Of a DNA stretch of 56,265 bases, positions 1 through 56,265 are shown piece by piece. Made by a program: the position numbers and the translations under genes. The notes beneath the pieces were generated by a model. The model made no database searches. It was not told where the DNA came from and worked only from the letters and a program-made list of their open reading frames with translations. The stretch is from an uncultured Flavonifractor sp. (GTDB lineage Bacteria; Bacillota; Clostridia; Oscillospirales; Oscillospiraceae): assembly GCF_944385615.1 (NCBI RefSeq), contig NZ_CALWXV010000009.1, forward strand, positions 1 through 56,265, read 5' to 3'. The first letter of the stretch is position 1. Each line of letters starts with the position of its first letter.

Positions 1-434
1 TCGGTGTCCAGCAGAATGGTCACCGGGCCGTCATTTTGAGAAAAGACCTGCATATCCGCGCCAAATTCGCCGTGCTGCACGTCAAAGCCCCGGCCGGCGC
101 ACTCGGCCATAAACTTCTCATACAGAGGAATGGCGATGTCCGGCTTGGCGGCCCCGGAAAAGCCGGGACGGCGGGATTTGGTGTCGGCGTACAGGGTAAA
201 CTGGCTCACCACCAGCAGAGCGCCCCCCACCGCCTCCAAATTGAGGTTCATTTTCTCGTTTTCGTCCTCAAAGATGCGCAGGCCGCACACCTTGTCGGCC
301 AGCTTGACCGCCTGGGCCTCGGTATCGGTGGGGGCCACCCCCAGCAGCACCAGAAAGCCCTGGCCGATCTGGCCGTTGACCTTGCCGTCGATGGTGACGG
401 AGGCGTTTTTCACTCTCGTTACAACTGCGCGCAT
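1..434 (-). CDS. dtd: D-aminoacyl-tRNA deacylase (3' end cut by window edge)
   Basis: Cytosolic proofreading enzyme that removes D-amino acids (and glycine mischarged on tRNA-Ala) from tRNA. The 144 visible codons cover nearly the whole family length of about 145-150 residues; only the last few residues lie beyond the left edge. The family motif SQFTLYAD is at residues 77-84 and the Gly-cisPro motif region NDGPVT at 134-139, so the active site is intact. The ATG at 434 gives the canonical MRAVVTRV N-terminus. It is transcribed away from miaB from its own promoter in the shared spacer. In related genomes dtd often follows relA, which would lie outside this window. Confidence 0.93.
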   Translation of the reverse strand, partial: MRAVVTRVKNASVTIDGKVNGQIGQGFLVLLGVAPTDTEAQAVKLADKVCGLRIFEDENEKMNLNLEAVGGALLVVSQFTLYADTKSRRPGFSGAAKPDIAIPLYEKFMAECAGRGFDVQHGEFGADMQVFSQNDGPVTILLDT

Positions 435-503
435 GTCCTTAAATTCCTTTCTGTCAAGCGGGACGGAGGGCCGGTTTACCCCCCAACCGGGATAGTCTTT
501 TCC

Positions 504-532
504 ATTATATACTGCCCGTCGATTTCCGTCAA
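504..532 (-). promoter_or_regulatory. sigma-A-type promoter for dtd
   Basis: Reading the minus strand, TTGACG (532-527) is followed after 17 bp by TATAAT (509-504). It lies 70 bp upstream of the dtd start. Confidence 0.7.
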
Positions 533-549
533 TCAAAAGGGGACAGGCC

Positions 550-578
550 TTGTCTTTGACCGGGAAAAGTGGTATGAT
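550..578 (+). promoter_or_regulatory. sigma-A-type promoter for the miaB-mutS-mutL run
   Basis: TTGTCT (550-555) and TATGAT (573-578) are separated by 17 bp and lie 35 bp upstream of the preferred miaB start. It is arranged divergently from the dtd promoter. Confidence 0.5.
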
Positions 579-612
579 TTATGCTTGAAACAGTATGTTT
601 GGAGGAACCGCT

Positions 613-2019
613 TTGAACCGACAGACCACCAAAATTTCCCCCGCCGACGTGGAGCGTCAGCGGGATTTCTGCCATCAGATCCTGGAGCGCAACGCCGCCC
701 GGCCCACGCCCCCTCTGGCCTTCGTGGACACCTACGGCTGCCAGCAGAACGAGGCCGACTCCGAGCGGCTGCGGGGCTACCTCAGCGAGATGGGCTACCA
801 GTTTACCGACAGCGAGGCCCAGGCCGACCTGATCCTCATCAACACCTGCGCCATCCGGGAGCACGCCGAAATGCGGGTGCTGGGCAACGTGGGGGCCCTG
901 GTCCACACCAAGCGGGCCAAGCCCGGCCAGCTGATCTGTGTGTGCGGCTGTATGGCCCAGGAGCCCCACCGGGCCCAGAAGATCAAGGAGTCCTACCGCC
1001 AGGTAGACCTGGTGTTCGGCCCCCACGCCCTGTGGCGGTTCCCTGAGCTTTTGTACCGGCTCATCACCCGCCGGGGCCGTATCTTTGACATTGCCGACGA
1101 GCCCGGCTCCATCGCCGAGGGCATCCCGGTGGTGCGCCAGGACAAGGTGAAAGCCTGGGTGTCCATCATGTACGGCTGCAACAACTTCTGCACCTACTGC
1201 ATCGTCCCCTATGTCCGGGGCCGGGAGCGCTCCCGCCAGCCCCAGGTCATTCTGGAGGAGATCCGGGGCCTGGTGGCCGAGGGCTACAAGGATATCACCC
1301 TGCTGGGTCAGAACGTCAACTCCTACGGCAAGGACCTGGACTCTCCCTGTGACTTTGCCGACCTTTTGAAGGCGGCGGCGGACATTGAGGGGGATTTTCT
1401 CCTCCGCTTCATGACCAGCCATCCCAAGGACGCCTCTCAGAAGCTCTTTGATACCATGGCCGCCTCTCCCAAGATCGCCCCCTGCTTCCACCTGCCCTTC
1501 CAGGCAGGCAGCGACCGGGTGCTGAAGGCCATGAACCGGGTGTACGACCGGGCGGGCTATCTGGACAAGGTGCGGCGGCTGCGGCAGGCCATCCCCGACG
1601 TGGTCATCACCTCCGACGTCATCGTGGGCTTCCCCGGAGAGACCGCCGAGGAATTTGAGCAGACCATGACTCTGCTGGACGAGGTGCGCTTTGACGCCCT
1701 CTTTACCTTTATCTATTCCCCCCGGGTGGGCACCCCCGCCGCCAAGATGGAGGACCCCGTCTCCAAGGAAGAGAAGGCGGCCTGGTTCCAGCGGCTGGTG
1801 GAGCGGCAGGACCAGATCTCCGAGGAAAAGCACAAAGCCTACATCGGCAAGACGGTGCGCTGCCTGGTGGACGGCAAGGACGACAAGGGCCTTACCGCCC
1901 GCACCCCCGGCAACCGGCTGGTGCGGCTGAGTGGGGAGGAATCCCTCATCGGCCGGTTTGTGGACGTGAAGATCACCGGGGCCAACAAGTGGTCCCTGAT
2001 GGGGGAAGTCACAACCTAA
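613..2019 (+). CDS. miaB: tRNA-2-methylthio-N6-dimethylallyladenosine synthase
   Basis: Radical-SAM methylthiotransferase that converts i6A37 to ms2i6A37 in tRNAs reading UNN codons. The N-terminal UPF0004 domain carries YGCQQN (Cys43) plus INTC and CGC cysteines for one Fe-S cluster; the radical-SAM cluster is C189-x3-C193-x2-C196 (YGCNNFCTYC); a TRAM domain closes the protein. I prefer the TTG start at 613 because GGAGGA at 601-606 sits 6 nt before it; the ATG at 595 has no ribosome-binding site. The product has 468 residues, normal for MiaB. It needs i6A made by MiaA, whose gene is not in this window. Confidence 0.95.
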   Translation: MNRQTTKISPADVERQRDFCHQILERNAARPTPPLAFVDTYGCQQNEADSERLRGYLSEMGYQFTDSEAQADLILINTCAIREHAEMRVLGNVGALVHTKRAKPGQLICVCGCMAQEPHRAQKIKESYRQVDLVFGPHALWRFPELLYRLITRRGRIFDIADEPGSIAEGIPVVRQDKVKAWVSIMYGCNNFCTYCIVPYVRGRERSRQPQVILEEIRGLVAEGYKDITLLGQNVNSYGKDLDSPCDFADLLKAAADIEGDFLLRFMTSHPKDASQKLFDTMAASPKIAPCFHLPFQAGSDRVLKAMNRVYDRAGYLDKVRRLRQAIPDVVITSDVIVGFPGETAEEFEQTMTLLDEVRFDALFTFIYSPRVGTPAAKMEDPVSKEEKAAWFQRLVERQDQISEEKHKAYIGKTVRCLVDGKDDKGLTARTPGNRLVRLSGEESLIGRFVDVKITGANKWSLMGEVTT

Positions 2020-2092
2020 CGCGACGGGGCCATTTCTTCCCCGGATCAGCGATCAATTCTATTTTATTCCAACCAGAAAAGGAGCGTCCGCC

Positions 2093-4690
2093 ATGCCGTC
2101 CGAGCTCACCCCCATGATGAAGCAATACTACAAGATGAAGCAGCTCCACCCGGACTGCATCCTCTTTTTCCGGCTGGGGGACTTTTACGAGATGTTCCAG
2201 GAGGACGCCAAGCTGGCCTCCAAGGAGCTGGACCTGACCCTTACCACCCGGGACCGGGGCAAGCCGGAGGACCAGCGCACCCCCATGTGCGGCGTGCCCT
2301 ACCACTCCGCCGACTCCTATATCGCCCGGCTTATCTCCAAAGGCTACAAGGTGGCCATCTGCGAGCAGATGGAGGACCCCGCCGCCGCCAAGGGTCTGGT
2401 GGAGCGGGATATCATCCGCATCGTTACCCCCGGCACCGTCATTGCCTCCTCCATGCTGGAGGAGGGACGCAATAACTTTATCTGCGCTATCTACCAGGAC
2501 GCCGCCGGGGTGGGTCTGTGCTTCTGCGACATCTCCACCGGCGAGCTGTCGGTCACCTCCTTCTCCGGTCCCGATGCCTACGAGCACCTGTGCAACGAGC
2601 TGGGCCGGTTCTCCCCCCGGGAGGCCATGCTGTCCGACGGGGCCTACCGCGACGACGCCCTGCTGGACTTTCTCACCAACCGGCTGGACTGCCGGTGTGA
2701 AAAGGGCGGGGAGGACCGCTTTGAGCCAAGCGCCGCCCAGGCGCTGGTGGAACAGCAGTTTACCAGCGGCCTGGACCAGCTGCCCCGGGAGGACAGCCAC
2801 GCCCTTCAGGCGGCAGGGGGCCTTTTGAGCTACCTTTACGAGACGCAGAAAACCGACCTGTCCCACATCACCGCCCTCACCTGGTTCTCCTCCGGCCAGT
2901 TCATGGAGCTGGACCTGACCGCCCGGCGCAATCTGGAGCTGACCGAAACCCTCCGGTCCAAGGAGAAGAAGGGCTCTCTGCTGTGGGTGCTGGACAAGAC
3001 CCGTACCGCCATGGGCCGCCGTCTCATCCGGGCCTGGATGGAGCGGCCCCTTCTCTCCCCGGCGGCCATCCGCCGTCGGCTGGGGGCGGTGGAGGAACTG
3101 GTGGCCGACCCCATCGGCCGGGAGGAGCTGACCGCCACCCTGCGGGAGATCACCGACCTGGAGCGGCTCATCGGCCGCATTGTCTATGGTACTGCCGGAG
3201 GGAGGGACCTGGCGGCGCTGGCCGCCGGGCTGGGTCGGCTGCCCCAGCTGCGGGAGCTGCTGACCCCCCATACCGGGGCCCTGCTCACCTCTCTTGCCGA
3301 CGCTCTGGACGACCTGCCCGACCTGCGGGAGCTCATCGGCGCAGCCATCGTGGACGATCCTCCCTTCTCCGTCCGGGAGGGCGGCTTCATTCGGGCGGGC
3401 TTCGACGCCGAGGTGGACCGGCTGCGGGATATCCTCACCAACGGCAAGGACCTGGTGGCCGCCGTGGAGGCCCGGGAAAAGGAAAAGACCGGCATCAAGA
3501 GCCTGAAGGTGGGCTTCAACAAGGTATTCGGCTACTACATCGAGGTATCCAAGTCCTATTATGACCAGGTGCCCCAGGACTATATCCGCAAGCAGACCCT
3601 CACCAACTGCGAGCGGTTTATTACCCAGGAATTAAAGGACCTGGAGCACGAGATCCTCTCGGCCCAGGACCGGGTCACCGCCCTGGAATACCAGCTCTTC
3701 TGCGACCTGCGCCGGAAGGCCGCCGCCCGGGTGGGGGAGATTCAGCGTTCCGCCGCCGCCGTGGCCCAGGTGGACGTGCTGTGTTCCTTCGCCGCCGTGG
3801 CCGCCGAGCAGGGCTACTGCAAGCCGGAGGTGGATCTGTCCGATGCCATCGAGATTTCCGAGGGCCGCCACCCGGTGGTGGAGAAGATGCTGAAAAACGC
3901 CCTCTTTGTCCCCAACGACACCCGGATGGACGGCCACGACAACACAGTGGCCATCATCACTGGCCCCAACATGGCGGGCAAATCCACCTATATGCGGCAG
4001 GTGGCCCTCATCGTCCTTATGGCCCAGATGGGCTCCTTTGTCCCCGCCAGGTCGGCCCGCATCGGCATCGTGGACCGGGTGTTCACCCGTATCGGGGCCA
4101 GCGACGACCTGGCCGCCGGGCAGTCCACCTTCATGGTGGAGATGACCGAGGTGGCCGAGCTGCTGAAAAACGCCACGTCCAAAAGCCTGCTCATTCTGGA
4201 CGAAATCGGCCGGGGCACCTCCACCTACGACGGCATGTCCATTGCCCGCTCGGTGCTGGAATACTGCGCCGACAAAAAGCGGCTGGGGGCCAAGACCCTG
4301 TTCGCCACCCACTACCACGAGATCACTGCCCTGGAGGGGGTCATCCCCGGGGTGAAGAACTACAACATTGCCGCCAAGAAGAAGGGGGACGATATCCTCT
4401 TTCTGCGGAAGATCGTCCGGGGCGGGGCCGACCAGAGCTATGGCATCGAGGTGGCCAAGCTGGCCGGGGTGCCCGACAAGGTCATCTCCCGGGCCCGTCA
4501 GATTTTGAAGGAGCTGGAGGCGGGAGGGGTCCAGACCCCCCAGACCCCGGCGGCCCCGCCGTCCGAGCAGGTCTCTCTGCTGGACATGGGGGGCAATGAG
4601 GTGGTCCGCCGCCTTCAGGAGGCCGATCTGAACACCCTCACCCCCATTGAAGCCATGAATCTGCTCTTCCAGCTCAAGCAGATGGTGTAA
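2093..4690 (+). CDS. mutS: DNA mismatch repair protein MutS
   Basis: Mismatch-recognition ATPase that scans DNA after replication and recruits MutL. The 865 residues show the MutS1 layout: mismatch-binding domain at the N-terminus (FFRLGDFYEMF, holding the Phe-x-Glu mispair wedge), connector, lever and clamp, and the ABC ATPase with Walker A GPNMAGKST at 624-632, Walker B LLILDEIGRGT and the THYHE His switch. AAGGAG lies ahead of the ATG. It is followed by a small membrane-protease-like gene and then mutL, so the two mismatch-repair genes are not immediately adjacent. Confidence 0.97.
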   Translation: MPSELTPMMKQYYKMKQLHPDCILFFRLGDFYEMFQEDAKLASKELDLTLTTRDRGKPEDQRTPMCGVPYHSADSYIARLISKGYKVAICEQMEDPAAAKGLVERDIIRIVTPGTVIASSMLEEGRNNFICAIYQDAAGVGLCFCDISTGELSVTSFSGPDAYEHLCNELGRFSPREAMLSDGAYRDDALLDFLTNRLDCRCEKGGEDRFEPSAAQALVEQQFTSGLDQLPREDSHALQAAGGLLSYLYETQKTDLSHITALTWFSSGQFMELDLTARRNLELTETLRSKEKKGSLLWVLDKTRTAMGRRLIRAWMERPLLSPAAIRRRLGAVEELVADPIGREELTATLREITDLERLIGRIVYGTAGGRDLAALAAGLGRLPQLRELLTPHTGALLTSLADALDDLPDLRELIGAAIVDDPPFSVREGGFIRAGFDAEVDRLRDILTNGKDLVAAVEAREKEKTGIKSLKVGFNKVFGYYIEVSKSYYDQVPQDYIRKQTLTNCERFITQELKDLEHEILSAQDRVTALEYQLFCDLRRKAAARVGEIQRSAAAVAQVDVLCSFAAVAAEQGYCKPEVDLSDAIEISEGRHPVVEKMLKNALFVPNDTRMDGHDNTVAIITGPNMAGKSTYMRQVALIVLMAQMGSFVPARSARIGIVDRVFTRIGASDDLAAGQSTFMVEMTEVAELLKNATSKSLLILDEIGRGTSTYDGMSIARSVLEYCADKKRLGAKTLFATHYHEITALEGVIPGVKNYNIAAKKKGDDILFLRKIVRGGADQSYGIEVAKLAGVPDKVISRARQILKELEAGGVQTPQTPAAPPSEQVSLLDMGGNEVVRRLQEADLNTLTPIEAMNLLFQLKQMV

Positions 4691-4734
4691 CGGCGGGTCC
4701 GCCGCCACACCATCCACGAAAGGAGGGAACCGCC

Positions 4735-5439
4735 ATGTATAAAAGCCGCCGTTCCGGGCAGGCCCCGCTCTCCCGGGGGGAGCAGCTGCGGGGCTGGATC
4801 TTTTTCGCCCTCTATCTCTTTTTCTTTCCCTGGCTGATGGGATGGGTCCAGCGGTTTTATCCGGCGGAATTCCCGGTGGCCGAGGCCAATGTGGTCTATT
4901 ACCTCCTGCTGGCGGTGCTCACCTTTGTGGTGTTCTGGTCCTTTCTGCGCCGGGGGTTTGGACTGCTGCTGGACTGGCTGCCTGAAAATCTCTTTGCCTG
5001 CGCCACCGGCCTCATAGGCGCGGTGGTCCTCTATGGTTTGGTGCGGCTCATCCCCCTGCCCGTCCAGAATCCCAACTTCATCAGCTACCCGGAACAGTAC
5101 GCCTTTGCCCCCGCCGCCACCGTCCTGATTTTGGTGGTGCTCATGCCCCTGGTGGAGGAGCCGCTGTTCCGGGGCCTGCTCTTTGGCGCGGCCCGGGGCT
5201 ACAGCCGGTGGCTGGCCTATGTGCTGTCGGCGGCGGGGTATGCCTTTTACTGCGCGGTGCAGTTCGTATACGCCTACGGCGCCCTGGACCTGCGCTATCT
5301 GCTGCTGGCCATCCAGTACGCCCCCATGGCCCTGGCCCTCACCTGGTGCTATGACCGGGGCGGCTCCATCTGGAGCGCCATCGCCCTGCACGCCGTTCTC
5401 AACGGCTTTACCCTGCTCTTTGCCCTGTGGGGGTGGTAG
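4735..5439 (+). CDS. CPBP-family intramembrane protease-like protein (degenerate motif 2)
   Basis: Polytopic membrane protein of 234 residues with about six hydrophobic segments and the Abi/CAAX-protease (CPBP) signature. Motif 1 is E141-E142-x3-R146 (EEPLFR) and motif 3 is H219-x3-N223 (HAVLN). Motif 2, normally F-x3-H, reads FYCAV, so the expected histidine appears to be valine at 175. Family members cleave prenylated or membrane-embedded substrates or act in immunity to peptides; whether this one is catalytic is uncertain. GGAGG precedes the ATG, and the gene sits between mutS and mutL in the same direction. Confidence 0.85.
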   Translation: MYKSRRSGQAPLSRGEQLRGWIFFALYLFFFPWLMGWVQRFYPAEFPVAEANVVYYLLLAVLTFVVFWSFLRRGFGLLLDWLPENLFACATGLIGAVVLYGLVRLIPLPVQNPNFISYPEQYAFAPAATVLILVVLMPLVEEPLFRGLLFGAARGYSRWLAYVLSAAGYAFYCAVQFVYAYGALDLRYLLLAIQYAPMALALTWCYDRGGSIWSAIALHAVLNGFTLLFALWGW

Positions 5440-5463
5440 GCGGCGGGGGCAAGCCCCCGCCCT
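5440..5463. repeat. 24-bp GC-rich palindromic repeat, copy 1
   Basis: Perfect inverted repeat GGCGGGGGC / GCCCCCGCC (5442-5450 and 5453-5461) with an AA loop. The whole 24-nt string is identical to 48471-48494. It begins at the stop codon of the CPBP gene and has no U tract, so it looks like a dispersed REP-type palindrome more than a terminator. Confidence 0.7.
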
Positions 5464-5511
5464 ACGCCCCCACAGAATTTCCATTTGCCGATATCAGAAA
5501 GTTGGTCGTTT

Positions 5512-7452
5512 ATGCCCCACATTCAACAACTTGACTCCCATGTGGCCGACCTCATCGCCGCCGGTGAGGTGGTGGAGCGCCCCGCCTCGGTGGTGAAGGA
5601 GCTGATGGAAAACGCCATTGACGCCGGAGCGGACAAGCTGACGGTGGAGATCCAGCACGGCGGCATGGCCCTCATCCGGGTCACCGACAACGGCTGCGGC
5701 ATCGCCGCCGGGGAGGCGGAGACCGCCTTCCTCCGCCACGCCACCAGCAAGCTGCGCACCGAGTATGACCTGGAGGCCATCGGTACCCTGGGCTTCCGGG
5801 GGGAGGCCCTGGCCGCCATCTCCGCCGTCTCCCGGGTGGAACTGCTCACCCGCACGGCGGAGGAGCCCCTGGGCGCCGCCCTCTCTTTGGAGGGAGGCGT
5901 GGTGGTGAGCCGGGAGGAGGCGGGCTGTCCCCAGGGCACCACCATGGTGGTGCGGGACCTGTTTTTCAACACCCCCGCCCGGCTGAAATTTGTGAAAAAG
6001 GACTCCGCCGAAGGGGCGGCCTGCTTCGCCATGGCCCAGCGGCTGGCCCTGTCCCACCCGGAGGTCAGCATCAAATTCCTCCGGGACGGCAAGCAGGACC
6101 TGCTCACCCCCGGAGACGGCCAGCTGAAATCCGCTCTGTATGCGGTGCTGGGCCGGGATCTGGCCCTGGGCTTCACCCCGGTGCAGGGCACCGGCGAGGA
6201 AATCAGCGTGTCCGGCTTTGTATCCCTGCCCACCTGCTGCCGGGGCACCCGGGGGTACCAGCACTTCTTTGTCAACGGCCGGTATGTGAAAAGCCGTACC
6301 ATGATGGCCGCTTTGGAGGAGGCCTACGCCAACCAGAAGATGGTGGGCAAATTCCCCGGCTGCGTCCTCCACCTGACCACCAAGCTCAACGCCGTGGACG
6401 TAAACGTCCATCCCACCAAGCAGGAGGTCAAGTTCGGCAGCGACAAAAAGGTCTTTGACGCGGTGTACTACGCGGTGAAATCCACCCTGGAGGCCGACCG
6501 CTCCCGGCCTGCCGCCCTGGCCGACCGGCCCCGGCCCGCCCCCAGACAGGCGGTGGACACCGTCACCCCCAACCAGACCGCCTTCCGCACCATGACGGCG
6601 GAGCAGTTTCGCAGGACGGCGGACAAGCCCGCTTCCCCTCTGCCCCTCCAGGACGTGACCGCCCGGAGCGTTTCCCCCGTGAAACCTTCGGCTGCACCCA
6701 AAGCGGCCGCCATCTATGACGGCCCTGGGGCCCCATCCCGGCCCGCTCAAACCGCCCCGCCCGCAGCGGCCAGCGTCCCGGATCGCCCGCGGCCTGATCC
6801 GAAACCAGACAGCGGAGGGCGGCAGATTGCCGCCCCTGTCCCGCCGCCGGACACCCCCGCTCCCACCGTCCAGCCCGAGCCGGAGGAACTGCCCTGGCGT
6901 CTGGCGGGGGAGGTCTTGAACACCTACATCATTGTGGAACAAGGGGACAAGGTGCTGCTCATCGATAAGCACGCCGCCCATGAGCGGATGAACTTTGACC
7001 GGCTGAAGGCGGCGGGGTACACCCCCATGGTCCAGACCCTGCTTACCCCGGTGGTGTTCACCCCACCGGCGGAGGAGGGGGCCGCCCTGCTGGCCCAGCT
7101 GCCCCTGCTGGCCCGGTTCGGCTTTGAGGTGGAGGACTTTGGGGGCGGGGCCCTCATCGTCCGGGCCGCCCCCTACGACGTGGACGCCGATCAGATCCCC
7201 GATGTGCTGCTGGAGCTGGCGGGCCGCCTGCTCACCAGCGGCACCGCCGACCCGGACAGCGCCCGGGACGCCCTGCTCCACACCATGGCCTGCAAGGCCG
7301 CCATCAAGGGAGGCCAGAAAAACGGGGAGGCCGAGCTGCTGAAAGTGGCCCAGGCTGTCATGACAGGCGCGGTCAAGTATTGTCCTCACGGCAGGCCGGT
7401 AGCCATTGAGCTGACCCGCCAGCAGATTGAAAAACGGTTTGGCCGGGCTTAG
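5512..7452 (+). CDS. mutL: DNA mismatch repair protein MutL (endonuclease type)
   Basis: Dimeric mismatch-repair matchmaker that nicks the daughter strand. The N-terminal GHKL ATPase shows ELMENAIDAGA at residues 30-40 and the FRGEAL lid motif; a Pro/Ala-rich linker spans roughly 330-450; the C-terminal domain has the metal-binding endonuclease motif D485-KHA-x2-E491-x4-D496 (the last position is usually Glu) and C624-PHGRP. The ATG at 5512 gives the family-typical MPHIQQLDSHVADLIAAGEV; an in-frame TTG at 5485 would add nine residues without support. 646 residues. No strong ribosome-binding site is visible. Confidence 0.96.
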   Translation: MPHIQQLDSHVADLIAAGEVVERPASVVKELMENAIDAGADKLTVEIQHGGMALIRVTDNGCGIAAGEAETAFLRHATSKLRTEYDLEAIGTLGFRGEALAAISAVSRVELLTRTAEEPLGAALSLEGGVVVSREEAGCPQGTTMVVRDLFFNTPARLKFVKKDSAEGAACFAMAQRLALSHPEVSIKFLRDGKQDLLTPGDGQLKSALYAVLGRDLALGFTPVQGTGEEISVSGFVSLPTCCRGTRGYQHFFVNGRYVKSRTMMAALEEAYANQKMVGKFPGCVLHLTTKLNAVDVNVHPTKQEVKFGSDKKVFDAVYYAVKSTLEADRSRPAALADRPRPAPRQAVDTVTPNQTAFRTMTAEQFRRTADKPASPLPLQDVTARSVSPVKPSAAPKAAAIYDGPGAPSRPAQTAPPAAASVPDRPRPDPKPDSGGRQIAAPVPPPDTPAPTVQPEPEELPWRLAGEVLNTYIIVEQGDKVLLIDKHAAHERMNFDRLKAAGYTPMVQTLLTPVVFTPPAEEGAALLAQLPLLARFGFEVEDFGGGALIVRAAPYDVDADQIPDVLLELAGRLLTSGTADPDSARDALLHTMACKAAIKGGQKNGEAELLKVAQAVMTGAVKYCPHGRPVAIELTRQQIEKRFGRA

Positions 7453-7554
7453 ACTATGTCCTGGGAAATGTAACCCCTTCCCGACGCTTCGACGAAATCC
7501 GCCTCATAATTGGTATATATTGGATGTATCTCAGAGAAAAAGGAGTGCATCCAT

Positions 7555-7791
7555 ATGCAAAAGACACCCAACCTGCAAGACTTATTCCTGCTCCGGGCAC
7601 GGCGGACCCGGGCCAATGTCACCGCCTTTTTGATGAACGGCTATCAGCTCAAGGGCCAGATCGTGGGCTATGACGCCTTTGTGGTGGTACTTATGACGGG
7701 GGACAAGCAGCAGATGATCTACAAGCACGCGATCTCCACCATCGTGCCCGAACGGGCCATCTCTCTGGAGCGGGAGGAGCGTGGCGACTGA
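7555..7791 (+). CDS. hfq: RNA chaperone Hfq
   Basis: Sm-like hexameric RNA chaperone of 78 residues that binds sRNAs and A/U-rich mRNA. Sm1 (NLQDLFL to GYQLKGQIVGYDAFVVVL) and Sm2 (YKHAISTIVP, holding the KHA signature) are complete; the C-terminus is short, as in Firmicutes. AAAGGAG sits about 10 nt before ATG 7555; the longer reading frame from 7510 lacks such a site. In many Firmicutes miaA lies just upstream of hfq; here mutL is followed directly by hfq after about 100 bp. Confidence 0.95.
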   Translation: MQKTPNLQDLFLLRARRTRANVTAFLMNGYQLKGQIVGYDAFVVVLMTGDKQQMIYKHAISTIVPERAISLEREERGD

Positions 7792-7805
7792 CAAAAGGAG
7801 TACCT

Positions 7806-9098
7806 ATGAAGCAAGGTTCACTGAACGCCCGCATCATCATGCTGCTGCTGCTGGGCGCCATCCTGCTCACCATCGGGGTATCGGCCTGGCACAGCCTCCG
7901 GAACCTCTACCCCACGGTGCTGGCCTACACCTACACGGTGAACGACAGCACCGAGGTCACCGGCTATCTGGTCCGGGAGGAGAGCGTCCTCACCAGCCAG
8001 GGCGGCACGGTGGAGCTGCTCCCCGACGAAGGGGAGAAGGTGAGCCGGGGGGAAACGGTGGCCCTGCTTTACCAGAGCGACGCCAGCGTCTCCCAGCGCC
8101 AGACCCTCCAGCAGCTGCTGCTGGAACAGGAACAGCTGGAATACGCCCTGGCGCAGGCGGGCGGGAGCAGCGACTCCGCCCAGCTCAGCAGCCAGGTGGC
8201 CGACGCCATCGGCAAACTGCGGGGGGCTACCGCCGCCGGTGATCTGACCGGTCTGGAGAGCCAGACCATGGAGCTGAAAAGCCTGATCTATAAATACGGC
8301 TACGCCTTTGACCAGAATACCGAGGAATCCACCGCCGCCCTTCAGGCCTCCCTGGATGAGGTCAACGCCCAAATCACCGCCCTCACCGCCCAGGCCTCCC
8401 AGAGCACCAGCCGGGTGACCGCCGCCCAGTCGGGGATCTTTTCCGGCGTAGTAGATGGGTATGAAAACCTTATTACCCCGGACATGCTCTCCACCATCAC
8501 CCCCTCCCAGCTGGAGGGTCTGGCCGGGCAGAACCCCTCGGCGGATTCCGCCGCCATCGGCAAGCTCATCACCGACTCCACCTGGTACTTTGCCTGCGTG
8601 CTGCCTGAGAGCGAGAGCCAGCGGCTGGTGGAGGGGCGCACCATCACCGTGCGCTTCTCCCGGGACTGGTCCGGCGATGTGGAGATGACGGTGGAGCGGC
8701 TGGGCGATTCGGTGGACGGGCAGGTGGTGGTGGTGCTGTCGTCCGACAAGTTTTTGTCGGACACCACCCTGCTGCGGCGGCAGACCGTGGAGCTGATCTT
8801 TGAGACGGTCAGCGGCATCCGCCTACCCAAGGAGGCCCTGCGGGTGGAGGAAAAGACGGTGGAGGACGTGGACACCGGCGAGGAACGCACGGTGTCGGTC
8901 ACCTGCGTATACGCCCTGGTGGGCGAGTGGGCCGAGCTGAAGGAAGTAACCGTTCTGGCCGAGGAGGAGGACTATATCATCGTCACCGCTCCCACCTCTG
9001 AGACAGAGACAGAGGCCCAAGCCAAAAAGGCTCTGCGGGCGGGAGATAAGATCATTATTTCCTCCGGCGAGCTGTACGACGGTAAATATATTGGTTGA
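7806..9098 (+). CDS. HlyD-like membrane-fusion (efflux adaptor) protein
   Basis: Protein of 430 residues with an N-terminal membrane anchor (about 9-27), a lipoyl/barrel-sandwich half at about 40-90 (VTGYLVREESVL), a Gln/Ala-rich coiled-coil hairpin at about 95-200, and a C-terminal beta-barrel domain. This is the architecture of periplasmic-adaptor-type subunits, which couple an export pump to the cell surface. No pump gene is next to it. It starts 14 nt after hfq and leads into yggS-sepF-divIVA, so a link to cell-envelope or division work is possible but unproven. Confidence 0.8.
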   Translation: MKQGSLNARIIMLLLLGAILLTIGVSAWHSLRNLYPTVLAYTYTVNDSTEVTGYLVREESVLTSQGGTVELLPDEGEKVSRGETVALLYQSDASVSQRQTLQQLLLEQEQLEYALAQAGGSSDSAQLSSQVADAIGKLRGATAAGDLTGLESQTMELKSLIYKYGYAFDQNTEESTAALQASLDEVNAQITALTAQASQSTSRVTAAQSGIFSGVVDGYENLITPDMLSTITPSQLEGLAGQNPSADSAAIGKLITDSTWYFACVLPESESQRLVEGRTITVRFSRDWSGDVEMTVERLGDSVDGQVVVVLSSDKFLSDTTLLRRQTVELIFETVSGIRLPKEALRVEEKTVEDVDTGEERTVSVTCVYALVGEWAELKEVTVLAEEEDYIIVTAPTSETETEAQAKKALRAGDKIIISSGELYDGKYIG

Positions 9099-9183
9099 GC
9101 CTGTTGAAAAAGGGCTGCATAACAGAGAAACAATCTTACGGTTATCCTCATTTTGTGTGTATTTATTTTGGAGGTGCTTCATC

Positions 9184-9891
9184 ATGTCCCTGGAAGAGAA
9201 GGTAGCGCAGGTAAAGGCCAACATCGCCGCCGCCGCCCGGGAAGTGGGCCGGGACCCGTCGGAGATCACCCTGGTGGCCGCCACCAAGGTCCAGACCTCG
9301 GACACCATCCGGCAGGCCATTGCCGCCGGTATCACTGTGTGCGGGGAAAACCGGGTGCAGGAGATGACCGCTCACCTGGACGACAACGCCTACGCCGGGG
9401 CGGCCCTCCATTTTATCGGCCATTTGCAGACCAACAAGGTCAGGCAGGTGGTGGGCCGGGTGGACCTCATTGAATCGGTGGGCTCGGAGCACCTGCTGGA
9501 TGCCATCGAGGCCCAGGCCGCCAAGCTGGATTTGGTGCAGGATATCCTGCTGGAGGTCAACATCGGCGGCGAGGCCTCCAAAAGCGGCATCGCGCCCGAG
9601 GAGCTGCTTTCCCTGGCTCAGAAGGCGGTATCCTGCCCCCATGTGCATCTGCGGGGGCTGATGGCCATCCCCCCCGTGGCGGAGGGGCCCCAGGGCAACC
9701 GGCCTTTTTTTGCCCGCATGCACCAGCTTTTTGTTGACATAAGGCAAAAGATGGCGGATAATGAGGTTAACATTGACTGTCTTTCCATGGGTATGAGCGG
9801 CGATTATCAGGACGCCGTCCGGGAGGGCGCCACCCTGGTTCGGGTGGGTACCGCCCTGTTCGGCCCCCGCCCCCCCATGCAGCATACATGA
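9184..9891 (+). CDS. yggS: PLP-binding homeostasis protein YggS/PROSC
   Basis: Single-domain alanine-racemase-fold protein of 235 residues that binds pyridoxal phosphate and buffers the free PLP pool. The PLP lysine is K35 in VAATKVQTS; other signatures are GENRVQE, HFIGHLQTNK and the phosphate-binding MGMSGDYQDAV. GGAGG at 9170-9174 precedes ATG 9184; the longer frame to 9091 is not needed. The position just upstream of sepF and divIVA (ylm cluster) is widely conserved in Gram-positive bacteria. Confidence 0.93.
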   Translation: MSLEEKVAQVKANIAAAAREVGRDPSEITLVAATKVQTSDTIRQAIAAGITVCGENRVQEMTAHLDDNAYAGAALHFIGHLQTNKVRQVVGRVDLIESVGSEHLLDAIEAQAAKLDLVQDILLEVNIGGEASKSGIAPEELLSLAQKAVSCPHVHLRGLMAIPPVAEGPQGNRPFFARMHQLFVDIRQKMADNEVNIDCLSMGMSGDYQDAVREGATLVRVGTALFGPRPPMQHT

Positions 9892-9915
9892 TCTGAACTT
9901 AGGAGGTAACCGACA

Positions 9916-10425
9916 ATGGGATTGTTTGACGAACTGCGGAGGCTGGCCCGCCCCTATGAGGATGAGGCGGAAGACGACTACGAGGACGACTTTGAGCCTG
10001 TCTCCCGCAGTGAGCGGATGGACCGGACCAGCAGCGACCGGCCTGAGCGCAAGAGCACCAGAAGCCAGTCCATCTCCGAGTCTACCGGCAGCCTCTACTC
10101 TATGGATAACGAGCGCCGCAGCAACAAGGTGGTCAACATCCACACCACCACCCAGCTGCAAGTGGTGCTGGTAAAGCCCGAGCGCTTTGAAAACGCCAGC
10201 GAGATCGCCGACCACCTGCGGGAAAAGCGCACGGTGGTACTCAACCTGGAGTCCACCAACAAGGACATTGCCCGCCGCCTGCTGGACTTTTTGTCCGGCG
10301 TGGCCTATGCCAACGAGGGCAAGATCAAGAAGGTGGCCATCTCTACTTACATCATCACACCCTACAACGTGGATATTCTGGGCGATTTGATTGACGAGCT
10401 GGAGAACAACGGCCTGTATTTCTAA
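9916..10425 (+). CDS. sepF: cell division protein SepF
   Basis: Membrane anchor and organiser of the FtsZ ring. The 169 residues show the expected plan: an amphipathic N-terminal helix (MGLFDELRRLARP), a disordered acidic/Ser-rich linker (about 14-70), and a C-terminal DUF552 domain (about 75-165) with VVLNLESTNKDIARRLLDF and the conserved LSGVAYA. GGAGG precedes the ATG 24 nt after yggS. A second, shorter SepF-like gene occurs at 28493-28816. Confidence 0.95.
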   Translation: MGLFDELRRLARPYEDEAEDDYEDDFEPVSRSERMDRTSSDRPERKSTRSQSISESTGSLYSMDNERRSNKVVNIHTTTQLQVVLVKPERFENASEIADHLREKRTVVLNLESTNKDIARRLLDFLSGVAYANEGKIKKVAISTYIITPYNVDILGDLIDELENNGLYF

Positions 10426-10450
10426 TTTTTAAATACCATTTTTATCTATT

Positions 10451-10479
10451 GTAAGGCGCGGCCACCGGCTACGCCTTAC
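10451..10479. other. hairpin between sepF and divIVA
   Basis: Arms GTAAGGCG (10451-10458) and CGCCTTAC (10472-10479) pair perfectly. There is no clear U tract after it, so it may be an attenuating or processing structure and not a full terminator. Confidence 0.4.
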
Positions 10480-10547
10480 AGATTATGCCCCTTTTCCGGC
10501 AAGGTCCGGTAGGCGCATTGGAACAAAACATCAGGGGGAATTGACCT

Positions 10548-11306
10548 ATGCTGACGCCTCAGGAAGTCTCTGAGCACGCCTTTACCAAGGCGTTTAACGG
10601 CTATAATATGACCATGGTGGATGAGTTTCTGGACATCCTGACGGCGGACTATACCACTCTGTACAAGGAAAACGCCACGCTGAAAGCCAAAATGAAGGTG
10701 CTGGTGGACAAGGTGGAGGAATACCGCTCCACCGAGGACGCCATGCGCAAGGCCCTGATGACCGCCCAGAAGATGGCGGACGATCTGGTGGCTGAGGCCG
10801 AGAGCAAGCGCAACCAGCTGATGCAGAACGCCGAGGCCGACGCCAGAGCCCGGGTGGACGAGTTACAGCAGTCCATCCGGGACGAGCAGGCCCGCCTGAC
10901 CGCCGCCCAGCAGTCCACCGCCGCCTATGTGCGCAAGCTGAAGGAGCTCTACCAGCACGAAATGGAGTTTTTGGGCGGGCTGTCCAAGCTGAGCGCCGCC
11001 GCCCCTGCCGCCCCCGCCGACCCGGTGGGAGATACCGCCCGGGATATTGAGGAAAACGTGGAGCGGATCATCCAGCAGGAGGAGCAGGTCCCCCAGCCCG
11101 CGTCCGTTACTCCCATCACGCCCATGCCGGAGCCCGCCAAAAAAAGCGGGGAGAGCAGCCTGTATGACGAGCTGATGGAGCTCAGCGGCCGGAAGGCCCA
11201 GGCCGCCCACCATCCGGCCGAGGACGAGGACGACGAGGTGGAGGAGCCCACCCGCCGCATCGACTTTGACAACCTGCAATTCGGCAAGGACTATGAAATC
11301 CGGTAA
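10548..11306 (+). CDS. divIVA: cell division initiation protein DivIVA
   Basis: Curvature-sensing coiled-coil protein that marks poles and division sites. The N-terminal DivIVA domain (about 1-60) opens with LTPQEVSEHAFTKAFNGYN, in which the hydrophobic tip binds membrane; a long coiled coil follows (about 60-150) and then an acidic low-complexity tail (about 165-252). AGGGGGAATTGACCT precedes the ATG. It closes the sepF cluster; a terminator-like hairpin follows at 11341-11375. Confidence 0.93.
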   Translation: MLTPQEVSEHAFTKAFNGYNMTMVDEFLDILTADYTTLYKENATLKAKMKVLVDKVEEYRSTEDAMRKALMTAQKMADDLVAEAESKRNQLMQNAEADARARVDELQQSIRDEQARLTAAQQSTAAYVRKLKELYQHEMEFLGGLSKLSAAAPAAPADPVGDTARDIEENVERIIQQEEQVPQPASVTPITPMPEPAKKSGESSLYDELMELSGRKAQAAHHPAEDEDDEVEEPTRRIDFDNLQFGKDYEIR

Positions 11307-11340
11307 ACCTCTTGACAGAAGCCCCGCAAACGGGTAAGAT

Positions 11341-11379
11341 ACTGGGAGACGTCTGGAAAAAAGGCGTCTCCCAGTCATT
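11341..11379 (+). terminator. terminator after divIVA
   Basis: Stem ACTGGGAGACG (11341-11351) / CGTCTCCCAGT (11365-11375), followed after two bases by a short T run. It separates divIVA from the T-box leader. Confidence 0.65.
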
Positions 11380-11390
11380 TTCATCTGAAA

Positions 11391-11624
11391 CATGCTGTGA
11401 CGAGGACGAGTACCGCCCCATCCCTGCGCAGAGAGCCGCCATTTTGGTGCAAGGCGGACAGGGCAGGCCGGGAAAATCACCTCTGAGCATGACCGCCGAA
11501 GTACAGTAAGCGGTTACGGTTGGCCTCGTTACCGGCCATCGAGTGGTTCCGGCCCGCCCGGAACAATGAGAGTGGTACCGCAGAGGTGTGCGCCTTTGTC
11601 TCTTAGGAGACAGAGGCGTTTTTT
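11391..11624 (+). promoter_or_regulatory. Ile T-box riboswitch leader of ileS
   Basis: The leader senses uncharged tRNA-Ile and controls transcription into ileS. Stem I is closed by CATGCT (11391-11396) with AGCATG (11486-11491); its 5' side carries the GACGAGGACGAGTA region typical of the stem I base, and its 3' side presents the candidate specifier ATC (11476-11478, an Ile codon) followed by a purine. The T-box proper, GAGTGGTACCGC, is at about 11570-11581. The terminator is CGCCTTTGTCTC (11591-11602) with GAGACAGAGGCG (11607-11618) and a T run. Confidence 0.92.
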
Positions 11625-11678
11625 GTTTGCCTCCATTCCCGTTTTCTATTTATTTTTATCATAAAAGGAGAAACACCC

Positions 11679-14474
11679 ATGGACTACAACCAGACTGTCC
11701 ACCTGCCCCAGACCGACTTCCCCATGCGGGCGGGCCTGCCCAAGCGGGAGCCCCAGATGCTCCAGGAGATGTATGACCACGATCTCTATCACAAGCTCAT
11801 GAAGAAGAACGAGGGCAAGCCCCTGTTCGTCCTCCATGACGGCCCTCCCTACGCTAACGGCAACATCCACATCGGCACCGCTTTGAACAAGATCCTCAAG
11901 GATATGATCGTCAAGCACCGGAATATGACCGGCTACTGCGCCCCCTATGTGCCCGGCTGGGACACCCACGGCCTGCCCATCGAGTCCGCTATCCTGAAGA
12001 ACAAGAAGGTCAAGCGGGACGAGCTCACCACCTCCCAGTTCCGGGAGAAGTGCAAGGAGTATGCCCTGGACTTCGTGGACAAGCAGCGGGAGCAGTTCAA
12101 GCGCCTGGGCGTGCTGGGCGAGTGGGAGAATCCCTACCTGACCCTGAAGCCTGACTTTGAGGCCAAGCAGATCGAGATCTTTGGCAAGATGGCTGAGAAG
12201 GGCTTTATCTACAAGGGCATGAAGCCGGTGTACTGGTGCCCCGCCGACCAGACCGCTCTGGCCGAGGCCGAGATCGAGTACGCCGACGACCCCTGTACCA
12301 CCATCTTTGTCAAGTTCCCCGTCCGGGACGACAAGGGCAAGCTGGGCCAGTACACCGACCTCAGCAAGACCTACTTCGTCATCTGGACCACCACCCCCTG
12401 GACCATCCCCGGCAACTTCGCCATCTGCCTCAACGCCGACTTTGACTATGTGCTCCTCCAGGTGCCCGGCGGCGATGTGTATATCCTGGCCAAGGACCTG
12501 GCCGAGAGCGTGTGCAAGTCCGCCCACATCGACTATGAGGCCTGCACGGTGCTGGCTACCCTGAAGGGCTCTGAGTTTGAGCTGATGACCGCCACCCACC
12601 CCCTCTTTGACCGGGAGAGCGTTATCCTCAACGGCGAGCACGTCACCCTGGACGCCGGCTCCGGCTGCGTCCACACCGCCCCCGGCTTCGGCGCCGAGGA
12701 CTTCCAGATCTGCCAGCAGTACGACAAGGCGGGGCTGACCCACATCGGGGTGCCCGTGCCTGTCAACGCCAAGGGCGTGATGACCGACGAGCGCTACAAC
12801 GGCCAGTTCTACGCCAAGGGCAACGACATGGTGGTGGAGGACCTGGAAAAAGAGGGCTTCCTGGTGGCCAAGGAGTCCATCACCCACTCCTATCCCCACT
12901 GCTGGCGGTGTAAGAACCCCATCATCTACCGGGCCACTGAGCAGTGGTTCTGCTCCGTGGACGCCATCAAGGACGCGGCGGTCAAGGCCTGCGACGACAT
13001 CCAGTGGAAGCCCGACTGGGGCAAGGACCGGATGACCAGCATGATTACCGAGCGCAACGACTGGTGCATCAGCCGCCAGCGGGTGTGGGGCGTGCCCATC
13101 CCCATTTTCTACTGCGCCGAGTGCGGCCAGGACATTGTCACCCCCGAGACCATCGCCCACATCGCCGGTCTGTTCCGGGAGCACGGTTCCAACATCTGGT
13201 TTGACAAGGAGGCCGACGAGCTGGTGCCCGCCGGGCTCAAGTGCCCCAAGTGCGGCCACACCCACTTCACCAAGGAGTCCGATATCATGGACGTGTGGTT
13301 CGACTCCGGCTCCACCCACGCCGCCGTGCTGGACGAGCGTGATTATCTCCACTTCCCCGCCGACGTGTATCTGGAGGGCGGCGACCAGTACCGGGGCTGG
13401 TTCCAGTCCTCCATGCTGACCTCCATTGCCGCCAAGGGCGTGGCTCCCTACAAGCAGATCATCACCCACGGCTGGACCGTGGACGGTGAGGGCAAGGCCA
13501 TGCACAAGTCCCTGGGCAACGCCGTGGGCCCCGAGGAGGTCATCAAGGACTACGGCGCCGACATGCTCCGGCTGTGGGTGGCCTCCGCCGACTACACCCA
13601 GGACATGCGTATTTCCCAGGACATCATGAAGCAGCTGTCCCAGGCCTACCTGAAGATCCGCAACACTGCCCGGTATATGCTGGGCAACCTGTGCGACTTT
13701 GACCCCGACAACGATCTGGTGCCGGTGGAGCAGCTGATGGATCTGGACCGCTACGCCCTGCACTGCTTCAACGAGCTGGTCAAGACCGTGCGGGCGGCCT
13801 ACGACAAGTACGAGTTCCACGGGGTCTATCGGGCCGTGTACAACTTCTGCGTGGTGGATCTGTCCAACTTCTATCTGGACATCATCAAGGACCGGCTGTA
13901 CTGCGGCGGCGAGGAAGAGCGCCGCTCCGCTCAGACCGCCTTGTACCACATCCTGGACGGCATGACCCGGCTTATTGCCCCCATCCTGGCCTTCACCTCC
14001 GACGAGATCTGGCACGCCATGCGCCATGCCGCCGGGGTGGACGGGGAAAGCGTGCTCTTTAACGAGATGCCCGGCGACAACGCCGCCTATGCCATGGCCC
14101 AGGCCGATCAGGACCGGTGGGCCAAGCTGGTGAGCCTGCGGGACGCCGTCAACAAGGCCCTGGAGAACGCCCGCAACGCCGGTGTGTTCAAGAAGGCCCA
14201 GGATACCGAGGTCACCCTGTCCGTGTCCGCTGAGGACGCCGCCTTCCTGAAGGACGTGGACCTGGCTACTCTGTGCATCGTGTCCAAGGTCACCGTCGCC
14301 ACCGACGGGGTGGAGGGGGAGAAGAACGAGGAGTGCCTCATCCCCTGCACCATCGCCGTCAAGCTGTCCGAGGCCCCCAAGTGCCCCCGCTGCTGGAACC
14401 ACAACGACGCCATCGGCACCCAGGGCCACCACGCCGAGCTGTGCCCCCGCTGCGTCGCCGTGGTGGGCGAGTAA
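11679..14474 (+). CDS. ileS: isoleucyl-tRNA synthetase
   Basis: Class I synthetase charging tRNA-Ile and editing mischarged valine. The 931 residues carry the HIGH-type motif NIHIG at 62-66, the CP1 editing domain (TTTPWTIPGN), the KMSKS-type loop AMHKS at 607-611, an anticodon-binding domain, and a C-terminal zinc site formed by CPRC and CPRC. Length and zinc finger fit the bacterial 'type 1' enzyme of Firmicutes. AAAAGGAG precedes the ATG. It is controlled by the T-box upstream and ended by a strong terminator. Confidence 0.97.
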   Translation: MDYNQTVHLPQTDFPMRAGLPKREPQMLQEMYDHDLYHKLMKKNEGKPLFVLHDGPPYANGNIHIGTALNKILKDMIVKHRNMTGYCAPYVPGWDTHGLPIESAILKNKKVKRDELTTSQFREKCKEYALDFVDKQREQFKRLGVLGEWENPYLTLKPDFEAKQIEIFGKMAEKGFIYKGMKPVYWCPADQTALAEAEIEYADDPCTTIFVKFPVRDDKGKLGQYTDLSKTYFVIWTTTPWTIPGNFAICLNADFDYVLLQVPGGDVYILAKDLAESVCKSAHIDYEACTVLATLKGSEFELMTATHPLFDRESVILNGEHVTLDAGSGCVHTAPGFGAEDFQICQQYDKAGLTHIGVPVPVNAKGVMTDERYNGQFYAKGNDMVVEDLEKEGFLVAKESITHSYPHCWRCKNPIIYRATEQWFCSVDAIKDAAVKACDDIQWKPDWGKDRMTSMITERNDWCISRQRVWGVPIPIFYCAECGQDIVTPETIAHIAGLFREHGSNIWFDKEADELVPAGLKCPKCGHTHFTKESDIMDVWFDSGSTHAAVLDERDYLHFPADVYLEGGDQYRGWFQSSMLTSIAAKGVAPYKQIITHGWTVDGEGKAMHKSLGNAVGPEEVIKDYGADMLRLWVASADYTQDMRISQDIMKQLSQAYLKIRNTARYMLGNLCDFDPDNDLVPVEQLMDLDRYALHCFNELVKTVRAAYDKYEFHGVYRAVYNFCVVDLSNFYLDIIKDRLYCGGEEERRSAQTALYHILDGMTRLIAPILAFTSDEIWHAMRHAAGVDGESVLFNEMPGDNAAYAMAQADQDRWAKLVSLRDAVNKALENARNAGVFKKAQDTEVTLSVSAEDAAFLKDVDLATLCIVSKVTVATDGVEGEKNEECLIPCTIAVKLSEAPKCPRCWNHNDAIGTQGHHAELCPRCVAVVGE

Positions 14475-14493
14475 ATCAAACCGTATAGAGAGA

Positions 14494-14522
14494 GGACGCC
14501 GCAGCTGCGGCGTCCTTTTTTA
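14494..14522 (+). terminator. terminator after ileS
   Basis: Palindromic stem GGACGCCGCAG / CTGCGGCGTCC (14494-14515) followed by a run of seven Ts. Confidence 0.85.
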
Positions 14523-14555
14523 TGGTTTTATCGTTTTAAATCGCTGCTCTGTTTT

Positions 14556-14993
14556 GCCTCCGGCGGGTGACTTTCCAGCGAAGGAAAGTCACCAAAGTTC
14601 GCCGGGGTTTGCGAACCCCGGACCCCGGAGTCCATGGCGGCGGTGGAATTTTGGCAAGACAGCAAGCCCTATTCCGCTCAGGGCTCGTATTGGCCTCCGC
14701 CTGGCGGTGGTTCGGCTGCCGCCCCTCGGCATATCACCTTGCAAGCCTTGGGAATTGCTGCGTTTGCGTGGCATTTGCTTATGCCGCCATCGGTGCGGTG
14801 GTTCTCATTTGGACTGGATTCTTGCCGCAAGCACCCTCTCCAGGGGGGTACATCCAATAGGGGGGAACCGCAGTTCCCCCCTGATTGGTCGTTTCAAGGG
14901 GGTTGGGTGTTGGGAAGGGGGGAAATCGAAATCCCCCCTTCCCAACTGGCCTTTGCCTACTTTCGGCCAGACGAAAGTAGGCCCCCGGAGGGC
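14556..14993. repeat. 438-bp foldback (MITE-like) element
   Basis: Non-coding element with imperfect terminal inverted repeats of about 42 bp: 14556-14597 and the reverse complement of 14951-14993 both read GCC(C)TCCGG, then G-rich sequence, then a hairpin, then CAAAG. The left hairpin pairs GGTGACTTTCC with GGAAAGTCACC; the right pairs GCCTACTTTCG with CGAAAGTAGGC. Inside are further perfect hairpins (CCGGGGTT/AACCCCGG near 14602; GGGGGGAAC/GTTCCCCCC near 14870; a 13-bp stem TTGGGAAGGGGGG/CCCCCCTTCCCAA in 14909-14945). No transposase is encoded, and the open frames across it look spurious. Copies elsewhere in the genome are expected but not visible here. Confidence 0.65.
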
Positions 14994-15157
14994 GCATCCC
15001 CTTGGAAGGCCTCCTGTTCCCGCACAAATTCCCGTATCAGCTGGCGGACCTGTCCGGCCAGGCTCCGCTGCTGCGCATTGGCCAAAGCCCTCAGTTTCTC
15101 CTTTGTCTCCCCATCAATCCGCACGCAAATGGTCTGGATGTCTTGTTGTAATTTCAT
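14957..15157 (-). CDS. small ribbon-helix-helix-like DNA-binding protein
   Basis: Protein of 66 residues, MKLQQDIQTICVRIDGETK and so on, with a beta strand (about 7-14) and two helices (ETKEKLRALANAQQ and SLAGQVRQLIREFVREQ) typical of Arc/CopG-type dimeric repressors. ATG 15157 is preceded by an AGGGGGCGGAAG ribosome-binding region; the frame upstream adds ten unlikely residues. The last eleven codons and the stop lie within the right inverted repeat of the foldback element, so its C-terminus (GDAPSGGLLSSGRK region) is element-derived. Divergent from the RHH gene at 15280. No toxin partner is seen. Confidence 0.65.
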   Translation of the reverse strand: MKLQQDIQTICVRIDGETKEKLRALANAQQRSLAGQVRQLIREFVREQEAFQGDAPSGGLLSSGRK

Positions 15158-15177
15158 ACTTCCGCCCCCTTTTGCCC

Positions 15178-15206
15178 ATAATATCATTCTTAATAACTCT
15201 AGTCAA
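15178..15206 (-). promoter_or_regulatory. promoter for the minus-strand RHH gene
   Basis: Minus strand: TTGACT (15206-15201), 17-bp spacer, TATTAT (15183-15178). It overlaps the phased repeats at 15185-15221. Confidence 0.65.
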
Positions 15207-15221
15207 CTCTATATAATTCTT
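15185..15221. promoter_or_regulatory. four 10-bp-phased NAYTCTW repeats (candidate RHH operator)
   Basis: CATTCTT (15185), AACTCTA (15195), AACTCTA (15205) and AATTCTT (15215) repeat at exactly 10-bp steps in the AT-rich gap between the two RHH genes and overlap the minus-strand promoter. RHH dimers bind such short, helically phased direct repeats cooperatively. Which of the two proteins binds is unknown. Confidence 0.55.
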
Positions 15222-15279
15222 TGTGAAAAATCACTCTGACTGATACCATAAAGATACAAATAGATACATGGAGGAGGGA

Positions 15280-15477
15280 ATGGACATGGGCATCCAGGAA
15301 ACCCCCTATTCTCTGCGGCTGGACCACAAAACCATGCAGAAAATCCGGGTATTGGCGGCTAAGGAGCGCCGCTCCATCAATATGCAGCTGTGCATCGCGG
15401 TGGAGCGCTATCTGGAGGAATACGAACAGGAGCACGGGGAGATCCCGGTGGAAGACGGGAACAAAACCGCCCGATAA
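15280..15477 (+). CDS. small Arc-like ribbon-helix-helix protein
   Basis: Protein of 65 residues. The segment TPYSLRLDHKTMQKIRVLAAKERRSINMQLCIAVERYLEEY fits a beta-helix-helix Arc-type fold, with the strand at YSLRLD and helices after it; the tail is acidic. GGAGGAGGG at 15270-15278 is too close to serve cleanly but lies directly upstream of ATG 15280; the ATG at 15268 overlaps that site and is less likely. It is divergent from the RHH gene at 15157 and ends at a bidirectional terminator shared with the chemoreceptor gene. Confidence 0.7.
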   Translation: MDMGIQETPYSLRLDHKTMQKIRVLAAKERRSINMQLCIAVERYLEEYEQEHGEIPVEDGNKTAR

Positions 15478-15487
15478 CCTCCGCAGC

Positions 15488-15520
15488 AAAAAAATGGCCG
15501 CCTTTCGGCGGCCATTTTTT
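15488..15520. terminator. bidirectional terminator
   Basis: Stem AAAATGGCCGCC / GGCGGCCATTTT with TTTC loop (15503-15506); A and T runs on either side let it serve both the plus-strand RHH gene and the minus-strand chemoreceptor gene. Confidence 0.85.
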
Positions 15521-15527
15521 ATCAATA

Positions 15528-17696
15528 TCAATACTTGGAGAACTGATTGGATTCCATCTGGGACAGGAAATCGTCTTCCCGCTGGAACTCCTCCCGGGAG
15601 AAGTCGTCTGCCTCCTCGCTGGGGCGGCTGGGCTGCTCCTTGGGCGGAGCCGTCTCCATACTGCTCTTGCGGCGGGACTGCTCCTGATAAAAAGCCTCTT
15701 CGCTGGACGCCCCGCCGTCCTGCTCAAAGTGGAACTGATCCACCATGCTCTTGAGCAGCTGGGCCTGACCGGACAGCTCCTGGCTGGCGGCGGCGCTCTC
15801 CTGGGCGGTGGCGGAGGTGGTCTGTACCACGCTGGTGATCTGCTCCACACCGCTGTTCACCTGGTCAATGGCGGTGGACTGAGCGGCCGAGGCCTGGGCA
15901 ATGCTCTGGAAGGCGTCGGTGATCCGCTGGGCGGCCTCCACCACCTGCTCCATAGCCTGGTTGGTCTCCTCCATGCTGGCGGTGCTGGCCTTGACGGCTT
16001 CCAGCGACTTGGCGATCAGGGCGGTGGTGTCCTTGGAGGCGTCCGCCGTCTTGGAGGCCAGAGAGCGCACCTCATCGGCCACCACGGCAAAGCCCTTGCC
16101 CGCCTCACCGGCCCGGGCGGCCTCCACCGCCGCGTTGAGGGCCAGAATATTGGTCTGGAAGGCGATATCCTCAATGGTTTTAATGATGCGGCCGATCTGG
16201 TCGGAGCTGGTGCGTACCTCGTCCATCAGGCGCAGGCTCTGGCCCATCTTATTGCCGCACTCCTTGATTTCCCCGTTGACCTTGACAGCCCCCTGGTCGG
16301 CCTCCTCAGACAGCTTGGCGTTGGAATGTACGGCGGTGGCGATCTCGGTGATACGGTCGGCCAGATCCTGGATGGAGCCGGCCTGTTCGGTGGCTCCCTG
16401 GGCCAGACCCTGGGCTCCGGAGGAGACCTGGTCCGCCCCGGCGGAGACCTGCTGGGAGGCCTCGTGGATGCCTCTCATCAGTTGGGTGAGCTTGTGGGTA
16501 AAGGCGGTAATGGCCCGCTGGATGGGAATAAAGTCCCCCTTGAATTCCAGGCTGGTCCGGGCGGTCAGGTCGCCCTCTGCCAGCCGCTCCATCACCATAT
16601 CCACCTCCCGGACATAGGACGACAGGTGAGAGACACATTCCCGCATGGAATCGGCCATCTCGCCCACCTCGTCATCCCCCTGATGGGTGATGGAAATGCC
16701 CAGATTGCCCTGGCTCATCTCCCGCAGGCCCTGGTTGAGCTGGTCAATGGGGCGCAGCTTTTGTACGATGATCCGCCACAGGAACAGGGCCACAATGACG
16801 GTCCCGGCCAGCAGCAGGGCCAGAAGCACCCCCACCGACCGGACCGTGGCGGCGTTGTACTCCCCGGTGTTCATGCTGCACATCAGCCTCCAGCCGGTAA
16901 GGTCAATGGGGTAGACCACCGCCTGGCGGGCCTCTCCGTTCAGGTCATAGGGCAAAACTTGGCCGGTGGGGTTATCCAGCTCATCCAGAATACCCTGGCT
17001 GAGCCCGGCGCTCTTCAAATCCAGGCCGATGGATTCATTGTCGGCGGCGGCCATGATGCTGCTGTCGCCGCTGACCAGAGTAAGCCGCCCGGAGTCGCCA
17101 AAGGAGCGCTCCCCCAGGAAGGCGGAGAGTGTATCCAGCTGAACGTCCACCACAAAAATACCAGCCATAGCGCTGCCGTTCATCACCGGGGTAACAATAG
17201 ACACACACAATTTTTTGGTAATGGCGTCCTGATAGGGTTCGGTGATATAGGTCTTCAGGCTCTCGGCCACCGGGCTGTAGTAGGGCCGCTCGCTCAGACG
17301 GATATCGTACCAGATACCATCCTGGTCATACATATAGTCCTCGCTCAGGCTGCCAAAGCCCACCCCCAGAATATCGGGGTAAGCCTGCATGGTTTTCTGC
17401 ATGGTATCCACCAGACCGGCAAAGTCAGGGGAGGTCGAAATGGCGCCCTCTGTGGTCACCACCGCCTTGAACTGCCCGCCCCGGGCCAGAGTTTCGGCAA
17501 CGCTCACATACTTCTCCATAAACTGGGACACCTGCTGGGCTCCTCCATAGGCCATCTGCTCCAGATAGGCGTCCTGTTTCTGGTTCATACCCCTGGCAGT
17601 GGAAATTCCCATCAAAAATGCGGAAATCAGATTCAGGGCCAGCAGAACCAGGATCGAGTACAGCGCCAGCTTTGTGGAAATCTTTTTGGGCTTCAT
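15528..17696 (-). CDS. methyl-accepting chemotaxis protein
   Basis: Transmembrane chemoreceptor of 722 residues. TM1 is at about 9-30; an extracellular dCache-like sensor follows (about 35-285, with [21 protein letters not shown] and the RPYYSP region); TM2 is at about 290-312; then a HAMP domain and a long cytoplasmic signalling hairpin whose tip carries [35 protein letters not shown]. The C-terminus lacks an obvious CheR-binding pentapeptide. Start ATG 17696 has AAAGGA upstream; the longer frame to 17879 covers the leader and is not coding. No che genes are adjacent. Confidence 0.93.
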
Positions 17697-17825
17697 GTTC
17701 TTTCCTTTAAACTCCTTTTCGCATGATTTTTCCGCTTCGGCAAACAGGAAACAGGTCACGAATATAAATGTTTTTGCATAGGCCCGAAAGGGTCGGGCTC
17801 CCTTTCCGCCGGAAGGACCATAGGG

Positions 17826-17887
17826 CAAGATAGACCTGATACAGGCCAGAAAACCGGGTTTTCTCTCTGTTCTGCCCAACTATCTTG
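17826..17887 (-). other. nested hairpin in the chemoreceptor mRNA leader
   Basis: Outer arms CAAGATAG (17826-17833) and CTATCTTG (17880-17887) enclose ACAG (17841-17844)/CTGT (17867-17870) and an inner AGAAAAC (17848-17854)/GTTTTCT (17858-17864) helix. A further hairpin lies 5' of it (arms GCGGGCC and GGGCCTGC, about 17905-17923). The leader is about 230 nt long. I could not match it to the c-di-GMP-I or -II consensus or to another riboswitch I know, so its role is open. Confidence 0.5.
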
Positions 17888-17936
17888 TCGCATACATCGG
17901 AAAAGCAGGCCCATAAGGCCCGCTTCTACCCGCAAC

Positions 17937-17965
17937 ATTGTAGCATCTCATTATACAAAAGTAAA
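17937..17965 (-). promoter_or_regulatory. candidate promoter for the chemoreceptor gene
   Basis: Minus strand: TTTACT, 17 bp, TACAAT. A TATAAT also lies inside the spacer (plus strand ATTATA at about 17951), so the exact start is uncertain. The rest of 17966-18060 is AT-rich with no gene. Confidence 0.4.
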
Positions 17966-18063
17966 TACAAATTTTAATAGAATAACCAGATTTATTTTTT
18001 CTTTCCAAAGCTCTCCCCTATTTCATTGATTTTCCCTGCCAAAATCCCAGTTATACAGGGGAC

Positions 18064-18092
18064 TTGCCCCCCGTTCCGGTCCGTGTTAGAAT
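18064..18092 (+). promoter_or_regulatory. promoter for lspA-rluD
   Basis: TTGCCC (18064-18069), 17-bp spacer, TAGAAT (18087-18092), 32 bp upstream of the lspA start. Confidence 0.55.
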
Positions 18093-18124
18093 AAGAAGAA
18101 CTTTTCACAAAGGAGCCTGACGCT

Positions 18125-18583
18125 ATGCTCTACGCCATTCTCGCCGCCGCTCTGGTGGGGCTGGACCAGCTGGTAAAATTCCTTATCCGGTCCAACCTGG
18201 CCCTGGGGGAGGGGGTCCCCTTCCTGCCCCACATTTTGCAGCTGACCTACTACCAGAACACCGGCGCGGCCTTCTCCATTTTTGAGGAGCACACCTGGAT
18301 TCTCACCCTGATTTCGGCGGCGGCATCGGTATTTCTCATCATACTGCTGGTCAAAAAGGTCTTTCCCCACCCCTTCGGCATGGTCTCCCTGGCCCTGGTG
18401 CTGGCCGGAGCGGTGGGCAATCTCATCGACCGGCTCTTTCTGGGCTATGTCACCGATATGTTCCAGACCCTCTTTATGAATTTCCCCGTATTCAACGTGG
18501 CCGATATCTGCATCGTATGCGGCGGCATCGCCTTCTGTGTCTATTTTCTGCTGTTCCAGGGCAAGGAGGAGAAACAAGCATGA
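18125..18583 (+). CDS. lspA: lipoprotein signal peptidase
   Basis: Membrane aspartyl protease that cleaves prolipoprotein signal peptides before the lipidated cysteine. The 152 residues have four membrane segments and the catalytic pair D102 (GNLIDR) and D127 (FNVAD), with the NTGAAFS motif at about 47-53. AAGGAG precedes the ATG. The stop overlaps the start of the next gene (ATGA at 18580-18583), implying translational coupling with the pseudouridine synthase, a common lspA-rluD pairing in Firmicutes. One client in the window may be the lipoprotein at 51410. Confidence 0.96.
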   Translation: MLYAILAAALVGLDQLVKFLIRSNLALGEGVPFLPHILQLTYYQNTGAAFSIFEEHTWILTLISAAASVFLIILLVKKVFPHPFGMVSLALVLAGAVGNLIDRLFLGYVTDMFQTLFMNFPVFNVADICIVCGGIAFCVYFLLFQGKEEKQA

Positions 18584-19494
18584 CGCCGCTGCACCTGACC
18601 GCCGACCGGCCGGGGGAGCGGGCCGACCAGTTTTTAGCCCGGATGCTGCCTGAGCTCACCCGCTCGGCGGCCCAGAAGCTGCTGGAGGAGGGGGCCGTCA
18701 CCTTAAACGGCCTGCCGGTGAAGAAAAACTACAAGACCAGCGCCGGGGACGAGCTGGTGCTGGTCCTGCCCGACCCCGCCCCCATCGACGTGCTCCCCCA
18801 GGACATCCCCCTGGACGTAGTGTATGAGGACGACGACGTGATTGCCGTCAACAAGCCGGTGGGGCTGGTGGTCCACCCCGCCGCCGGGCACCCCGACGGC
18901 ACCCTGGTCAACGCTCTGTTATATCACTGCGGCAATTCCCTGTCTGGAATCAACGGGGAGCTGCGCCCCGGCATCGTCCACCGCATCGACCGGGACACCT
19001 CGGGGCTGATTATTGCCGCCAAAAACGACTTCGCCCACCTGGCCCTGGCGGAACAGCTTCAGGACCACTCCCTGTACCGGGAATATGAGGCGGTATGCGT
19101 GGGGCATTTTAAGGAAGAGGCCGGCACCGTGGACGCGCCCATCTTCCGCCACCCCACCGACCGGAAGAAGATGACGGTGAACAAGCTCCAGGGCCGCCGG
19201 GCAGTGACCCACTGGTCGGTGCTGGAGCACCTGGGGGGCTATACCCACATCCAATGCCGCCTGGAGACCGGCCGCACCCACCAGATCCGGGTCCACATGG
19301 CCTACATCGGTCACCCCCTGCTGGGGGATACCGTGTACGGGGCCAAAAAGCCGGTGGCGGGGCTGGCGGGCCAGTGCCTCCACGCCCGGCGGCTGTCCTT
19401 CATCCACCCTCGCACCGGGGAGCGCCTGACCGTGGAGTGCCCTCTGCCCGACTGGTTCCAGGCGGTGTTGACAAAATTACGTGCTATGCTATAA
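18580..19494 (+). CDS. RluD-family pseudouridine synthase
   Basis: Isomerises uridine to pseudouridine, probably in 23S rRNA. The 304 residues contain an N-terminal S4 domain (about 10-75) and the RsuA/RluA catalytic domain with HRIDRDTSGL at 134-143, in which D139 is the catalytic aspartate; GRTHQIRVHMAYIGHPLLGD is also present. The start is set by the ATGA overlap with lspA and GGAGGA a few bases earlier. The exact target uridines cannot be read from sequence. Confidence 0.93.
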   Translation: MTPLHLTADRPGERADQFLARMLPELTRSAAQKLLEEGAVTLNGLPVKKNYKTSAGDELVLVLPDPAPIDVLPQDIPLDVVYEDDDVIAVNKPVGLVVHPAAGHPDGTLVNALLYHCGNSLSGINGELRPGIVHRIDRDTSGLIIAAKNDFAHLALAEQLQDHSLYREYEAVCVGHFKEEAGTVDAPIFRHPTDRKKMTVNKLQGRRAVTHWSVLEHLGGYTHIQCRLETGRTHQIRVHMAYIGHPLLGDTVYGAKKPVAGLAGQCLHARRLSFIHPRTGERLTVECPLPDWFQAVLTKLRAML

Positions 19495-19536
19495 ACTTTA
19501 ATATATCGTTTCATTTTTAGAAAGAAGGTGGCCGAA

Positions 19537-20343
19537 ATGGGAAAATTCGACGGCGTTCTGCTGGTCAGCGACTTTGACGATACCCTTTATGGGGAGAATA
19601 TGCAGGTGGCGCCCGCCAACCTGACCGCCCTGGACTACTTTACCAGGGAGGGAGGAATCTTTACGGTGGCCACCGGACGGGCCCACCCCACCTTTGCCCC
19701 TCATGCCCGCTGCGCCCCCATCAACGCCCCGGTGGTGCTGTCCAACGGCTCGGCCCTGTACGACTTTACCGCCGACCAGATGGTGTATGAGACCTTCCTC
19801 CCTCTGCGGGTACGGGAGGACCTGGAGCAGGTGGCCCGGGATATCCCGGAAATCGGCTTTGAGGCCTACCACCACGATGATATTTACGTCTACCAGCCCA
19901 ACTTTGTGACCCAGCGGCATTTGAGCCGGGCGGGGGCCACCGCCTCAGAGGTGCCCATTGCCCGCATGCCTGTGCCCTGGAGCAAGGTGATCTTGCAGCA
20001 GCGCAATGAGATTTTGCTGGAGACCCAGCGGTATATGCTCCAGCGGTGGGCGGAGCACTATGAGGTCATCTTCTCCAACGCCGTTTTGCTGGAGCTCACC
20101 CGGAAGGGGAGCAACAAGGGAGGCATGGTGGCCTATCTGGCCAACTATCTGGGGGTGGACCCCCAAAAGATCTACTGCGTGGGGGACAACCAGAACGACA
20201 TCCCCATGCTGGCCATCTCGGCCATCCCCTTTGCCCCCTCCAACTGCGCCCAGGAGGTAAAGGACTGGGGGGCCCGTATCCTGTGCTCCTGTGAGGAGGG
20301 CTGCGTGGCCCAGATCGTGGAGATTCTGGACGGGATTTATTAA
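19537..20343 (+). CDS. Cof-type HAD-superfamily hydrolase
   Basis: Mg-dependent phosphatase of 268 residues. HAD motif I is VSDFDDTLYG (about 10-19), motif II VLSNGSALYD, and motifs III/IV are seen at KGGMVAYL and CVGDNQNDIPML near the C-terminus. The C2 cap places it with the Cof/YidA sugar-phosphate group. The ATG at 19537 has AAGAAGG about 8 nt upstream. It ends at a strong terminator hairpin. The substrate is unknown. Confidence 0.88.
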   Translation: MGKFDGVLLVSDFDDTLYGENMQVAPANLTALDYFTREGGIFTVATGRAHPTFAPHARCAPINAPVVLSNGSALYDFTADQMVYETFLPLRVREDLEQVARDIPEIGFEAYHHDDIYVYQPNFVTQRHLSRAGATASEVPIARMPVPWSKVILQQRNEILLETQRYMLQRWAEHYEVIFSNAVLLELTRKGSNKGGMVAYLANYLGVDPQKIYCVGDNQNDIPMLAISAIPFAPSNCAQEVKDWGARILCSCEEGCVAQIVEILDGIY

Positions 20344-20346
20344 ACA

Positions 20347-20378
20347 AAATGGACCGCACCAAAAGGTGCGGTCCATTT
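20347..20378. terminator. bidirectional terminator (HAD gene / birA)
   Basis: Stem AAATGGACCGCACC (20347-20360) / GGTGCGGTCCATTT (20365-20378) with AAAA loop lies between the convergent HAD hydrolase and birA genes. Confidence 0.85.
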
Positions 20379-20382
20379 CTGT

Positions 20383-21366
20383 TTACACATACCCCAGCAG
20401 GCCCCGGACAGAGACCTCCCCGGAGGAGAGGGCCTCCTGGGCGCCGTCCTCCCACCGGACCACCAGGGCAAAGTTGTCGTCCACCCCCACCGCCGTACCG
20501 GTGCGGGCCTGGCTCCCTTGGAGCACCTGCACCGGCTTGCCAACGGTAATACAGTCCTTCCGGTACCGCTCCAGCCAGCTGTCCCATTTCCCGGGAAAGT
20601 CCCGGTCCAGCCGGTCCAAAGCGTCCAGCAGAGCGGCGGCCACCTCCGCCCGCCGGGGGGCGGCCCCCAGGGCCTGGGCCAGAGAGATAGCCACTGGGGC
20701 CACCTCCGGGCCGAAGTCGGCCTCGGTCTGGCTCAGATTGACCCCAATGCCCACCACCACATAGCGCAGAGCGGCGGTCTCCCCCTCCAGCTCCAGCTCG
20801 GTGAGGATGCCGCACAGCTTGCGGCCCTCCAGAATCACGTCGTTGGGCCATTTGACGCCGGGCCGCACGCCGCACACCTGCTGGATGGCGTCGCACACCG
20901 CCACCGCCGACCAGGCGGTGAGGGCGCTGACCTGCTCCAGGGGGCACTGGGGCCGCAGCAGGGCGGACAGATATAGCCCCCCCGGCGGAGAGACAAAAGT
21001 ACGGCCCCGGCGGCCCCGGCCCCCGGTCTGCTGGGCGGCCACCACCGCCAGGCCGTCGGGCACAGCGTCCACCGCCCGGCGCTTGACCTCGTTGTTGGTG
21101 GAATCCACCGTATCCAGGCACACCAGCGCCTTCCCCACCTGTCGGTTGGGGTCCATCAGTTCCCCAGGGGAGAGCCGGTCGGGGGAGTCCTCCAGGGCGT
21201 AGCCCCGGCGGGGGGCAGAGGAGATCACATACCCCTCCTGCCGCAGGGCCTCCATAGCCTTCCACACCGCCGCCCGGCTCACCCCCAGGGTCTGGCTCAT
21301 GGCCTCCCCCGACAGGGGGGCCCCCTGCCGGGCCTTCAGCAGGGCCAGCACCTCTTCCCGCAGCAT
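20383..21366 (-). CDS. birA: bifunctional biotin operon repressor / biotin-protein ligase
   Basis: Activates biotin to biotinyl-AMP, attaches it to carboxylases, and as holo-dimer represses biotin genes. The 327 residues have an N-terminal winged helix (about 18-45, LSGEAMSQTLGVSRAAVWKAM), the catalytic domain with GGRGRRGR at 115-122 and KWPNDV, and a C-terminal SH3-like domain. ATG 21366 has AAGGAAG about 7 nt upstream; longer in-frame starts are unsupported. It is divergent from bioY, with a BirA operator between, so this is a self-contained biotin-uptake control unit. Confidence 0.95.
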   Translation of the reverse strand: MLREEVLALLKARQGAPLSGEAMSQTLGVSRAAVWKAMEALRQEGYVISSAPRRGYALEDSPDRLSPGELMDPNRQVGKALVCLDTVDSTNNEVKRRAVDAVPDGLAVVAAQQTGGRGRRGRTFVSPPGGLYLSALLRPQCPLEQVSALTAWSAVAVCDAIQQVCGVRPGVKWPNDVILEGRKLCGILTELELEGETAALRYVVVGIGVNLSQTEADFGPEVAPVAISLAQALGAAPRRAEVAAALLDALDRLDRDFPGKWDSWLERYRKDCITVGKPVQVLQGSQARTGTAVGVDDNFALVVRWEDGAQEALSSGEVSVRGLLGYV

Positions 21367-21424
21367 GGCTCTCTTCCTTTCCATCATGGATTGGCCGGAT
21401 GGGCCCGGCCTTCTGATGGCTCTC

Positions 21425-21454
21425 ATTGTAGCCCGGCAGGCAGGCTTTTGTCAA
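21425..21454 (-). promoter_or_regulatory. birA promoter
   Basis: Minus strand: TTGACA (21454-21449), 18-bp spacer, TACAAT (21430-21425). Confidence 0.7.
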
Positions 21455-21471
21455 CCGTCCCTAGTTCTCAT

Positions 21472-21500
21472 TTGACATTTCCTCAATTGTAAACTATAAT
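21472..21500 (+). promoter_or_regulatory. bioY promoter (consensus sigma-A)
   Basis: TTGACA (21472-21477), exactly 17 bp, TATAAT (21495-21500): a perfect consensus promoter whose spacer and -10 box overlap the BirA operator. Confidence 0.9.
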
Positions 21501-21520
21501 TCTTTCTAAGTTTACAATTG
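21484..21520. promoter_or_regulatory. BirA operator
   Basis: Perfect 11-bp inverted repeat CAATTGTAAAC (21484-21494) and GTTTACAATTG (21510-21520) separated by 15 bp. This matches the half-site and spacing known for BirA boxes in Firmicutes (TTGTWAAC arms). Occupation would cover the bioY -10 box and block initiation. Confidence 0.92.
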
Positions 21521-21531
21521 GAGGAGATCTT

Positions 21532-22071
21532 ATGAAAACCAAACCACTGGTCTACGCCGCCGTCATGGCAGCCCTGATTACCCTCTGCGCCTGGATCACC
21601 ATCCCCACAGTAGTACCCTTTACCCTCCAGACCTTTGCCATTTTCCTGGCGGTGGGGGTGCTGGGGGGAAAGCTGGCCTCCCTGTCGGTAGCGGTCTACC
21701 TGCTGCTGGGAGCGGTGGGCCTGCCGGTGTTCTCCGGCTTCTCCGGGGGACTTGGCCCCTTTTCCGGAGTCACCGGCGGCTATTTGCTGGGCTTTCTCCT
21801 TATCGCCCTGGTAATGTGGGGAGCGGAGGCCCTGCTGGGCCGGAGTCCCATTATTTTTGTAATGTCCGGCATTGTGGGGCTGGCGGTGTGCTACGCCTTC
21901 GGTACCGCCTGGTTTGTGCTGATGTACGCCGCCTCCACCGGGCCCATCGGGGTGGCCTCCGCCCTGTGGACCTGCGTGATCCCCTTTTTGCTCCCCGACG
22001 GGGTGAAGCTGGCGCTGGCCCTGGTCCTCAGCCGCCGTCTGGCCCCCGTCCTGGCCCGGGCCCGGGCCTAA
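21532..22071 (+). CDS. bioY: biotin transporter substrate-binding subunit BioY
   Basis: S-component of an ECF-type biotin importer: 179 residues and about six membrane helices, with the family segments VPFTLQTFAIFLA (about 24-36) and GPFSGVTGGYLLGF (about 75-88). The shared EcfA/EcfT energising module is not encoded here, as is usual for group II ECF systems. GGAGGAG precedes the ATG. Biotin repression through the BirA box is strongly indicated by the promoter. Confidence 0.95.
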   Translation: MKTKPLVYAAVMAALITLCAWITIPTVVPFTLQTFAIFLAVGVLGGKLASLSVAVYLLLGAVGLPVFSGFSGGLGPFSGVTGGYLLGFLLIALVMWGAEALLGRSPIIFVMSGIVGLAVCYAFGTAWFVLMYAASTGPIGVASALWTCVIPFLLPDGVKLALALVLSRRLAPVLARARA

Positions 22072-22081
22072 CAAGTCATAT

Positions 22082-22135
22082 CCCGCCCCTTTGTCCCATA
22101 TAGATGGTTAAGACTGTCTATGGGAAAGGGGCGGG
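22082..22135 (+). promoter_or_regulatory. hairpin masking the yabP ribosome-binding site
   Basis: CCCGCCCCTTT (22082-22092) pairs with AAAGGGGCGGG (22125-22135) and CCCATA (22095-22100) with TATGGG (22119-22124). The 3' arm contains the yabP Shine-Dalgarno AGGGG. There is no U tract, so it is unlikely to be a terminator. Confidence 0.55.
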
Positions 22136-22138
22136 ATT

Positions 22139-22429
22139 ATGCCGTATGAAAGTGAACGGGGCCGGCCGGAGGCGGCCCATCATCTGATTTTGGAGGACCG
22201 GGAGCGCCTGTCGGTCTCCGGGGTGGAGGAGGTGGAGAGCTTTGACGAAACCGCCATCGTCATGCACACCACCCGGGGCACCCTGGTGATCCGGGGGGAG
22301 AACCTGCACATTGAAAAGCTGAGCCTGGACGGGGGAGACCTGAAGGTGGAGGGGGACGTGGACTCCCTCACCTATGAGGACGACCGGGGCAAACAGTCGG
22401 GCGGCTTTTTTGCCCGGCTCTTCCACTGA
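22139..22429 (+). CDS. yabP: sporulation protein YabP
   Basis: Small YabP/YqfC-family protein (96 residues) needed for spore cortex and coat formation in Bacillus and expressed in the mother cell. The core HHLILEDRERLSVSGVEEVESFDE and the TTRGTLVIRGENLHIEKLSL segment define the family. ATG 22139 lies 7 nt after AGGGG, inside a stable hairpin. It is followed after one base by yabQ, as in the Bacillus yabP-yabQ-divIC run; unlike Bacillus, rqcP (yabO) is not upstream but at 45.8 kb. Confidence 0.92.
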   Translation: MPYESERGRPEAAHHLILEDRERLSVSGVEEVESFDETAIVMHTTRGTLVIRGENLHIEKLSLDGGDLKVEGDVDSLTYEDDRGKQSGGFFARLFH

Positions 22430-22430
22430 G

Positions 22431-23105
22431 ATGGAGATCTCGGTTTCTGAGCAGGCCGTCTTTCTGGGGGGCGCTCTGGTGCTGGGGGCGGCCATCGGCC
22501 TGATGTACGACCTGCTGCGGGTCATGCGGGTGCGCATCCCCCTGCCTCTCATCGGGGGCGTGCTGGACCTGCTGTTCTGGCTGGTGGTGACGGTGGCCCT
22601 GTTCGTCTACTCCACCGTGGCGGGCCGGGGAGAGGTGCGTCTTTACCTGCTGGCCGGGGTAATCCTGGGGGGCGGAGCCTACTTCTGGGCCCTGAGCCGG
22701 TGGGCCCTGTGGCTGGGCTACCGGGTGGCCGACGTGCTGACCGCGGTGTGGCATATTGTGACATTCCCTTTGGCGGTGCTGGGAAAGCTATGTAAAAAAA
22801 TCGGAAAACTCGCAAAAAAAGCCTTCCATTATCGGCCCAAGTGGTATAAAATAAAGCCGATACCCGATGAACCGGAACAGAGCCTCCAGGCGGACGTGGA
22901 AGGAGCCACCCATGAAAGTCAAAAAAGCATCCCTTCTGACCAAAGTCGTCATCCTGGCCCTGCTCATCGGCGCGGCCACCGGGCTGCTGAGCATGCGCAG
23001 TCAGCTGCAGACCGCTCAGGACGATCTGGCCGACGCCCAAAAGCAGGTGGAGGAACAAAAACAGATCAACGCCGACCTGGCCGACGCCGTGGAAAACAGC
23101 AATGA
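22431..23105 (+). CDS. yabQ: spore cortex biosynthesis protein YabQ (long overlap with divIC)
   Basis: Membrane protein required for cortex formation. Residues 1-150 carry four to five membrane segments, starting with QAVFLGGALVLGAAIGLMYDLLRV, typical of YabQ. After about residue 160 the frame runs on through the first two-thirds of divIC, adding an Arg/Gly-rich tail with no family similarity; the stop comes at 23105, 194 nt inside divIC. Either the true stop was lost and the tail is real or there is a frameshift. ATG 22431 follows the yabP stop directly. Confidence 0.85.
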   Translation: MEISVSEQAVFLGGALVLGAAIGLMYDLLRVMRVRIPLPLIGGVLDLLFWLVVTVALFVYSTVAGRGEVRLYLLAGVILGGGAYFWALSRWALWLGYRVADVLTAVWHIVTFPLAVLGKLCKKIGKLAKKAFHYRPKWYKIKPIPDEPEQSLQADVEGATHESQKSIPSDQSRHPGPAHRRGHRAAEHAQSAADRSGRSGRRPKAGGGTKTDQRRPGRRRGKQQ

Positions 23106-23187
23106 CCCGGAGCGGCAGGCCGACCTGGCCCGGGATAAGCTGGGCCTGGTGGAGCCCGGCGAGTATGTGTTCCGCTTCACCGATTGA
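22912..23187 (+). CDS. divIC: septum formation initiator DivIC/FtsB family
   Basis: Bitopic division protein of 91 residues: a short basic N-terminus, a membrane helix at about 9-27, then a coiled coil (SQLQTAQDDLADAQKQVEEQ and onward) and a C-terminal motif ARDKLGLVEPGEYVFRF typical of DivIC. It joins FtsL and FtsQ/DivIB in the divisome. AAGGAG lies 8 nt before ATG 22912. The gene is read in a different frame from the overlapping yabQ tail; DivIC is the well-supported frame here. Confidence 0.93.
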   Translation: MKVKKASLLTKVVILALLIGAATGLLSMRSQLQTAQDDLADAQKQVEEQKQINADLADAVENSNDPERQADLARDKLGLVEPGEYVFRFTD

Positions 23188-23215
23188 AATTTGAAAGAGA
23201 GGATTTTTCAGGCAA

Positions 23216-23668
23216 ATGGAGTTTGGTGTTGGTACGATTGTGGAAGGAAAGGTCACAGGCATCACGAAGTTCGGCGCTTTCGTCTCACTGCCCGAGGGCA
23301 AGTCGGGGCTGGTGCATATCTCTGAGATCGCCTATTCCTATGTCAACGATGTAAAGGATCATCTGAAGGAAGGGCAGGAGGTCAAGGTCAAAGTCATCGG
23401 CATCGACGAGAACGGCCGTATCAACCTCTCCATCAAAAAAGCCATGGACCCGCCTCCCCGTCCCGCCGGTCACGGCGGCCACGGTGGTCAGGGCCGGCCC
23501 GGCGGCCGCTCGGGCGGCTTCTCCGGCGGCTTCCGGGGCAAGCCCGCTCCCGCCGAGCCCACCACCTTTGAAGACCGGCTGAAGCAGTTTATGGCCTCCT
23601 CTGACAGCAAGCTGTCCGAGCTGCGCCAGGCGGAGCGCCGCAGCTCCCGCCGGGGTGGACGGAGATAA
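23216..23668 (+). CDS. S1 RNA-binding domain protein (YabR-like)
   Basis: Protein of 150 residues: an N-terminal S1 OB-fold (1-75; FGVGTIVEGKVTGITKFGAF and GLVHISEIAYSYVNDV) like polynucleotide phosphorylase and general stress protein 13, a Gly/Arg-rich low-complexity stretch (about 80-115, RGG-like), and a short C-terminal helix (FEDRLKQFMASSDSKLSEL). It follows divIC by 28 nt, the same order as divIC-yabR in Bacillus. AGAGAGGA precedes the ATG. A role in RNA binding is inferred from the domain only. Confidence 0.9.
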   Translation: MEFGVGTIVEGKVTGITKFGAFVSLPEGKSGLVHISEIAYSYVNDVKDHLKEGQEVKVKVIGIDENGRINLSIKKAMDPPPRPAGHGGHGGQGRPGGRSGGFSGGFRGKPAPAEPTTFEDRLKQFMASSDSKLSELRQAERRSSRRGGRR

Positions 23669-23686
23669 CGAACTCTTTTACATGAT

Positions 23687-23720
23687 AAAACCCCCGCGTC
23701 CGGCTGGACGCGGGGGTTTT
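23687..23720. terminator. bidirectional terminator
   Basis: Stem AAAACCCCCGCGTC (23687-23700) / GACGCGGGGGTTTT (23707-23720) between the convergent yabR-like and MntP/YtaF-like genes. Confidence 0.9.
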
Positions 23721-23746
23721 TGTCTGATATGAGGCTGGCCGCCCGC

Positions 23747-24316
23747 CTATCTCCCCATGACCTGCCACACCCCCAGGGCCACCAGGATCAGCCCGGACAG
23801 GGGCAGGGCGTATGTTCCCAACAGTCGCCCGGCCACCCGGTCCCCCAGCATCCGGCCCAAAGGGAGGGCGGCCAGGGTAAGTACAAAATTGGCCACGGCG
23901 GCTACCCCAGGCCCCACGCCGGAGGCCCCGGCGGCCACACCCACTCCGGCGTTGTTCACCGCCAGGGCGGCGGCCAGAGCCACCCAGCCCAGCAGGTTAT
24001 TTCCCGCCTGGGGGGTCTCCTCCCGGGACTGGGCCCCCAGGCCCCGCAGCCAGTCCAGCACGAACCACAGCCCGATGCCTGCCAGCACCAGCCCGCCCAG
24101 GGCCCCGGCAAAGCTCCGGCCCAGAGTTCCCGCCGCCCCCCGGCCCAGCGCCAGGGACAGCCAGGTAATGAGGGTGGTCAGCCCGGCAATCACCAGGGTA
24201 TGGAAAAAGGAAGGCCGCACCCCCCGCACCGCCCAGCCCATAGCCAAAAGGACCGTATCAAAATTACAGGCGGCGGCAAAGAGAACGGCCGCCGCCAGCA
24301 TGGAAAACCACTCCAT
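23747..24316 (-). CDS. MntP/YtaF-family membrane protein
   Basis: Six-helix membrane protein (189 residues) of the DUF204 group, which contains manganese efflux pump MntP and the sporulation protein YtaF. Two internally related halves are visible: FAAACNFDTVLLAMGWAVRG (about 13-32) and ALAAALAVNNAGVGVAAGASG (about 111-131). The second half has Asn where MntP has a conserved Asp, which favours a YtaF-like protein over a classic pump. GGAGG precedes ATG 24316. It is monocistronic and diverges from the HD-domain gene. Confidence 0.75.
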   Translation of the reverse strand: MEWFSMLAAAVLFAAACNFDTVLLAMGWAVRGVRPSFFHTLVIAGLTTLITWLSLALGRGAAGTLGRSFAGALGGLVLAGIGLWFVLDWLRGLGAQSREETPQAGNNLLGWVALAAALAVNNAGVGVAAGASGVGPGVAAVANFVLTLAALPLGRMLGDRVAGRLLGTYALPLSGLILVALGVWQVMGR

Positions 24317-24431
24317 GGAGCACCTCCTGTTCCGCCTATTCTATTCGGAACACGAATTGGCGGTGCATGGGGTGGTTTTTTATCGTCTGCTGTGATATAC
24401 TGAGCTGCATTGAAACAAAAGGAGTGGCCTC

Positions 24432-25016
24432 ATGGACAGCAAGGAAGTTTTTCTCCAGATCTACCGGGACAACATCCACCGGGAGGGCGCCGACGCCCTG
24501 CTGGACTATCTGGAGCACAAGAGCGATTTTTTCACTGCGCCCGCCTCGGCCCGGTTCCACGGTTCCTATCCCGGCGGCCTGTGCGAGCACAGCGTCAACG
24601 TCTACCGCTGCCTGGAGGCCTATCTGGAGCGGGAGCGGGTACGGGAGCTGTACGGTTTGGAGTACCCCCCGGAGAGCGTGGCCCTGGTGTCTCTGCTCCA
24701 CGACGTATGCAAAACCGGCTGCTACAAGGGAGGCACCCGCAACGTGAAGGGCCCCGACGGCAAGTGGCAGAGCGTGCCCACCTTTTTCTATGAGGACCCC
24801 CTGCCCTACGGCCACGGGGAAAAGAGCGTGTATATCCTCTCCGGCTTCCTCCGCCTCACCCGGGAGGAGGCCATGGCCATCCGCTGGCACATGGGCTTTT
24901 CCGGCGATGAGGACAAGCGGCTGGTGGGCCAGGCTTTCCAGCAGTACCCCCTGGCCTTCGCCCTCAGCGTAGCCGATATGGAGGCCACCTATTTTCTGGA
25001 GAAAGACGAGGCGTAA
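24432..25016 (+). CDS. HD-domain phosphohydrolase
   Basis: Protein of 194 residues with a metal-dependent HD domain: H53 (GGLCEHSVNVY), the H90-D91 pair (SLLHDVCKTGCY), a later His (RWHMG) and Asp (SVADMEATY). Such proteins hydrolyse nucleotides or phosphate esters; the substrate cannot be told here. AAAGGAG lies 8 nt before the ATG. The stop is 5 nt before the MATE transporter start, so the two are probably co-translated. Confidence 0.85.
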   Translation: MDSKEVFLQIYRDNIHREGADALLDYLEHKSDFFTAPASARFHGSYPGGLCEHSVNVYRCLEAYLERERVRELYGLEYPPESVALVSLLHDVCKTGCYKGGTRNVKGPDGKWQSVPTFFYEDPLPYGHGEKSVYILSGFLRLTREEAMAIRWHMGFSGDEDKRLVGQAFQQYPLAFALSVADMEATYFLEKDEA

Positions 25017-25021
25017 TCACT

Positions 25022-26407
25022 GTGGCAAAGCGAGAAAATGATCTGGGCCGGGACCCGATCGGCAAGCTGCTGCTGCGGCTGGCGCTGCCCTCGGTGACCG
25101 CCCAGCTGGTCAATGCCCTGTACAACATCGTGGACCGCATTTACATCGGCCACATCGAGGAGGTGGGGGATCTGGCCCTCACCGGCCTGGGGGTGTGTTT
25201 CCCGGTACTGATGTTCGTCTCCGCCATTTCCGCCCTGGTGGGCATGGGAGGCGGCTCCCGTGCGGTGGTGCGCATGGGAGAGGGGAAGGAGGACCAGGCC
25301 AACGCCATTCTGGGCAACTGTACCGCCCTGCTTATCACCCTCTCCGTTTTGGTGACCGCCTTCTTTCTGGCGGTAAAGGAGCCCATGCTCCTCCTCTTCG
25401 GCGCTACGGCGGACACCCTTCCCTTCGCCAGCGACTACCTTACCATCTATCTGTGGGGCACCATTTTTGTGGAGCTGTCCCTGGGCCTGAACTTCTTTAT
25501 CACCTCCCAGGGCTTTTCCACCATCTCCATGGCCACGGTGCTCATTGGCGCGGTGACCAACATCGTGCTGGACCCCATCTTTATCTTCGGCTTTGGTATG
25601 GGAGTACAGGGGGCCGCTCTGGCCACCATCACCGCCCAGGCGGTGTCGGCCATCTGGGTGCTCCGCTTCCTCAGCGGCAAACGTACCAAGCTGAGACTGC
25701 AAAAGAAATTCTTCCGCTTGAATCCCAAGGTGCTGGCCCCAGTGGTGGCGCTGGGAGTATCCCCCTTCATCATGAACGCCACCGAGAGCCTGGTGAACAT
25801 CGCCTTTAATTCCTCCCTGAAGGCCTACGGCGGAAACCCCGCCGTGGGGGCCATGACCATCTGCTCCAGTGTCTTGCAGGTCTTTTTCCTGCTGCTTCAG
25901 GGCATCGCCCAGGGAGCCCAGCCCATCATCGGCTTCAACTACGGCGCCGGTCAGCTGGACCGGGTGAAAAAGGCCTTCAAGCTTCTGATTATCAGCGCCT
26001 TTACCTTCAGCTGCGCCGCCTGTCTGGCCCTGGAACTCTTCCCCCAGGCCTTCGTCATGCTGTTCAACGACAAGCCCGAGCTGGTGGATCTGGCGGTGTG
26101 GGCCCTGCGGATCTACGTGTGCGGTATGTTCATGCTGGGTATCCAGACCTCCTGCCAGCAGACCTTTGTGGCCCTGGGCCAGGCAAAGATCTCCCTGTTT
26201 CTGGCCCTGCTGCGGAAGATCATCCTGCTGCTCCCCCTGATTCTGATCCTGCCCCGGGTCCTGGTGGGGCATCAGGTGATGGCGGTATTCCTGGCCGAGC
26301 CGGTGGCCGATGTTCTGGCCGCCCTCACCACCGGGTGCATGTTCCTGTGGCGGTTCCCCCGGATTCTGGAGCGCCGCCGGCAGGAGCTGGAGAAAAAACA
26401 CGCATAA
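25022..26407 (+). CDS. MATE-family efflux transporter
   Basis: Twelve-helix Na+/H+-coupled multidrug-type exporter of 461 residues. The opening GKLLLRLALPSVTAQLVNALYNIVD is the family's N-terminal signature, and the second half repeats it (ALGVSPFIMNATESLVNIAF); GIAQGAQPIIGFNYGA marks TM8. The start is the GTG at 25022, the only one that keeps the N-terminal helix; no strong ribosome-binding site is seen, fitting coupling to the upstream HD gene. Substrate unknown. Confidence 0.9.
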   Translation: MAKRENDLGRDPIGKLLLRLALPSVTAQLVNALYNIVDRIYIGHIEEVGDLALTGLGVCFPVLMFVSAISALVGMGGGSRAVVRMGEGKEDQANAILGNCTALLITLSVLVTAFFLAVKEPMLLLFGATADTLPFASDYLTIYLWGTIFVELSLGLNFFITSQGFSTISMATVLIGAVTNIVLDPIFIFGFGMGVQGAALATITAQAVSAIWVLRFLSGKRTKLRLQKKFFRLNPKVLAPVVALGVSPFIMNATESLVNIAFNSSLKAYGGNPAVGAMTICSSVLQVFFLLLQGIAQGAQPIIGFNYGAGQLDRVKKAFKLLIISAFTFSCAACLALELFPQAFVMLFNDKPELVDLAVWALRIYVCGMFMLGIQTSCQQTFVALGQAKISLFLALLRKIILLLPLILILPRVLVGHQVMAVFLAEPVADVLAALTTGCMFLWRFPRILERRRQELEKKHA

Positions 26408-26410
26408 ACA

Positions 26411-26434
26411 GCGTGTCGAGAAAGCTCGACACGC
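26411..26434 (+). terminator. hairpin after the MATE gene
   Basis: Stem GCGTGTCGAG / CTCGACACGC with AAAG loop, starting 4 nt after the MATE stop; the T run is weak. Confidence 0.55.
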
Positions 26435-26468
26435 TTCTCAAAAATGCAAGCATTTTTTCGAGGAGATG

Positions 26469-26600
26469 CAGCCCGCCGCGCGCATCCTTTGGCCAATGGG
26501 CCAAAGGCCACACTTGCGGGCTGAGCAGAGTTTTTTCTGAGGCACATGTCCTCAGAAAAAACAGATTTCCACTCTGTTTTGCCGCCTGCGGGCGGCAAAA
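26469..26600. repeat. structured intergenic repeat, copy A
   Basis: Three consecutive stem-loops: SL1 CAGCCCGC/GCGGGCTG (26469-26523) with an inner CTTTGGCC/GGCCAAAG helix; SL2 TTTTTTCTGAGG/CCTCAGAAAAAA (26531-26561) with loop CACATGT; SL3 TTTTGCCGCC/GGCGGCAAAA (26577-26600) with loop TGCG. Copy B at 48303-48430 has the same order, the same SL2 and SL3 loops and spacing, but different stem bases that still pair. No coding sequence. Sequence between 26435-26468 and 26601-26654 shows nothing further. Confidence 0.75.
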
Positions 26601-26654
26601 CTCTGCCGAGGGCTTTTTCCCATACAAGAAACCCTCTTCCTTTTCAATAGGCTG

Positions 26655-26700
26655 AAAAAAGATGTGCCGTAAAACTTTCGTTTTGCGGCACATCTTTTTT
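26655..26700. terminator. bidirectional terminator (MATE / Crp gene)
   Basis: Stem AAAAAAGATGTGCCG / CGGCACATCTTTTTT with an inner TAAAAC/GTTTTG extension; A and T runs on both sides. Confidence 0.9.
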
Positions 26701-26733
26701 ATGTATTTCAGATCTTATTTTTTCTAAGAAAAT

Positions 26734-27333
26734 TCACTCGCCCTGGGCGATCTGGAGCTGGCCGCTCTCCCGCAGGATGCGGCGCAGGCGGCTGAGGGTC
26801 ACCTGGGTCATGCCCAGGAAAGAGGCGATATGCTTGCCGCTGACCCGGTGGTGCAGGCCGGGGTAGGCCCGCAAAAACCACTGGTAGCGGTCCATGGCGT
26901 CGTACTGGTACATGGCGGCCTTTACCTCCCAGTGGCACTTGAGGGCCTTTTGCAGAAAGGCGCTGTACAGGCGGTAGAGCTGGGGCCACTCCTCCATCTG
27001 CTCCAGCAGGGGGACGATGGGCAGCTCCAGCACCTGGCTGTCCTCCAGTGCCTCCACATTGATGGAAGCGGGCTCTCCCAGTACGATGGAGGCGTTGGCC
27101 GGGGCGCCGGGCTCAAAGGCAAAGCAGTCTGTGATATCCCGGCCGCCTGCGTCCAGGAAATAGCCCCGCAGCAGGCCCTGGACCAAAAAACCCACTTTAG
27201 CGGGCCGCTCTCCCTCCCGATAGAGTGCGTGCCCCTTTTTCAGCCGGCGTATCTCCCCCAGCTGTGTGAGCCGTTGAATGAGCGGTTCATCGGTCAGACC
27301 AAACAGGTCACGGTAGAGCTCCGACAGTCCCAT
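26734..27333 (-). CDS. Crp/Fnr-family transcriptional regulator
   Basis: Regulator of 199 residues with an N-terminal cyclic-nucleotide-binding-fold sensor (about 15-120; GHALYREGERPAKVGFLVQGLLRGYF) and a C-terminal winged helix (about 150-195; SGKHIASFLGMTQVTLSRLRRIL). It has no FNR-type cysteine cluster, so oxygen sensing through Fe-S is unlikely; the ligand is unknown. Two in-frame ATGs exist; 27333 is favoured because GGGAG is 6 nt upstream, whereas it abuts the ATG at 27339. The nearest downstream targets are not evident; it is monocistronic. Confidence 0.88.
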   Translation of the reverse strand: MGLSELYRDLFGLTDEPLIQRLTQLGEIRRLKKGHALYREGERPAKVGFLVQGLLRGYFLDAGGRDITDCFAFEPGAPANASIVLGEPASINVEALEDSQVLELPIVPLLEQMEEWPQLYRLYSAFLQKALKCHWEVKAAMYQYDAMDRYQWFLRAYPGLHHRVSGKHIASFLGMTQVTLSRLRRILRESGQLQIAQGE

Positions 27334-27443
27334 TGCCATCTCCCTTTCCGCTAATAATAACGATTTATTTTATCATAGTTTCTCCTTTTTCTACATTATC
27401 CCAGGTTAACTTCCTTAAATTTCCCCAATATTTTTCCAATCAC

Positions 27444-27746
27444 CTATATAAAAAGCGGATTTGCCCAGGGCTGCTCCTCCAGGTCCAGGTCGGAGGCCAC
27501 GAAAAACCGCCCGCTGTTGGAGGAAAAGAGCAGGGACAGCTTGGGGATGCGTCTTTCAAACCGCTCCTGAACCTGGCTGAGGAGCAAATAGTGGTTTTCC
27601 CGGTATTCCAGCCCTTCCACGCCGCCGGCAAAGCGGTTGCCCAGCGTGCGCCAGAAGTTGGCGCTGAACAGCTCCAGCGTGGACAGGATCAGCGCGTCCA
27701 GCTCCTCCACACCCATGATGTGGTTTTCATTCCATCTAATCTCCAT
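27444..27746 (-). CDS. hypothetical protein (100 residues)
   Basis: Not recognised. The product is acidic and soluble with no signal peptide or membrane segment; it mixes helix-rich (EELDALILSTLELFSANFWRTL) and strand-like (KLSLLFSSNSGRFFVASDLDL) segments. AAGGGAGG lies about 10 nt before the ATG. It lies 87 bp downstream of the VOC gene in the same direction, so it may be the third member of the sepF-like/VOC transcription unit. Codon use resembles neighbours, which supports a real gene. Confidence 0.6.
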   Translation of the reverse strand: MEIRWNENHIMGVEELDALILSTLELFSANFWRTLGNRFAGGVEGLEYRENHYLLLSQVQERFERRIPKLSLLFSSNSGRFFVASDLDLEEQPWANPLFI

Positions 27747-27833
27747 TGACGTCAGGCCTCCCTTTTGCCGCTTTCTTTGATAGGCCTATTTTACTACGTC
27801 ATTATGAAGGCTACATGAAATTCCCATACCGGT

Positions 27834-28496
27834 TTAAACGCCCTGGTCGGGATCGCTCTGCTCAAACTCCCACTGCAAACCGTATTTATCCAGAAAAGAA
27901 AAGGAGCGGATCTGACTCAGACACCTGGCCGTCTCGTCATTGCGGGCGTCGGCCTTGCACAGGTCCTGGTCAAAGTAACACACCTGCTCCGGCGTGGTGG
28001 GACTGTGCCGGAACACCCGGTACGCCTCGGTCTCATTGATAAGCCGGGTATTGGGCACGGTCTTGATGTAGGCAAAGGCCTCGTCAATGTTTTCCACCTG
28101 CAAAGTCACATGCCGCACGCCGCTGACATCGTTGGCCTTAAAAAACAGGGGCGTTTTGCGGCCGATGGGATAATGGTACTGCACCAGCTCCAGGGTGAGC
28201 GTGGTCCCCGGCACCTGTAGGTAGGCGATGGATACCTCTCCATGTTCCGGGTCCTCCAAAAAGCCGGAGGCCTGAAAATAACCTTCATTCTGCCAATAGG
28301 GCAGGCAGTAATCAGGCTCCGCCCCCAGCAGCTGCCAGTAATACGCCACCGCCGTACGGATGTGCTCCACCAAAACGCAGATGTGGGACAGGCCGGTAAA
28401 CCGGGGTGGGGCGGGGTGGACCTGCACCGCCTCCGCTTCCTCCTCCAATCCGGCACAAAGAGGACTGACACAGGGCATCATTTCTTTGGTTTTCAT
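27834..28496 (-). CDS. VOC-superfamily (glyoxalase-fold) metalloprotein
   Basis: Protein of 220 residues with two paired beta-alpha-beta-beta-beta modules. The metal-ligand pattern of catalytic VOC enzymes appears complete: H38 (GLSHICVLV), E103 (TLTLELVQ), H129 (GVRHVTLQV) and E210 (LQWEFEQ). This resembles glyoxalase/methylmalonyl-CoA-epimerase-type enzymes more than drug-binding resistance proteins. A 30-residue N-terminal extension with two cysteines is unusual. Its ATG overlaps the stop of the SepF-like gene (28494-28496), so the two are translated together. Substrate unknown. Confidence 0.8.
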   Translation of the reverse strand: MKTKEMMPCVSPLCAGLEEEAEAVQVHPAPPRFTGLSHICVLVEHIRTAVAYYWQLLGAEPDYCLPYWQNEGYFQASGFLEDPEHGEVSIAYLQVPGTTLTLELVQYHYPIGRKTPLFFKANDVSGVRHVTLQVENIDEAFAYIKTVPNTRLINETEAYRVFRHSPTTPEQVCYFDQDLCKADARNDETARCLSQIRSFSFLDKYGLQWEFEQSDPDQGV

Positions 28497-28816
28497 AGGA
28501 TCACACCTTCTGACAGTATGCTGTTGGACGCCTGCGGGCCGCCCGAGAGATAAAAGTGAAAGTCGTCTACCCGCCGGATGAAGCCGCCCTTGGCGTACAC
28601 CACGCCGGAGAGAAAGTGGAGGGTACGCTGGGCCACCTCCACATCCATGTCCTCCAGATGGACCTCCACCGCCCGCAGGCTCATCAGCTGCCGGGCGGCG
28701 TGCTCCAGATCCGCCGAGGAACGTAAGCGTACAAGGAGGGGCCTGGCCTGGGTCCAGCTCTGAATGGAAATCACGTTGTCCTGTTGTTCAAAATCAATTG
28801 ATCTGATTGCTTCCAT
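28493..28816 (-). CDS. SepF-like protein (paralogue)
   Basis: Protein of 107 residues related to the SepF core domain. Its segment LEDMDVEVAQRTLHFLSGVVYAKGGFIRRV lines up with the main SepF sequence around LSGVAYANEGKIKKV at residues 110-145, and the preceding VISIQSW-TQ-LV pattern also aligns. It lacks SepF's amphipathic membrane helix and linker, so it probably cannot tether to membrane alone; it might pair with SepF or work elsewhere. AGGAGGAG lies about 6 nt before ATG 28816. First gene of the unit with the VOC protein; divergent from the LytTR two-component pair. Confidence 0.8.
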   Translation of the reverse strand: MEAIRSIDFEQQDNVISIQSWTQARPLLVRLRSSADLEHAARQLMSLRAVEVHLEDMDVEVAQRTLHFLSGVVYAKGGFIRRVDDFHFYLSGGPQASNSILSEGVIL

Positions 28817-28924
28817 AATGCGCTCCTCCTCTGTTTTTGCCGGGTATTCAGCCGGAAAAGACGCCGGATGGCCCCGGCCCCCTTCCCCATGTCATGCCCC
28901 TTGACGGCTCATCGCCTTCATGTT

Positions 28925-28954
28925 ATTGTAAACTTAATCTATTTTTACCCGATT
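28925..28954 (-). promoter_or_regulatory. candidate promoter of the sepF-like/VOC unit
   Basis: Minus strand: TACAAT (28930-28925) with a poor -35 region 17 bp upstream. A weak -35 next to upstream direct repeats suggests dependence on an activator. Confidence 0.4.
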
Positions 28955-28963
28955 TGGTAGCAC

Positions 28964-28996
28964 TTGTGCAAAATTTAGTCCTATTTGCGCAAAATT
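28964..28996. promoter_or_regulatory. direct repeats, candidate LytTR-binding site
   Basis: TTGTGCAAAATT (28964-28975) and TTGCGCAAAATT (28985-28996) differ at one position and are 21 bp apart start to start, i.e. two helical turns. LytTR-domain regulators such as AgrA bind paired direct repeats with this spacing. The site lies upstream of the divergent sepF-like promoter and just before the regulator gene. Apart from this site and the weak promoter, 28817-29027 shows nothing else. Confidence 0.6.
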
Positions 28997-29027
28997 CGAC
29001 AATTTTTTAGAAAGCGGGTGGATGCCT

Positions 29028-29780
29028 ATGGTACAAGTAGCGGTTTGTGACGACGATCCCGACTACCTGCACAAAATGACAGATCTTCTCCATGTATATT
29101 TTCAGACCCATTCCACGCTCCACGGACAGATCTCCGTTTTTCAGCGGGGGGAGGAACTGCTGGAACAGGCCGGGGCACAGAGCGGTTTTGACCTCTACCT
29201 TTTGGACGTGCTCATGCCGGGGCTCAACGGCATCCAGACCGGCCACCGGCTGCGGGAGCTGGGGGACGGAGGGGAGATCATCTATCTGTCCACGTCAGAC
29301 GATTACGCGGTGGACAGCTATGACGTATCCGCTTTTTTCTACCTGCTGAAACCGGTGGACCGGGAGAAGCTCTTTTCGGTGCTGGACCGGGCGGTAGCGC
29401 AGCTGGAGCGGCGGCGCAGCAGTCGGATAAACAGCGTTGTCATCGTAAGCACGCCCCAGGGCCCCCGGCGGGTCCGTATGGAGGATATCCGGTATGTGGA
29501 GCGGGTGGGGCGCATCATGCGCTACCACTGTGCCGGCGAGGTGGTGGACTCCCAAAGCATTCGGACCTCTTTTAAGGAGATGACCGCCCCCCTTTTGTCC
29601 GACGGCCGGTTTTACCGGTGCGGCGCCAGCTTTGTGCTCAACTTCCAGCACATCACCGGGGTGCGGGGCCAGAGTGCCCTGCTGGATGACGGCGGGGTCC
29701 TGCCGCTGCCCCGGATGGCGGTGGCCGCTTTTAAAAACGCGTGGGGGAAATTCTGGCTGGAGGAAAACACAACCTGGTAG
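29028..29780 (+). CDS. LytTR-family response regulator
   Basis: Response regulator of 250 residues. The receiver domain (1-120) has the acidic pocket VCDDDP (8-10), phospho-acceptor D60 (LYLLDVLMPG) and the conserved LLKPV lysine near 112; a LytTR DNA-binding domain follows (about 140-240; VRMEDIRYVERVGRIMRYHC). The ATG at 29028 is 6 nt after GGGTGG; the ATG at 29022 abuts it. It precedes its probable partner kinase and diverges from the sepF-like/VOC unit. Confidence 0.9.
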   Translation: MVQVAVCDDDPDYLHKMTDLLHVYFQTHSTLHGQISVFQRGEELLEQAGAQSGFDLYLLDVLMPGLNGIQTGHRLRELGDGGEIIYLSTSDDYAVDSYDVSAFFYLLKPVDREKLFSVLDRAVAQLERRRSSRINSVVIVSTPQGPRRVRMEDIRYVERVGRIMRYHCAGEVVDSQSIRTSFKEMTAPLLSDGRFYRCGASFVLNFQHITGVRGQSALLDDGGVLPLPRMAVAAFKNAWGKFWLEENTTW

Positions 29781-29854
29781 GACGTCCTCGGGGGCAAATC
29801 GTCCTGACCCTGTTGGCCCATTAAAAACAGAGTATTGGAAAAGGGGATGAGATA

Positions 29855-31141
29855 TTGGTGGAATACAGCATAGGATTTTTGATTGTTCGCAGCTTTTTTA
29901 TCACCATTATGACCCTGGGTATGATGGCCAGCCTGACAGACTTCCGTTTCAGCGTTCGGAAACTGCTGGTGATTCTGCTGGTCTATCTGAGTTGGGTGGC
30001 GTTCTCCTGCGGGGTACTGCTGTATGTGGGGGGAGAGGTGCTGCTGCTGCGGGTGTTCCTGCTGAACGTATCGTTTCCCGCCATCCTGATCTCCTATTGG
30101 GCGGCCAAGGACACCCCCGCCCTGGCAGTATTCAACTACATGACACAGATCGTCTTTTCCCTGGTGGCCGCCTCATTCTGCCGGATGCTGACCGAGCTGT
30201 GGAAGCTGCCCCCCATGATGAATTTTGTGTTCATGTGTCTGTTTTACCTGCCGGTGATCTGGCTGGAATGGCGGTTTTTGCGGCAGCCCTTCCGGGCGCT
30301 GGCCGCTGTCCTGCCCACCCGTTGGTGGTGGGTACTGACCCCCATCCCCTGCATATTTTGCGCCTATCTGATCCTTCTGGCCACATGGCCCCAGAGCTAT
30401 ATGGACAACGACATCCAGCGTATCTATCTCTACACTGCGATTCTGCCGCTTCTGGTGGTGTACATCAGCGTCTTTATAGGGCTTCATAACCAGTATTACG
30501 TCCAGCTGGAGCGGCAGAACGCCGCTCTGGTGGCCATTCAGGTCTCGGCCCTCCAGCAAAAATTGCAGGCCACAAGGGACACGGCGGAAACTGTAAATAT
30601 CCTTCGCCATGATCTGCGCCACCGCCTTCAGACGGCGGCGGAGCTGGTGGCCCGGGGAGACCGGGAGGAGGCGCTGGCCTTTCTGGACGCCGCCCAAATG
30701 CGGCTGAACCAGCAAAAGCCGGTGCGCTGGTGCCGCCCCCCGGTGCTGGACGCCATGTTCTCCTCCTATTTTGAGCAGGCCCGGCGGCAGGAGATCGCCG
30801 TAGACGCCCAGATCGCCCTGCCCGACCAGCTGCCGGTGGACGAGGGGGAGCTGGCTGTGGTCTTTGCCAACGCCCTGGAAAACGCCATCCACGCCTGCGC
30901 CGCTCTGCCCCCGGAGCAGCGGGCGTTGTGGTGCAAGGTCATCTCCCGGCCCAGCATTATGCTGGAGATCTCCAATCCCTGCGCCGGACCGGTGACCTTT
31001 GACAGAAAGGGCTTGCCGGTATCCAGCCAGCAGGGACACGGTCTGGGAAGCCGGTCCATCTATGCCTTTTGTCAGAAATACGGAGCCAGCCTGAAGTTTT
31101 GCTATGAAAACGGGTGGTTTTCCATGCGGCTGGTTTTGTAA
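29855..31141 (+). CDS. GHKL-type sensor histidine kinase (AgrC/VirS-like)
   Basis: Membrane kinase of 428 residues. The N-terminal half (about 1-210) has six or seven hydrophobic helices and no large external domain, as in peptide-sensing AgrC-like kinases. A coiled linker leads to the H box NILRHDLRHRLQ with H252, and the ATPase domain has the N box N339-ALEN-AIHAC and a G box GHGLGSRSIYAF. The start codon is TTG 29855 (GTG 29858 possible) behind AAGGGGATGAG. No pheromone precursor gene was found nearby, so the signal is unknown. Confidence 0.9.
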   Translation: MVEYSIGFLIVRSFFITIMTLGMMASLTDFRFSVRKLLVILLVYLSWVAFSCGVLLYVGGEVLLLRVFLLNVSFPAILISYWAAKDTPALAVFNYMTQIVFSLVAASFCRMLTELWKLPPMMNFVFMCLFYLPVIWLEWRFLRQPFRALAAVLPTRWWWVLTPIPCIFCAYLILLATWPQSYMDNDIQRIYLYTAILPLLVVYISVFIGLHNQYYVQLERQNAALVAIQVSALQQKLQATRDTAETVNILRHDLRHRLQTAAELVARGDREEALAFLDAAQMRLNQQKPVRWCRPPVLDAMFSSYFEQARRQEIAVDAQIALPDQLPVDEGELAVVFANALENAIHACAALPPEQRALWCKVISRPSIMLEISNPCAGPVTFDRKGLPVSSQQGHGLGSRSIYAFCQKYGASLKFCYENGWFSMRLVL

Positions 31142-31150
31142 GGCCCATCA

Positions 31151-31178
31151 CATATCCGCCCTTTCCCACGCATATATA
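31151..31178 (+). promoter_or_regulatory. candidate sigma-E promoter for spoIIID
   Basis: CATATC (31151-31156), a 14-bp spacer and CATATATA (31171-31178) resemble the mother-cell sigma-E consensus (ATA-rich -35, CATA-type -10). It fits the known control of spoIIID but is read by eye. Confidence 0.45.
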
Positions 31179-31213
31179 TGCCCCGTGAGAATCATTGCGG
31201 GGAGTGTTGCTGT

Positions 31214-31462
31214 TTGAAAGGGAACATTGAGGAGCGCGCCTGCCGGCTGGCGCTTTACATCATAGAGAACCGTGCCACGGTGCGGACCGCCGCCCGGCAA
31301 TTCGGCATCAGCAAATCCACCGTACACAAAGATTTGAGCGAACGCCTGCCCTCCTTCAACCGGCCCCTCTATCTCCAGGTCAAGGGGGTGCTGGAGGAAA
31401 ACAAGGCGGAACGGCACATCCGGGGCGGCATCGCCACCCGGCGGAAATACAAAGGGGTTTGA
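31214..31462 (+). CDS. spoIIID: sporulation transcriptional regulator SpoIIID
   Basis: Small helix-turn-helix protein (82 residues) that reshapes mother-cell gene expression during sporulation. The core TVRTAARQFGISKSTVHKDLSERLP and the basic C-terminal HIRGGIATRRKYK are diagnostic. The start is TTG 31214 with GGGGAG about 10 nt upstream; this yields MKGNIEERACRLALYIIENRA, matching SpoIIID proteins of other Clostridia, whereas the ATG at 31178 would add a Cys-rich leader not seen in the family. Followed by a bidirectional terminator shared with RNase Y. Confidence 0.95.
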   Translation: MKGNIEERACRLALYIIENRATVRTAARQFGISKSTVHKDLSERLPSFNRPLYLQVKGVLEENKAERHIRGGIATRRKYKGV

Positions 31463-31481
31463 TACCCGGCGCAAGCCATAA

Positions 31482-31517
31482 AAAACAGGCGGGCCGCTGA
31501 CGCGGCCCGCCTGTTTT
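31482..31517. terminator. bidirectional terminator (spoIIID / rny)
   Basis: Sixteen-bp stem AAAACAGGCGGGCCGC (31482-31497) / GCGGCCCGCCTGTTTT (31502-31517). Confidence 0.92.
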
Positions 31518-31536
31518 GCTATTTTTTCGGTTTTGA

Positions 31537-33084
31537 TTACTTGGCGTAATCCACCACTTTGGTCTCCCGGATCATATTCACCTTGATCTGGCCGGGGTAT
31601 TCCAGCTCTTCCTCGATCTTCTTGGCGATCTCCCGGGCCAGCAGCACCATCTGGTCCTCGCTGACCTTGTCGGGGGCCACCATGATGCGGACCTCCCGGC
31701 CCGCCTGGATGGCGTAGGACTTCTCCACACCAGGGAAGGAAGAGGTGACCTCCTCCAGCTTCTCCAGACGCTTGATGTAGTTCTCCAGGTTCTCCCGCCG
31801 GGCGCCGGGCCTGGCGGCAGAGATGGCGTCGGCCGCCTGCACCAGGCAGGCCACCACCGTCTTGGGCTCCACATCGTTGTGGTGGGCCTCGATGGCGTGG
31901 ATCACGTTCTCGCTCTCCCGGTACTTCCGGGCCAGCTCCACGCCGATCTGGACGTGGGAGCCCTCCACCTCATGGTCGATGGCCTTACCCAAATCGTGGA
32001 GCAGGCCGGCCCGCTTGGCCTCGGTGATGTCGGCGCCGATCTCGGCGGCCAGCAGACCGGCCAGATGGGCCACCTCGATGGAGTGGTTGAGCACGTTCTG
32101 GCCGTAGCTGGTGCGGTAGCGCATCCGGCCCAGCAGTTTGATCAGCTCCGGGTGCAGTCCGTGGACGTTGGTCTCGAACACGGCCCGCTCGCCCTCAGCC
32201 TTGATGGTGGCGTCCACCTCCCGCTTGGCCTTCTCCACCATTTCCTCGATGCGGGTGGGGTGGATGCGGCCGTCCTGGATCAGCTTCTCCAGAGCCAGCC
32301 GGGCAATCTCCCGGCGGACGGGGTCGAAGCAGGAGACGGTAATCACCTCGGGGGTATCGTCGATGTTCAGGTCCACCCCGGTCAGGGTCTCCAGGGTGCG
32401 GATGTTGCGGCCTTCGCGGCCAATGATGCGCCCCTTCATCTCGTCGTTGGGCAGGGGTACCACAGAGACGGTGGCTTCCGCCACATGGTCCGCGGCGCAG
32501 CGCTGGATGGCCAGGGACAGGATCTCCTTGGCCCGCTGGTCGGCTTCCTCCTTGAACTGGGCCTCGATCTCCCGCACCTTCATGGCCGACTCGTGGGTCA
32601 CTTCCTCGGCCAGCTGGTTGATGAGATAGTCCTTGGCCTCCTCGGCGGTGAAGCCGGAAATGCGCTCCAGCACCTCCATCTGGGTCTTTTTCACGGTGGC
32701 CACCTCTTCCCGGGCCGCTTCCAGCTCGGTCAGCTTGCGCTGTAAGGTGTCCTCTTTCTTCTCAATGTTCTCGGTCTTGCGGTCCAGGTTCTCTTCCTTC
32801 TGCTGCAAGCGCCGCTCCTGCTTTTGCAGGTCGGCCCGGCGCTCCTTGACCTCGCGCTCGTACTCGTTGCGGGCCTGAAGGATCTCCTCCTTGGCCTCCA
32901 CCAGCGCCTCTCGCTTCTTGCTCTCGGCGCTCTTGATGGACTCGTTGATGATGCGCTTGGCCTCCTCCTCGGCACTGGAGATCTCCTTCTCCGCCACCTT
33001 GCGGCGGTACTGGATGCCCAGGATGAAAAATACCACAGCCGCGACCACGAACGCGATGACGGCTGCTAATATGACAGGCAACAT
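31537..33084 (-). CDS. rny: ribonuclease Y
   Basis: Membrane-anchored endoribonuclease that starts mRNA decay. The 515 residues give a membrane helix (about 3-22), a long Lys/Glu-rich coiled coil (about 25-190), a KH RNA-binding domain with [15 protein letters not shown], and an HD catalytic domain with [12 protein letters not shown]. Length and order match RNase Y exactly. GGAGG is somewhat far (about 14 nt) from ATG 33084. The nearest neighbours are unrelated. Confidence 0.97.
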
Positions 33085-33229
33085 GAGCCGGGTTCACACC
33101 TCCATTTGTTTGGATTTTTCTTTCATTGGTTTTGTTCAATTCCCAAGTGGGCAGAGGGGCCGGATTTGTCCGACCCGTACAAAAATTTGAAGAGCGTACC
33201 CCTTGCCCTTCAAAATATGCACCGAATCT

Positions 33230-33258
33230 ATTGTAAGGCTGTCCGCCGCTCCTGTCAA
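33230..33258 (-). promoter_or_regulatory. rny promoter
   Basis: Minus strand: TTGACA (33258-33253), 17 bp, TACAAT (33235-33230). The leader to the rny start is about 140 nt. Confidence 0.75.
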
Positions 33259-33311
33259 GAAAATTCCGCGCCGGAAGAATCGTTCCCTGCCTTATTTCCC
33301 GGGAAAAGGCG

Positions 33312-33340
33312 AGGACGCGCCGCAAAATGCAGCGCGTCCT
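33312..33340 (-). terminator. terminator after the DUF4130/radical-SAM operon
   Basis: Arms AGGACGCGC (33312-33320) and GCGCGTCCT (33332-33340); on the minus strand a short T-rich stretch follows. It abuts the stop codon of the DUF4130 gene. Confidence 0.6.
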
Positions 33341-34126
33341 TCAAATTTGCCGGAGATGGGTGTCGGCAGGGGGCGGGTCCTCCCGCTGAAACTCCGTCAT
33401 GGTCCCCCAGTACCGTTTGGGCATGTGGGTCATGCGGCACTTGGGGTTATAGCGGCCCTCAATGGCGATGGTGTCATAAAACCGCCGCCACAGTCCCCGG
33501 TAGTCCAGCTCCCCATGTCCGGGCTGGTTAAGGGAAAACTGGTCCAGGGGGACAATGGCCCACTTGCCCCCCTGGCAGAAGAGGGCCTCCCGGTGGGTCC
33601 TGTCGTAGAGGGCCAGGGCCTCTTCGGGGTAGCGGGCGGCAAAGTGGGGCCGCAGCAGGGGGAGCACCCGGTTTTTGGGGGCGATCTCCCCGGCCAGCAC
33701 CCCGCCCTGGTCGGAAAAGCGGGTAAAGCCCTTGAGCAGATGGGCCTCCCGGGTCAGGTGGAGCACCGCTTTGTTGAGGGCCGCCACCCTGGGGTCGGTC
33801 AAATCCCGGGTGACGGCGGGGCCTTTGGCATACCCCAGCTTGAGAAAGTCCCACAGGCACAGCTCCCGCTGGTCCAGGCAGGTGAGAAAGCCGTAGGTCA
33901 CCAAGGTCTTGCCTTGACGGCCCAGCCTGGGGGAAAGGGAGCGGTATACCCGCTTGGCCCGCTCATGGTCGGTGTCCACCGTCCGCTCGGGCCACAGGGC
34001 GGCCTGGCCCTCCTGATGGGTGAGAAAGCAGGCCGGTTCCTCTTGGTTTGCGTAGGCGGTAAAGACGCAGGTGAGAAAACCGGCAAAGCTGCCGTCATAG
34101 GTGTAGGCAAATTTGGGCCATTCCAT
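33341..34126 (-). CDS. TIGR03915-family putative DNA repair protein (DUF4130)
   Basis: Protein of 261 residues, WPKFAYTYDGSFAGFLTCVF at the N-terminus and a C-terminal DUF4130 segment (KFAARYPEEALALYDRTHREALF region, KCRMTHMPKRYWGTMTEF). Members occur beside the radical-SAM protein described next and are proposed to act in DNA repair; the biochemical role is not established. AAAGGAGG lies 6 nt before ATG 34126. It lies 38 bp downstream of the radical-SAM gene and is likely co-transcribed. Confidence 0.85.
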   Translation of the reverse strand: MEWPKFAYTYDGSFAGFLTCVFTAYANQEEPACFLTHQEGQAALWPERTVDTDHERAKRVYRSLSPRLGRQGKTLVTYGFLTCLDQRELCLWDFLKLGYAKGPAVTRDLTDPRVAALNKAVLHLTREAHLLKGFTRFSDQGGVLAGEIAPKNRVLPLLRPHFAARYPEEALALYDRTHREALFCQGGKWAIVPLDQFSLNQPGHGELDYRGLWRRFYDTIAIEGRYNPKCRMTHMPKRYWGTMTEFQREDPPPADTHLRQI

Positions 34127-34164
34127 GGGCGGCCTCCTTTCGGGAATGGGCGGGGGAGCGGACC

Positions 34165-35415
34165 TTAAAACAGCGATAGCTGTTCCGGCTGATCCCCCGC
34201 CAGGGCAGGCTTTTCCAGGGCAACCAGATGCCGCAGCACCCCGTCGGGGCTGACCCGCAGCCCCTCCAGCATTTTGCCCGAGCAGGTAATGAAATACTGG
34301 GCCCGTTTCAGCACCACCCCCAGGGTTTTCAGCCCCGAGAAGGTGAGGGGCCCTACCCGCCGGGCGGTGAGGATACGGCGGGCGGAGGTCACCCCGATGC
34401 CGGGCACCCGCAGGAGGGTTTCATAGTCGGCCCGGTTCACCTCCACCGGAAAGCGGTCCATGTGCCCCAGAGCCCAGGCACATTTGGGGTCCACCCGGGT
34501 GTCGAAGTTGGGGGAGGCCTCGTCCAGCAGCTCCTCCGCCCGGAAGTGATAAAACCGCAGCAGCCAATCGGCCTGGTACAGCCGGTGCTCCCGCAGCAGG
34601 GGCGGCTGAAAGTCCCGCCGGGCGGGGAGGAGGGCGCTGTCCGACACTGGCATATAGGCCGAGAAAAACACCCGCTTGAGCTTGTACTTGTCATAGAGGG
34701 CCTGGGTCAGGGTCAAAATATGCCGGTCGCTCTCCGGGGTGGCCCCGATAATCATCTGGGTGGACTGGCCCGCCGGGGCAAACCGGGGGGCGTGGCGGTA
34801 TTTTACCAGCTCCCCCTTGGCCTGGGTGATGCCGTCCCGGATCTGGGCCATGGGAGCCAGAATGGCTTTTTTCTCCTTGTCGGGGCACAATTTATGGAGG
34901 CTGTCCTGGCTGGGCAGCTCGATATTCACCGAAAGCCGGTCGGCCAGCAGCCCCAGCCGCTCCGTCAGGGCCGGGTCGGCCCCAGGGATGGCCTTGGCGT
35001 GGATATAGCCGCGAAACCCGTATTCCTTCCGCAGCAGGGAGAGGGCCGCGATCATCTCCTCTGTGGTGCGGTCGGGGCTGACCCACACCGCCGAGGACAA
35101 AAACAGGCCCTCGATGTAGTTGCGCCGGTAAAAGCCCATGGTCAGCTCGGCCAGCTCCCGGGGGGTGAAGGCCGCCCGGGGCAGGTCGTTGGACCGGCGG
35201 TTGACGCAGTAGGCGCAATCGTAGATACACCGGTTGGTATAGAGCACCTTCAGCAGGGAGATACACCGGCCGTCGGCGGAAAAGGAGTGGCAGCACCCGG
35301 CGGCCATGGTGCTCCCCATGCCCCTGCCGCCCCGCCGGTCCACCCCGCTGGAGGTACAGGCGGCGTCGTACTTGGCGGCGTCCGCCAGAATGGTCAGCTT
35401 GTCCAGCAGCTCCAC
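34165..35415 (-). CDS. putative DNA modification/repair radical SAM protein (TIGR03916)
   Basis: Radical-SAM enzyme of 416 residues. The cluster is C63-x3-C67-x2-C70 (NRCIYDCAYC), and a helix-hairpin-helix DNA-binding element near the C-terminus reads LLRVPGIGVTSARRILTARR. The start is GTG 35415, with AAGGGGGGAG 6 nt upstream, giving MELLDKLTILADAAKYDAAC; the ORF extends further with no ribosome-binding site. Paired with the DUF4130 gene, a combination widespread in Clostridia and Bacteroidetes whose reaction is not known. Confidence 0.88.
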   Translation of the reverse strand: MELLDKLTILADAAKYDAACTSSGVDRRGGRGMGSTMAAGCCHSFSADGRCISLLKVLYTNRCIYDCAYCVNRRSNDLPRAAFTPRELAELTMGFYRRNYIEGLFLSSAVWVSPDRTTEEMIAALSLLRKEYGFRGYIHAKAIPGADPALTERLGLLADRLSVNIELPSQDSLHKLCPDKEKKAILAPMAQIRDGITQAKGELVKYRHAPRFAPAGQSTQMIIGATPESDRHILTLTQALYDKYKLKRVFFSAYMPVSDSALLPARRDFQPPLLREHRLYQADWLLRFYHFRAEELLDEASPNFDTRVDPKCAWALGHMDRFPVEVNRADYETLLRVPGIGVTSARRILTARRVGPLTFSGLKTLGVVLKRAQYFITCSGKMLEGLRVSPDGVLRHLVALEKPALAGDQPEQLSLF

Positions 35416-35515
35416 AGCGCTCCCCCCCTTGTCTGGCTCCATTATACATCGAACAAATGTACCAGTCAAGTGGTGGATTGTGCCTGGAACCGGCACAAAT
35501 GGGGTGGAAACTACG

Positions 35516-35544
35516 TTGCGTTTTCCCATTACAAGGTGTATAAT
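35516..35544 (+). promoter_or_regulatory. promoter for the PNP-mtaD unit
   Basis: TTGCGT (35516-35521), 17-bp spacer, TATAAT (35539-35544), 66 bp upstream of the phosphorylase start. Confidence 0.65.
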
Positions 35545-35610
35545 TGCATAGATTAACCTTTTATACCGACCGTCTTTTTACTTTCATCCGCTGTTTAAGG
35601 AGGAGCTTTT

Positions 35611-36438
35611 ATGCATTACACCTTTGCTCAGTATCAGCAGAGCGCCGATTATATCCGCGGTAAGATCGGTTCCTTTACCCCCAAGGTAGCCATGATCCTT
35701 GGCTCCGGCCTGGGCTACATGGGAGACATTGTGGAAAACCCCATCGCCGTACCCTATGGAGAGATCCCCCATTTCAAGGCCTCCACCGCCCCCGGCCACA
35801 AGGGCCGGCTGGTATTCGGCACCCTGGAGGGCCAGCCGGTGGCCGTCATGCAGGGCCGGATGCACCACTACGAGGGCTACTCCTATGAGGAGGTGGCCTA
35901 TGCCGTCCGGGTGCTCAAGCTGCTGGGTTGTTCCACCCTCATCGTCACCAACGCCGCCGGGTGCGTCAACATGAACTGGAAGGCGGGGGATCTGATGCTC
36001 ATCACCGACCAGATCAAGATCTTTATGGAGTCCCCCCTGCGGGGTGAGAACCTGCCGGAATTCGGCGTGCGCTTCCCCGACGCCTCCCACCTGTACACCC
36101 CAGCCCTTCAGGAGGTGGCCCGTTCCGCCGCCCGGGAGCTGCGCATTGACCTGAAGGAAGGCGTGTATATGTACTTCCCCGGCCCCCAGTACGAGACACC
36201 CGCCGAGGTGCGCTTTGCCCGCATTGCCGGGGCCGACGCGGTGGGTATGTCCACCGCCCCCGAGGTCATCGTGGCGGGCCACTGCGGGATGGAGGTGCTT
36301 GGCTTCACCCTGCTGAGCAACATGGCCGCCGGTATCCTCAATCAGCCTCTGTCAGAGGAGGAGGTGCTGGAGGCCGCCGAGGCCTGCAAGGACAAGTTCT
36401 CCCGACTGGTGCTGGCCTGCCTGAAGAAAATCCAATAA
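35611..36438 (+). CDS. purine-nucleoside phosphorylase
   Basis: Trimeric PNP/MTAP-family enzyme (275 residues) that splits inosine and guanosine with phosphate to free base and ribose-1-phosphate. Signatures: ILGSGLGYMGD (phosphate loop, about 29-39), GHKGRLVFG, MQGRMHHYEGY, FPGPQYETPAE and GMSTAPEV. AAGGAGGAG precedes the ATG. It lies 15 bp before an MTA/SAH/adenosine deaminase, a pairing that would turn adenosine to inosine and then hypoxanthine. Confidence 0.93.
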   Translation: MHYTFAQYQQSADYIRGKIGSFTPKVAMILGSGLGYMGDIVENPIAVPYGEIPHFKASTAPGHKGRLVFGTLEGQPVAVMQGRMHHYEGYSYEEVAYAVRVLKLLGCSTLIVTNAAGCVNMNWKAGDLMLITDQIKIFMESPLRGENLPEFGVRFPDASHLYTPALQEVARSAARELRIDLKEGVYMYFPGPQYETPAEVRFARIAGADAVGMSTAPEVIVAGHCGMEVLGFTLLSNMAAGILNQPLSEEEVLEAAEACKDKFSRLVLACLKKIQ

Positions 36439-36453
36439 AAGGAGAATTGCCTT

Positions 36454-37755
36454 ATGTCCATTCTCATTCATAACTGCACCGCCGTGCTGATGGACGACCA
36501 GAATACCGTCCTGCCCAACGCCTATGTGGAGGTGGAGGGCACCCGCATCCGCTCGGTGGGCACCCAGCGCCCCTGGGGCCCCTTCGACCAGGAGATCGAC
36601 TGCAAGGGCAATGTGCTCATGCCCGGCTTTGTCAACGCCCACACCCATGTGCCCATGACCGCCATGCGGGGCTACGGCGACGGCAACAACCTCCAGGACT
36701 GGCTGCACAACTATATCTTCCCGGTGGAGGCCCGCTGGGACGACCGGGCCGTCCGGGCCTGCACCGCTCTGGGTCTGGCCGAGATGATCGCCTCCGGCGT
36801 CACCTCTATCGCCGACATGTATATGCGCACCGACATCATCGCCCAGGAGGTGGCCTCCGCCGGAATCAGCGCCAACCTGAGCGTGGGGGGGGTGCTCTTC
36901 GGCGAGGGCTTTGACCCGGACACCAACCACGACTGTGTGGCCCAGCGGGAGCTGACCGAAAAATGGCACAACTACAACGACGGCCAGATCCGGGTGGACG
37001 CCTCCATCCACGGAGAGTACACCTCCCGAGCCGAGCTGTGGCAGTGGATGGCCGACTACGCCAGGGAGCACCAGCTGGGGATGCACGTCCACATCTCCGA
37101 GACGAAGGCCGAGCATGAGGCCTGCATCGCCCGCCACGGCAAGACCCCCATCCAGATCCTCAACGACTACGGGGTGTGGGACACCCGGGCCATTGCCGCC
37201 CACTGTGTGTGGACCACCCCGGAGGACTGGGCCATTATGGCGGAAAAAGGCATCTCCGCCATCCACAACCCCATTTCCAACCTGAAGCTGGGCAGCGGCA
37301 TCGCCCCCATCCCCGCCATGAAGAAAGCGGGGGTCAACGTGTGCCTGGGCACCGACGGGGTGTCCTCCAACAACTGCACCGACTTCTTCAGCGACCTCAA
37401 GTTTGCCGCCATCCTCCACAATGGGGCGGGCTGCGATCCCTTGGCCCTGCTGCCCGCCGACGCCCTGCGGATGGCCACCCGGGACGGCGGCGCCGCTCTG
37501 GGCCGCAAGACCGGCATGATCCAGGGCGGCTATGAGGCCGACCTGATCCTGGTGGACTTCTCCCACCTGAACCTGACCCCCTGCCACAGCGTTCTTTCCA
37601 ATCTGGCCTATGCCGCCCACGGCACCGACGTGTGCATGAATATGGCCCGGGGCAAGGTCATATACAAGGATGGGGACTTCCTCACCATCGATCTGGAGCG
37701 GGTACGCCGGGAAGTGGCGGACTACGCCCTTCCTCTGCTGTTCCAGAGCAAATAA
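36454..37755 (+). CDS. mtaD: 5-methylthioadenosine / S-adenosylhomocysteine deaminase
   Basis: Zinc amidohydrolase of 433 residues that deaminates MTA, SAH or adenosine to the inosine analogues. Metal and substrate motifs: GFVNAHTHVPMTAMRGYG (about 53-70), HVHISETKAE, IAAHCVW and LGTDGVSSNN. The N- and C-terminal beta-sandwich of the family is present. AAAGGAG precedes the ATG 15 nt after the phosphorylase. Whether the main substrate is adenosine or SAH cannot be told from sequence. Confidence 0.92.
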   Translation: MSILIHNCTAVLMDDQNTVLPNAYVEVEGTRIRSVGTQRPWGPFDQEIDCKGNVLMPGFVNAHTHVPMTAMRGYGDGNNLQDWLHNYIFPVEARWDDRAVRACTALGLAEMIASGVTSIADMYMRTDIIAQEVASAGISANLSVGGVLFGEGFDPDTNHDCVAQRELTEKWHNYNDGQIRVDASIHGEYTSRAELWQWMADYAREHQLGMHVHISETKAEHEACIARHGKTPIQILNDYGVWDTRAIAAHCVWTTPEDWAIMAEKGISAIHNPISNLKLGSGIAPIPAMKKAGVNVCLGTDGVSSNNCTDFFSDLKFAAILHNGAGCDPLALLPADALRMATRDGGAALGRKTGMIQGGYEADLILVDFSHLNLTPCHSVLSNLAYAAHGTDVCMNMARGKVIYKDGDFLTIDLERVRREVADYALPLLFQSK

Positions 37756-37767
37756 GGGGGACTACCG

Positions 37768-39528
37768 TTGTCAAACCAGCAGAAAAAAAATACCTTCTAC
37801 GGTGCGGCGGCCTTTTTGGCCATGACCACCATTATTGTCAAGGTCATCGGCGCCATCTACAAGATCCCGCTGACCGCCCTGCTGCCCGACGAGGCCTACG
37901 CCGACTTCAACGCGGCCTACAACATCTACACCTTCTTCCTCACCATCTCCACGGCGGGCCTGCCTGTGGCCCTGTCCAAGACGGTGAGCGAGTGCAACGC
38001 CCTGGGCCGCCAGAACCAGAAGGCCCGGGTGTTCCGGGTGGCCTTTTCCGCCTTTTTGTTCATGGGCCTGTTCAGCTTTGTGTGCATGTCGGTGTTCTCC
38101 CCCATTGTGGCCACCTATGTGCTGCAAAATGAGAAGGCGGTCTTTGCCGTGCTGGCCCTGTCTCCCGCGGTGCTGTGTACCTGCATCTGCTCCGCCTTCC
38201 GGGGCTATGCCCAGGGCCACATGAACATGGTGCCCACCGGCATTTCCCAGGTCATTGAGGCCCTGTGCAAGCTCTTTCTGGGTCTGGCTTTGGCCTTCCT
38301 GGTCCTCAACTCCGCCATTCCCGACGAGGATCTGAAAAGCCGCCTGTCCGCCTCCGGCGCGCTGCTGGGCGTGTCCATCGGCTCTATTTTGTCAGTGGCC
38401 TTTTTGGCCTTCAACCACATCCGCACCAACCAGCGGGAGCGCACCCACTCCAACGACACCCCGGACCGCTCCCGGGACATTCTGGCCAAGCTGCTCAAGC
38501 TGGCCATCCCCATCACCCTCAGCTCCTGCACCCTGTCCATCGTCAACCTGATCGACACCGGCCTGGTGCAGAGCCAGCTGCAAAGCGTCTTTACCGCCAT
38601 TCAGGATGGGCTCACCGGCATCAACAACAGCGTGCTGGACATCTTCCCCAAGTCGGTGACCATTTTCCAGGAGAATCTGTCCAAGTTCCAGGAGGCCGTC
38701 CTCACCGACCCCAACACCGCCCTGGACCCCATTCTGGACTCCGCCCGCAGCTTGTACGGCGCTTACAGCAAGACCATGAGCATCTACAACCTGCCCTTTA
38801 ACCTGATGGTGCCGCTGACCGCCTGCATCGTGCCCGGCGTGTCCGCCTGCATCGCCCGGCGGGACGGCCTGGGGGCCCAGCGCACCACCGAGTCCGCCAT
38901 GCGTGTCTCCGCCCTCATCGCCCTGCCCTGCGGCTTCGGCCTGTTCGCCCTGGGCACCCCCATCATTCAGCTGCTCACCGTGGGCAATGTGGATGAGTCC
39001 ATCGCCGGACCCCTGCTGTCCATCCTGGGCATTGCCTCCTTGTTTGTGTGCATCCAGGTGGTGGCCTCCGCCATCCTTCAGGCCAACGGCATCGTCAACC
39101 TGCCCATCATCACCATGGTGATCGGCGGCGTGTCCAAGGTCATCGTCAGCTATACCCTGGTGGGCAACCCCAAGTTCATGATCTACGGCGCTCCCATCGG
39201 TACCCTGACCTGCTTTGTGGTGGTGTCGGTGCTCAACCTCATCATCATCAAGCGGATGGTGCCCCATCCCCCCCGGCTCACCGTGGTGTTCTTCAAGCCC
39301 CTCATCGCCTCCATCATCATGGCGGCGGCGGCCTGGGGCTGTCAGGGCCTGCTGGCCCGGTTCCTGTCCGGCTCCTTCCTCAAAAACGCCATGGCTACCG
39401 CCGGCGGTATCCTGGTGGGCGTGGTGGTCTATGTCGTCCTCATTGTGGCCCTGCGGGTGCTGTCCAAGGAGGATCTGGAAATGATGCCCAAAGGTGACAA
39501 AATCGCCAAACTCTTGCGGATTCGCTGA
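37768..39528 (+). CDS. SpoVB/MurJ-like lipid flippase with an insertion
   Basis: MOP-superfamily membrane protein, 586 residues, related to SpoVB/YabM, which moves lipid-linked cell-wall precursors. It has about 14 helices; the N-terminus FLAMTTIIVKVIGAIYKIPL is typical. Between helices 7 and 8 lies an extra hydrophilic stretch (about 268-330, rich in LTGINNSVLDIF and FQENLSKFQEAV segments) that makes it about 60 residues longer than Bacillus SpoVB. TTG start 37768 follows AAGGGGGA, 12 bp after mtaD. mazG and HU follow as yabM-yabN do in Bacillus. Confidence 0.87.
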   Translation: MSNQQKKNTFYGAAAFLAMTTIIVKVIGAIYKIPLTALLPDEAYADFNAAYNIYTFFLTISTAGLPVALSKTVSECNALGRQNQKARVFRVAFSAFLFMGLFSFVCMSVFSPIVATYVLQNEKAVFAVLALSPAVLCTCICSAFRGYAQGHMNMVPTGISQVIEALCKLFLGLALAFLVLNSAIPDEDLKSRLSASGALLGVSIGSILSVAFLAFNHIRTNQRERTHSNDTPDRSRDILAKLLKLAIPITLSSCTLSIVNLIDTGLVQSQLQSVFTAIQDGLTGINNSVLDIFPKSVTIFQENLSKFQEAVLTDPNTALDPILDSARSLYGAYSKTMSIYNLPFNLMVPLTACIVPGVSACIARRDGLGAQRTTESAMRVSALIALPCGFGLFALGTPIIQLLTVGNVDESIAGPLLSILGIASLFVCIQVVASAILQANGIVNLPIITMVIGGVSKVIVSYTLVGNPKFMIYGAPIGTLTCFVVVSVLNLIIIKRMVPHPPRLTVVFFKPLIASIIMAAAAWGCQGLLARFLSGSFLKNAMATAGGILVGVVVYVVLIVALRVLSKEDLEMMPKGDKIAKLLRIR

Positions 39529-39565
39529 CTTTTTTGGAAAAAGAGGTTGCAGGAGGCCTTGAAAT

Positions 39566-40354
39566 ATGGTAGATTTTCAGTATAAGGATTCCTATAATGT
39601 CCAAGATCTGGAGGAGATTGTCCGTATTCTCCGCGCCCCCGGCGGCTGTCCCTGGGATGCGGAGCAGACCCATGCGTCTATCCGCCGCAACTTCCTGGAG
39701 GAGGCCTACGAGGCGGTGGAGGCCATCGACGAGCAAAACCCCGAGCATTTGAAGGAAGAGCTGGGGGATGTGCTGCTCCAGGTGCTGTTCCATGCCCGCA
39801 TGGAGCAGGAGGCCGGCCGGTTCGGCCTGGACGATGTGGCCGACGGGATCTGTAAAAAGCTCATTTACCGCCACCCCCACGTCTTTGGAGACGTGGCGGT
39901 GAGCGGTACCGGCGAAGTGCTCACCAACTGGGAGGAGCTCAAGCGCAAGGAAAAGGGCCAGGCCACCAACACCGACGCGCTGGAGGCGGTGGCCCGCTCT
40001 CTGCCTGCCCTGTGGCGGGCGGAAAAGGTGCAGAAGAAGGCTAAAAAGGCCGGCTTTGACTGGCCGGATATCTCGGGGGCGCTGGACAAGCTGTCCGAGG
40101 AGCTGTCCGAGCTGAAGCAGGCCGTGGCCCAGGGCACCAACGTGGAGGAGGAGCTGGGGGACCTGCTCTTCTCCGCCGTCAATGTCTCCCGCTTTTTAAA
40201 GGCCGACCCGGAGGACGCCCTCAACGGCGCCACCGACAAATTCATCGGCCGGTTCCGCAAGGTGGAGGCCCAGGCCGCCGCCCAGGGCAGGTCCATGGAG
40301 GGCATGACTCTGGAAGAATTGGACAAGCTATGGGAGTGCGCCAAAGAAACTTAA
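39566..40354 (+). CDS. mazG: nucleoside triphosphate pyrophosphohydrolase MazG
   Basis: House-cleaning enzyme that hydrolyses (d)NTPs, including damaged ones, to monophosphates. The 262 residues hold two MazG domains: the first with GGCPWDAEQTH, EEAYEAVEAI and EELGDVLLQVLFHARM, the second with EELSELKQAV and EELGDLLFSAVN. It lacks the extra N-terminal methylase domain of Bacillus YabN. GGAGG precedes the ATG. Followed by HU, an order common in Clostridia. Confidence 0.94.
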   Translation: MVDFQYKDSYNVQDLEEIVRILRAPGGCPWDAEQTHASIRRNFLEEAYEAVEAIDEQNPEHLKEELGDVLLQVLFHARMEQEAGRFGLDDVADGICKKLIYRHPHVFGDVAVSGTGEVLTNWEELKRKEKGQATNTDALEAVARSLPALWRAEKVQKKAKKAGFDWPDISGALDKLSEELSELKQAVAQGTNVEEELGDLLFSAVNVSRFLKADPEDALNGATDKFIGRFRKVEAQAAAQGRSMEGMTLEELDKLWECAKET

Positions 40355-40412
40355 CGGCCCATCGCCTTAAGTATAATGCAAGTACAACACAGTTACAGGA
40401 GGAAAACAGCAA

Positions 40413-40694
40413 ATGAACAAGGCTGAACTGATCAACGAGGCCGCCGAAAAATCCGGCCTGTCTAAGAAGGATACCGAAAACGCCATCAACGCCGCCATCG
40501 AGGTCATTTCCCAGTGCCTGGCCGAGGGGGACAAAGTGCAGCTGGTTGGCTTCGGCGCTTTTGAGGTGAAGTACCGCGCCGAGCGCACCGGCCGCAACCC
40601 CAAGACCAAGGAGAGCATCAAGATCCCCGCCTCCAAGGTGCCCGTATTCAAGCCCGGCAAGGCCCTGAAGGATATCGTGGCCCAGCAGAATTGA
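40413..40694 (+). CDS. DNA-binding protein HU
   Basis: Nucleoid protein of 93 residues that bends and wraps DNA as a dimer. It opens MNKAELINEAAEKSGLSKKD and has the DNA-contacting beta arm with RTGRNPKT followed by IKIPASKVPVFKPGKALKD. CAGGAGG precedes the ATG. A TATAAT at about 40371-40376 suggests its own promoter. A strong terminator follows. Confidence 0.96.
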   Translation: MNKAELINEAAEKSGLSKKDTENAINAAIEVISQCLAEGDKVQLVGFGAFEVKYRAERTGRNPKTKESIKIPASKVPVFKPGKALKDIVAQQN

Positions 40695-40701
40695 TTGATA
40701 T

Positions 40702-40733
40702 AAAAATGCCCGTCCGCATGGACGGGCATTTTT
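40702..40733 (+). terminator. terminator after HU
   Basis: Stem AAAAATGCCCGTCC (40702-40715) / GGACGGGCATTTTT (40720-40733). Confidence 0.92.
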
Positions 40734-40759
40734 GCGTTTTTGCAGCGCCGGTCCATGAG

Positions 40760-40946
40760 TTATCCACATGGCCTCCTTTTCGGGGCCGTCCCGCTCCGGT
40801 GGGGGGAGGCGCTGGGGATAGAATTGGTCAATCCCTTGCGCCCCAATGGATTGCGCCTGAAACAGGAAAAGGGGACGCCCCCGTTGGGCGTCCCCTCCAT
40901 TTACCGTAAAAAAGAGTTTTGCACATTATCCACATGGTTTTCCACA
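40760..40946. other. DnaA-box-bearing intergenic region
   Basis: Perfect DnaA boxes TTATCCACA at 40760-40768 and 40926-40934, plus a one-mismatch TTTTCCACA at 40938-40946, all in the same orientation, between HU and the M16 peptidase gene. No AT-rich unwinding region or dnaA/dnaN gene is near, so this is more likely a DnaA-binding (titration) site than an origin. Confidence 0.5.
40871..40895 (-). terminator. terminator of the M16 peptidase gene
   Basis: Stem GGGGACGCCC (40871-40880) / GGGCGTCCCC (40886-40895); followed by TTTT when read on the minus strand. Confidence 0.75.
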
Positions 40947-40951
40947 TTGTC

Positions 40952-42202
40952 TTATACCAGCAGGTTCTGGTATTCCTCCGTCTTGCCTACCCGGCCCACG
41001 GCGGACAGAGAGGCCTTGGAAAAATCCATCAGCTCTTCCGCCAGGGCCCGGACATCCTCCCGGGTAACGGCGTCGTAGGCGGCGATGATCTGCTCCTCGT
41101 CCAGCACCTGGCCCACCATCAGCTCCCCACGGCCCAGACTGCTCATGTGGGCCTGGGTGGATTCCAGACCCATGAGCACGTTGGCCTTGGACTGCTCTCT
41201 GGCCCGGTCCAGCTCCTCCTGGGTGACCCCGTGGTCGTTGAAGTCCCGGATCACCCCCAGAATGGTATCCAGGGCCTGCCGCTCGGTCTCCTTGCCCAGG
41301 GCGGTATAGATCCCAAAGTACCCGGTGTCGTCGTGGCAGGTGCCGTAGGAGTAAATGGAGTAGCACAGCCCCTTCCGCTCCCGCACCTGCTGGAACAGCC
41401 GGGAGGACATGCCGCCGCCCAGAATGGAGGAGAGCAGCTGGAGGGTGAACCGCCGGGGGTCGGAGAAGGACAGCCCCGGAAAAGCCAGGGTCAGGTGGTT
41501 TTGCTCAATGGCCTTTTTCTTAACCACGATGCCGGTGCGGTAGGCGGCGGGCTTCCGCTTTTCCTGCGGGCGGGGCTCCAGCGCCCCAAACCGGGCGGCC
41601 AGATCGTCCACATCTTTCTCGGTAAACTGGCCCGCCAGAGTGACCACAATGGCGTGGGGGGCATAGTGGGCCTGCTGATAGGCCTTGAGCCAGGCCCCGT
41701 CCATCTGGTCCAGGGTGGCCTTTTTCCCCAAAATGGGCCGGGCCAACGGAGAGCCCTTGAAGACCACTCCGGCCAGCCGCTCGGCGCACAGATCTTCCGG
41801 GTTGTCCTCGTACATGCCGATTTCTTCTAAAATGACCCCCCGCTCGGTGTCCACGTCCCCATCGTCAAACTTGGAGTGGAAAAACATATCGCACAGGATG
41901 TCACTGGCCTGGGGCAGGTGGGTGTCCAGCACCCGGGCGTGGAAGCAGGTGCACTCCTTGGTGGTAAAGGCGTTGACCTGCCCGCCGATGGCGTCCATCT
42001 CCTCTGCCAGCTGGGCGGCAGTGCGGGTGGCGGTGCCTTTGAAGAGCATGTGCTCAATAAAATGGGCGGCGCCGCTCTCTCCGGCGGCCTCATGCCGGGA
42101 GCCGGTGCCCACCCAGATGCCCAGACAGGCCGAGCGGACCCCGGGGATCCGCTCGGTCAGGATACGCGCCCCGTTGGGGAGCGTCCGTTTTTCAACCTTC
42201 AA
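40952..42202 (-). CDS. M16-family zinc metallopeptidase
   Basis: Processing-peptidase-type protease of 416 residues. The inverted zinc motif H47-FIE-H51 lies in GESGAAHFIEHMLFKGT, with the distal Glu in ERGVILEEIGMYEDN about 75 residues later; the second M16 half-domain shows FPGLSFSDPRRF and GGGMSSRLFQQVRE. I prefer TTG 42202 (GAGG 9 nt upstream) over GTG 42217. Homologues in Clostridia are often called YmxG/MlpA-like. A 27-codon membrane peptide gene sits just upstream. Confidence 0.9.
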   Translation of the reverse strand: MKVEKRTLPNGARILTERIPGVRSACLGIWVGTGSRHEAAGESGAAHFIEHMLFKGTATRTAAQLAEEMDAIGGQVNAFTTKECTCFHARVLDTHLPQASDILCDMFFHSKFDDGDVDTERGVILEEIGMYEDNPEDLCAERLAGVVFKGSPLARPILGKKATLDQMDGAWLKAYQQAHYAPHAIVVTLAGQFTEKDVDDLAARFGALEPRPQEKRKPAAYRTGIVVKKKAIEQNHLTLAFPGLSFSDPRRFTLQLLSSILGGGMSSRLFQQVRERKGLCYSIYSYGTCHDDTGYFGIYTALGKETERQALDTILGVIRDFNDHGVTQEELDRAREQSKANVLMGLESTQAHMSSLGRGELMVGQVLDEEQIIAAYDAVTREDVRALAEELMDFSKASLSAVGRVGKTEEYQNLLV

Positions 42203-42236
42203 ACAATAGGACCTCACATTCTTTTGTATGGGGACC

Positions 42237-42320
42237 TTATCCCCGCAGGGCGATCAGGAGCAGTACCACCCCGGTGATCGCCAGGATCAGCGCCAGGTAT
42301 CCGATTACTTTCAGCTTCAT
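42237..42320 (-). CDS. 27-residue single-span membrane peptide
   Basis: Short frame starting ATG 42320: MKLKVIGYLALILAITG, then VVLLLIALRG. Two Lys at the N-terminus, one hydrophobic helix of about 20 residues and a final Arg fit a small inner-membrane protein. AGGAGAGGAG lies about 10 nt upstream and a good promoter precedes it. It ends 34 nt before the M16 peptidase start. No family is recognised. Confidence 0.6.
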   Translation of the reverse strand: MKLKVIGYLALILAITGVVLLLIALRG

Positions 42321-42358
42321 TGCCGTGCCGCTCCTCTCCTAAGATTGCCCTGCACGCC

Positions 42359-42387
42359 ATTATATCATACCTCCTTTCCCTTGTCAG
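42359..42387 (-). promoter_or_regulatory. promoter for the small membrane peptide and M16 gene
   Basis: Minus strand: CTGACA (42387-42382), 17 bp, TATAAT (42364-42359). Confidence 0.7.
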
Positions 42388-42504
42388 CCGAAAAACAAAC
42401 GGCCGGAGCCGTAAAGAGGCAAATTTCTGTGAAAAACGCCCGCTTTACGGGGGACAGGGAAGGGGGTATACTGAACTTATCAGACCAGAAAGGAAGTTGG
42501 AAGT

Positions 42505-43032
42505 ATGAATCAGGAAGCATTGAAGGTTCTGGAAGCGCGCCGCAGCTGCCGGGCCTACAAGCCCGAGCAGATCACCGAGGAGGCCCTTCAGGCGGTGCTC
42601 AAGGCGGGGACCTACGCCCCCACCGGCATGGGCAGACAGTCCCCCATCATCATCGTGGTGCAGGACAAGGAGACCATCCATACCCTGAGCCGCATGAACG
42701 CCCGGATCATGGGCAACCCGGAGGCCGACCCCTTCTACGGCGCTCCCACGGTCCTTATCGTGCTGGCGGCCAAGAGCGCCCCCACCTATTTCTATGACGG
42801 CTGCTGCGTCATGGATAACCTGCTCAACGCCGCCGAGGCGGCGGGGCTGGGCTCCTGCTGGATTCACCGGGCCAAGGAGGAATTTGAGTCCGATGAGGGC
42901 AAGGCCATGCTGGCCAAGTGGGGCGTCCAGGGGGACTATGAGGGCATCGGCCACTGCATCCTGGGTTACCGGGAGGGGGACAAGCCCGAAGCTACGCCCC
43001 GGAAGGAAAACTATGTCTATTATGTGCGGTAA
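42505..43032 (+). CDS. nitroreductase-family flavoprotein
   Basis: FMN-dependent oxidoreductase of 175 residues. LEARRSCRAYKPEQITEEAL (about 9-28) and the FMN-contacting RRSCRAY are typical; the C-terminal half has GLGSCWIHRAKEEF and HCILGYREGDKPEATPRK. It belongs to the small subgroup whose physiological substrates are mostly unknown. AAAGGAAG precedes the ATG. A promoter (TTTACG, 17 bp, TATACT near 42468) and a strong terminator make it a single-gene unit. Confidence 0.9.
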   Translation: MNQEALKVLEARRSCRAYKPEQITEEALQAVLKAGTYAPTGMGRQSPIIIVVQDKETIHTLSRMNARIMGNPEADPFYGAPTVLIVLAAKSAPTYFYDGCCVMDNLLNAAEAAGLGSCWIHRAKEEFESDEGKAMLAKWGVQGDYEGIGHCILGYREGDKPEATPRKENYVYYVR

Positions 43033-43045
43033 TTGCCGCAGGTAA

Positions 43046-43077
43046 GCAAAAAGCGCGCCGGATGGCGCGCTTTTTGC
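43046..43077. terminator. bidirectional terminator
   Basis: Stem GCAAAAAGCGCGCC (43046-43059) / GGCGCGCTTTTTGC (43064-43077) between convergent nitroreductase and PfoR-like genes. Confidence 0.9.
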
Positions 43078-43117
43078 ATGATAGAATAAGGAGCAAAGTC
43101 TCCCTTGGCCCATCCCG

Positions 43118-44206
43118 TCAATCCAGCGTCAGATCTCCCTCCTTGATCCAGCCAATCCGGCGAAAGAACAGCCCAAACAGCCAGGCCAGAACGGCGGGGA
43201 GGACAAAGCAGATCAGAATCAGCCCCGCCCAGTCAAAGCCGGTGATGGCGGCCTTGGCCCCGGTGGCCACATCGTTGACCCAGCCGGTATACACCCCGAT
43301 GGGGCCCACCATGCCGCAGGTGCCCATGCCGGAGGCCACACCGGAGGCGGGGTCGTTCATCTCCAGATGGAACAGGCAGGTGGCCATGGGGCCGGTGATG
43401 GCGGAGGTCAGAATGGCGGGCAGCCAGATCTTTGGGTTTTTCACGATGTTCCCCATCTGGAGCATGGAGGTACCCAGGCCCTGGCTCACCAATCCGCCCC
43501 AGCGGTTCTCCCGGAAGGAGAGCACCGCAAAGCCCACCATATTGGCGCAGCACCCCGCCACGGCGGCCCCGCCCGCCAGCCCGGTGAGGCCGATGGCGGC
43601 GCAGATAGCCGCCGACGAGATGGGCAGGGTGAGGGCGATCCCGATGACCACCGACACCAGCATTCCCATCCAGAAGGGCTGGAGCACCGTGGCCCACTTC
43701 ACAAAGTCGCCCACGGCGGAGGCGGCGGTACCGATGGCGGGGGCCCACAGGGCGGACAGGCCCACCCCCGCCAGAATGGTCACCAAGGGCGTGACCAGAA
43801 TGTCGATTTTGGTCTCCTTGGACACCGCCTTGCCCAGCTCTGCGGCAATGACGGCGATAAAGAGCACCGCCAGAGGGCCGCCCGCCCCTTTTTCACCGCT
43901 GAGGGTGGTACTGCCCAAAGCGTTGGCGGCATAGCCCACCGTCACCAGGGAAAAGAGCACCAGGGGAGGGGACTGGAGGGCGTAGCCAATGGCCACCGCC
44001 ATGGCCGCCCCGCTCATAGCCGAGCAGTAACCACCCACCTCCACCAGAAAAGCCAACCCCAGCTGGTCCCCCAGGGTATCCAGAATGGTGCCGATGAGCA
44101 GGGAGCAGAACAGGCCCTGAGCCATAGCCCCCAGGGCGTCCACCCCGTACCGCCTGCCGGAGATCACAATATTTTTCCGTTTGAGAAATGCCGATACCTG
44201 TCCCAT
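43118..44206 (-). CDS. PTS EIIC-like membrane protein (PfoR family)
   Basis: Membrane protein of 362 residues with about ten helices and many Gly/Ala-rich spans; it matches the PTS_EIIC_2 type that includes Clostridium perfringens PfoR, a regulator of perfringolysin. No EIIA or EIIB partner is encoded nearby, so sugar phosphorylation by this protein alone is doubtful. ATG 44206 has AGAGGAA about 8 nt upstream; the ORF from 44233 is unsupported. A consensus promoter and a palindrome lie upstream. Confidence 0.78.
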   Translation of the reverse strand: MGQVSAFLKRKNIVISGRRYGVDALGAMAQGLFCSLLIGTILDTLGDQLGLAFLVEVGGYCSAMSGAAMAVAIGYALQSPPLVLFSLVTVGYAANALGSTTLSGEKGAGGPLAVLFIAVIAAELGKAVSKETKIDILVTPLVTILAGVGLSALWAPAIGTAASAVGDFVKWATVLQPFWMGMLVSVVIGIALTLPISSAAICAAIGLTGLAGGAAVAGCCANMVGFAVLSFRENRWGGLVSQGLGTSMLQMGNIVKNPKIWLPAILTSAITGPMATCLFHLEMNDPASGVASGMGTCGMVGPIGVYTGWVNDVATGAKAAITGFDWAGLILICFVLPAVLAWLFGLFFRRIGWIKEGDLTLD

Positions 44207-44238
44207 AACCAGTTCCTCTGTTCTATACGTCATAACAA

Positions 44239-44250
44239 GTGTCTTGACAC
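44239..44250. promoter_or_regulatory. palindrome near the PfoR-like gene start
   Basis: GTGTC-TT-GACAC, 12 bp, placed between the -10 box and the ribosome-binding site of the PfoR-like gene; a possible operator. Confidence 0.4.
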
Positions 44251-44261
44251 CTTAATGCACT

Positions 44262-44289
44262 ATTATAGCGGCGGGGGAATTTTTGTCAA
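44262..44289 (-). promoter_or_regulatory. consensus promoter of the PfoR-like gene
   Basis: Minus strand: TTGACA (44289-44284), 16 bp, TATAAT (44267-44262). Confidence 0.8.
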
Positions 44290-44362
44290 GGAAAAGATGC
44301 CCGGCGGCGGGGAATGTGGTAAGATAGCGGGAGAGCATACCCAACCATCTGCATCACAGTGC

Positions 44363-44382
44363 GGCCGCCACATATGGCGGCC
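44363..44382. repeat. short GC-rich palindrome
   Basis: GGCCGCC / GGCGGCC around ACATAT, followed by CTAC; similar in size and flanks to the palindromes at 5440 and 48471, but with different arms. Confidence 0.4.
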
Positions 44383-44417
44383 CTACAGGTGGTTACCATA
44401 CAAAAAGGAGGCACACC

Positions 44418-45851
44418 ATGACTTTACTGGAACGTCTGGGCGGACGGGAGGCCATCACCGCCGGGGTGGTGGACACTTTCCGCACTCTGTCCCGCCATCC
44501 CCATCCCTCCCGCCACGAGGAGGCGGTAGGGGCGGACTTTATGGAATATCTGCAAGCTCTGGGCCTGTCCCCCATCCGGGACGGGGCGGGCAATCTGCTG
44601 GCGGAGGTCCCCCCCTCACCGGGCCGGGAAGAGGAGCCCCTGCTCATCCTCCAGGGCCATATGGACATGGTGTGTGCCGTGGCCCCCGGCAGCGGCTTTG
44701 ATCCCCTCACCGACCCGGTGACCATTGTGGAACAGGACGGCTATCTGCGCACCGACCGCCGCTCCTCCCTGGGGGCGGACAACAACCTGGGCAACGCCGC
44801 CGCCCTGTGGGTCTTGGGGCAGGGGGTGAGCCACGGGCCCCTGCGGCTGCTGTTTACCGTAGGAGAGGAGCTGGGCCTGGAGGGGGCCAAGGCGGTGGAC
44901 CCGGCCTGGCTGGAAGGGGCCGCCTACCTGCTCAACACCGACGGGTTCCACCTGGGCCGGGCCATTGTGGGCTCCGCCGGGGGACGGCGGGAGACCTGGA
45001 CCCGCCCCCTGGACACCTGCCCGGCCCCGGCGGGGGAGGCCTGGCAGCTCTCCCTCACCGGCGGCACCGGCGGCCACTCCGGCGACGACATCCACCTGGG
45101 CCGGGCCAACCCCATCGCCCTGCTGGCCGGTTTCCTGGGAAATCACCCCCAGCTGGCGGTGGCCTGCTTCCACGGCGGCGCCGCCTTCAACGCCATTCCC
45201 GCCTCGGCGGAGGCGGTGGTGGTGGGTCCCCGCCCCGATCTGGCCGGGTTAGAAGCCGCCCTGGCCCCCTTCCGCGCCACCGACCCCCATCTGCGGGCGG
45301 ATTGCGTTCCAGTGAACCAGCCGGAGCGGGTGTGGACGGCCGGCTTCCGCCAGACGGTGCTGGGCCTGCTCACCGCCCTCCGCCACGGGGTGTACGCTAT
45401 GGACCCCCAGTTCCCCGGCGTGGTGGGGGCCTCTGCCAACCTGGGGGTGGCGGAACAGGCCGATTCCTCCTTTGCCGTCCGGCTCTTCCTCCGGGCCGCC
45501 CGGAAAGAGGACGAGGAGGCCATGGCCAAGGAAAACCAGGCCCTGGCGGAGGGGGCGGGCTTTGCCCTGTCGGTCACCGGCTATCCCGGCTGGCCGGGAG
45601 ATAAAAAGAACCCCCTGGCCCTGGCGCTGGACCGGGTATACCGGGCCCAGACCGGGCGGGGGTTGGAGCTCAATATGGTGCATGTGGGACTGGAGCCGTC
45701 GGTATTCCGGGCCAAGGCTCCCGCTCTGGTGATGGCCTCCACCGGGCCGGACATCCTGGACGCCCACTCGGTAGACGAGCGGGCCCCCCTGGCCGGACTG
45801 GCCGACTATGCCCTGCTGCTGGCGGGGGTATTAGAGAACCCCCTCAGCTGA
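44418..45851 (+). CDS. aminoacyl-histidine dipeptidase (PepD-like, M20C)
   Basis: Zinc dipeptidase of 477 residues that hydrolyses carnosine-type and other Xaa-His dipeptides. Metal-site motifs are ILQGHMDMVC (about 76-85), GADNNLGNAAA (Asp ligand), GEELGLEGAKAVD (catalytic Glu pair) and LLNTDGFHLG; the dimerisation domain shows GGTGGHSGDDIHLGRANPI. AAAGGAGG precedes the ATG. Its end overlaps the convergent rqcP gene by 8 bp. Confidence 0.92.
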   Translation: MTLLERLGGREAITAGVVDTFRTLSRHPHPSRHEEAVGADFMEYLQALGLSPIRDGAGNLLAEVPPSPGREEEPLLILQGHMDMVCAVAPGSGFDPLTDPVTIVEQDGYLRTDRRSSLGADNNLGNAAALWVLGQGVSHGPLRLLFTVGEELGLEGAKAVDPAWLEGAAYLLNTDGFHLGRAIVGSAGGRRETWTRPLDTCPAPAGEAWQLSLTGGTGGHSGDDIHLGRANPIALLAGFLGNHPQLAVACFHGGAAFNAIPASAEAVVVGPRPDLAGLEAALAPFRATDPHLRADCVPVNQPERVWTAGFRQTVLGLLTALRHGVYAMDPQFPGVVGASANLGVAEQADSSFAVRLFLRAARKEDEEAMAKENQALAEGAGFALSVTGYPGWPGDKKNPLALALDRVYRAQTGRGLELNMVHVGLEPSVFRAKAPALVMASTGPDILDAHSVDERAPLAGLADYALLLAGVLENPLS

Positions 45852-46089
45852 GCAACTCTTTGTACAGGGCGGGGGCGTCGGCCTTGCCCACGTGCTCGGC
45901 CACCGACAGCACCTCCACCTTCACGGTGCGCTCGCCAAAGCGCAGCTCCAGCACGTCTCCCACCTTTACGTCGTAGCTGGCCTTCACCGGCCGGCCATTG
46001 GCGGTGACCCGCTGGTTGTCACAGGCCTCGTTGGCCACCGTCCGCCGCTTGATGAGCCGGGAGACCTTGAGCCATTTATCCAGACGCAT
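45844..46089 (-). CDS. rqcP: S4-domain ribosome quality-control protein RqcP (YabO)
   Basis: Hsp15/YabO-type RNA-binding protein of 81 residues: MRLDKWLKVSRLIKRRTVANEA is the S4 signature. In Firmicutes RqcP works with RqcH to add C-terminal Ala tails to stalled nascent chains on 50S subunits. AAGGAGG lies 8 nt before ATG 46089; the frame from 46131 is unsupported. In Bacillus it precedes yabP; here it follows azlCD, 34 bp after azlD, so it may be co-transcribed with them. Confidence 0.93.
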   Translation of the reverse strand: MRLDKWLKVSRLIKRRTVANEACDNQRVTANGRPVKASYDVKVGDVLELRFGERTVKVEVLSVAEHVGKADAPALYKELLS

Positions 46090-46123
46090 ATCGGAATCCT
46101 CCTTGTTATTTTTCAGAATTTTA

Positions 46124-46456
46124 TCACACAAATACCGCCTGCACCAGAATCATGTACAGGATGGTGCCCCCAAAGATGCTGAGCAGGTTGTTATGCCGCC
46201 ACAGATGGAGGGCCACCACCGCTCCCACTGAAATGAGCTGGGGCAGCCAGTCCCCCGCCTGGGCAAAGGAGAGATCCTTCAGGCAGTAGATGATAAGCAT
46301 GGCGATAATGGCGGGGGGAAGCACCCGGCCCAGGTAGAGAATCAGCTTGGGGGGTGCGGTGCCCCGGTCAAAGAGCAGGAAGGGGAGAGCCCGGGTGAGA
46401 AAGGTGACAACGGCCATAACGGCGATGGAGGCAATGGCCCCAGCGGTGGTCAGCAT
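46124..46456 (-). CDS. azlD: branched-chain amino acid exporter small subunit AzlD
   Basis: Membrane protein of 110 residues with about four helices, partner of AzlC in exporting leucine, isoleucine or valine (or analogues such as azaleucine). The segments FLTRALPFLLFDRG and LGRVLPPAIIAMLIIYCLKD mark the family. It overlaps the end of azlC by 7 bp. ATG 46456 follows an AAAAGGAGGGGGAAACCAC ribosome-binding region. Confidence 0.9.
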   Translation of the reverse strand: MLTTAGAIASIAVMAVVTFLTRALPFLLFDRGTAPPKLILYLGRVLPPAIIAMLIIYCLKDLSFAQAGDWLPQLISVGAVVALHLWRHNNLLSIFGGTILYMILVQAVFV

Positions 46457-47163
46457 GTGGTTTCCCCCTCCTTTTCCTCTAATTTTTCCCGCAGTACCAG
46501 CAGCAGCAATACGATGACCCCCAGGGAGACAATGAGCATCTGCTGCTGGCCAAAGACCTGCCCCAAAATGAGCAGAAACACGATGGTGACCGCTCCCCCC
46601 AGCAGGGCGGGCAGGTGCTTGCGGTAGGCCTTCCACTGGTCCACGGCGATGACCACGAAGAGGGCGGTCATGGCAAAGTCAATGCCGGTGGTGTCCACCG
46701 GAATAAGGGCCCCCGCCACCGCGCCGATCACCGAGCCCAAAATCCAATAGCTCTGATCCAGCAGGGCGATGGCAAAATAAAAGCTCTTGGGGTCCACCCC
46801 CACTGGAGCCTGGGCCGAAGCCAATAACGCATACGTCTCATCGGTGAGGGAAAAGATCATATAAAACTTCCGCCAGCCCATACCCCGGAATTTTTCCAGC
46901 ATGGACAGACCGTATACCAGGTGGCGGAAGTTGATGAGCAGGGTCATGAGGGCCACCGTCCCCAGACCGGCGGCAGTGGACAGCAGGGTCACCCCCAGAT
47001 ACTGGCCCGACCCGGCGTAGATGGTGAGGGACATAAAAAAGGCCCAGATAAAATTGTACCCAATGGCCTGGAGCATAAATCCAAAGGCCATGCCGATGGC
47101 CAGATAGCCCATCAGCACCGGCACCGTCACCGGAAAGGCGGCGGAAAGGGCTTTGCGGTTCAT
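46450..47163 (-). CDS. azlC: branched-chain amino acid exporter large subunit AzlC
   Basis: Membrane protein of 237 residues with about seven helices. PVTVPVLMGYLAIGMAFGFM near the N-terminus, AGSGQYLGVTLL, NFRHLVYGLSM and SLTDETYALL are AzlC landmarks. ATG 47163 has AAGGAAG about 8 nt upstream. A promoter with TTGCTT, 17 bp, TAAAAT lies in 47190-47230. It forms an operon with azlD and perhaps rqcP. Confidence 0.92.
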   Translation of the reverse strand: MNRKALSAAFPVTVPVLMGYLAIGMAFGFMLQAIGYNFIWAFFMSLTIYAGSGQYLGVTLLSTAAGLGTVALMTLLINFRHLVYGLSMLEKFRGMGWRKFYMIFSLTDETYALLASAQAPVGVDPKSFYFAIALLDQSYWILGSVIGAVAGALIPVDTTGIDFAMTALFVVIAVDQWKAYRKHLPALLGGAVTIVFLLILGQVFGQQQMLIVSLGVIVLLLLVLREKLEEKEGETTC

Positions 47164-47284
47164 AGCGCGCACTTCCTTTGTGCTGAGATCGAATCAATAT
47201 TTTACACACGTTAGCGCAGAAAAGCAAGAGGGGTGGGGGATTTTCCTTTTTCCCGCCGAATGGGGTCCTTTCCATGCAAAAGAG

Positions 47285-47314
47285 TTGTTTTTATCCACCG
47301 AAACGGTATATAAT
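47285..47314 (+). promoter_or_regulatory. promoter of the lipid kinase gene
   Basis: TTGTTT (47285-47290), 18 bp, TATAAT (47309-47314), 51 bp upstream of the start. Confidence 0.6.
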
Positions 47315-47365
47315 AGGTACCTCTATTCGATTGGGCTTTGTTTGACTGGAACAGGAGCAAGTAAC

Positions 47366-48259
47366 ATGAAGAAACTGTTGTTTATTTATAATCTGCACGC
47401 CGGGAAGGGCGCTTTGCGGGGGCGGCTGGCCCCCATTCTGGACGGTCTGACCCAGGAATGGGACGTGACCGTCCATCCCACCCGGGGAGCCGGAGATGCG
47501 GCGGTCACCGCCCGGGACCGGGCGGGGGAGTTTGACCGCATCGTGTGTTCCGGGGGGGACGGCACCCTCCACGAGGTGGTATGCGGTCTGATGGAGCTGC
47601 CCCCGGAGGGGCGGCCCACCATCGGATACATCCCCGCCGGTACCACCAACGACTTTTCCAAAAATCTGGAGCTGCCCCGCACGTTGGAGGAGCTGGCGGT
47701 GGTGGCGGCGGCGGGGGCGCCCCGGCCGGTGGACGTGGGAAGCTTCAACGACACCCACTTTGTCTATGTGGCGGGGTTCGGGGCCTTTACCGATCTGGCC
47801 TACAACACCCCCCAGCAGGCTAAAAACCTGCTGGGCCATCTGGCCTATGTGCTGGGCTCCGTGACCCGCCTGGGCACCATCCAGCCCCACACCATGACCC
47901 TGGAGCACGATGGCGTGGTGCTGTCGGACAGCTTTTGTCTGGGGCTGATCTCCAACACCCTGTCGGTTGCTGGCATCAAGGGCACCCCGGCCCAGCCCAT
48001 CGCCCTGGATGACGGTCTGTTTGAGGTCATGCTGGTGCGCCAGCCTCAGAACATTCTCCAGCTTCAGAACATCATGAAGGCCCTGACCAACATGAGCGAC
48101 GACGAGGAGGGTCTGGTGACCTGCTTCCGCACCAGCCATCTGAAGATCACCAGCGATCAGGCGCTGGCCTGGACGCTGGACGGGGAGTACGGCGGGGACC
48201 ATCAGGTGGTGGAGATCTCCAATTGTCACAATGGCGTCACCATTGTGTACGGGGCGTAA
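47366..48259 (+). CDS. diacylglycerol/lipid kinase family protein
   Basis: DagK-like kinase of 297 residues that phosphorylates a lipid, probably diacylglycerol from teichoic-acid turnover. CSGGDGTLHEVV (about 60-71) is the ATP-binding motif and YIPAGTTNDFSKNL (about 91-104) the second catalytic signature. AGGAGCAAGTAAC precedes ATG 47366; upstream in-frame codons are spurious. The downstream hairpin at 48264-48293 probably terminates it. Confidence 0.9.
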   Translation: MKKLLFIYNLHAGKGALRGRLAPILDGLTQEWDVTVHPTRGAGDAAVTARDRAGEFDRIVCSGGDGTLHEVVCGLMELPPEGRPTIGYIPAGTTNDFSKNLELPRTLEELAVVAAAGAPRPVDVGSFNDTHFVYVAGFGAFTDLAYNTPQQAKNLLGHLAYVLGSVTRLGTIQPHTMTLEHDGVVLSDSFCLGLISNTLSVAGIKGTPAQPIALDDGLFEVMLVRQPQNILQLQNIMKALTNMSDDEEGLVTCFRTSHLKITSDQALAWTLDGEYGGDHQVVEISNCHNGVTIVYGA

Positions 48260-48263
48260 TACT

Positions 48264-48293
48264 GTGGGAAAAGACCTACAGGTCTTTTCCCAC
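48264..48293 (+). terminator. hairpin after the lipid kinase gene
   Basis: Thirteen-bp stem GTGGGAAAAGACC / GGTCTTTTCCCAC with TACA loop; A-rich rather than T-rich 3' side, so termination on the plus strand is not certain. Confidence 0.55.
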
Positions 48294-48302
48294 AAAAAGC
48301 CG

Positions 48303-48430
48303 CATGACGAATGGGGTTCGATTTCTTGCGAAATTGTCACCCCATCCGTCATGAGAAGTGTCCTTTCCGAGGCGCATGTCCCCGGAAAGGACGGATTCTG
48401 ATTTGATTCCGCCGCCTGCGGGCGGCGGAA
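48303..48430. repeat. structured intergenic repeat, copy B
   Basis: SL1 CATGACG-ATGGGGT / ACCCCAT-CGTCATG (48303-48353); SL2 GTCCTTTCCG / CGGAAAGGAC (48360-48392) with loop CGCATGT closed by GG/CC; SL3 TTCCGCCGCC / GGCGGCGGAA (48407-48430) with loop TGCG, then ACTCTGC. Same layout as copy A at 26469-26600, with paired substitutions in SL2 and SL3. Confidence 0.75.
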
Positions 48431-48470
48431 CTCTGCGAGGCTTCCTTATTGGAAGATTTTTTGACAAGTT

Positions 48471-48494
48471 GCGGCGGGGGCAAGCCCCCGCCCT
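48471..48494. repeat. 24-bp GC-rich palindromic repeat, copy 2
   Basis: Identical to 5440-5463; arms GGCGGGGGC (48473-48481) and GCCCCCGCC (48484-48492). It lies 31 bp upstream of mnmG. Confidence 0.7.
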
Positions 48495-48525
48495 GCTTTG
48501 ATTTTACCAGGTAAGGATACAGATT

Positions 48526-50334
48526 ATGACTACTTACGACGCTGGAACGTTTGATATTGCCGTTATTGGGGCAGGCCACGCGGGCATCGAGGCCGCCCTG
48601 GCTGCCGCCCGGCTGGGCCTCAGGACCCTGTGCTTCACCGTCAACCTGGACGCGGTGGGCAACATGCCCTGCAACCCCGCCATCGGCGGCACCGGCAAAG
48701 GCCATCTGGTGCGGGAGCTGGACGCCTTGGGAGGAGAAATGGCCAGGGCCGCCGACCGGGCCTGCATCCAGTACCGGCTCCTCAACCGGGGCAAAGGCCC
48801 GGCGGTGTGGTCCCTCCGGGCCCAGGCCGACCGCCGCCGCTACCAGGAGGTGATGAAGCACACCCTGGAACAGCAGGAAAACCTGTGGGTCAAACAGGCC
48901 GAGGTCACCGATATCCTCACTCAGGATGGCCAGGTGGCCGGCGTGCGCACCGTTTACGGGGCGGAGTACGCCGTCCGGGCGGTGGTGGTGGCCACCGGCA
49001 CCTTTCTGGGGGGGCGCACCATCATCGGCGAAGTTACCCGGGACTCCGGCCCCGACGGGCTGGCCGCCGCCCTCCCCCTCACCGACAGCCTCAAAGGGCT
49101 GGGCGTGTCCCTCCGCCGGTTCAAAACCGGCACGCCCCCCCGCATCCACGCCCGCAGCGTGGATTTTTCCAAGCTGGAGCTCCAGCCCGGGGACGAGCAG
49201 GTGGTGCCTTTCTCCTTTGAGACCAAAGTGCCCCCGGACAATCAGGCGGTGTGCTGGCTGACCTATACCAACGAGCAGACCCACGCCATCATCCGGGCCA
49301 ATCTGGACCGCTCTCCCCTGTACGACGGGACCATTGAGGGGGTGGGACCCCGGTATTGCCCCTCCATTGAGACAAAAATCGTCCGTTTTCCCGACAAAGA
49401 GCGGCATCAGCTCTTTTTGGAGCCCATGGGCCTCAACACTGAGGAGCTCTACCTCCAGGGATTTTCTTCCTCTCTGCCCGAAGAGGTGCAAGTAAAAATG
49501 CTTCACACCATTCCCGGGCTGGAACAGGCCGAGATGACCCGCCCAGCCTACGCCATCGAATACGACTGCGTAGACCCCACCCAGCTTTTGCCCACCCTGG
49601 AGCACAAGGGGGTGAAGGGCCTGTACGGGGCGGGGCAGTTCAACGGCTCCTCCGGGTATGAGGAGGCCGCCGTCCAGGGCTTTGTGGCGGGAGTGAACGC
49701 CGCTTTGCAGCTGCTGGGCCGGGAACCCCTCATTCTCCGGCGGGATCAGGGGTACATTGGGGTGCTCATTGACGATCTGGTCACCAAGGGCACCAACGAG
49801 CCCTATCGGATGATGACCTCCCGCACCGAGTACCGGCTGCTCCACCGGCAGGACAACGCCGACCGGCGGCTATGCCCCATCGGCCACGCCATCGGGCTGG
49901 TAAGCGACGAGCGGATGGCGGCGGTGGAGGCAAAATACGCCGCCGTGGACAAGGAGATCAAGCGCCTGGAGCACACCGGCACCCATGAGGGGCGGCTGTG
50001 CGACCTGCTGCGCCGTCCGGAAAACACCTATGATAGTCTCTCCACCGTGGACCCCAACCGGCCGGAGTTATCCACAGAGATCACCGAGGCTGTGGAAATC
50101 TCGGTGAAATATCAGGGGTACATTGACCGGCAGCTGCGGCAGGTGGCCGAGCAGCGGAAGATGGAGGACAGGCCCCTGCCCGCCGACCTGGATTACCTGT
50201 CCATGGAGGGCCTGCGGCTGGAGGCCCGGCAGAAGCTGGACCAGATCCGCCCTTTGAATCTGGGGCAGGCCAGCCGAATTTCCGGGGTCAGCCCGGCAGA
50301 TATCGCGGTTTTGATGGCCTTTTTGGAAAAATAA
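48526..50334 (+). CDS. mnmG: tRNA U34 carboxymethylaminomethyl synthase MnmG (GidA)
   Basis: FAD enzyme that, with MnmE, builds the (c)mnm5 group on the wobble uridine of tRNAs. The 602 residues show the dinucleotide-binding [19 protein letters not shown] (about 13-31), [26 protein letters not shown], and [13 protein letters not shown]; the C-terminal helical domain that binds MnmE ends [16 protein letters not shown]. Start ATG 48526. It is followed 28 bp later by mnmA; mnmE and rsmG, often near mnmG at the origin, are absent. Confidence 0.96.
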
Positions 50335-50362
50335 CCGATGATCCACACCAGAAGGAGAAACT

Positions 50363-51382
50363 ATGAAGGAACAGATCGTATTGGGCCTGTCCGGCGGGGT
50401 GGACTCCGCCGTGGCGGCCCGGCTGCTGCTGGAGGCGGGATATGCCGTCACCGGCTGCTATCTGGACATTGGCCTGGGGGGGACCGGGGCGGAGGACGCC
50501 GCCCAAGTGGCCCAGCGGTTGGAAATTCCCCTGGAAATCGCGGATATTCGGGCCGATTTGGAGCGGGAAGTATGCGCCCCCTTTGCCGCCGCCTATCAGG
50601 CCGGGCGGACGCCCCTGCCCTGCGCCCTGTGCAATCCGGCGGTGAAATTTCCCGCCCTGTTCCGGGTGGCTGAGCGGCTGGGGGCCAGCTATGTTTCCAC
50701 AGGGCACTACGCAAATGTGGAAAACGGAGTGCTGAAAAAGGGCAGACCCGCCAACGACCAGTCCTATATGCTGGCCCGGCTCACCCGAACGCAATTACAG
50801 CATATTATCTTCCCCCTGGGGCCCTATGAAAAGCGGGAGGTGCGGGAGCTGGCCCGGAATTATAGTCTTCCGGTGGCGGACAAGCCCGACTCCATGGAGA
50901 TCTGCTTCATCCCCGACGGGGATTACGCCGCCTGGCTGGACCGCCGTGGGTTTTCCACACCGGAGGGGGATTTTGTGGACAAGTCCGGCAAGGTCCTGGG
51001 CAGGCATAAAGGAATTCACCATTACACCCTGGGACAGGGGAGAGGGCTGGGGGTATCCGGTCCCCACCGGTACTATGTCACCGCCCTGGACCCGGAGCAC
51101 CATCAGGTGGTACTGTCCGACGGCTCCGACCTGGGCAGGTCCACGGTGCTGTGCTCCGCCCCCAATTGGATCGGGGTAGAGGGGCTGGACGGGCCCCTGG
51201 CGGTCACTGTCCGGCTGCGCCACTCCCGGACCGAGGGGGAAGGGGTGCTCTACCCCCACGGGGACGGGGTGCTGATTGAGATGAAGGCCCCCGCTCGGGC
51301 CCCCACCCCCGGCCAGCTGGCGGTCTTTTACCGGGGGAATGTGGTGGCCGGCAGCGCCTGGATCGAGGCCGGCCTCTCCTGA
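50363..51382 (+). CDS. mnmA: tRNA-specific 2-thiouridylase MnmA
   Basis: ATP-pyrophosphatase that thiolates the 2-position of wobble U34. The PP-loop is SGGVDSA (10-16). The two catalytic cysteines are C90 (PCALCN) and C181 (MEICFIPDGDY). The 339-residue protein is slightly shorter than average, with a compact adenylation domain and the usual beta-barrel C-terminus. AAGGAG precedes the ATG. Adjacent to mnmG, so both halves of the mnm5s2U modification are co-encoded. Confidence 0.95.
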   Translation: MKEQIVLGLSGGVDSAVAARLLLEAGYAVTGCYLDIGLGGTGAEDAAQVAQRLEIPLEIADIRADLEREVCAPFAAAYQAGRTPLPCALCNPAVKFPALFRVAERLGASYVSTGHYANVENGVLKKGRPANDQSYMLARLTRTQLQHIIFPLGPYEKREVRELARNYSLPVADKPDSMEICFIPDGDYAAWLDRRGFSTPEGDFVDKSGKVLGRHKGIHHYTLGQGRGLGVSGPHRYYVTALDPEHHQVVLSDGSDLGRSTVLCSAPNWIGVEGLDGPLAVTVRLRHSRTEGEGVLYPHGDGVLIEMKAPARAPTPGQLAVFYRGNVVAGSAWIEAGLS

Positions 51383-51409
51383 ACAGATAGAGAATGGAGG
51401 AATTACACC

Positions 51410-52006
51410 ATGAAAAAGCTCGTTTGTACCTCTCTGGCCCTGTGTCTGCTGCTGGCGGGCTGCGGCGGCGGCGATAAAAAGGCGGAGGAAACCCCCACGC
51501 CCAACCAGCTCCAGCGCCTGGAGCTGACGGCGGAGGAAGACGCCCTGCTCAATCTGGTGGGAGGCACCGAGGCCGAGTACGGCCTGTATCAGTGCGCCGC
51601 CGGGGAGGGGGTCACCGGCTACACCATCGAGGTGCTGTCCTGGTCCGACGGGTCCTGGGAGACCCTGGCGGAAGGGGGCCTGTCCGCCCTGCAAAGCGAC
51701 GCGCTGCGGCTGGGTATTGTGCTCAGCGGGGACAAAATCACCGTCAACTTCCAGGACGGGGGCGCCCGGTATAGCTACGCCCCCCAAATCCAGGATATGG
51801 ACCGCAATCTGGACACCGGCCGCAGCTGGGTATGGCTGGAGGACCCCCAGATATTGACGGTTGGAGAACGGACACCCCTATATTTAGAGGTTTATGACAA
51901 TGGCAGCGGCATCCGCTCCGCCACCCTGCCCGACACCTTCTCCGACGCCGGACAGCTCAACAGCTACGACCGGGCCTATGCAGTGGCCATCACCGCCCAG
52001 CCGTAA
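51410..52006 (+). CDS. putative lipoprotein of unknown function
   Basis: Protein of 198 residues with a type II signal peptide: MKKLVCTSLALCLLLAGC, lipobox LLAGC with Cys18, then a Gly/Lys/Thr-rich linker. The mature part has a repeat-free mixed alpha/beta look with Trp- and Asp-rich stretches (SWSDGSWETLAEGG; RSWVWLEDPQILTVG). No family is recognised. GGAGG precedes the ATG, 27 bp after mnmA. Processing by LspA is expected. Confidence 0.75.
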   Translation: MKKLVCTSLALCLLLAGCGGGDKKAEETPTPNQLQRLELTAEEDALLNLVGGTEAEYGLYQCAAGEGVTGYTIEVLSWSDGSWETLAEGGLSALQSDALRLGIVLSGDKITVNFQDGGARYSYAPQIQDMDRNLDTGRSWVWLEDPQILTVGERTPLYLEVYDNGSGIRSATLPDTFSDAGQLNSYDRAYAVAITAQP

Positions 52007-52177
52007 AACGCTCCGGTACGGAGGTGCATGGGCGGCCATCTATAAGACAAGTAAAATTACTTTACATCATTTTCCCGGATGCTATCCGCCTTTTTCCCTT
52101 GTCCGCCCCCGCCCATTGCCGCCCGGTACACAGGTTTTATCTTCCTTTTTATTTTACCCCAAGGGGAGGTCGAAATC

Positions 52178-53533
52178 TTGGAAAACACCCCGCTGTACAC
52201 CGCCCTGCGCAACTTCGCCGCCAAAACCCCCCTGCGGATGCACATGCCCGGCCACAAAGGCAAACCCCTGCCCAACTTCCCCCTGGAAGAGCTGGCCGCC
52301 CTGGACTTTACCGAGCTGCCCCCCACCGGCAACCTGTTTGACGGCGGCGGGGCCATCGGGGAGGCGGAGGCGCTGTGGGCGGAGGCCTTTCACATGGACA
52401 GCTGCCTCTTTCTCACCGGCGGCTCCACCCAGGGGGTGCTGGCCGCCCTTACCCTGGCCTGCAAGCCGGGGGACACCGTTCTGCTGGACCGGGGGAGCCA
52501 CCGCTCGGCCTACAACGCTCTGGCCCTGCTGGATTTAAAGCCGGTGTATCTGGAGCGGCCCTGGCTGGAAGAGGCGGGGGTCACCGGCCCCATCTCCCCG
52601 GAACGGGTGGAGGAGATGCTGAAGGCCCACCCGGGGAGCAAGGCCTTTTGCCTTACCTCGCCTACCTATTACGGCGTGCTGTCCGATTTGCCCGCCCTGG
52701 CGGAGGTGGTCCACCGCCACGGGGCCATTCTGGTGGTGGACGGGGCCCACGGGGCCCATCTGCCCTTTTTGGGGGACTACGGCCAAAGGGCCGCCGATTT
52801 GCTGGTGGTCTCCGCCCACAAGACCCTCCCGGCCCCCGGCCAAACCGCCCTGCTCTTTTCCAACGGCGCCTTTTCCCACGCCGAGCTGCGGCGGGCGGCC
52901 AGTCTGTACGGCTCCTCCAGCCCCTCCTATGCCATGATGGCCGCACTGGACCTGTGCCGGGCCCATATACTGGAGGGCGGAGCGGCGGCCTACCATCAGA
53001 CGGCAGAGCAGGTGGCCCGCCTGCGGCGGCGGTTCCCCGCCCTGACCCAACAGAGCGCCCCTCTGGACCCCACCCGGCTCACCCTGCTGTCCCCCGACGG
53101 ATACCGGGCGCAAAGGGCCCTGGAGGAACGGAATGTGTGGCCCGAGATGGCCGACGGGGGCCATGTGGTGCTCATTCCCACCTGTGCCGACGGCCCGGCC
53201 GACTTTGCCCGGCTGGAAACGGCTTTGGAACAAATCCAGCTGGGGCCCTGTCCCGGCTATCCGCCCCCGCCCCCGCCGCCGGAGATGGCGCTCTCCCCCC
53301 GGCAGGCCCTGTTCGCCCCCCGGCGCGCCCTGCCTCTGGAACAGGCGGTGGGGCACATTTCCGCCGGTCAGGTGGCCCCCTATCCCCCTGGTGTGCCCGT
53401 CATTGCCCCGGGAGAGGTGGTGGACAAAAAAAGTATCGCATATTTGAAACAAATAGGTTATAATACACTGGAAGATGTTTCTGTGGCCGTCCTGTGTGAA
53501 GCGGCCTCAGCGCCGGAGTTTCGGCATCTTTGA
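52178..53533 (+). CDS. Orn/Lys/Arg decarboxylase-like PLP enzyme (YaaO type)
   Basis: Fold-type I PLP enzyme of 451 residues. LRMHMPGHKGKPLP near the N-terminus, GGSTQGVLAAL, DGAHGAHLPF and the Schiff-base K215 (VSAHKTLPAPGQ) identify the decarboxylase group 1 family; its C-terminal domain is the short form. The start is TTG 52178 with AAGGGGAGG about 9 nt upstream. In Bacillus yaaO is followed by tmk; here darA follows directly. Substrate (Arg, Lys or Orn) not determinable. Confidence 0.88.
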   Translation: MENTPLYTALRNFAAKTPLRMHMPGHKGKPLPNFPLEELAALDFTELPPTGNLFDGGGAIGEAEALWAEAFHMDSCLFLTGGSTQGVLAALTLACKPGDTVLLDRGSHRSAYNALALLDLKPVYLERPWLEEAGVTGPISPERVEEMLKAHPGSKAFCLTSPTYYGVLSDLPALAEVVHRHGAILVVDGAHGAHLPFLGDYGQRAADLLVVSAHKTLPAPGQTALLFSNGAFSHAELRRAASLYGSSSPSYAMMAALDLCRAHILEGGAAAYHQTAEQVARLRRRFPALTQQSAPLDPTRLTLLSPDGYRAQRALEERNVWPEMADGGHVVLIPTCADGPADFARLETALEQIQLGPCPGYPPPPPPPEMALSPRQALFAPRRALPLEQAVGHISAGQVAPYPPGVPVIAPGEVVDKKSIAYLKQIGYNTLEDVSVAVLCEAASAPEFRHL

Positions 53534-53548
53534 GCAGGAGGGATACAC

Positions 53549-53872
53549 ATGAAACTGGTTCTGGCTATCATCAACCACGACGACGCCAATACCGTAACCC
53601 AGGCCCTGACCAAAAAGGGCTTTTCATCCACCAAGCTGGCCACCACCGGCGGCTTTCTGATGGCGGGCAACGTGACCATTCTCATCGGTGTGGATGAGGA
53701 AAAGGTGCAGAATGTCATCGACATTATCAAGGAGCACTCCCACTCCCGCAAGCAGATGATCCCCACCACCTCGGAAATGAGCTACGGCTACTATCCCAGT
53801 ATGCCGGTGGAAGTGGTGGTGGGCGGCGCCACCATCTTTGTGGTGGATATCGAGCGGTTCGAGCGGGTGTAA
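53549..53872 (+). CDS. darA: cyclic-di-AMP receptor DarA (YaaQ/PstA)
   Basis: PII-like trimeric signal protein of 107 residues that binds c-di-AMP. MKLVLAIINHDDANTVTQAL and the FSSTKLATTGGFLMAGNVT loop are diagnostic, as is the C-terminal PVEVVVGGATIFVVDIERF. AGGAGG precedes the ATG. It sits between yaaO and holB as in Bacillus, minus tmk and yaaR. Confidence 0.95.
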   Translation: MKLVLAIINHDDANTVTQALTKKGFSSTKLATTGGFLMAGNVTILIGVDEEKVQNVIDIIKEHSHSRKQMIPTTSEMSYGYYPSMPVEVVVGGATIFVVDIERFERV

Positions 53873-53873
53873 G

Positions 53874-54869
53874 ATGGACCTGTCCACACTGGTGGGCAAC
53901 GCCCCCCTGAAGCGGCAGCTCTCTCTGGAGACCGCCCGGCGGGGCCTGTCTCACGCCTATATCCTCAGCGGGCCGGCAGGGTCGGGCAAGCGAACCCTGG
54001 CCGGCCTGCTCTCCGCTGCCCTGGTATGTACCGGCGGGGGAGAGGTCCCCTGTTTTGCCTGCTCCGGCTGCCGGAAGGCCATGGGGGGCATCCACCCCGA
54101 TATCATCCGGGCCGGTGGCGAGGGGGACGAGCTCAATGTGGCCCGGGTGCGGGCCATCCGCAGCGACGCCTATATCAAGCCCAATGAGGCCCCCCGGAAG
54201 GTGTACGTCCTGGAGGGGGCCCAAACTATGAACGACTCCAGCCAGAACGCGCTCTTAAAGCTGCTGGAGGACGGGCCGGCCTACGCCGCCTTTTTGCTGC
54301 TCACCGACAACGCCGCCGCCCTGCTGTCCACGGTGCGCTCCCGGTGCGAGGTATTAACCCTCTCTCCGGTGACGGTGCAGGAGGCGGAGGCCTTTCTGGC
54401 CGCCCGGTATCCCGACTGCTCCCAGGCCCAGCGGGCCAACGCCGCCGCCCGGTGCGAGGGCATTCTGGGCCGGGCAGTGGACCAGCTGGAGGGAAAGGCC
54501 GGGGACGGCAAGGCCCTGGAGGGGGCGGCAAAGCTGCTGGAACGTTTTTGTTCCGGGGACGAGCTGGCCCTGATGGATTTTTGCGCCTCTCTGGAGCGGG
54601 ACAAGTGGGACCGGGACTCTCTCAGCGCCCTGCTGGATGAGTTTTTGCTGCTGCTGCGGGACTGCGTAGTGTGCGCCGCCGGGGCCCTCCACGAGAGCGA
54701 CCCCCGTCGCCGGGCGCTGGCCCAACAGGGCGCGGCGGCCTTGTCCCCAAAGGTACTGACCCAGGCCGCCGCTCTGACCGAGCGGCTGCGCGCCGCCTGC
54801 GGCTTTTATGTGGGCGCCGGCCATCTGGCCGGGTGGCTGGGGGCGGAGCTGGCCCAGCTGGGCCGGTGA
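53874..54869 (+). CDS. holB: DNA polymerase III delta' subunit
   Basis: Clamp-loader subunit of 331 residues. The N-terminal AAA+ domain shows LSGPAGSGKRTLAGLL (P-loop-like) and a zinc finger CFACSGCRK; VYVLEGAQTMNDSSQNALLKLLEDGP is the family's Walker B/SRC region; the C-terminal helical collar is divergent. ATG 53874 is one base after the darA stop, so translation is likely coupled. Followed by ricT. Confidence 0.9.
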   Translation: MDLSTLVGNAPLKRQLSLETARRGLSHAYILSGPAGSGKRTLAGLLSAALVCTGGGEVPCFACSGCRKAMGGIHPDIIRAGGEGDELNVARVRAIRSDAYIKPNEAPRKVYVLEGAQTMNDSSQNALLKLLEDGPAYAAFLLLTDNAAALLSTVRSRCEVLTLSPVTVQEAEAFLAARYPDCSQAQRANAAARCEGILGRAVDQLEGKAGDGKALEGAAKLLERFCSGDELALMDFCASLERDKWDRDSLSALLDEFLLLLRDCVVCAAGALHESDPRRRALAQQGAAALSPKVLTQAAALTERLRAACGFYVGAGHLAGWLGAELAQLGR

Positions 54870-54908
54870 CAGGCCGTTCTGCGCAACATACCACATCTGG
54901 AGGTAACT

Positions 54909-56156
54909 ATGACCGAGATCATCGGCGTCCGCTTCAAAAGCGGGGGCAAGCAATATTATTTTGATCCCCAGGGGGAGCAGGTGTCCCCCGGCCAGGGGGT
55001 CATTATCGAGACCTCCCGGGGCCTGGAGTACGGCGAGTGCGCCCAGGGCAACACCATGGTGGAGGACGAAGAGGTGGTACAGCCTCTGCGGCCCATGGTG
55101 CGCATTGCCACCGAGCGGGACCTGGAGACGGTACAGAAAAACCACGAGAAGGAGAAGCGGGCCTTTGCCATCTGCCAGGAGAAGATCGCCGCCCACGGGC
55201 TGGAGATGAAGCTGGTGGAGGTGGAGTACAACTTTGAGGGCAATAAAATTCTCTTTTTCTTCACCGCCGAGGGCCGGGTGGACTTCCGGGCCCTAGTGAA
55301 AGACCTGGCGGGGGTGTTCCACGCCCGCATCGAGCTGCGGCAGATCGGCGTCCGGGACGAGGCCAAAATGCTGGGGGGACTGGGCATCTGCGGCCGGCCC
55401 CTGTGCTGCGCCTCCTTTTTGGACGAGTTCCAGCCGGTGTCCATCAAAATGGCCAAGACCCAGAACCTGTCCCTCAATCCCACCAAGATCTCAGGCACCT
55501 GCGGGCGGCTCATGTGCTGTCTGAAATACGAGCAGGAGGCCTATGAAGACGCAGTCCGCCGGATGCCCAAGAACGAGTCTTTTGTGGAGACCCCCGAGGG
55601 GGTGGGCACCGTGTCCCAGGTGGATCTGCTGAAGGAGACGGTAAAGGTGCGGCTGGACGACGCACCCGAGACCCCCAAGTGCTTCCACAACTGTGAGCTA
55701 CGGGTGATCCGCAACGGCAAAGGCAAGCGGCCGGAGGACTATGTGGCCCCGCCGCCGGAGGAACTGGCCAAGCTGCGGAAGGTGACGCCGGTGGAGGAGC
55801 CCCGCACCCTGACCGGTGGGGTAAACGCCGCCCTGGCGGAGCTGGGGATGGGGGAGGACAGCGCCGCTGACGCCCGCCGGAACCGGAGCCGCCGCCGCAA
55901 ACCGGTTGGGGAGCAGCCCCAGGAGAAGCGGCGGGAGGAGGCAAAGCCTGCCCAGCAGCGGCCCAGCCAGCCCCGGCCCCCCAAGGGGGAGGCCAGACCC
56001 CGGCCTGAGCCCAAGCCCAAGGGCATGGAGAGCAGGCCCGCCCCGGAAAAGCCCGCCGCCGAGGGGGGCGCTCCGGCGGGAGACAAAAAGCGGCCGCCCC
56101 GCCGCCGGTATCACCGCCGTCCCCGGGGGGACAAGCCTCAGAATCCTGCGGAATAA
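54909..56156 (+). CDS. ricT: RicT/YaaT, PSP1-domain regulatory-complex protein
   Basis: Part of the RicA-RicF-RicT Fe-S complex that promotes RNase Y-dependent mRNA maturation and sporulation in Bacillus. The PSP1 core (about 1-275) has the conserved cysteines GICGRPLCCASF and GTCGRLMCCLKYEQEAYED. The protein is 415 residues, about 140 longer than Bacillus YaaT: from about 290 on a Lys/Arg/Pro/Ala-rich, probably disordered tail is added. GGAGG precedes the ATG. rny is in the same window at 31.5 kb. Confidence 0.94.
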   Translation: MTEIIGVRFKSGGKQYYFDPQGEQVSPGQGVIIETSRGLEYGECAQGNTMVEDEEVVQPLRPMVRIATERDLETVQKNHEKEKRAFAICQEKIAAHGLEMKLVEVEYNFEGNKILFFFTAEGRVDFRALVKDLAGVFHARIELRQIGVRDEAKMLGGLGICGRPLCCASFLDEFQPVSIKMAKTQNLSLNPTKISGTCGRLMCCLKYEQEAYEDAVRRMPKNESFVETPEGVGTVSQVDLLKETVKVRLDDAPETPKCFHNCELRVIRNGKGKRPEDYVAPPPEELAKLRKVTPVEEPRTLTGGVNAALAELGMGEDSAADARRNRSRRRKPVGEQPQEKRREEAKPAQQRPSQPRPPKGEARPRPEPKPKGMESRPAPEKPAAEGGAPAGDKKRPPRRRYHRRPRGDKPQNPAE

Positions 56157-56164
56157 CGAAAATA

Positions 56165-56192
56165 AAGCGGGCGGCCGTACGGCCGCCCGCTT
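56165..56192 (+). terminator. terminator after ricT
   Basis: Palindromic stem GCGGGCGGCCGT / ACGGCCGCCCGC (56167-56190). A second hairpin, AAAAAGTCCAGC / GCTGGGCTTTTT (56203-56230), follows and ends in a T run. Confidence 0.75.
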
Positions 56193-56251
56193 CAGCCTGT
56201 CGAAAAAGTCCAGCAAAAGCTGGGCTTTTTCATTTAGATGAGATAAAATAG

Positions 56252-56259
56252 AGGAGGTG
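56252..56259 (+). promoter_or_regulatory. ribosome-binding site of a gene beyond the right edge
   Basis: GAGGAGGT stands a few bases from the window end with no start codon yet, so a plus-strand gene probably begins just outside. Confidence 0.45.
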
Positions 56260-56265
56260 GTGAGA

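Follow-up and report, generated by a model that had tools for sequence, protein, structure and literature searches.

SepF anchors FtsZ to the membrane in Bacillus subtilis and Corynebacterium glutamicum. Why does a genome with a main SepF also encode a small SepF-like protein (SepFL) beside a two-component system, and could cell division there answer to an external signal? We addressed this in a contig from an uncultured Flavonifractor sp. (Oscillospiraceae; NZ_CALWXV010000009.1), of which the whole 56,265 nucleotides analysed are referred to as the window.

The SepFL locus and its SepF core

Five ORFs occupy positions 27444-31141. On the reverse strand lie SepFL (28493-28816, 107 aa), a VOC protein (27834-28496, 220 aa) and an orphan (27444-27746, 100 aa), and on the forward strand a LytTR response regulator (29022-29780) and a GHKL (AgrC-like) membrane kinase (29855-31141), whose TTG start was taken from the mechanical ORF listing. 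All five sit in the window's ORF listing where the first-pass annotation had placed them, and its divergent regulator and kinase were confirmed by Pfam domains above the cut-offs: Response_reg at 60.1 bits (cut-off 30.2) and LytTR at 27.1 (22.6) for the former, HATPase_c_5 at 47 bits (cut-off 22) for the latter. The VOC protein matches Pfam Glyoxalase (25.7 bits, cut-off 20.6), and the orphan gave no Pfam match. By codon use, the listed frame beats the other five for every ORF, including the orphan (z 6.0 to 15.0). The overlap by ATGA that had been noted between SepFL and VOC is present at 28493-28496, and AGGAGG lies upstream of the SepFL start.

SepFL scores 44.5 bits against Pfam SepF (PF04472, cut-off 27), which bears out the SepF core previously read into this 107-residue protein. 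The main SepF, encoded at 9916-10425 (+) and followed by divIVA and ileS, scores 93.8 bits. The two proteins share 36% identity across 81 residues, and the motif pair singled out earlier, LSGVVYAKGG in SepFL and LSGVAYANEG in the main SepF, does align. This alignment begins in the linker, past the amphipathic N-terminus, and the maximum hydrophobic moment near the N-terminus is 0.40 for SepFL versus 0.88 for the main SepF, in agreement with the claim that the membrane helix is absent. Because SepFL has no N-terminal amphipathic helix, we class it as a SepF-domain paralogue and not as a canonical SepF anchor; judged from its sequence, it is a soluble, core-only protein. SepFL residues G71, R82 and F88 align to G114, K125 and F131 of C. 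glutamicum SepF, the interface glycine and FtsZ-contact residues as described in PMC8178401 and PMC7118173. R82 represents an Arg-for-Lys exchange also seen in B. subtilis SepF, which has the Phe as well. The main SepF is a likely target or dimer partner of SepFL.

Recurrence of the LytTR linkage and of a direct repeat

The first-pass annotation had named beforehand the absence of this neighbourhood from relatives as a reason to abandon its proposal. We found the same locus in a second Oscillospiraceae genome, Candidatus Flavonifractor merdigallinarum (L063), while in three genomes of another family (L163, L164 and L165) a small SepF adjoins the same kind of LytTR regulator, with a GHKL kinase also adjacent in two of the three and no adjacent kinase in the third. 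At L163, where the receiver-LytTR and GHKL kinase domains were also found, genes for a class B PBP and an FHA-FtsW protein adjoin SepFL; at L165 the LytTR gene is no longer divergent from SepFL. A sixth SepFL, L200, has no LytTR gene adjacent. SpoIIID adjoins the module in the window and in L063.

The other SepFL proteins score 35.1 to 43 bits against Pfam SepF, so that all six exceed the cut-off. The Gly and the basic residue at the dimer and FtsZ positions are kept in 6/6, and the FtsZ-contact Phe in 5/6, L200 being the exception. The LytTR regulators found at SepFL loci do not form a single clade (rejected, AU p 0.012), and close kin of these regulators occur without SepFL. SepFL itself is rare in the genus (1 of 20 genomes). 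A close SepFL elsewhere in the class was sought and rejected: matches came from 115 of 341 genomes (E 1e-13), and among those listed all save the window SepFL lie in open frames of at least 145 residues, like the main SepF. In G131, a second weak SepF-like match gave no second Pfam SepF match.

An origin of SepFL in phages or plasmids was rejected, there being no relative in viral contigs, with plasmids and phages yielding two weak records apiece; a defence system was likewise rejected, as PADLOC returned no match for the five proteins. Nothing was gained from a deeper SepF alignment drawn from viral contigs, and a phrogs search gave no useful lead.

Could SepFL be a decaying copy that sits beside the two-component system by chance? 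Its rarity in the genus would fit, as would its dN/dS at the linked loci, which lies above that of the LytTR partners (0.26-0.42 versus 0.18-0.23), and the 0.56 of the window-L200 SepFL pair. However, each of the four linked pairs with a finite dS gives a SepFL dN/dS under 0.45, the reading frames are intact in all six loci, and both the linkage in two families and the conserved repeat described below argue against decay, which we consider very improbable.

A putative LytTR operator lies at 28964-29003, composed of GTGCAAAATT (28966-28975) and GCGCAAAATT (28987-28996) with a period of 21 bp. A LytTR-type direct repeat with this period is present upstream of SepFL in all five SepFL/LytTR loci, L165 included. 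When matrices were applied across families, the sites of each family put those of the other on top, once narrowly: the window operator scored 18.5 under the cross-family matrix, with the runner-up in the window at 9.7, and under the matrix of the window's family (f1) the L165 site ranked first by a narrow margin, 14.8 versus 13.9. Each of the five genomes has one zero-mismatch operator, located at SepFL; in viral contigs, the operator 16-mer matched 5 stretches.

Towards the LytTR gene we identified a promoter-like site (28901-28929, +), TTGACG-17-TATTGT, that matches the consensus, a type of pattern observed at 3 sites versus 2.4 expected in shuffles. Similar sites occur in L063, L163 and L165, and L164 fails the pattern. 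On the opposite strand, TACAAT (28925-28930, -) is a loose match that overlaps the -10 of this promoter; as a SepFL -10 it is suggestive only. Regulation of SepFL by the LytTR/GHKL system is strongly suggested.

The VOC protein and the orphan

The gene overlap points to co-transcription of VOC with SepFL. The full H-E-H-E metal set reported by the first-pass annotation (H38, E103, H129 and E210) is present in the window, as in metal-dependent VOC enzymes, and across an alignment of 40 rows E210 never varies and H38, E103 and H129 hardly do. In L063, the only other genome with the same arrangement, two of the four ligands are replaced (His at 103, Ser at 129). Among the five SepFL/LytTR loci VOC is found in these two, and a gene-order search for VOC returned 4 of 394 genomes, the three other-family SepFL genomes not among them. 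The proposed co-occurrence of SepF-like, VOC, LytTR and GHKL genes was thus only partly seen: the LytTR link recurs, and VOC does not follow it consistently. We rejected VOC as a constant or obligatory partner of SepFL, given its absence from three loci and the ligands lost in L063; it is probably accessory, to a core unit that would work without it. Of the earlier idea of a signal-controlled, soluble SepF variant with a VOC enzyme as partner, the tie to LytTR/GHKL is supported, now with a conserved repeat, and VOC as an obligatory partner is not.

The nearest characterised sequence to VOC is methylmalonyl-CoA epimerase, from which it differs in scoring 25.9 bits against NCBIfam TIGR03081 (cut-off 114.95) and in that its close family mostly adjoins partner-switching genes, a combination with glyoxalase for which our literature search returned no match. 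These relatives sit in signalling modules, and VOC is possibly a ligand sensor. An alternative is that SepFL puts the SepF fold to another use, for example with VOC or a partner from another pathway, and has no role in division. The ATGA overlap, the adjacency of VOC and SepFL kept in L063, the long SepFL branches in the SepF tree and the loss of the Phe in L200 would agree with it; but most SepFL keep the dimer and FtsZ-contact positions, and VOC is absent at three of the five loci, and we find such a diversion improbable.

The 100-residue orphan noted after VOC exists and, by codon use, is coding. It was rejected as a module member, having no match among 72 loci (tblastn, E 1e-3) or in viral contigs: its conservation at the examined loci is absent, and its membership is not supported.

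A possible action on FtsZ and its known counterparts

We propose that an extracellular cue would pass through the AgrC-like GHKL kinase to the LytTR regulator, presumably by phosphorelay, and that the regulator would switch SepFL transcription via the direct-repeat site. SepFL would dimerise in the SepF manner, either as a homodimer or paired with the main SepF, and would occupy the FtsZ C-terminal tail while lacking a membrane anchor. The external cue would thereby alter FtsZ tethering or bundling, as a brake or tuner of the Z ring. We put the chances about even that SepFL, a soluble core under two-component control, modulates FtsZ anchoring. More tentative is the fuller version, in which a two-component system dedicated to this one target turns on the anchorless SepF, which would rewire how FtsZ is tethered and make division a signalling output in gut Oscillospirales. 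In favour of the model we counted the SepF domain, the kept residues, the two-family LytTR link, the operator and the PBP/FtsW neighbours at L163; against it, L200 with neither Phe nor LytTR, the non-monophyletic LytTR regulators and their close kin at loci without SepFL, the rarity of SepFL and the narrow L165 rank.

Two published observations also favour it: a SepF dead for FtsZ binding is described as engaging native SepF and yielding extra rings (PMC7118173, where binding by C. glutamicum SepF is put at 15 micromolar), and an archaeal SepF core without its membrane part is described as bundling FtsZ (PMC8178401). For B. subtilis, the account in PMC5717166 is that harm from surplus SepF requires membrane binding plus polymerisation, and that overproduction of SepF-L7D, which does not bind the membrane, is harmless in a strain without wild-type SepF; by analogy, this result speaks against simple inhibition by SepFL. 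It would suit instead a SepFL that promotes some particular division, such as a sporulation septum or a shape change, by bundling FtsZ at a chosen time and not braking it, and the archaeal core agrees with this reading too. The SpoIIID gene next to the module, seen in the window and in L063, and the description of Streptomyces SepF2 as part of the sporulation divisome (PMC8748795), would also fit; by ORF reading, however, SpoIIID is not adjacent in the other-family (f13) loci. We regard a positive factor of this kind as rather unlikely.

How does a signal-switched SepFL acting on FtsZ anchoring compare with known systems? Like SepF of B. subtilis and C. glutamicum, it has the SepF domain with Gly, a basic residue and Phe at the dimer and FtsZ positions; unlike canonical SepF, it has a short tail and no amphipathic N-terminus, and its gene lies outside the sepF-divIVA cluster, next to a LytTR regulator and its repeat. 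Streptomyces has SepF2 and SepF3, which we take to be SflA and SflB. Like SepFL, these are additional SepF-domain proteins besides the main SepF, and SepF2 is tied to the divisome; they are set apart by the description used here, which concerns actinobacterial proteins and mentions no LytTR/GHKL link (PMC8748795). The 21-bp period of the repeat agrees with the 9-12-9 layout given for LytTR operators in PMC6193735, although its sequence differs from the consensus tabulated there.

The receiver-LytTR regulator and GHKL kinase recall AgrA/AgrC-type systems. The regulator differs from AgrA in scoring 40.3 bits (NCBIfam AgrA cut-off 400), the target would be a SepF paralogue, and no AgrB or AgrD peptide genes were found among the eight ORFs scanned with Pfam. 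In the literature, SepF and LytTR were listed together for two papers, incidentally as judged by titles and counts. Most known routes by which external signals reach FtsZ use unrelated inhibitors, whereas here a helix-less paralogue of the FtsZ anchor itself adjoins one regulator; if SepFL binds FtsZ or SepF, it would give gut Clostridia a small link between an environmental signal and division, and one open to direct tests.

The SepF paralogue and its working residues

The 107-residue protein encoded at 28493-28816 on the minus strand (SepFL) had been read in the first-pass annotation as a SepF core that lacks the membrane helix, and both parts of this reading stood. SepFL scores 44.5 bits against Pfam SepF, for which the cut-off is 27, and, among solved structures, its matches are SepF chains, with an E-value of 4.1e-6 at best. 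Its start aligns with the linker end of the main SepF (NVISIQSWT against NKVVNIHTTT), the amphipathic N-terminus is absent (highest moment 0.40, compared with 0.88 in the main SepF), and the tail behind the core is short. The coordinates of all ORFs of the locus were also correct, and by their codon use all appear coding: besides SepFL, the VOC gene (27834-28496) and an orphan (27444-27746) on the minus strand, and the LytTR regulator (29022-29780) and GHKL kinase (29855-31141) on the plus strand. Downstream of the orphan, and in its orientation, follows a Crp/Fnr-like regulator gene (26734-27339; cNMP_binding, 37.2 bits).

The whole genome (2.69 Mb, 89.55% complete), of which the window is a 56,265-base contig, yielded two SepF domains. 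The main sepF (9916-10425, plus strand) is followed by divIVA and then by a class I tRNA synthetase gene; the SepFL locus lies about 18 kb further along the window, with SepFL on the same strand as RNase Y and about 2.7 kb downstream of it.

In the alignment, SepFL residues G71, R82 and F88 are the counterparts of Corynebacterium glutamicum G114, K125 and F131 (the aligned chain has 90 residues, like the published construct 63-152, and these numbers are chain position plus 62). The same three places are occupied by Gly, Arg and Phe in the B. subtilis protein and by Gly, Lys and Tyr in the main SepF of the window. G114 is described as lying buried where the subunits of the bacterial dimer meet (PMC8178401), K125E/F131A is reported to abolish detectable FtsZ binding (PMC7118173), and a change of F126 in B. 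subtilis SepF, which lies 17 residues after G109, the identical distance as in C. glutamicum, is reported to impair it (PMC5717166). Six SepFL proteins were recovered: those of the window, of a Candidatus Flavonifractor merdigallinarum locus (L063), of three loci of family f13 (L163, L164, L165) and of a sixth locus, L200. All six pass the Pfam SepF cut-off, and, counted by eye, they keep the Gly and a basic residue in 6/6 and the Phe in 5/6, L200 having Ile. Since Gly, basic residue and Phe are kept, SepFL is predicted from its sequence to form dimers and to bind the FtsZ tail.

Distribution and history of the association with LytTR

Among 150 genomes of the family, 134 gave some match, the only close one being in the window's own genome and the remainder reaching at most 40 bits; within the genus, SepFL was found in 1/20 genomes and any match in 19/20. 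At least two SepF domains occur in 12 of 297 genomes of the order, a sample for which completeness of at least 90% was requested and which nonetheless includes the window's genome. The extra loci were examined in the other 11 and in G131, and were of three kinds: tandem second copies (in three genomes, of family f8), second copies that are full-length or of middle length (in eight genomes, of f13), and small third copies of 101, 108 and 109 residues in genomes G279, G349 and G340. Each of these small copies adjoins a LytTR regulator 40-42% identical to that of the window. In G279 and G349 the small SepF is divergent from LytTR-GHKL, and in G340 it lies ahead of LytTR in the same orientation, with no kinase adjacent; in their genus, a small SepF beside LytTR is present in 3/7 genomes. 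L063, brought in by the VOC scan as the sole SepFL match among 72 loci, has the gene order of the window, SpoIIID-GHKL-LytTR / SepFL-VOC. The L200 protein (47% identical over 72 residues; same genome as VOC locus L039) has no LytTR beside it; its gene shares the strand of the RNase Y gene, which lies about 2.3 kb upstream.

Several of these loci have features of their own. At L150, L152 and L155 (genomes G156, G198 and G180) the tandem second gene lies directly behind the main sepF, without LytTR, and in L152 and L155 it encodes about 108 residues with no obvious N-terminal helix. At L151, L153, L156, L158 and L159 (f13) the second SepF is full-length and has an N-terminal part of its own; the metabolic genes around it form a conserved neighbourhood. 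In L163 (5376-8544, G279) SepFL and a gene for a class B penicillin-binding protein converge, beside an FHA-FtsW/RodA gene.

In the SepF tree the SepFL of the window groups with those of L063 and L200 (support 100/99), and a long branch separates the f13 proteins from them; a single SepFL clade was not rejected (p 0.25, with few columns and long branches). The LytTR regulators belong to an Oscillospirales family also found without SepFL, and a grouping of the five linked ones was rejected (AU p 0.012) in a tree with a biased sample, since most of its sequences are from loci retrieved because of VOC or of sites. One old association with many losses and two recruitments both fit. The dN/dS of SepFL is 0.26 between window and L063 (dS 1.37), 0.31-0.42 within f13, and, against L200, 0.56 for the window (dS 1.38) and 0.42 for L063 (dS 1.73); that of the LytTR partners is 0.18-0.23. 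We regard the SepF homology of SepFL and its conserved link to the regulator as close to certain.

The proposal that VOC is the constant partner of SepFL did not hold: VOC was found in 4/394 genomes of the order (3/150 of the family), the order search did not find it in the three f13 SepFL genomes, and E103 and H129 are replaced in L063. Among 67 loci of close VOC relatives (tblastn), 43 have partner-switching genes within 8 kb, counted as an ABC-ATPase/kinase fusion, STAS, PP2C or N-terminal HATPase-like domain, the last joined to VOC in 16. LytTR or GHKL lies within 2.5 kb in 14/67, L063 included; both kinds of neighbour occur in 3/67 and neither in 13/67. Within the flanks examined, a LytTR 53-66% identical to that of the window is present in 7/67, again including L063, so VOC and LytTR regulators of this family occur in common neighbourhoods, a possible reason for the VOC gene beside SepFL. 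The VOC family recurs in signalling operons of gut Clostridia (L036-L102, e.g. L034, L035, L053, L066), with ABC-ATPase/kinase fusions, STAS and SpoIIE-type PP2C as neighbours; in some loci there are also NRPS-like genes, or MATE-like transporters whose C-terminal part is ATPase-like (names from reading the sequences).

A putative LytTR operator

Each of the five linked loci has in its control region a direct repeat whose period is 21 bp; in the window it reads GTGCAAAATT-N11-GCGCAAAATT (28966-28996). Its spacing fits that of known LytTR operators, described as 9-bp repeats mostly 12 bp apart and mostly 10 bp upstream of the -35 (PMC6193735). A matrix from the three f13 sites scored the window site 18.5, with the runner-up in 56 kb on both strands at 9.7, and the L063 site 19.4 against 5.2; conversely, the matrix built on the two sites of the window and L063 gave 24.3 against 12.5 in L163, 21.1 against 11.6 in L164 and, narrowly, 14.8 against 13.9 in L165. 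In L165 the repeat is still upstream of SepFL though LytTR is no longer divergent, which ties the repeat to SepFL; a promoter-like site directed away from SepFL remains there. The promoters were called by match to the consensus, and their number does not exceed that in shuffled sequence (3 against 2.4). The 16-mer TGCGCAAAATTCGACA, common to the window and L063 sites, occurs upstream of L200, where the full matrix reaches a low 13.0 at best.

With zero mismatches, a degenerate pattern matched in nine genomes at the five SepFL genes only; having been built from these sites it matches them by construction, which does not apply to the lack of others. With up to two mismatches, matches and reversed controls were about equal in the AT-rich f13 genomes (7/4, 16/15, 9/9, 6/7), and matches exceeded controls in G000 (4/0), G280 (4/0), G857 (3/0) and G861 (6/0), where some adjoin LytTR/GHKL genes of the same family. 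Similar repeats lie upstream of LytTR regulators of this family without SepFL (L215, in the genome of L054; L229, in G280; L211, in G861), whose targets may differ.

Possible action on division and precedents

In what we consider the most likely mechanism, to which we give an even chance, the kinase/regulator pair would switch SepFL and SepFL, as a dimer without the membrane helix, would act on FtsZ anchoring. Precedents for it are that in C. glutamicum a SepF unable to bind FtsZ interacts with the native protein and raises the number of rings (PMC7118173), that an archaeal core without the membrane part bundles FtsZ (PMC8178401), and that an excess of SepF in B. subtilis blocks late division proteins (PMC5717166). 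We go no higher because, counting against it, overproduction of SepF-L7D, which does not bind membranes, is reported to be harmless in a strain that lacks the wild-type protein, and membrane-associated polymers were identified as the source of the harm done by surplus SepF (PMC5717166). A SepF that is soluble is not necessarily a brake: its action may be limited to settings with native SepF, or it may bundle as a positive factor.

In the open-access literature searched, no SepF paralogue linked to a LytTR/GHKL system was found. Extra SepF-like proteins as such have a parallel in Streptomyces, for which two are reported (PMC8748795).
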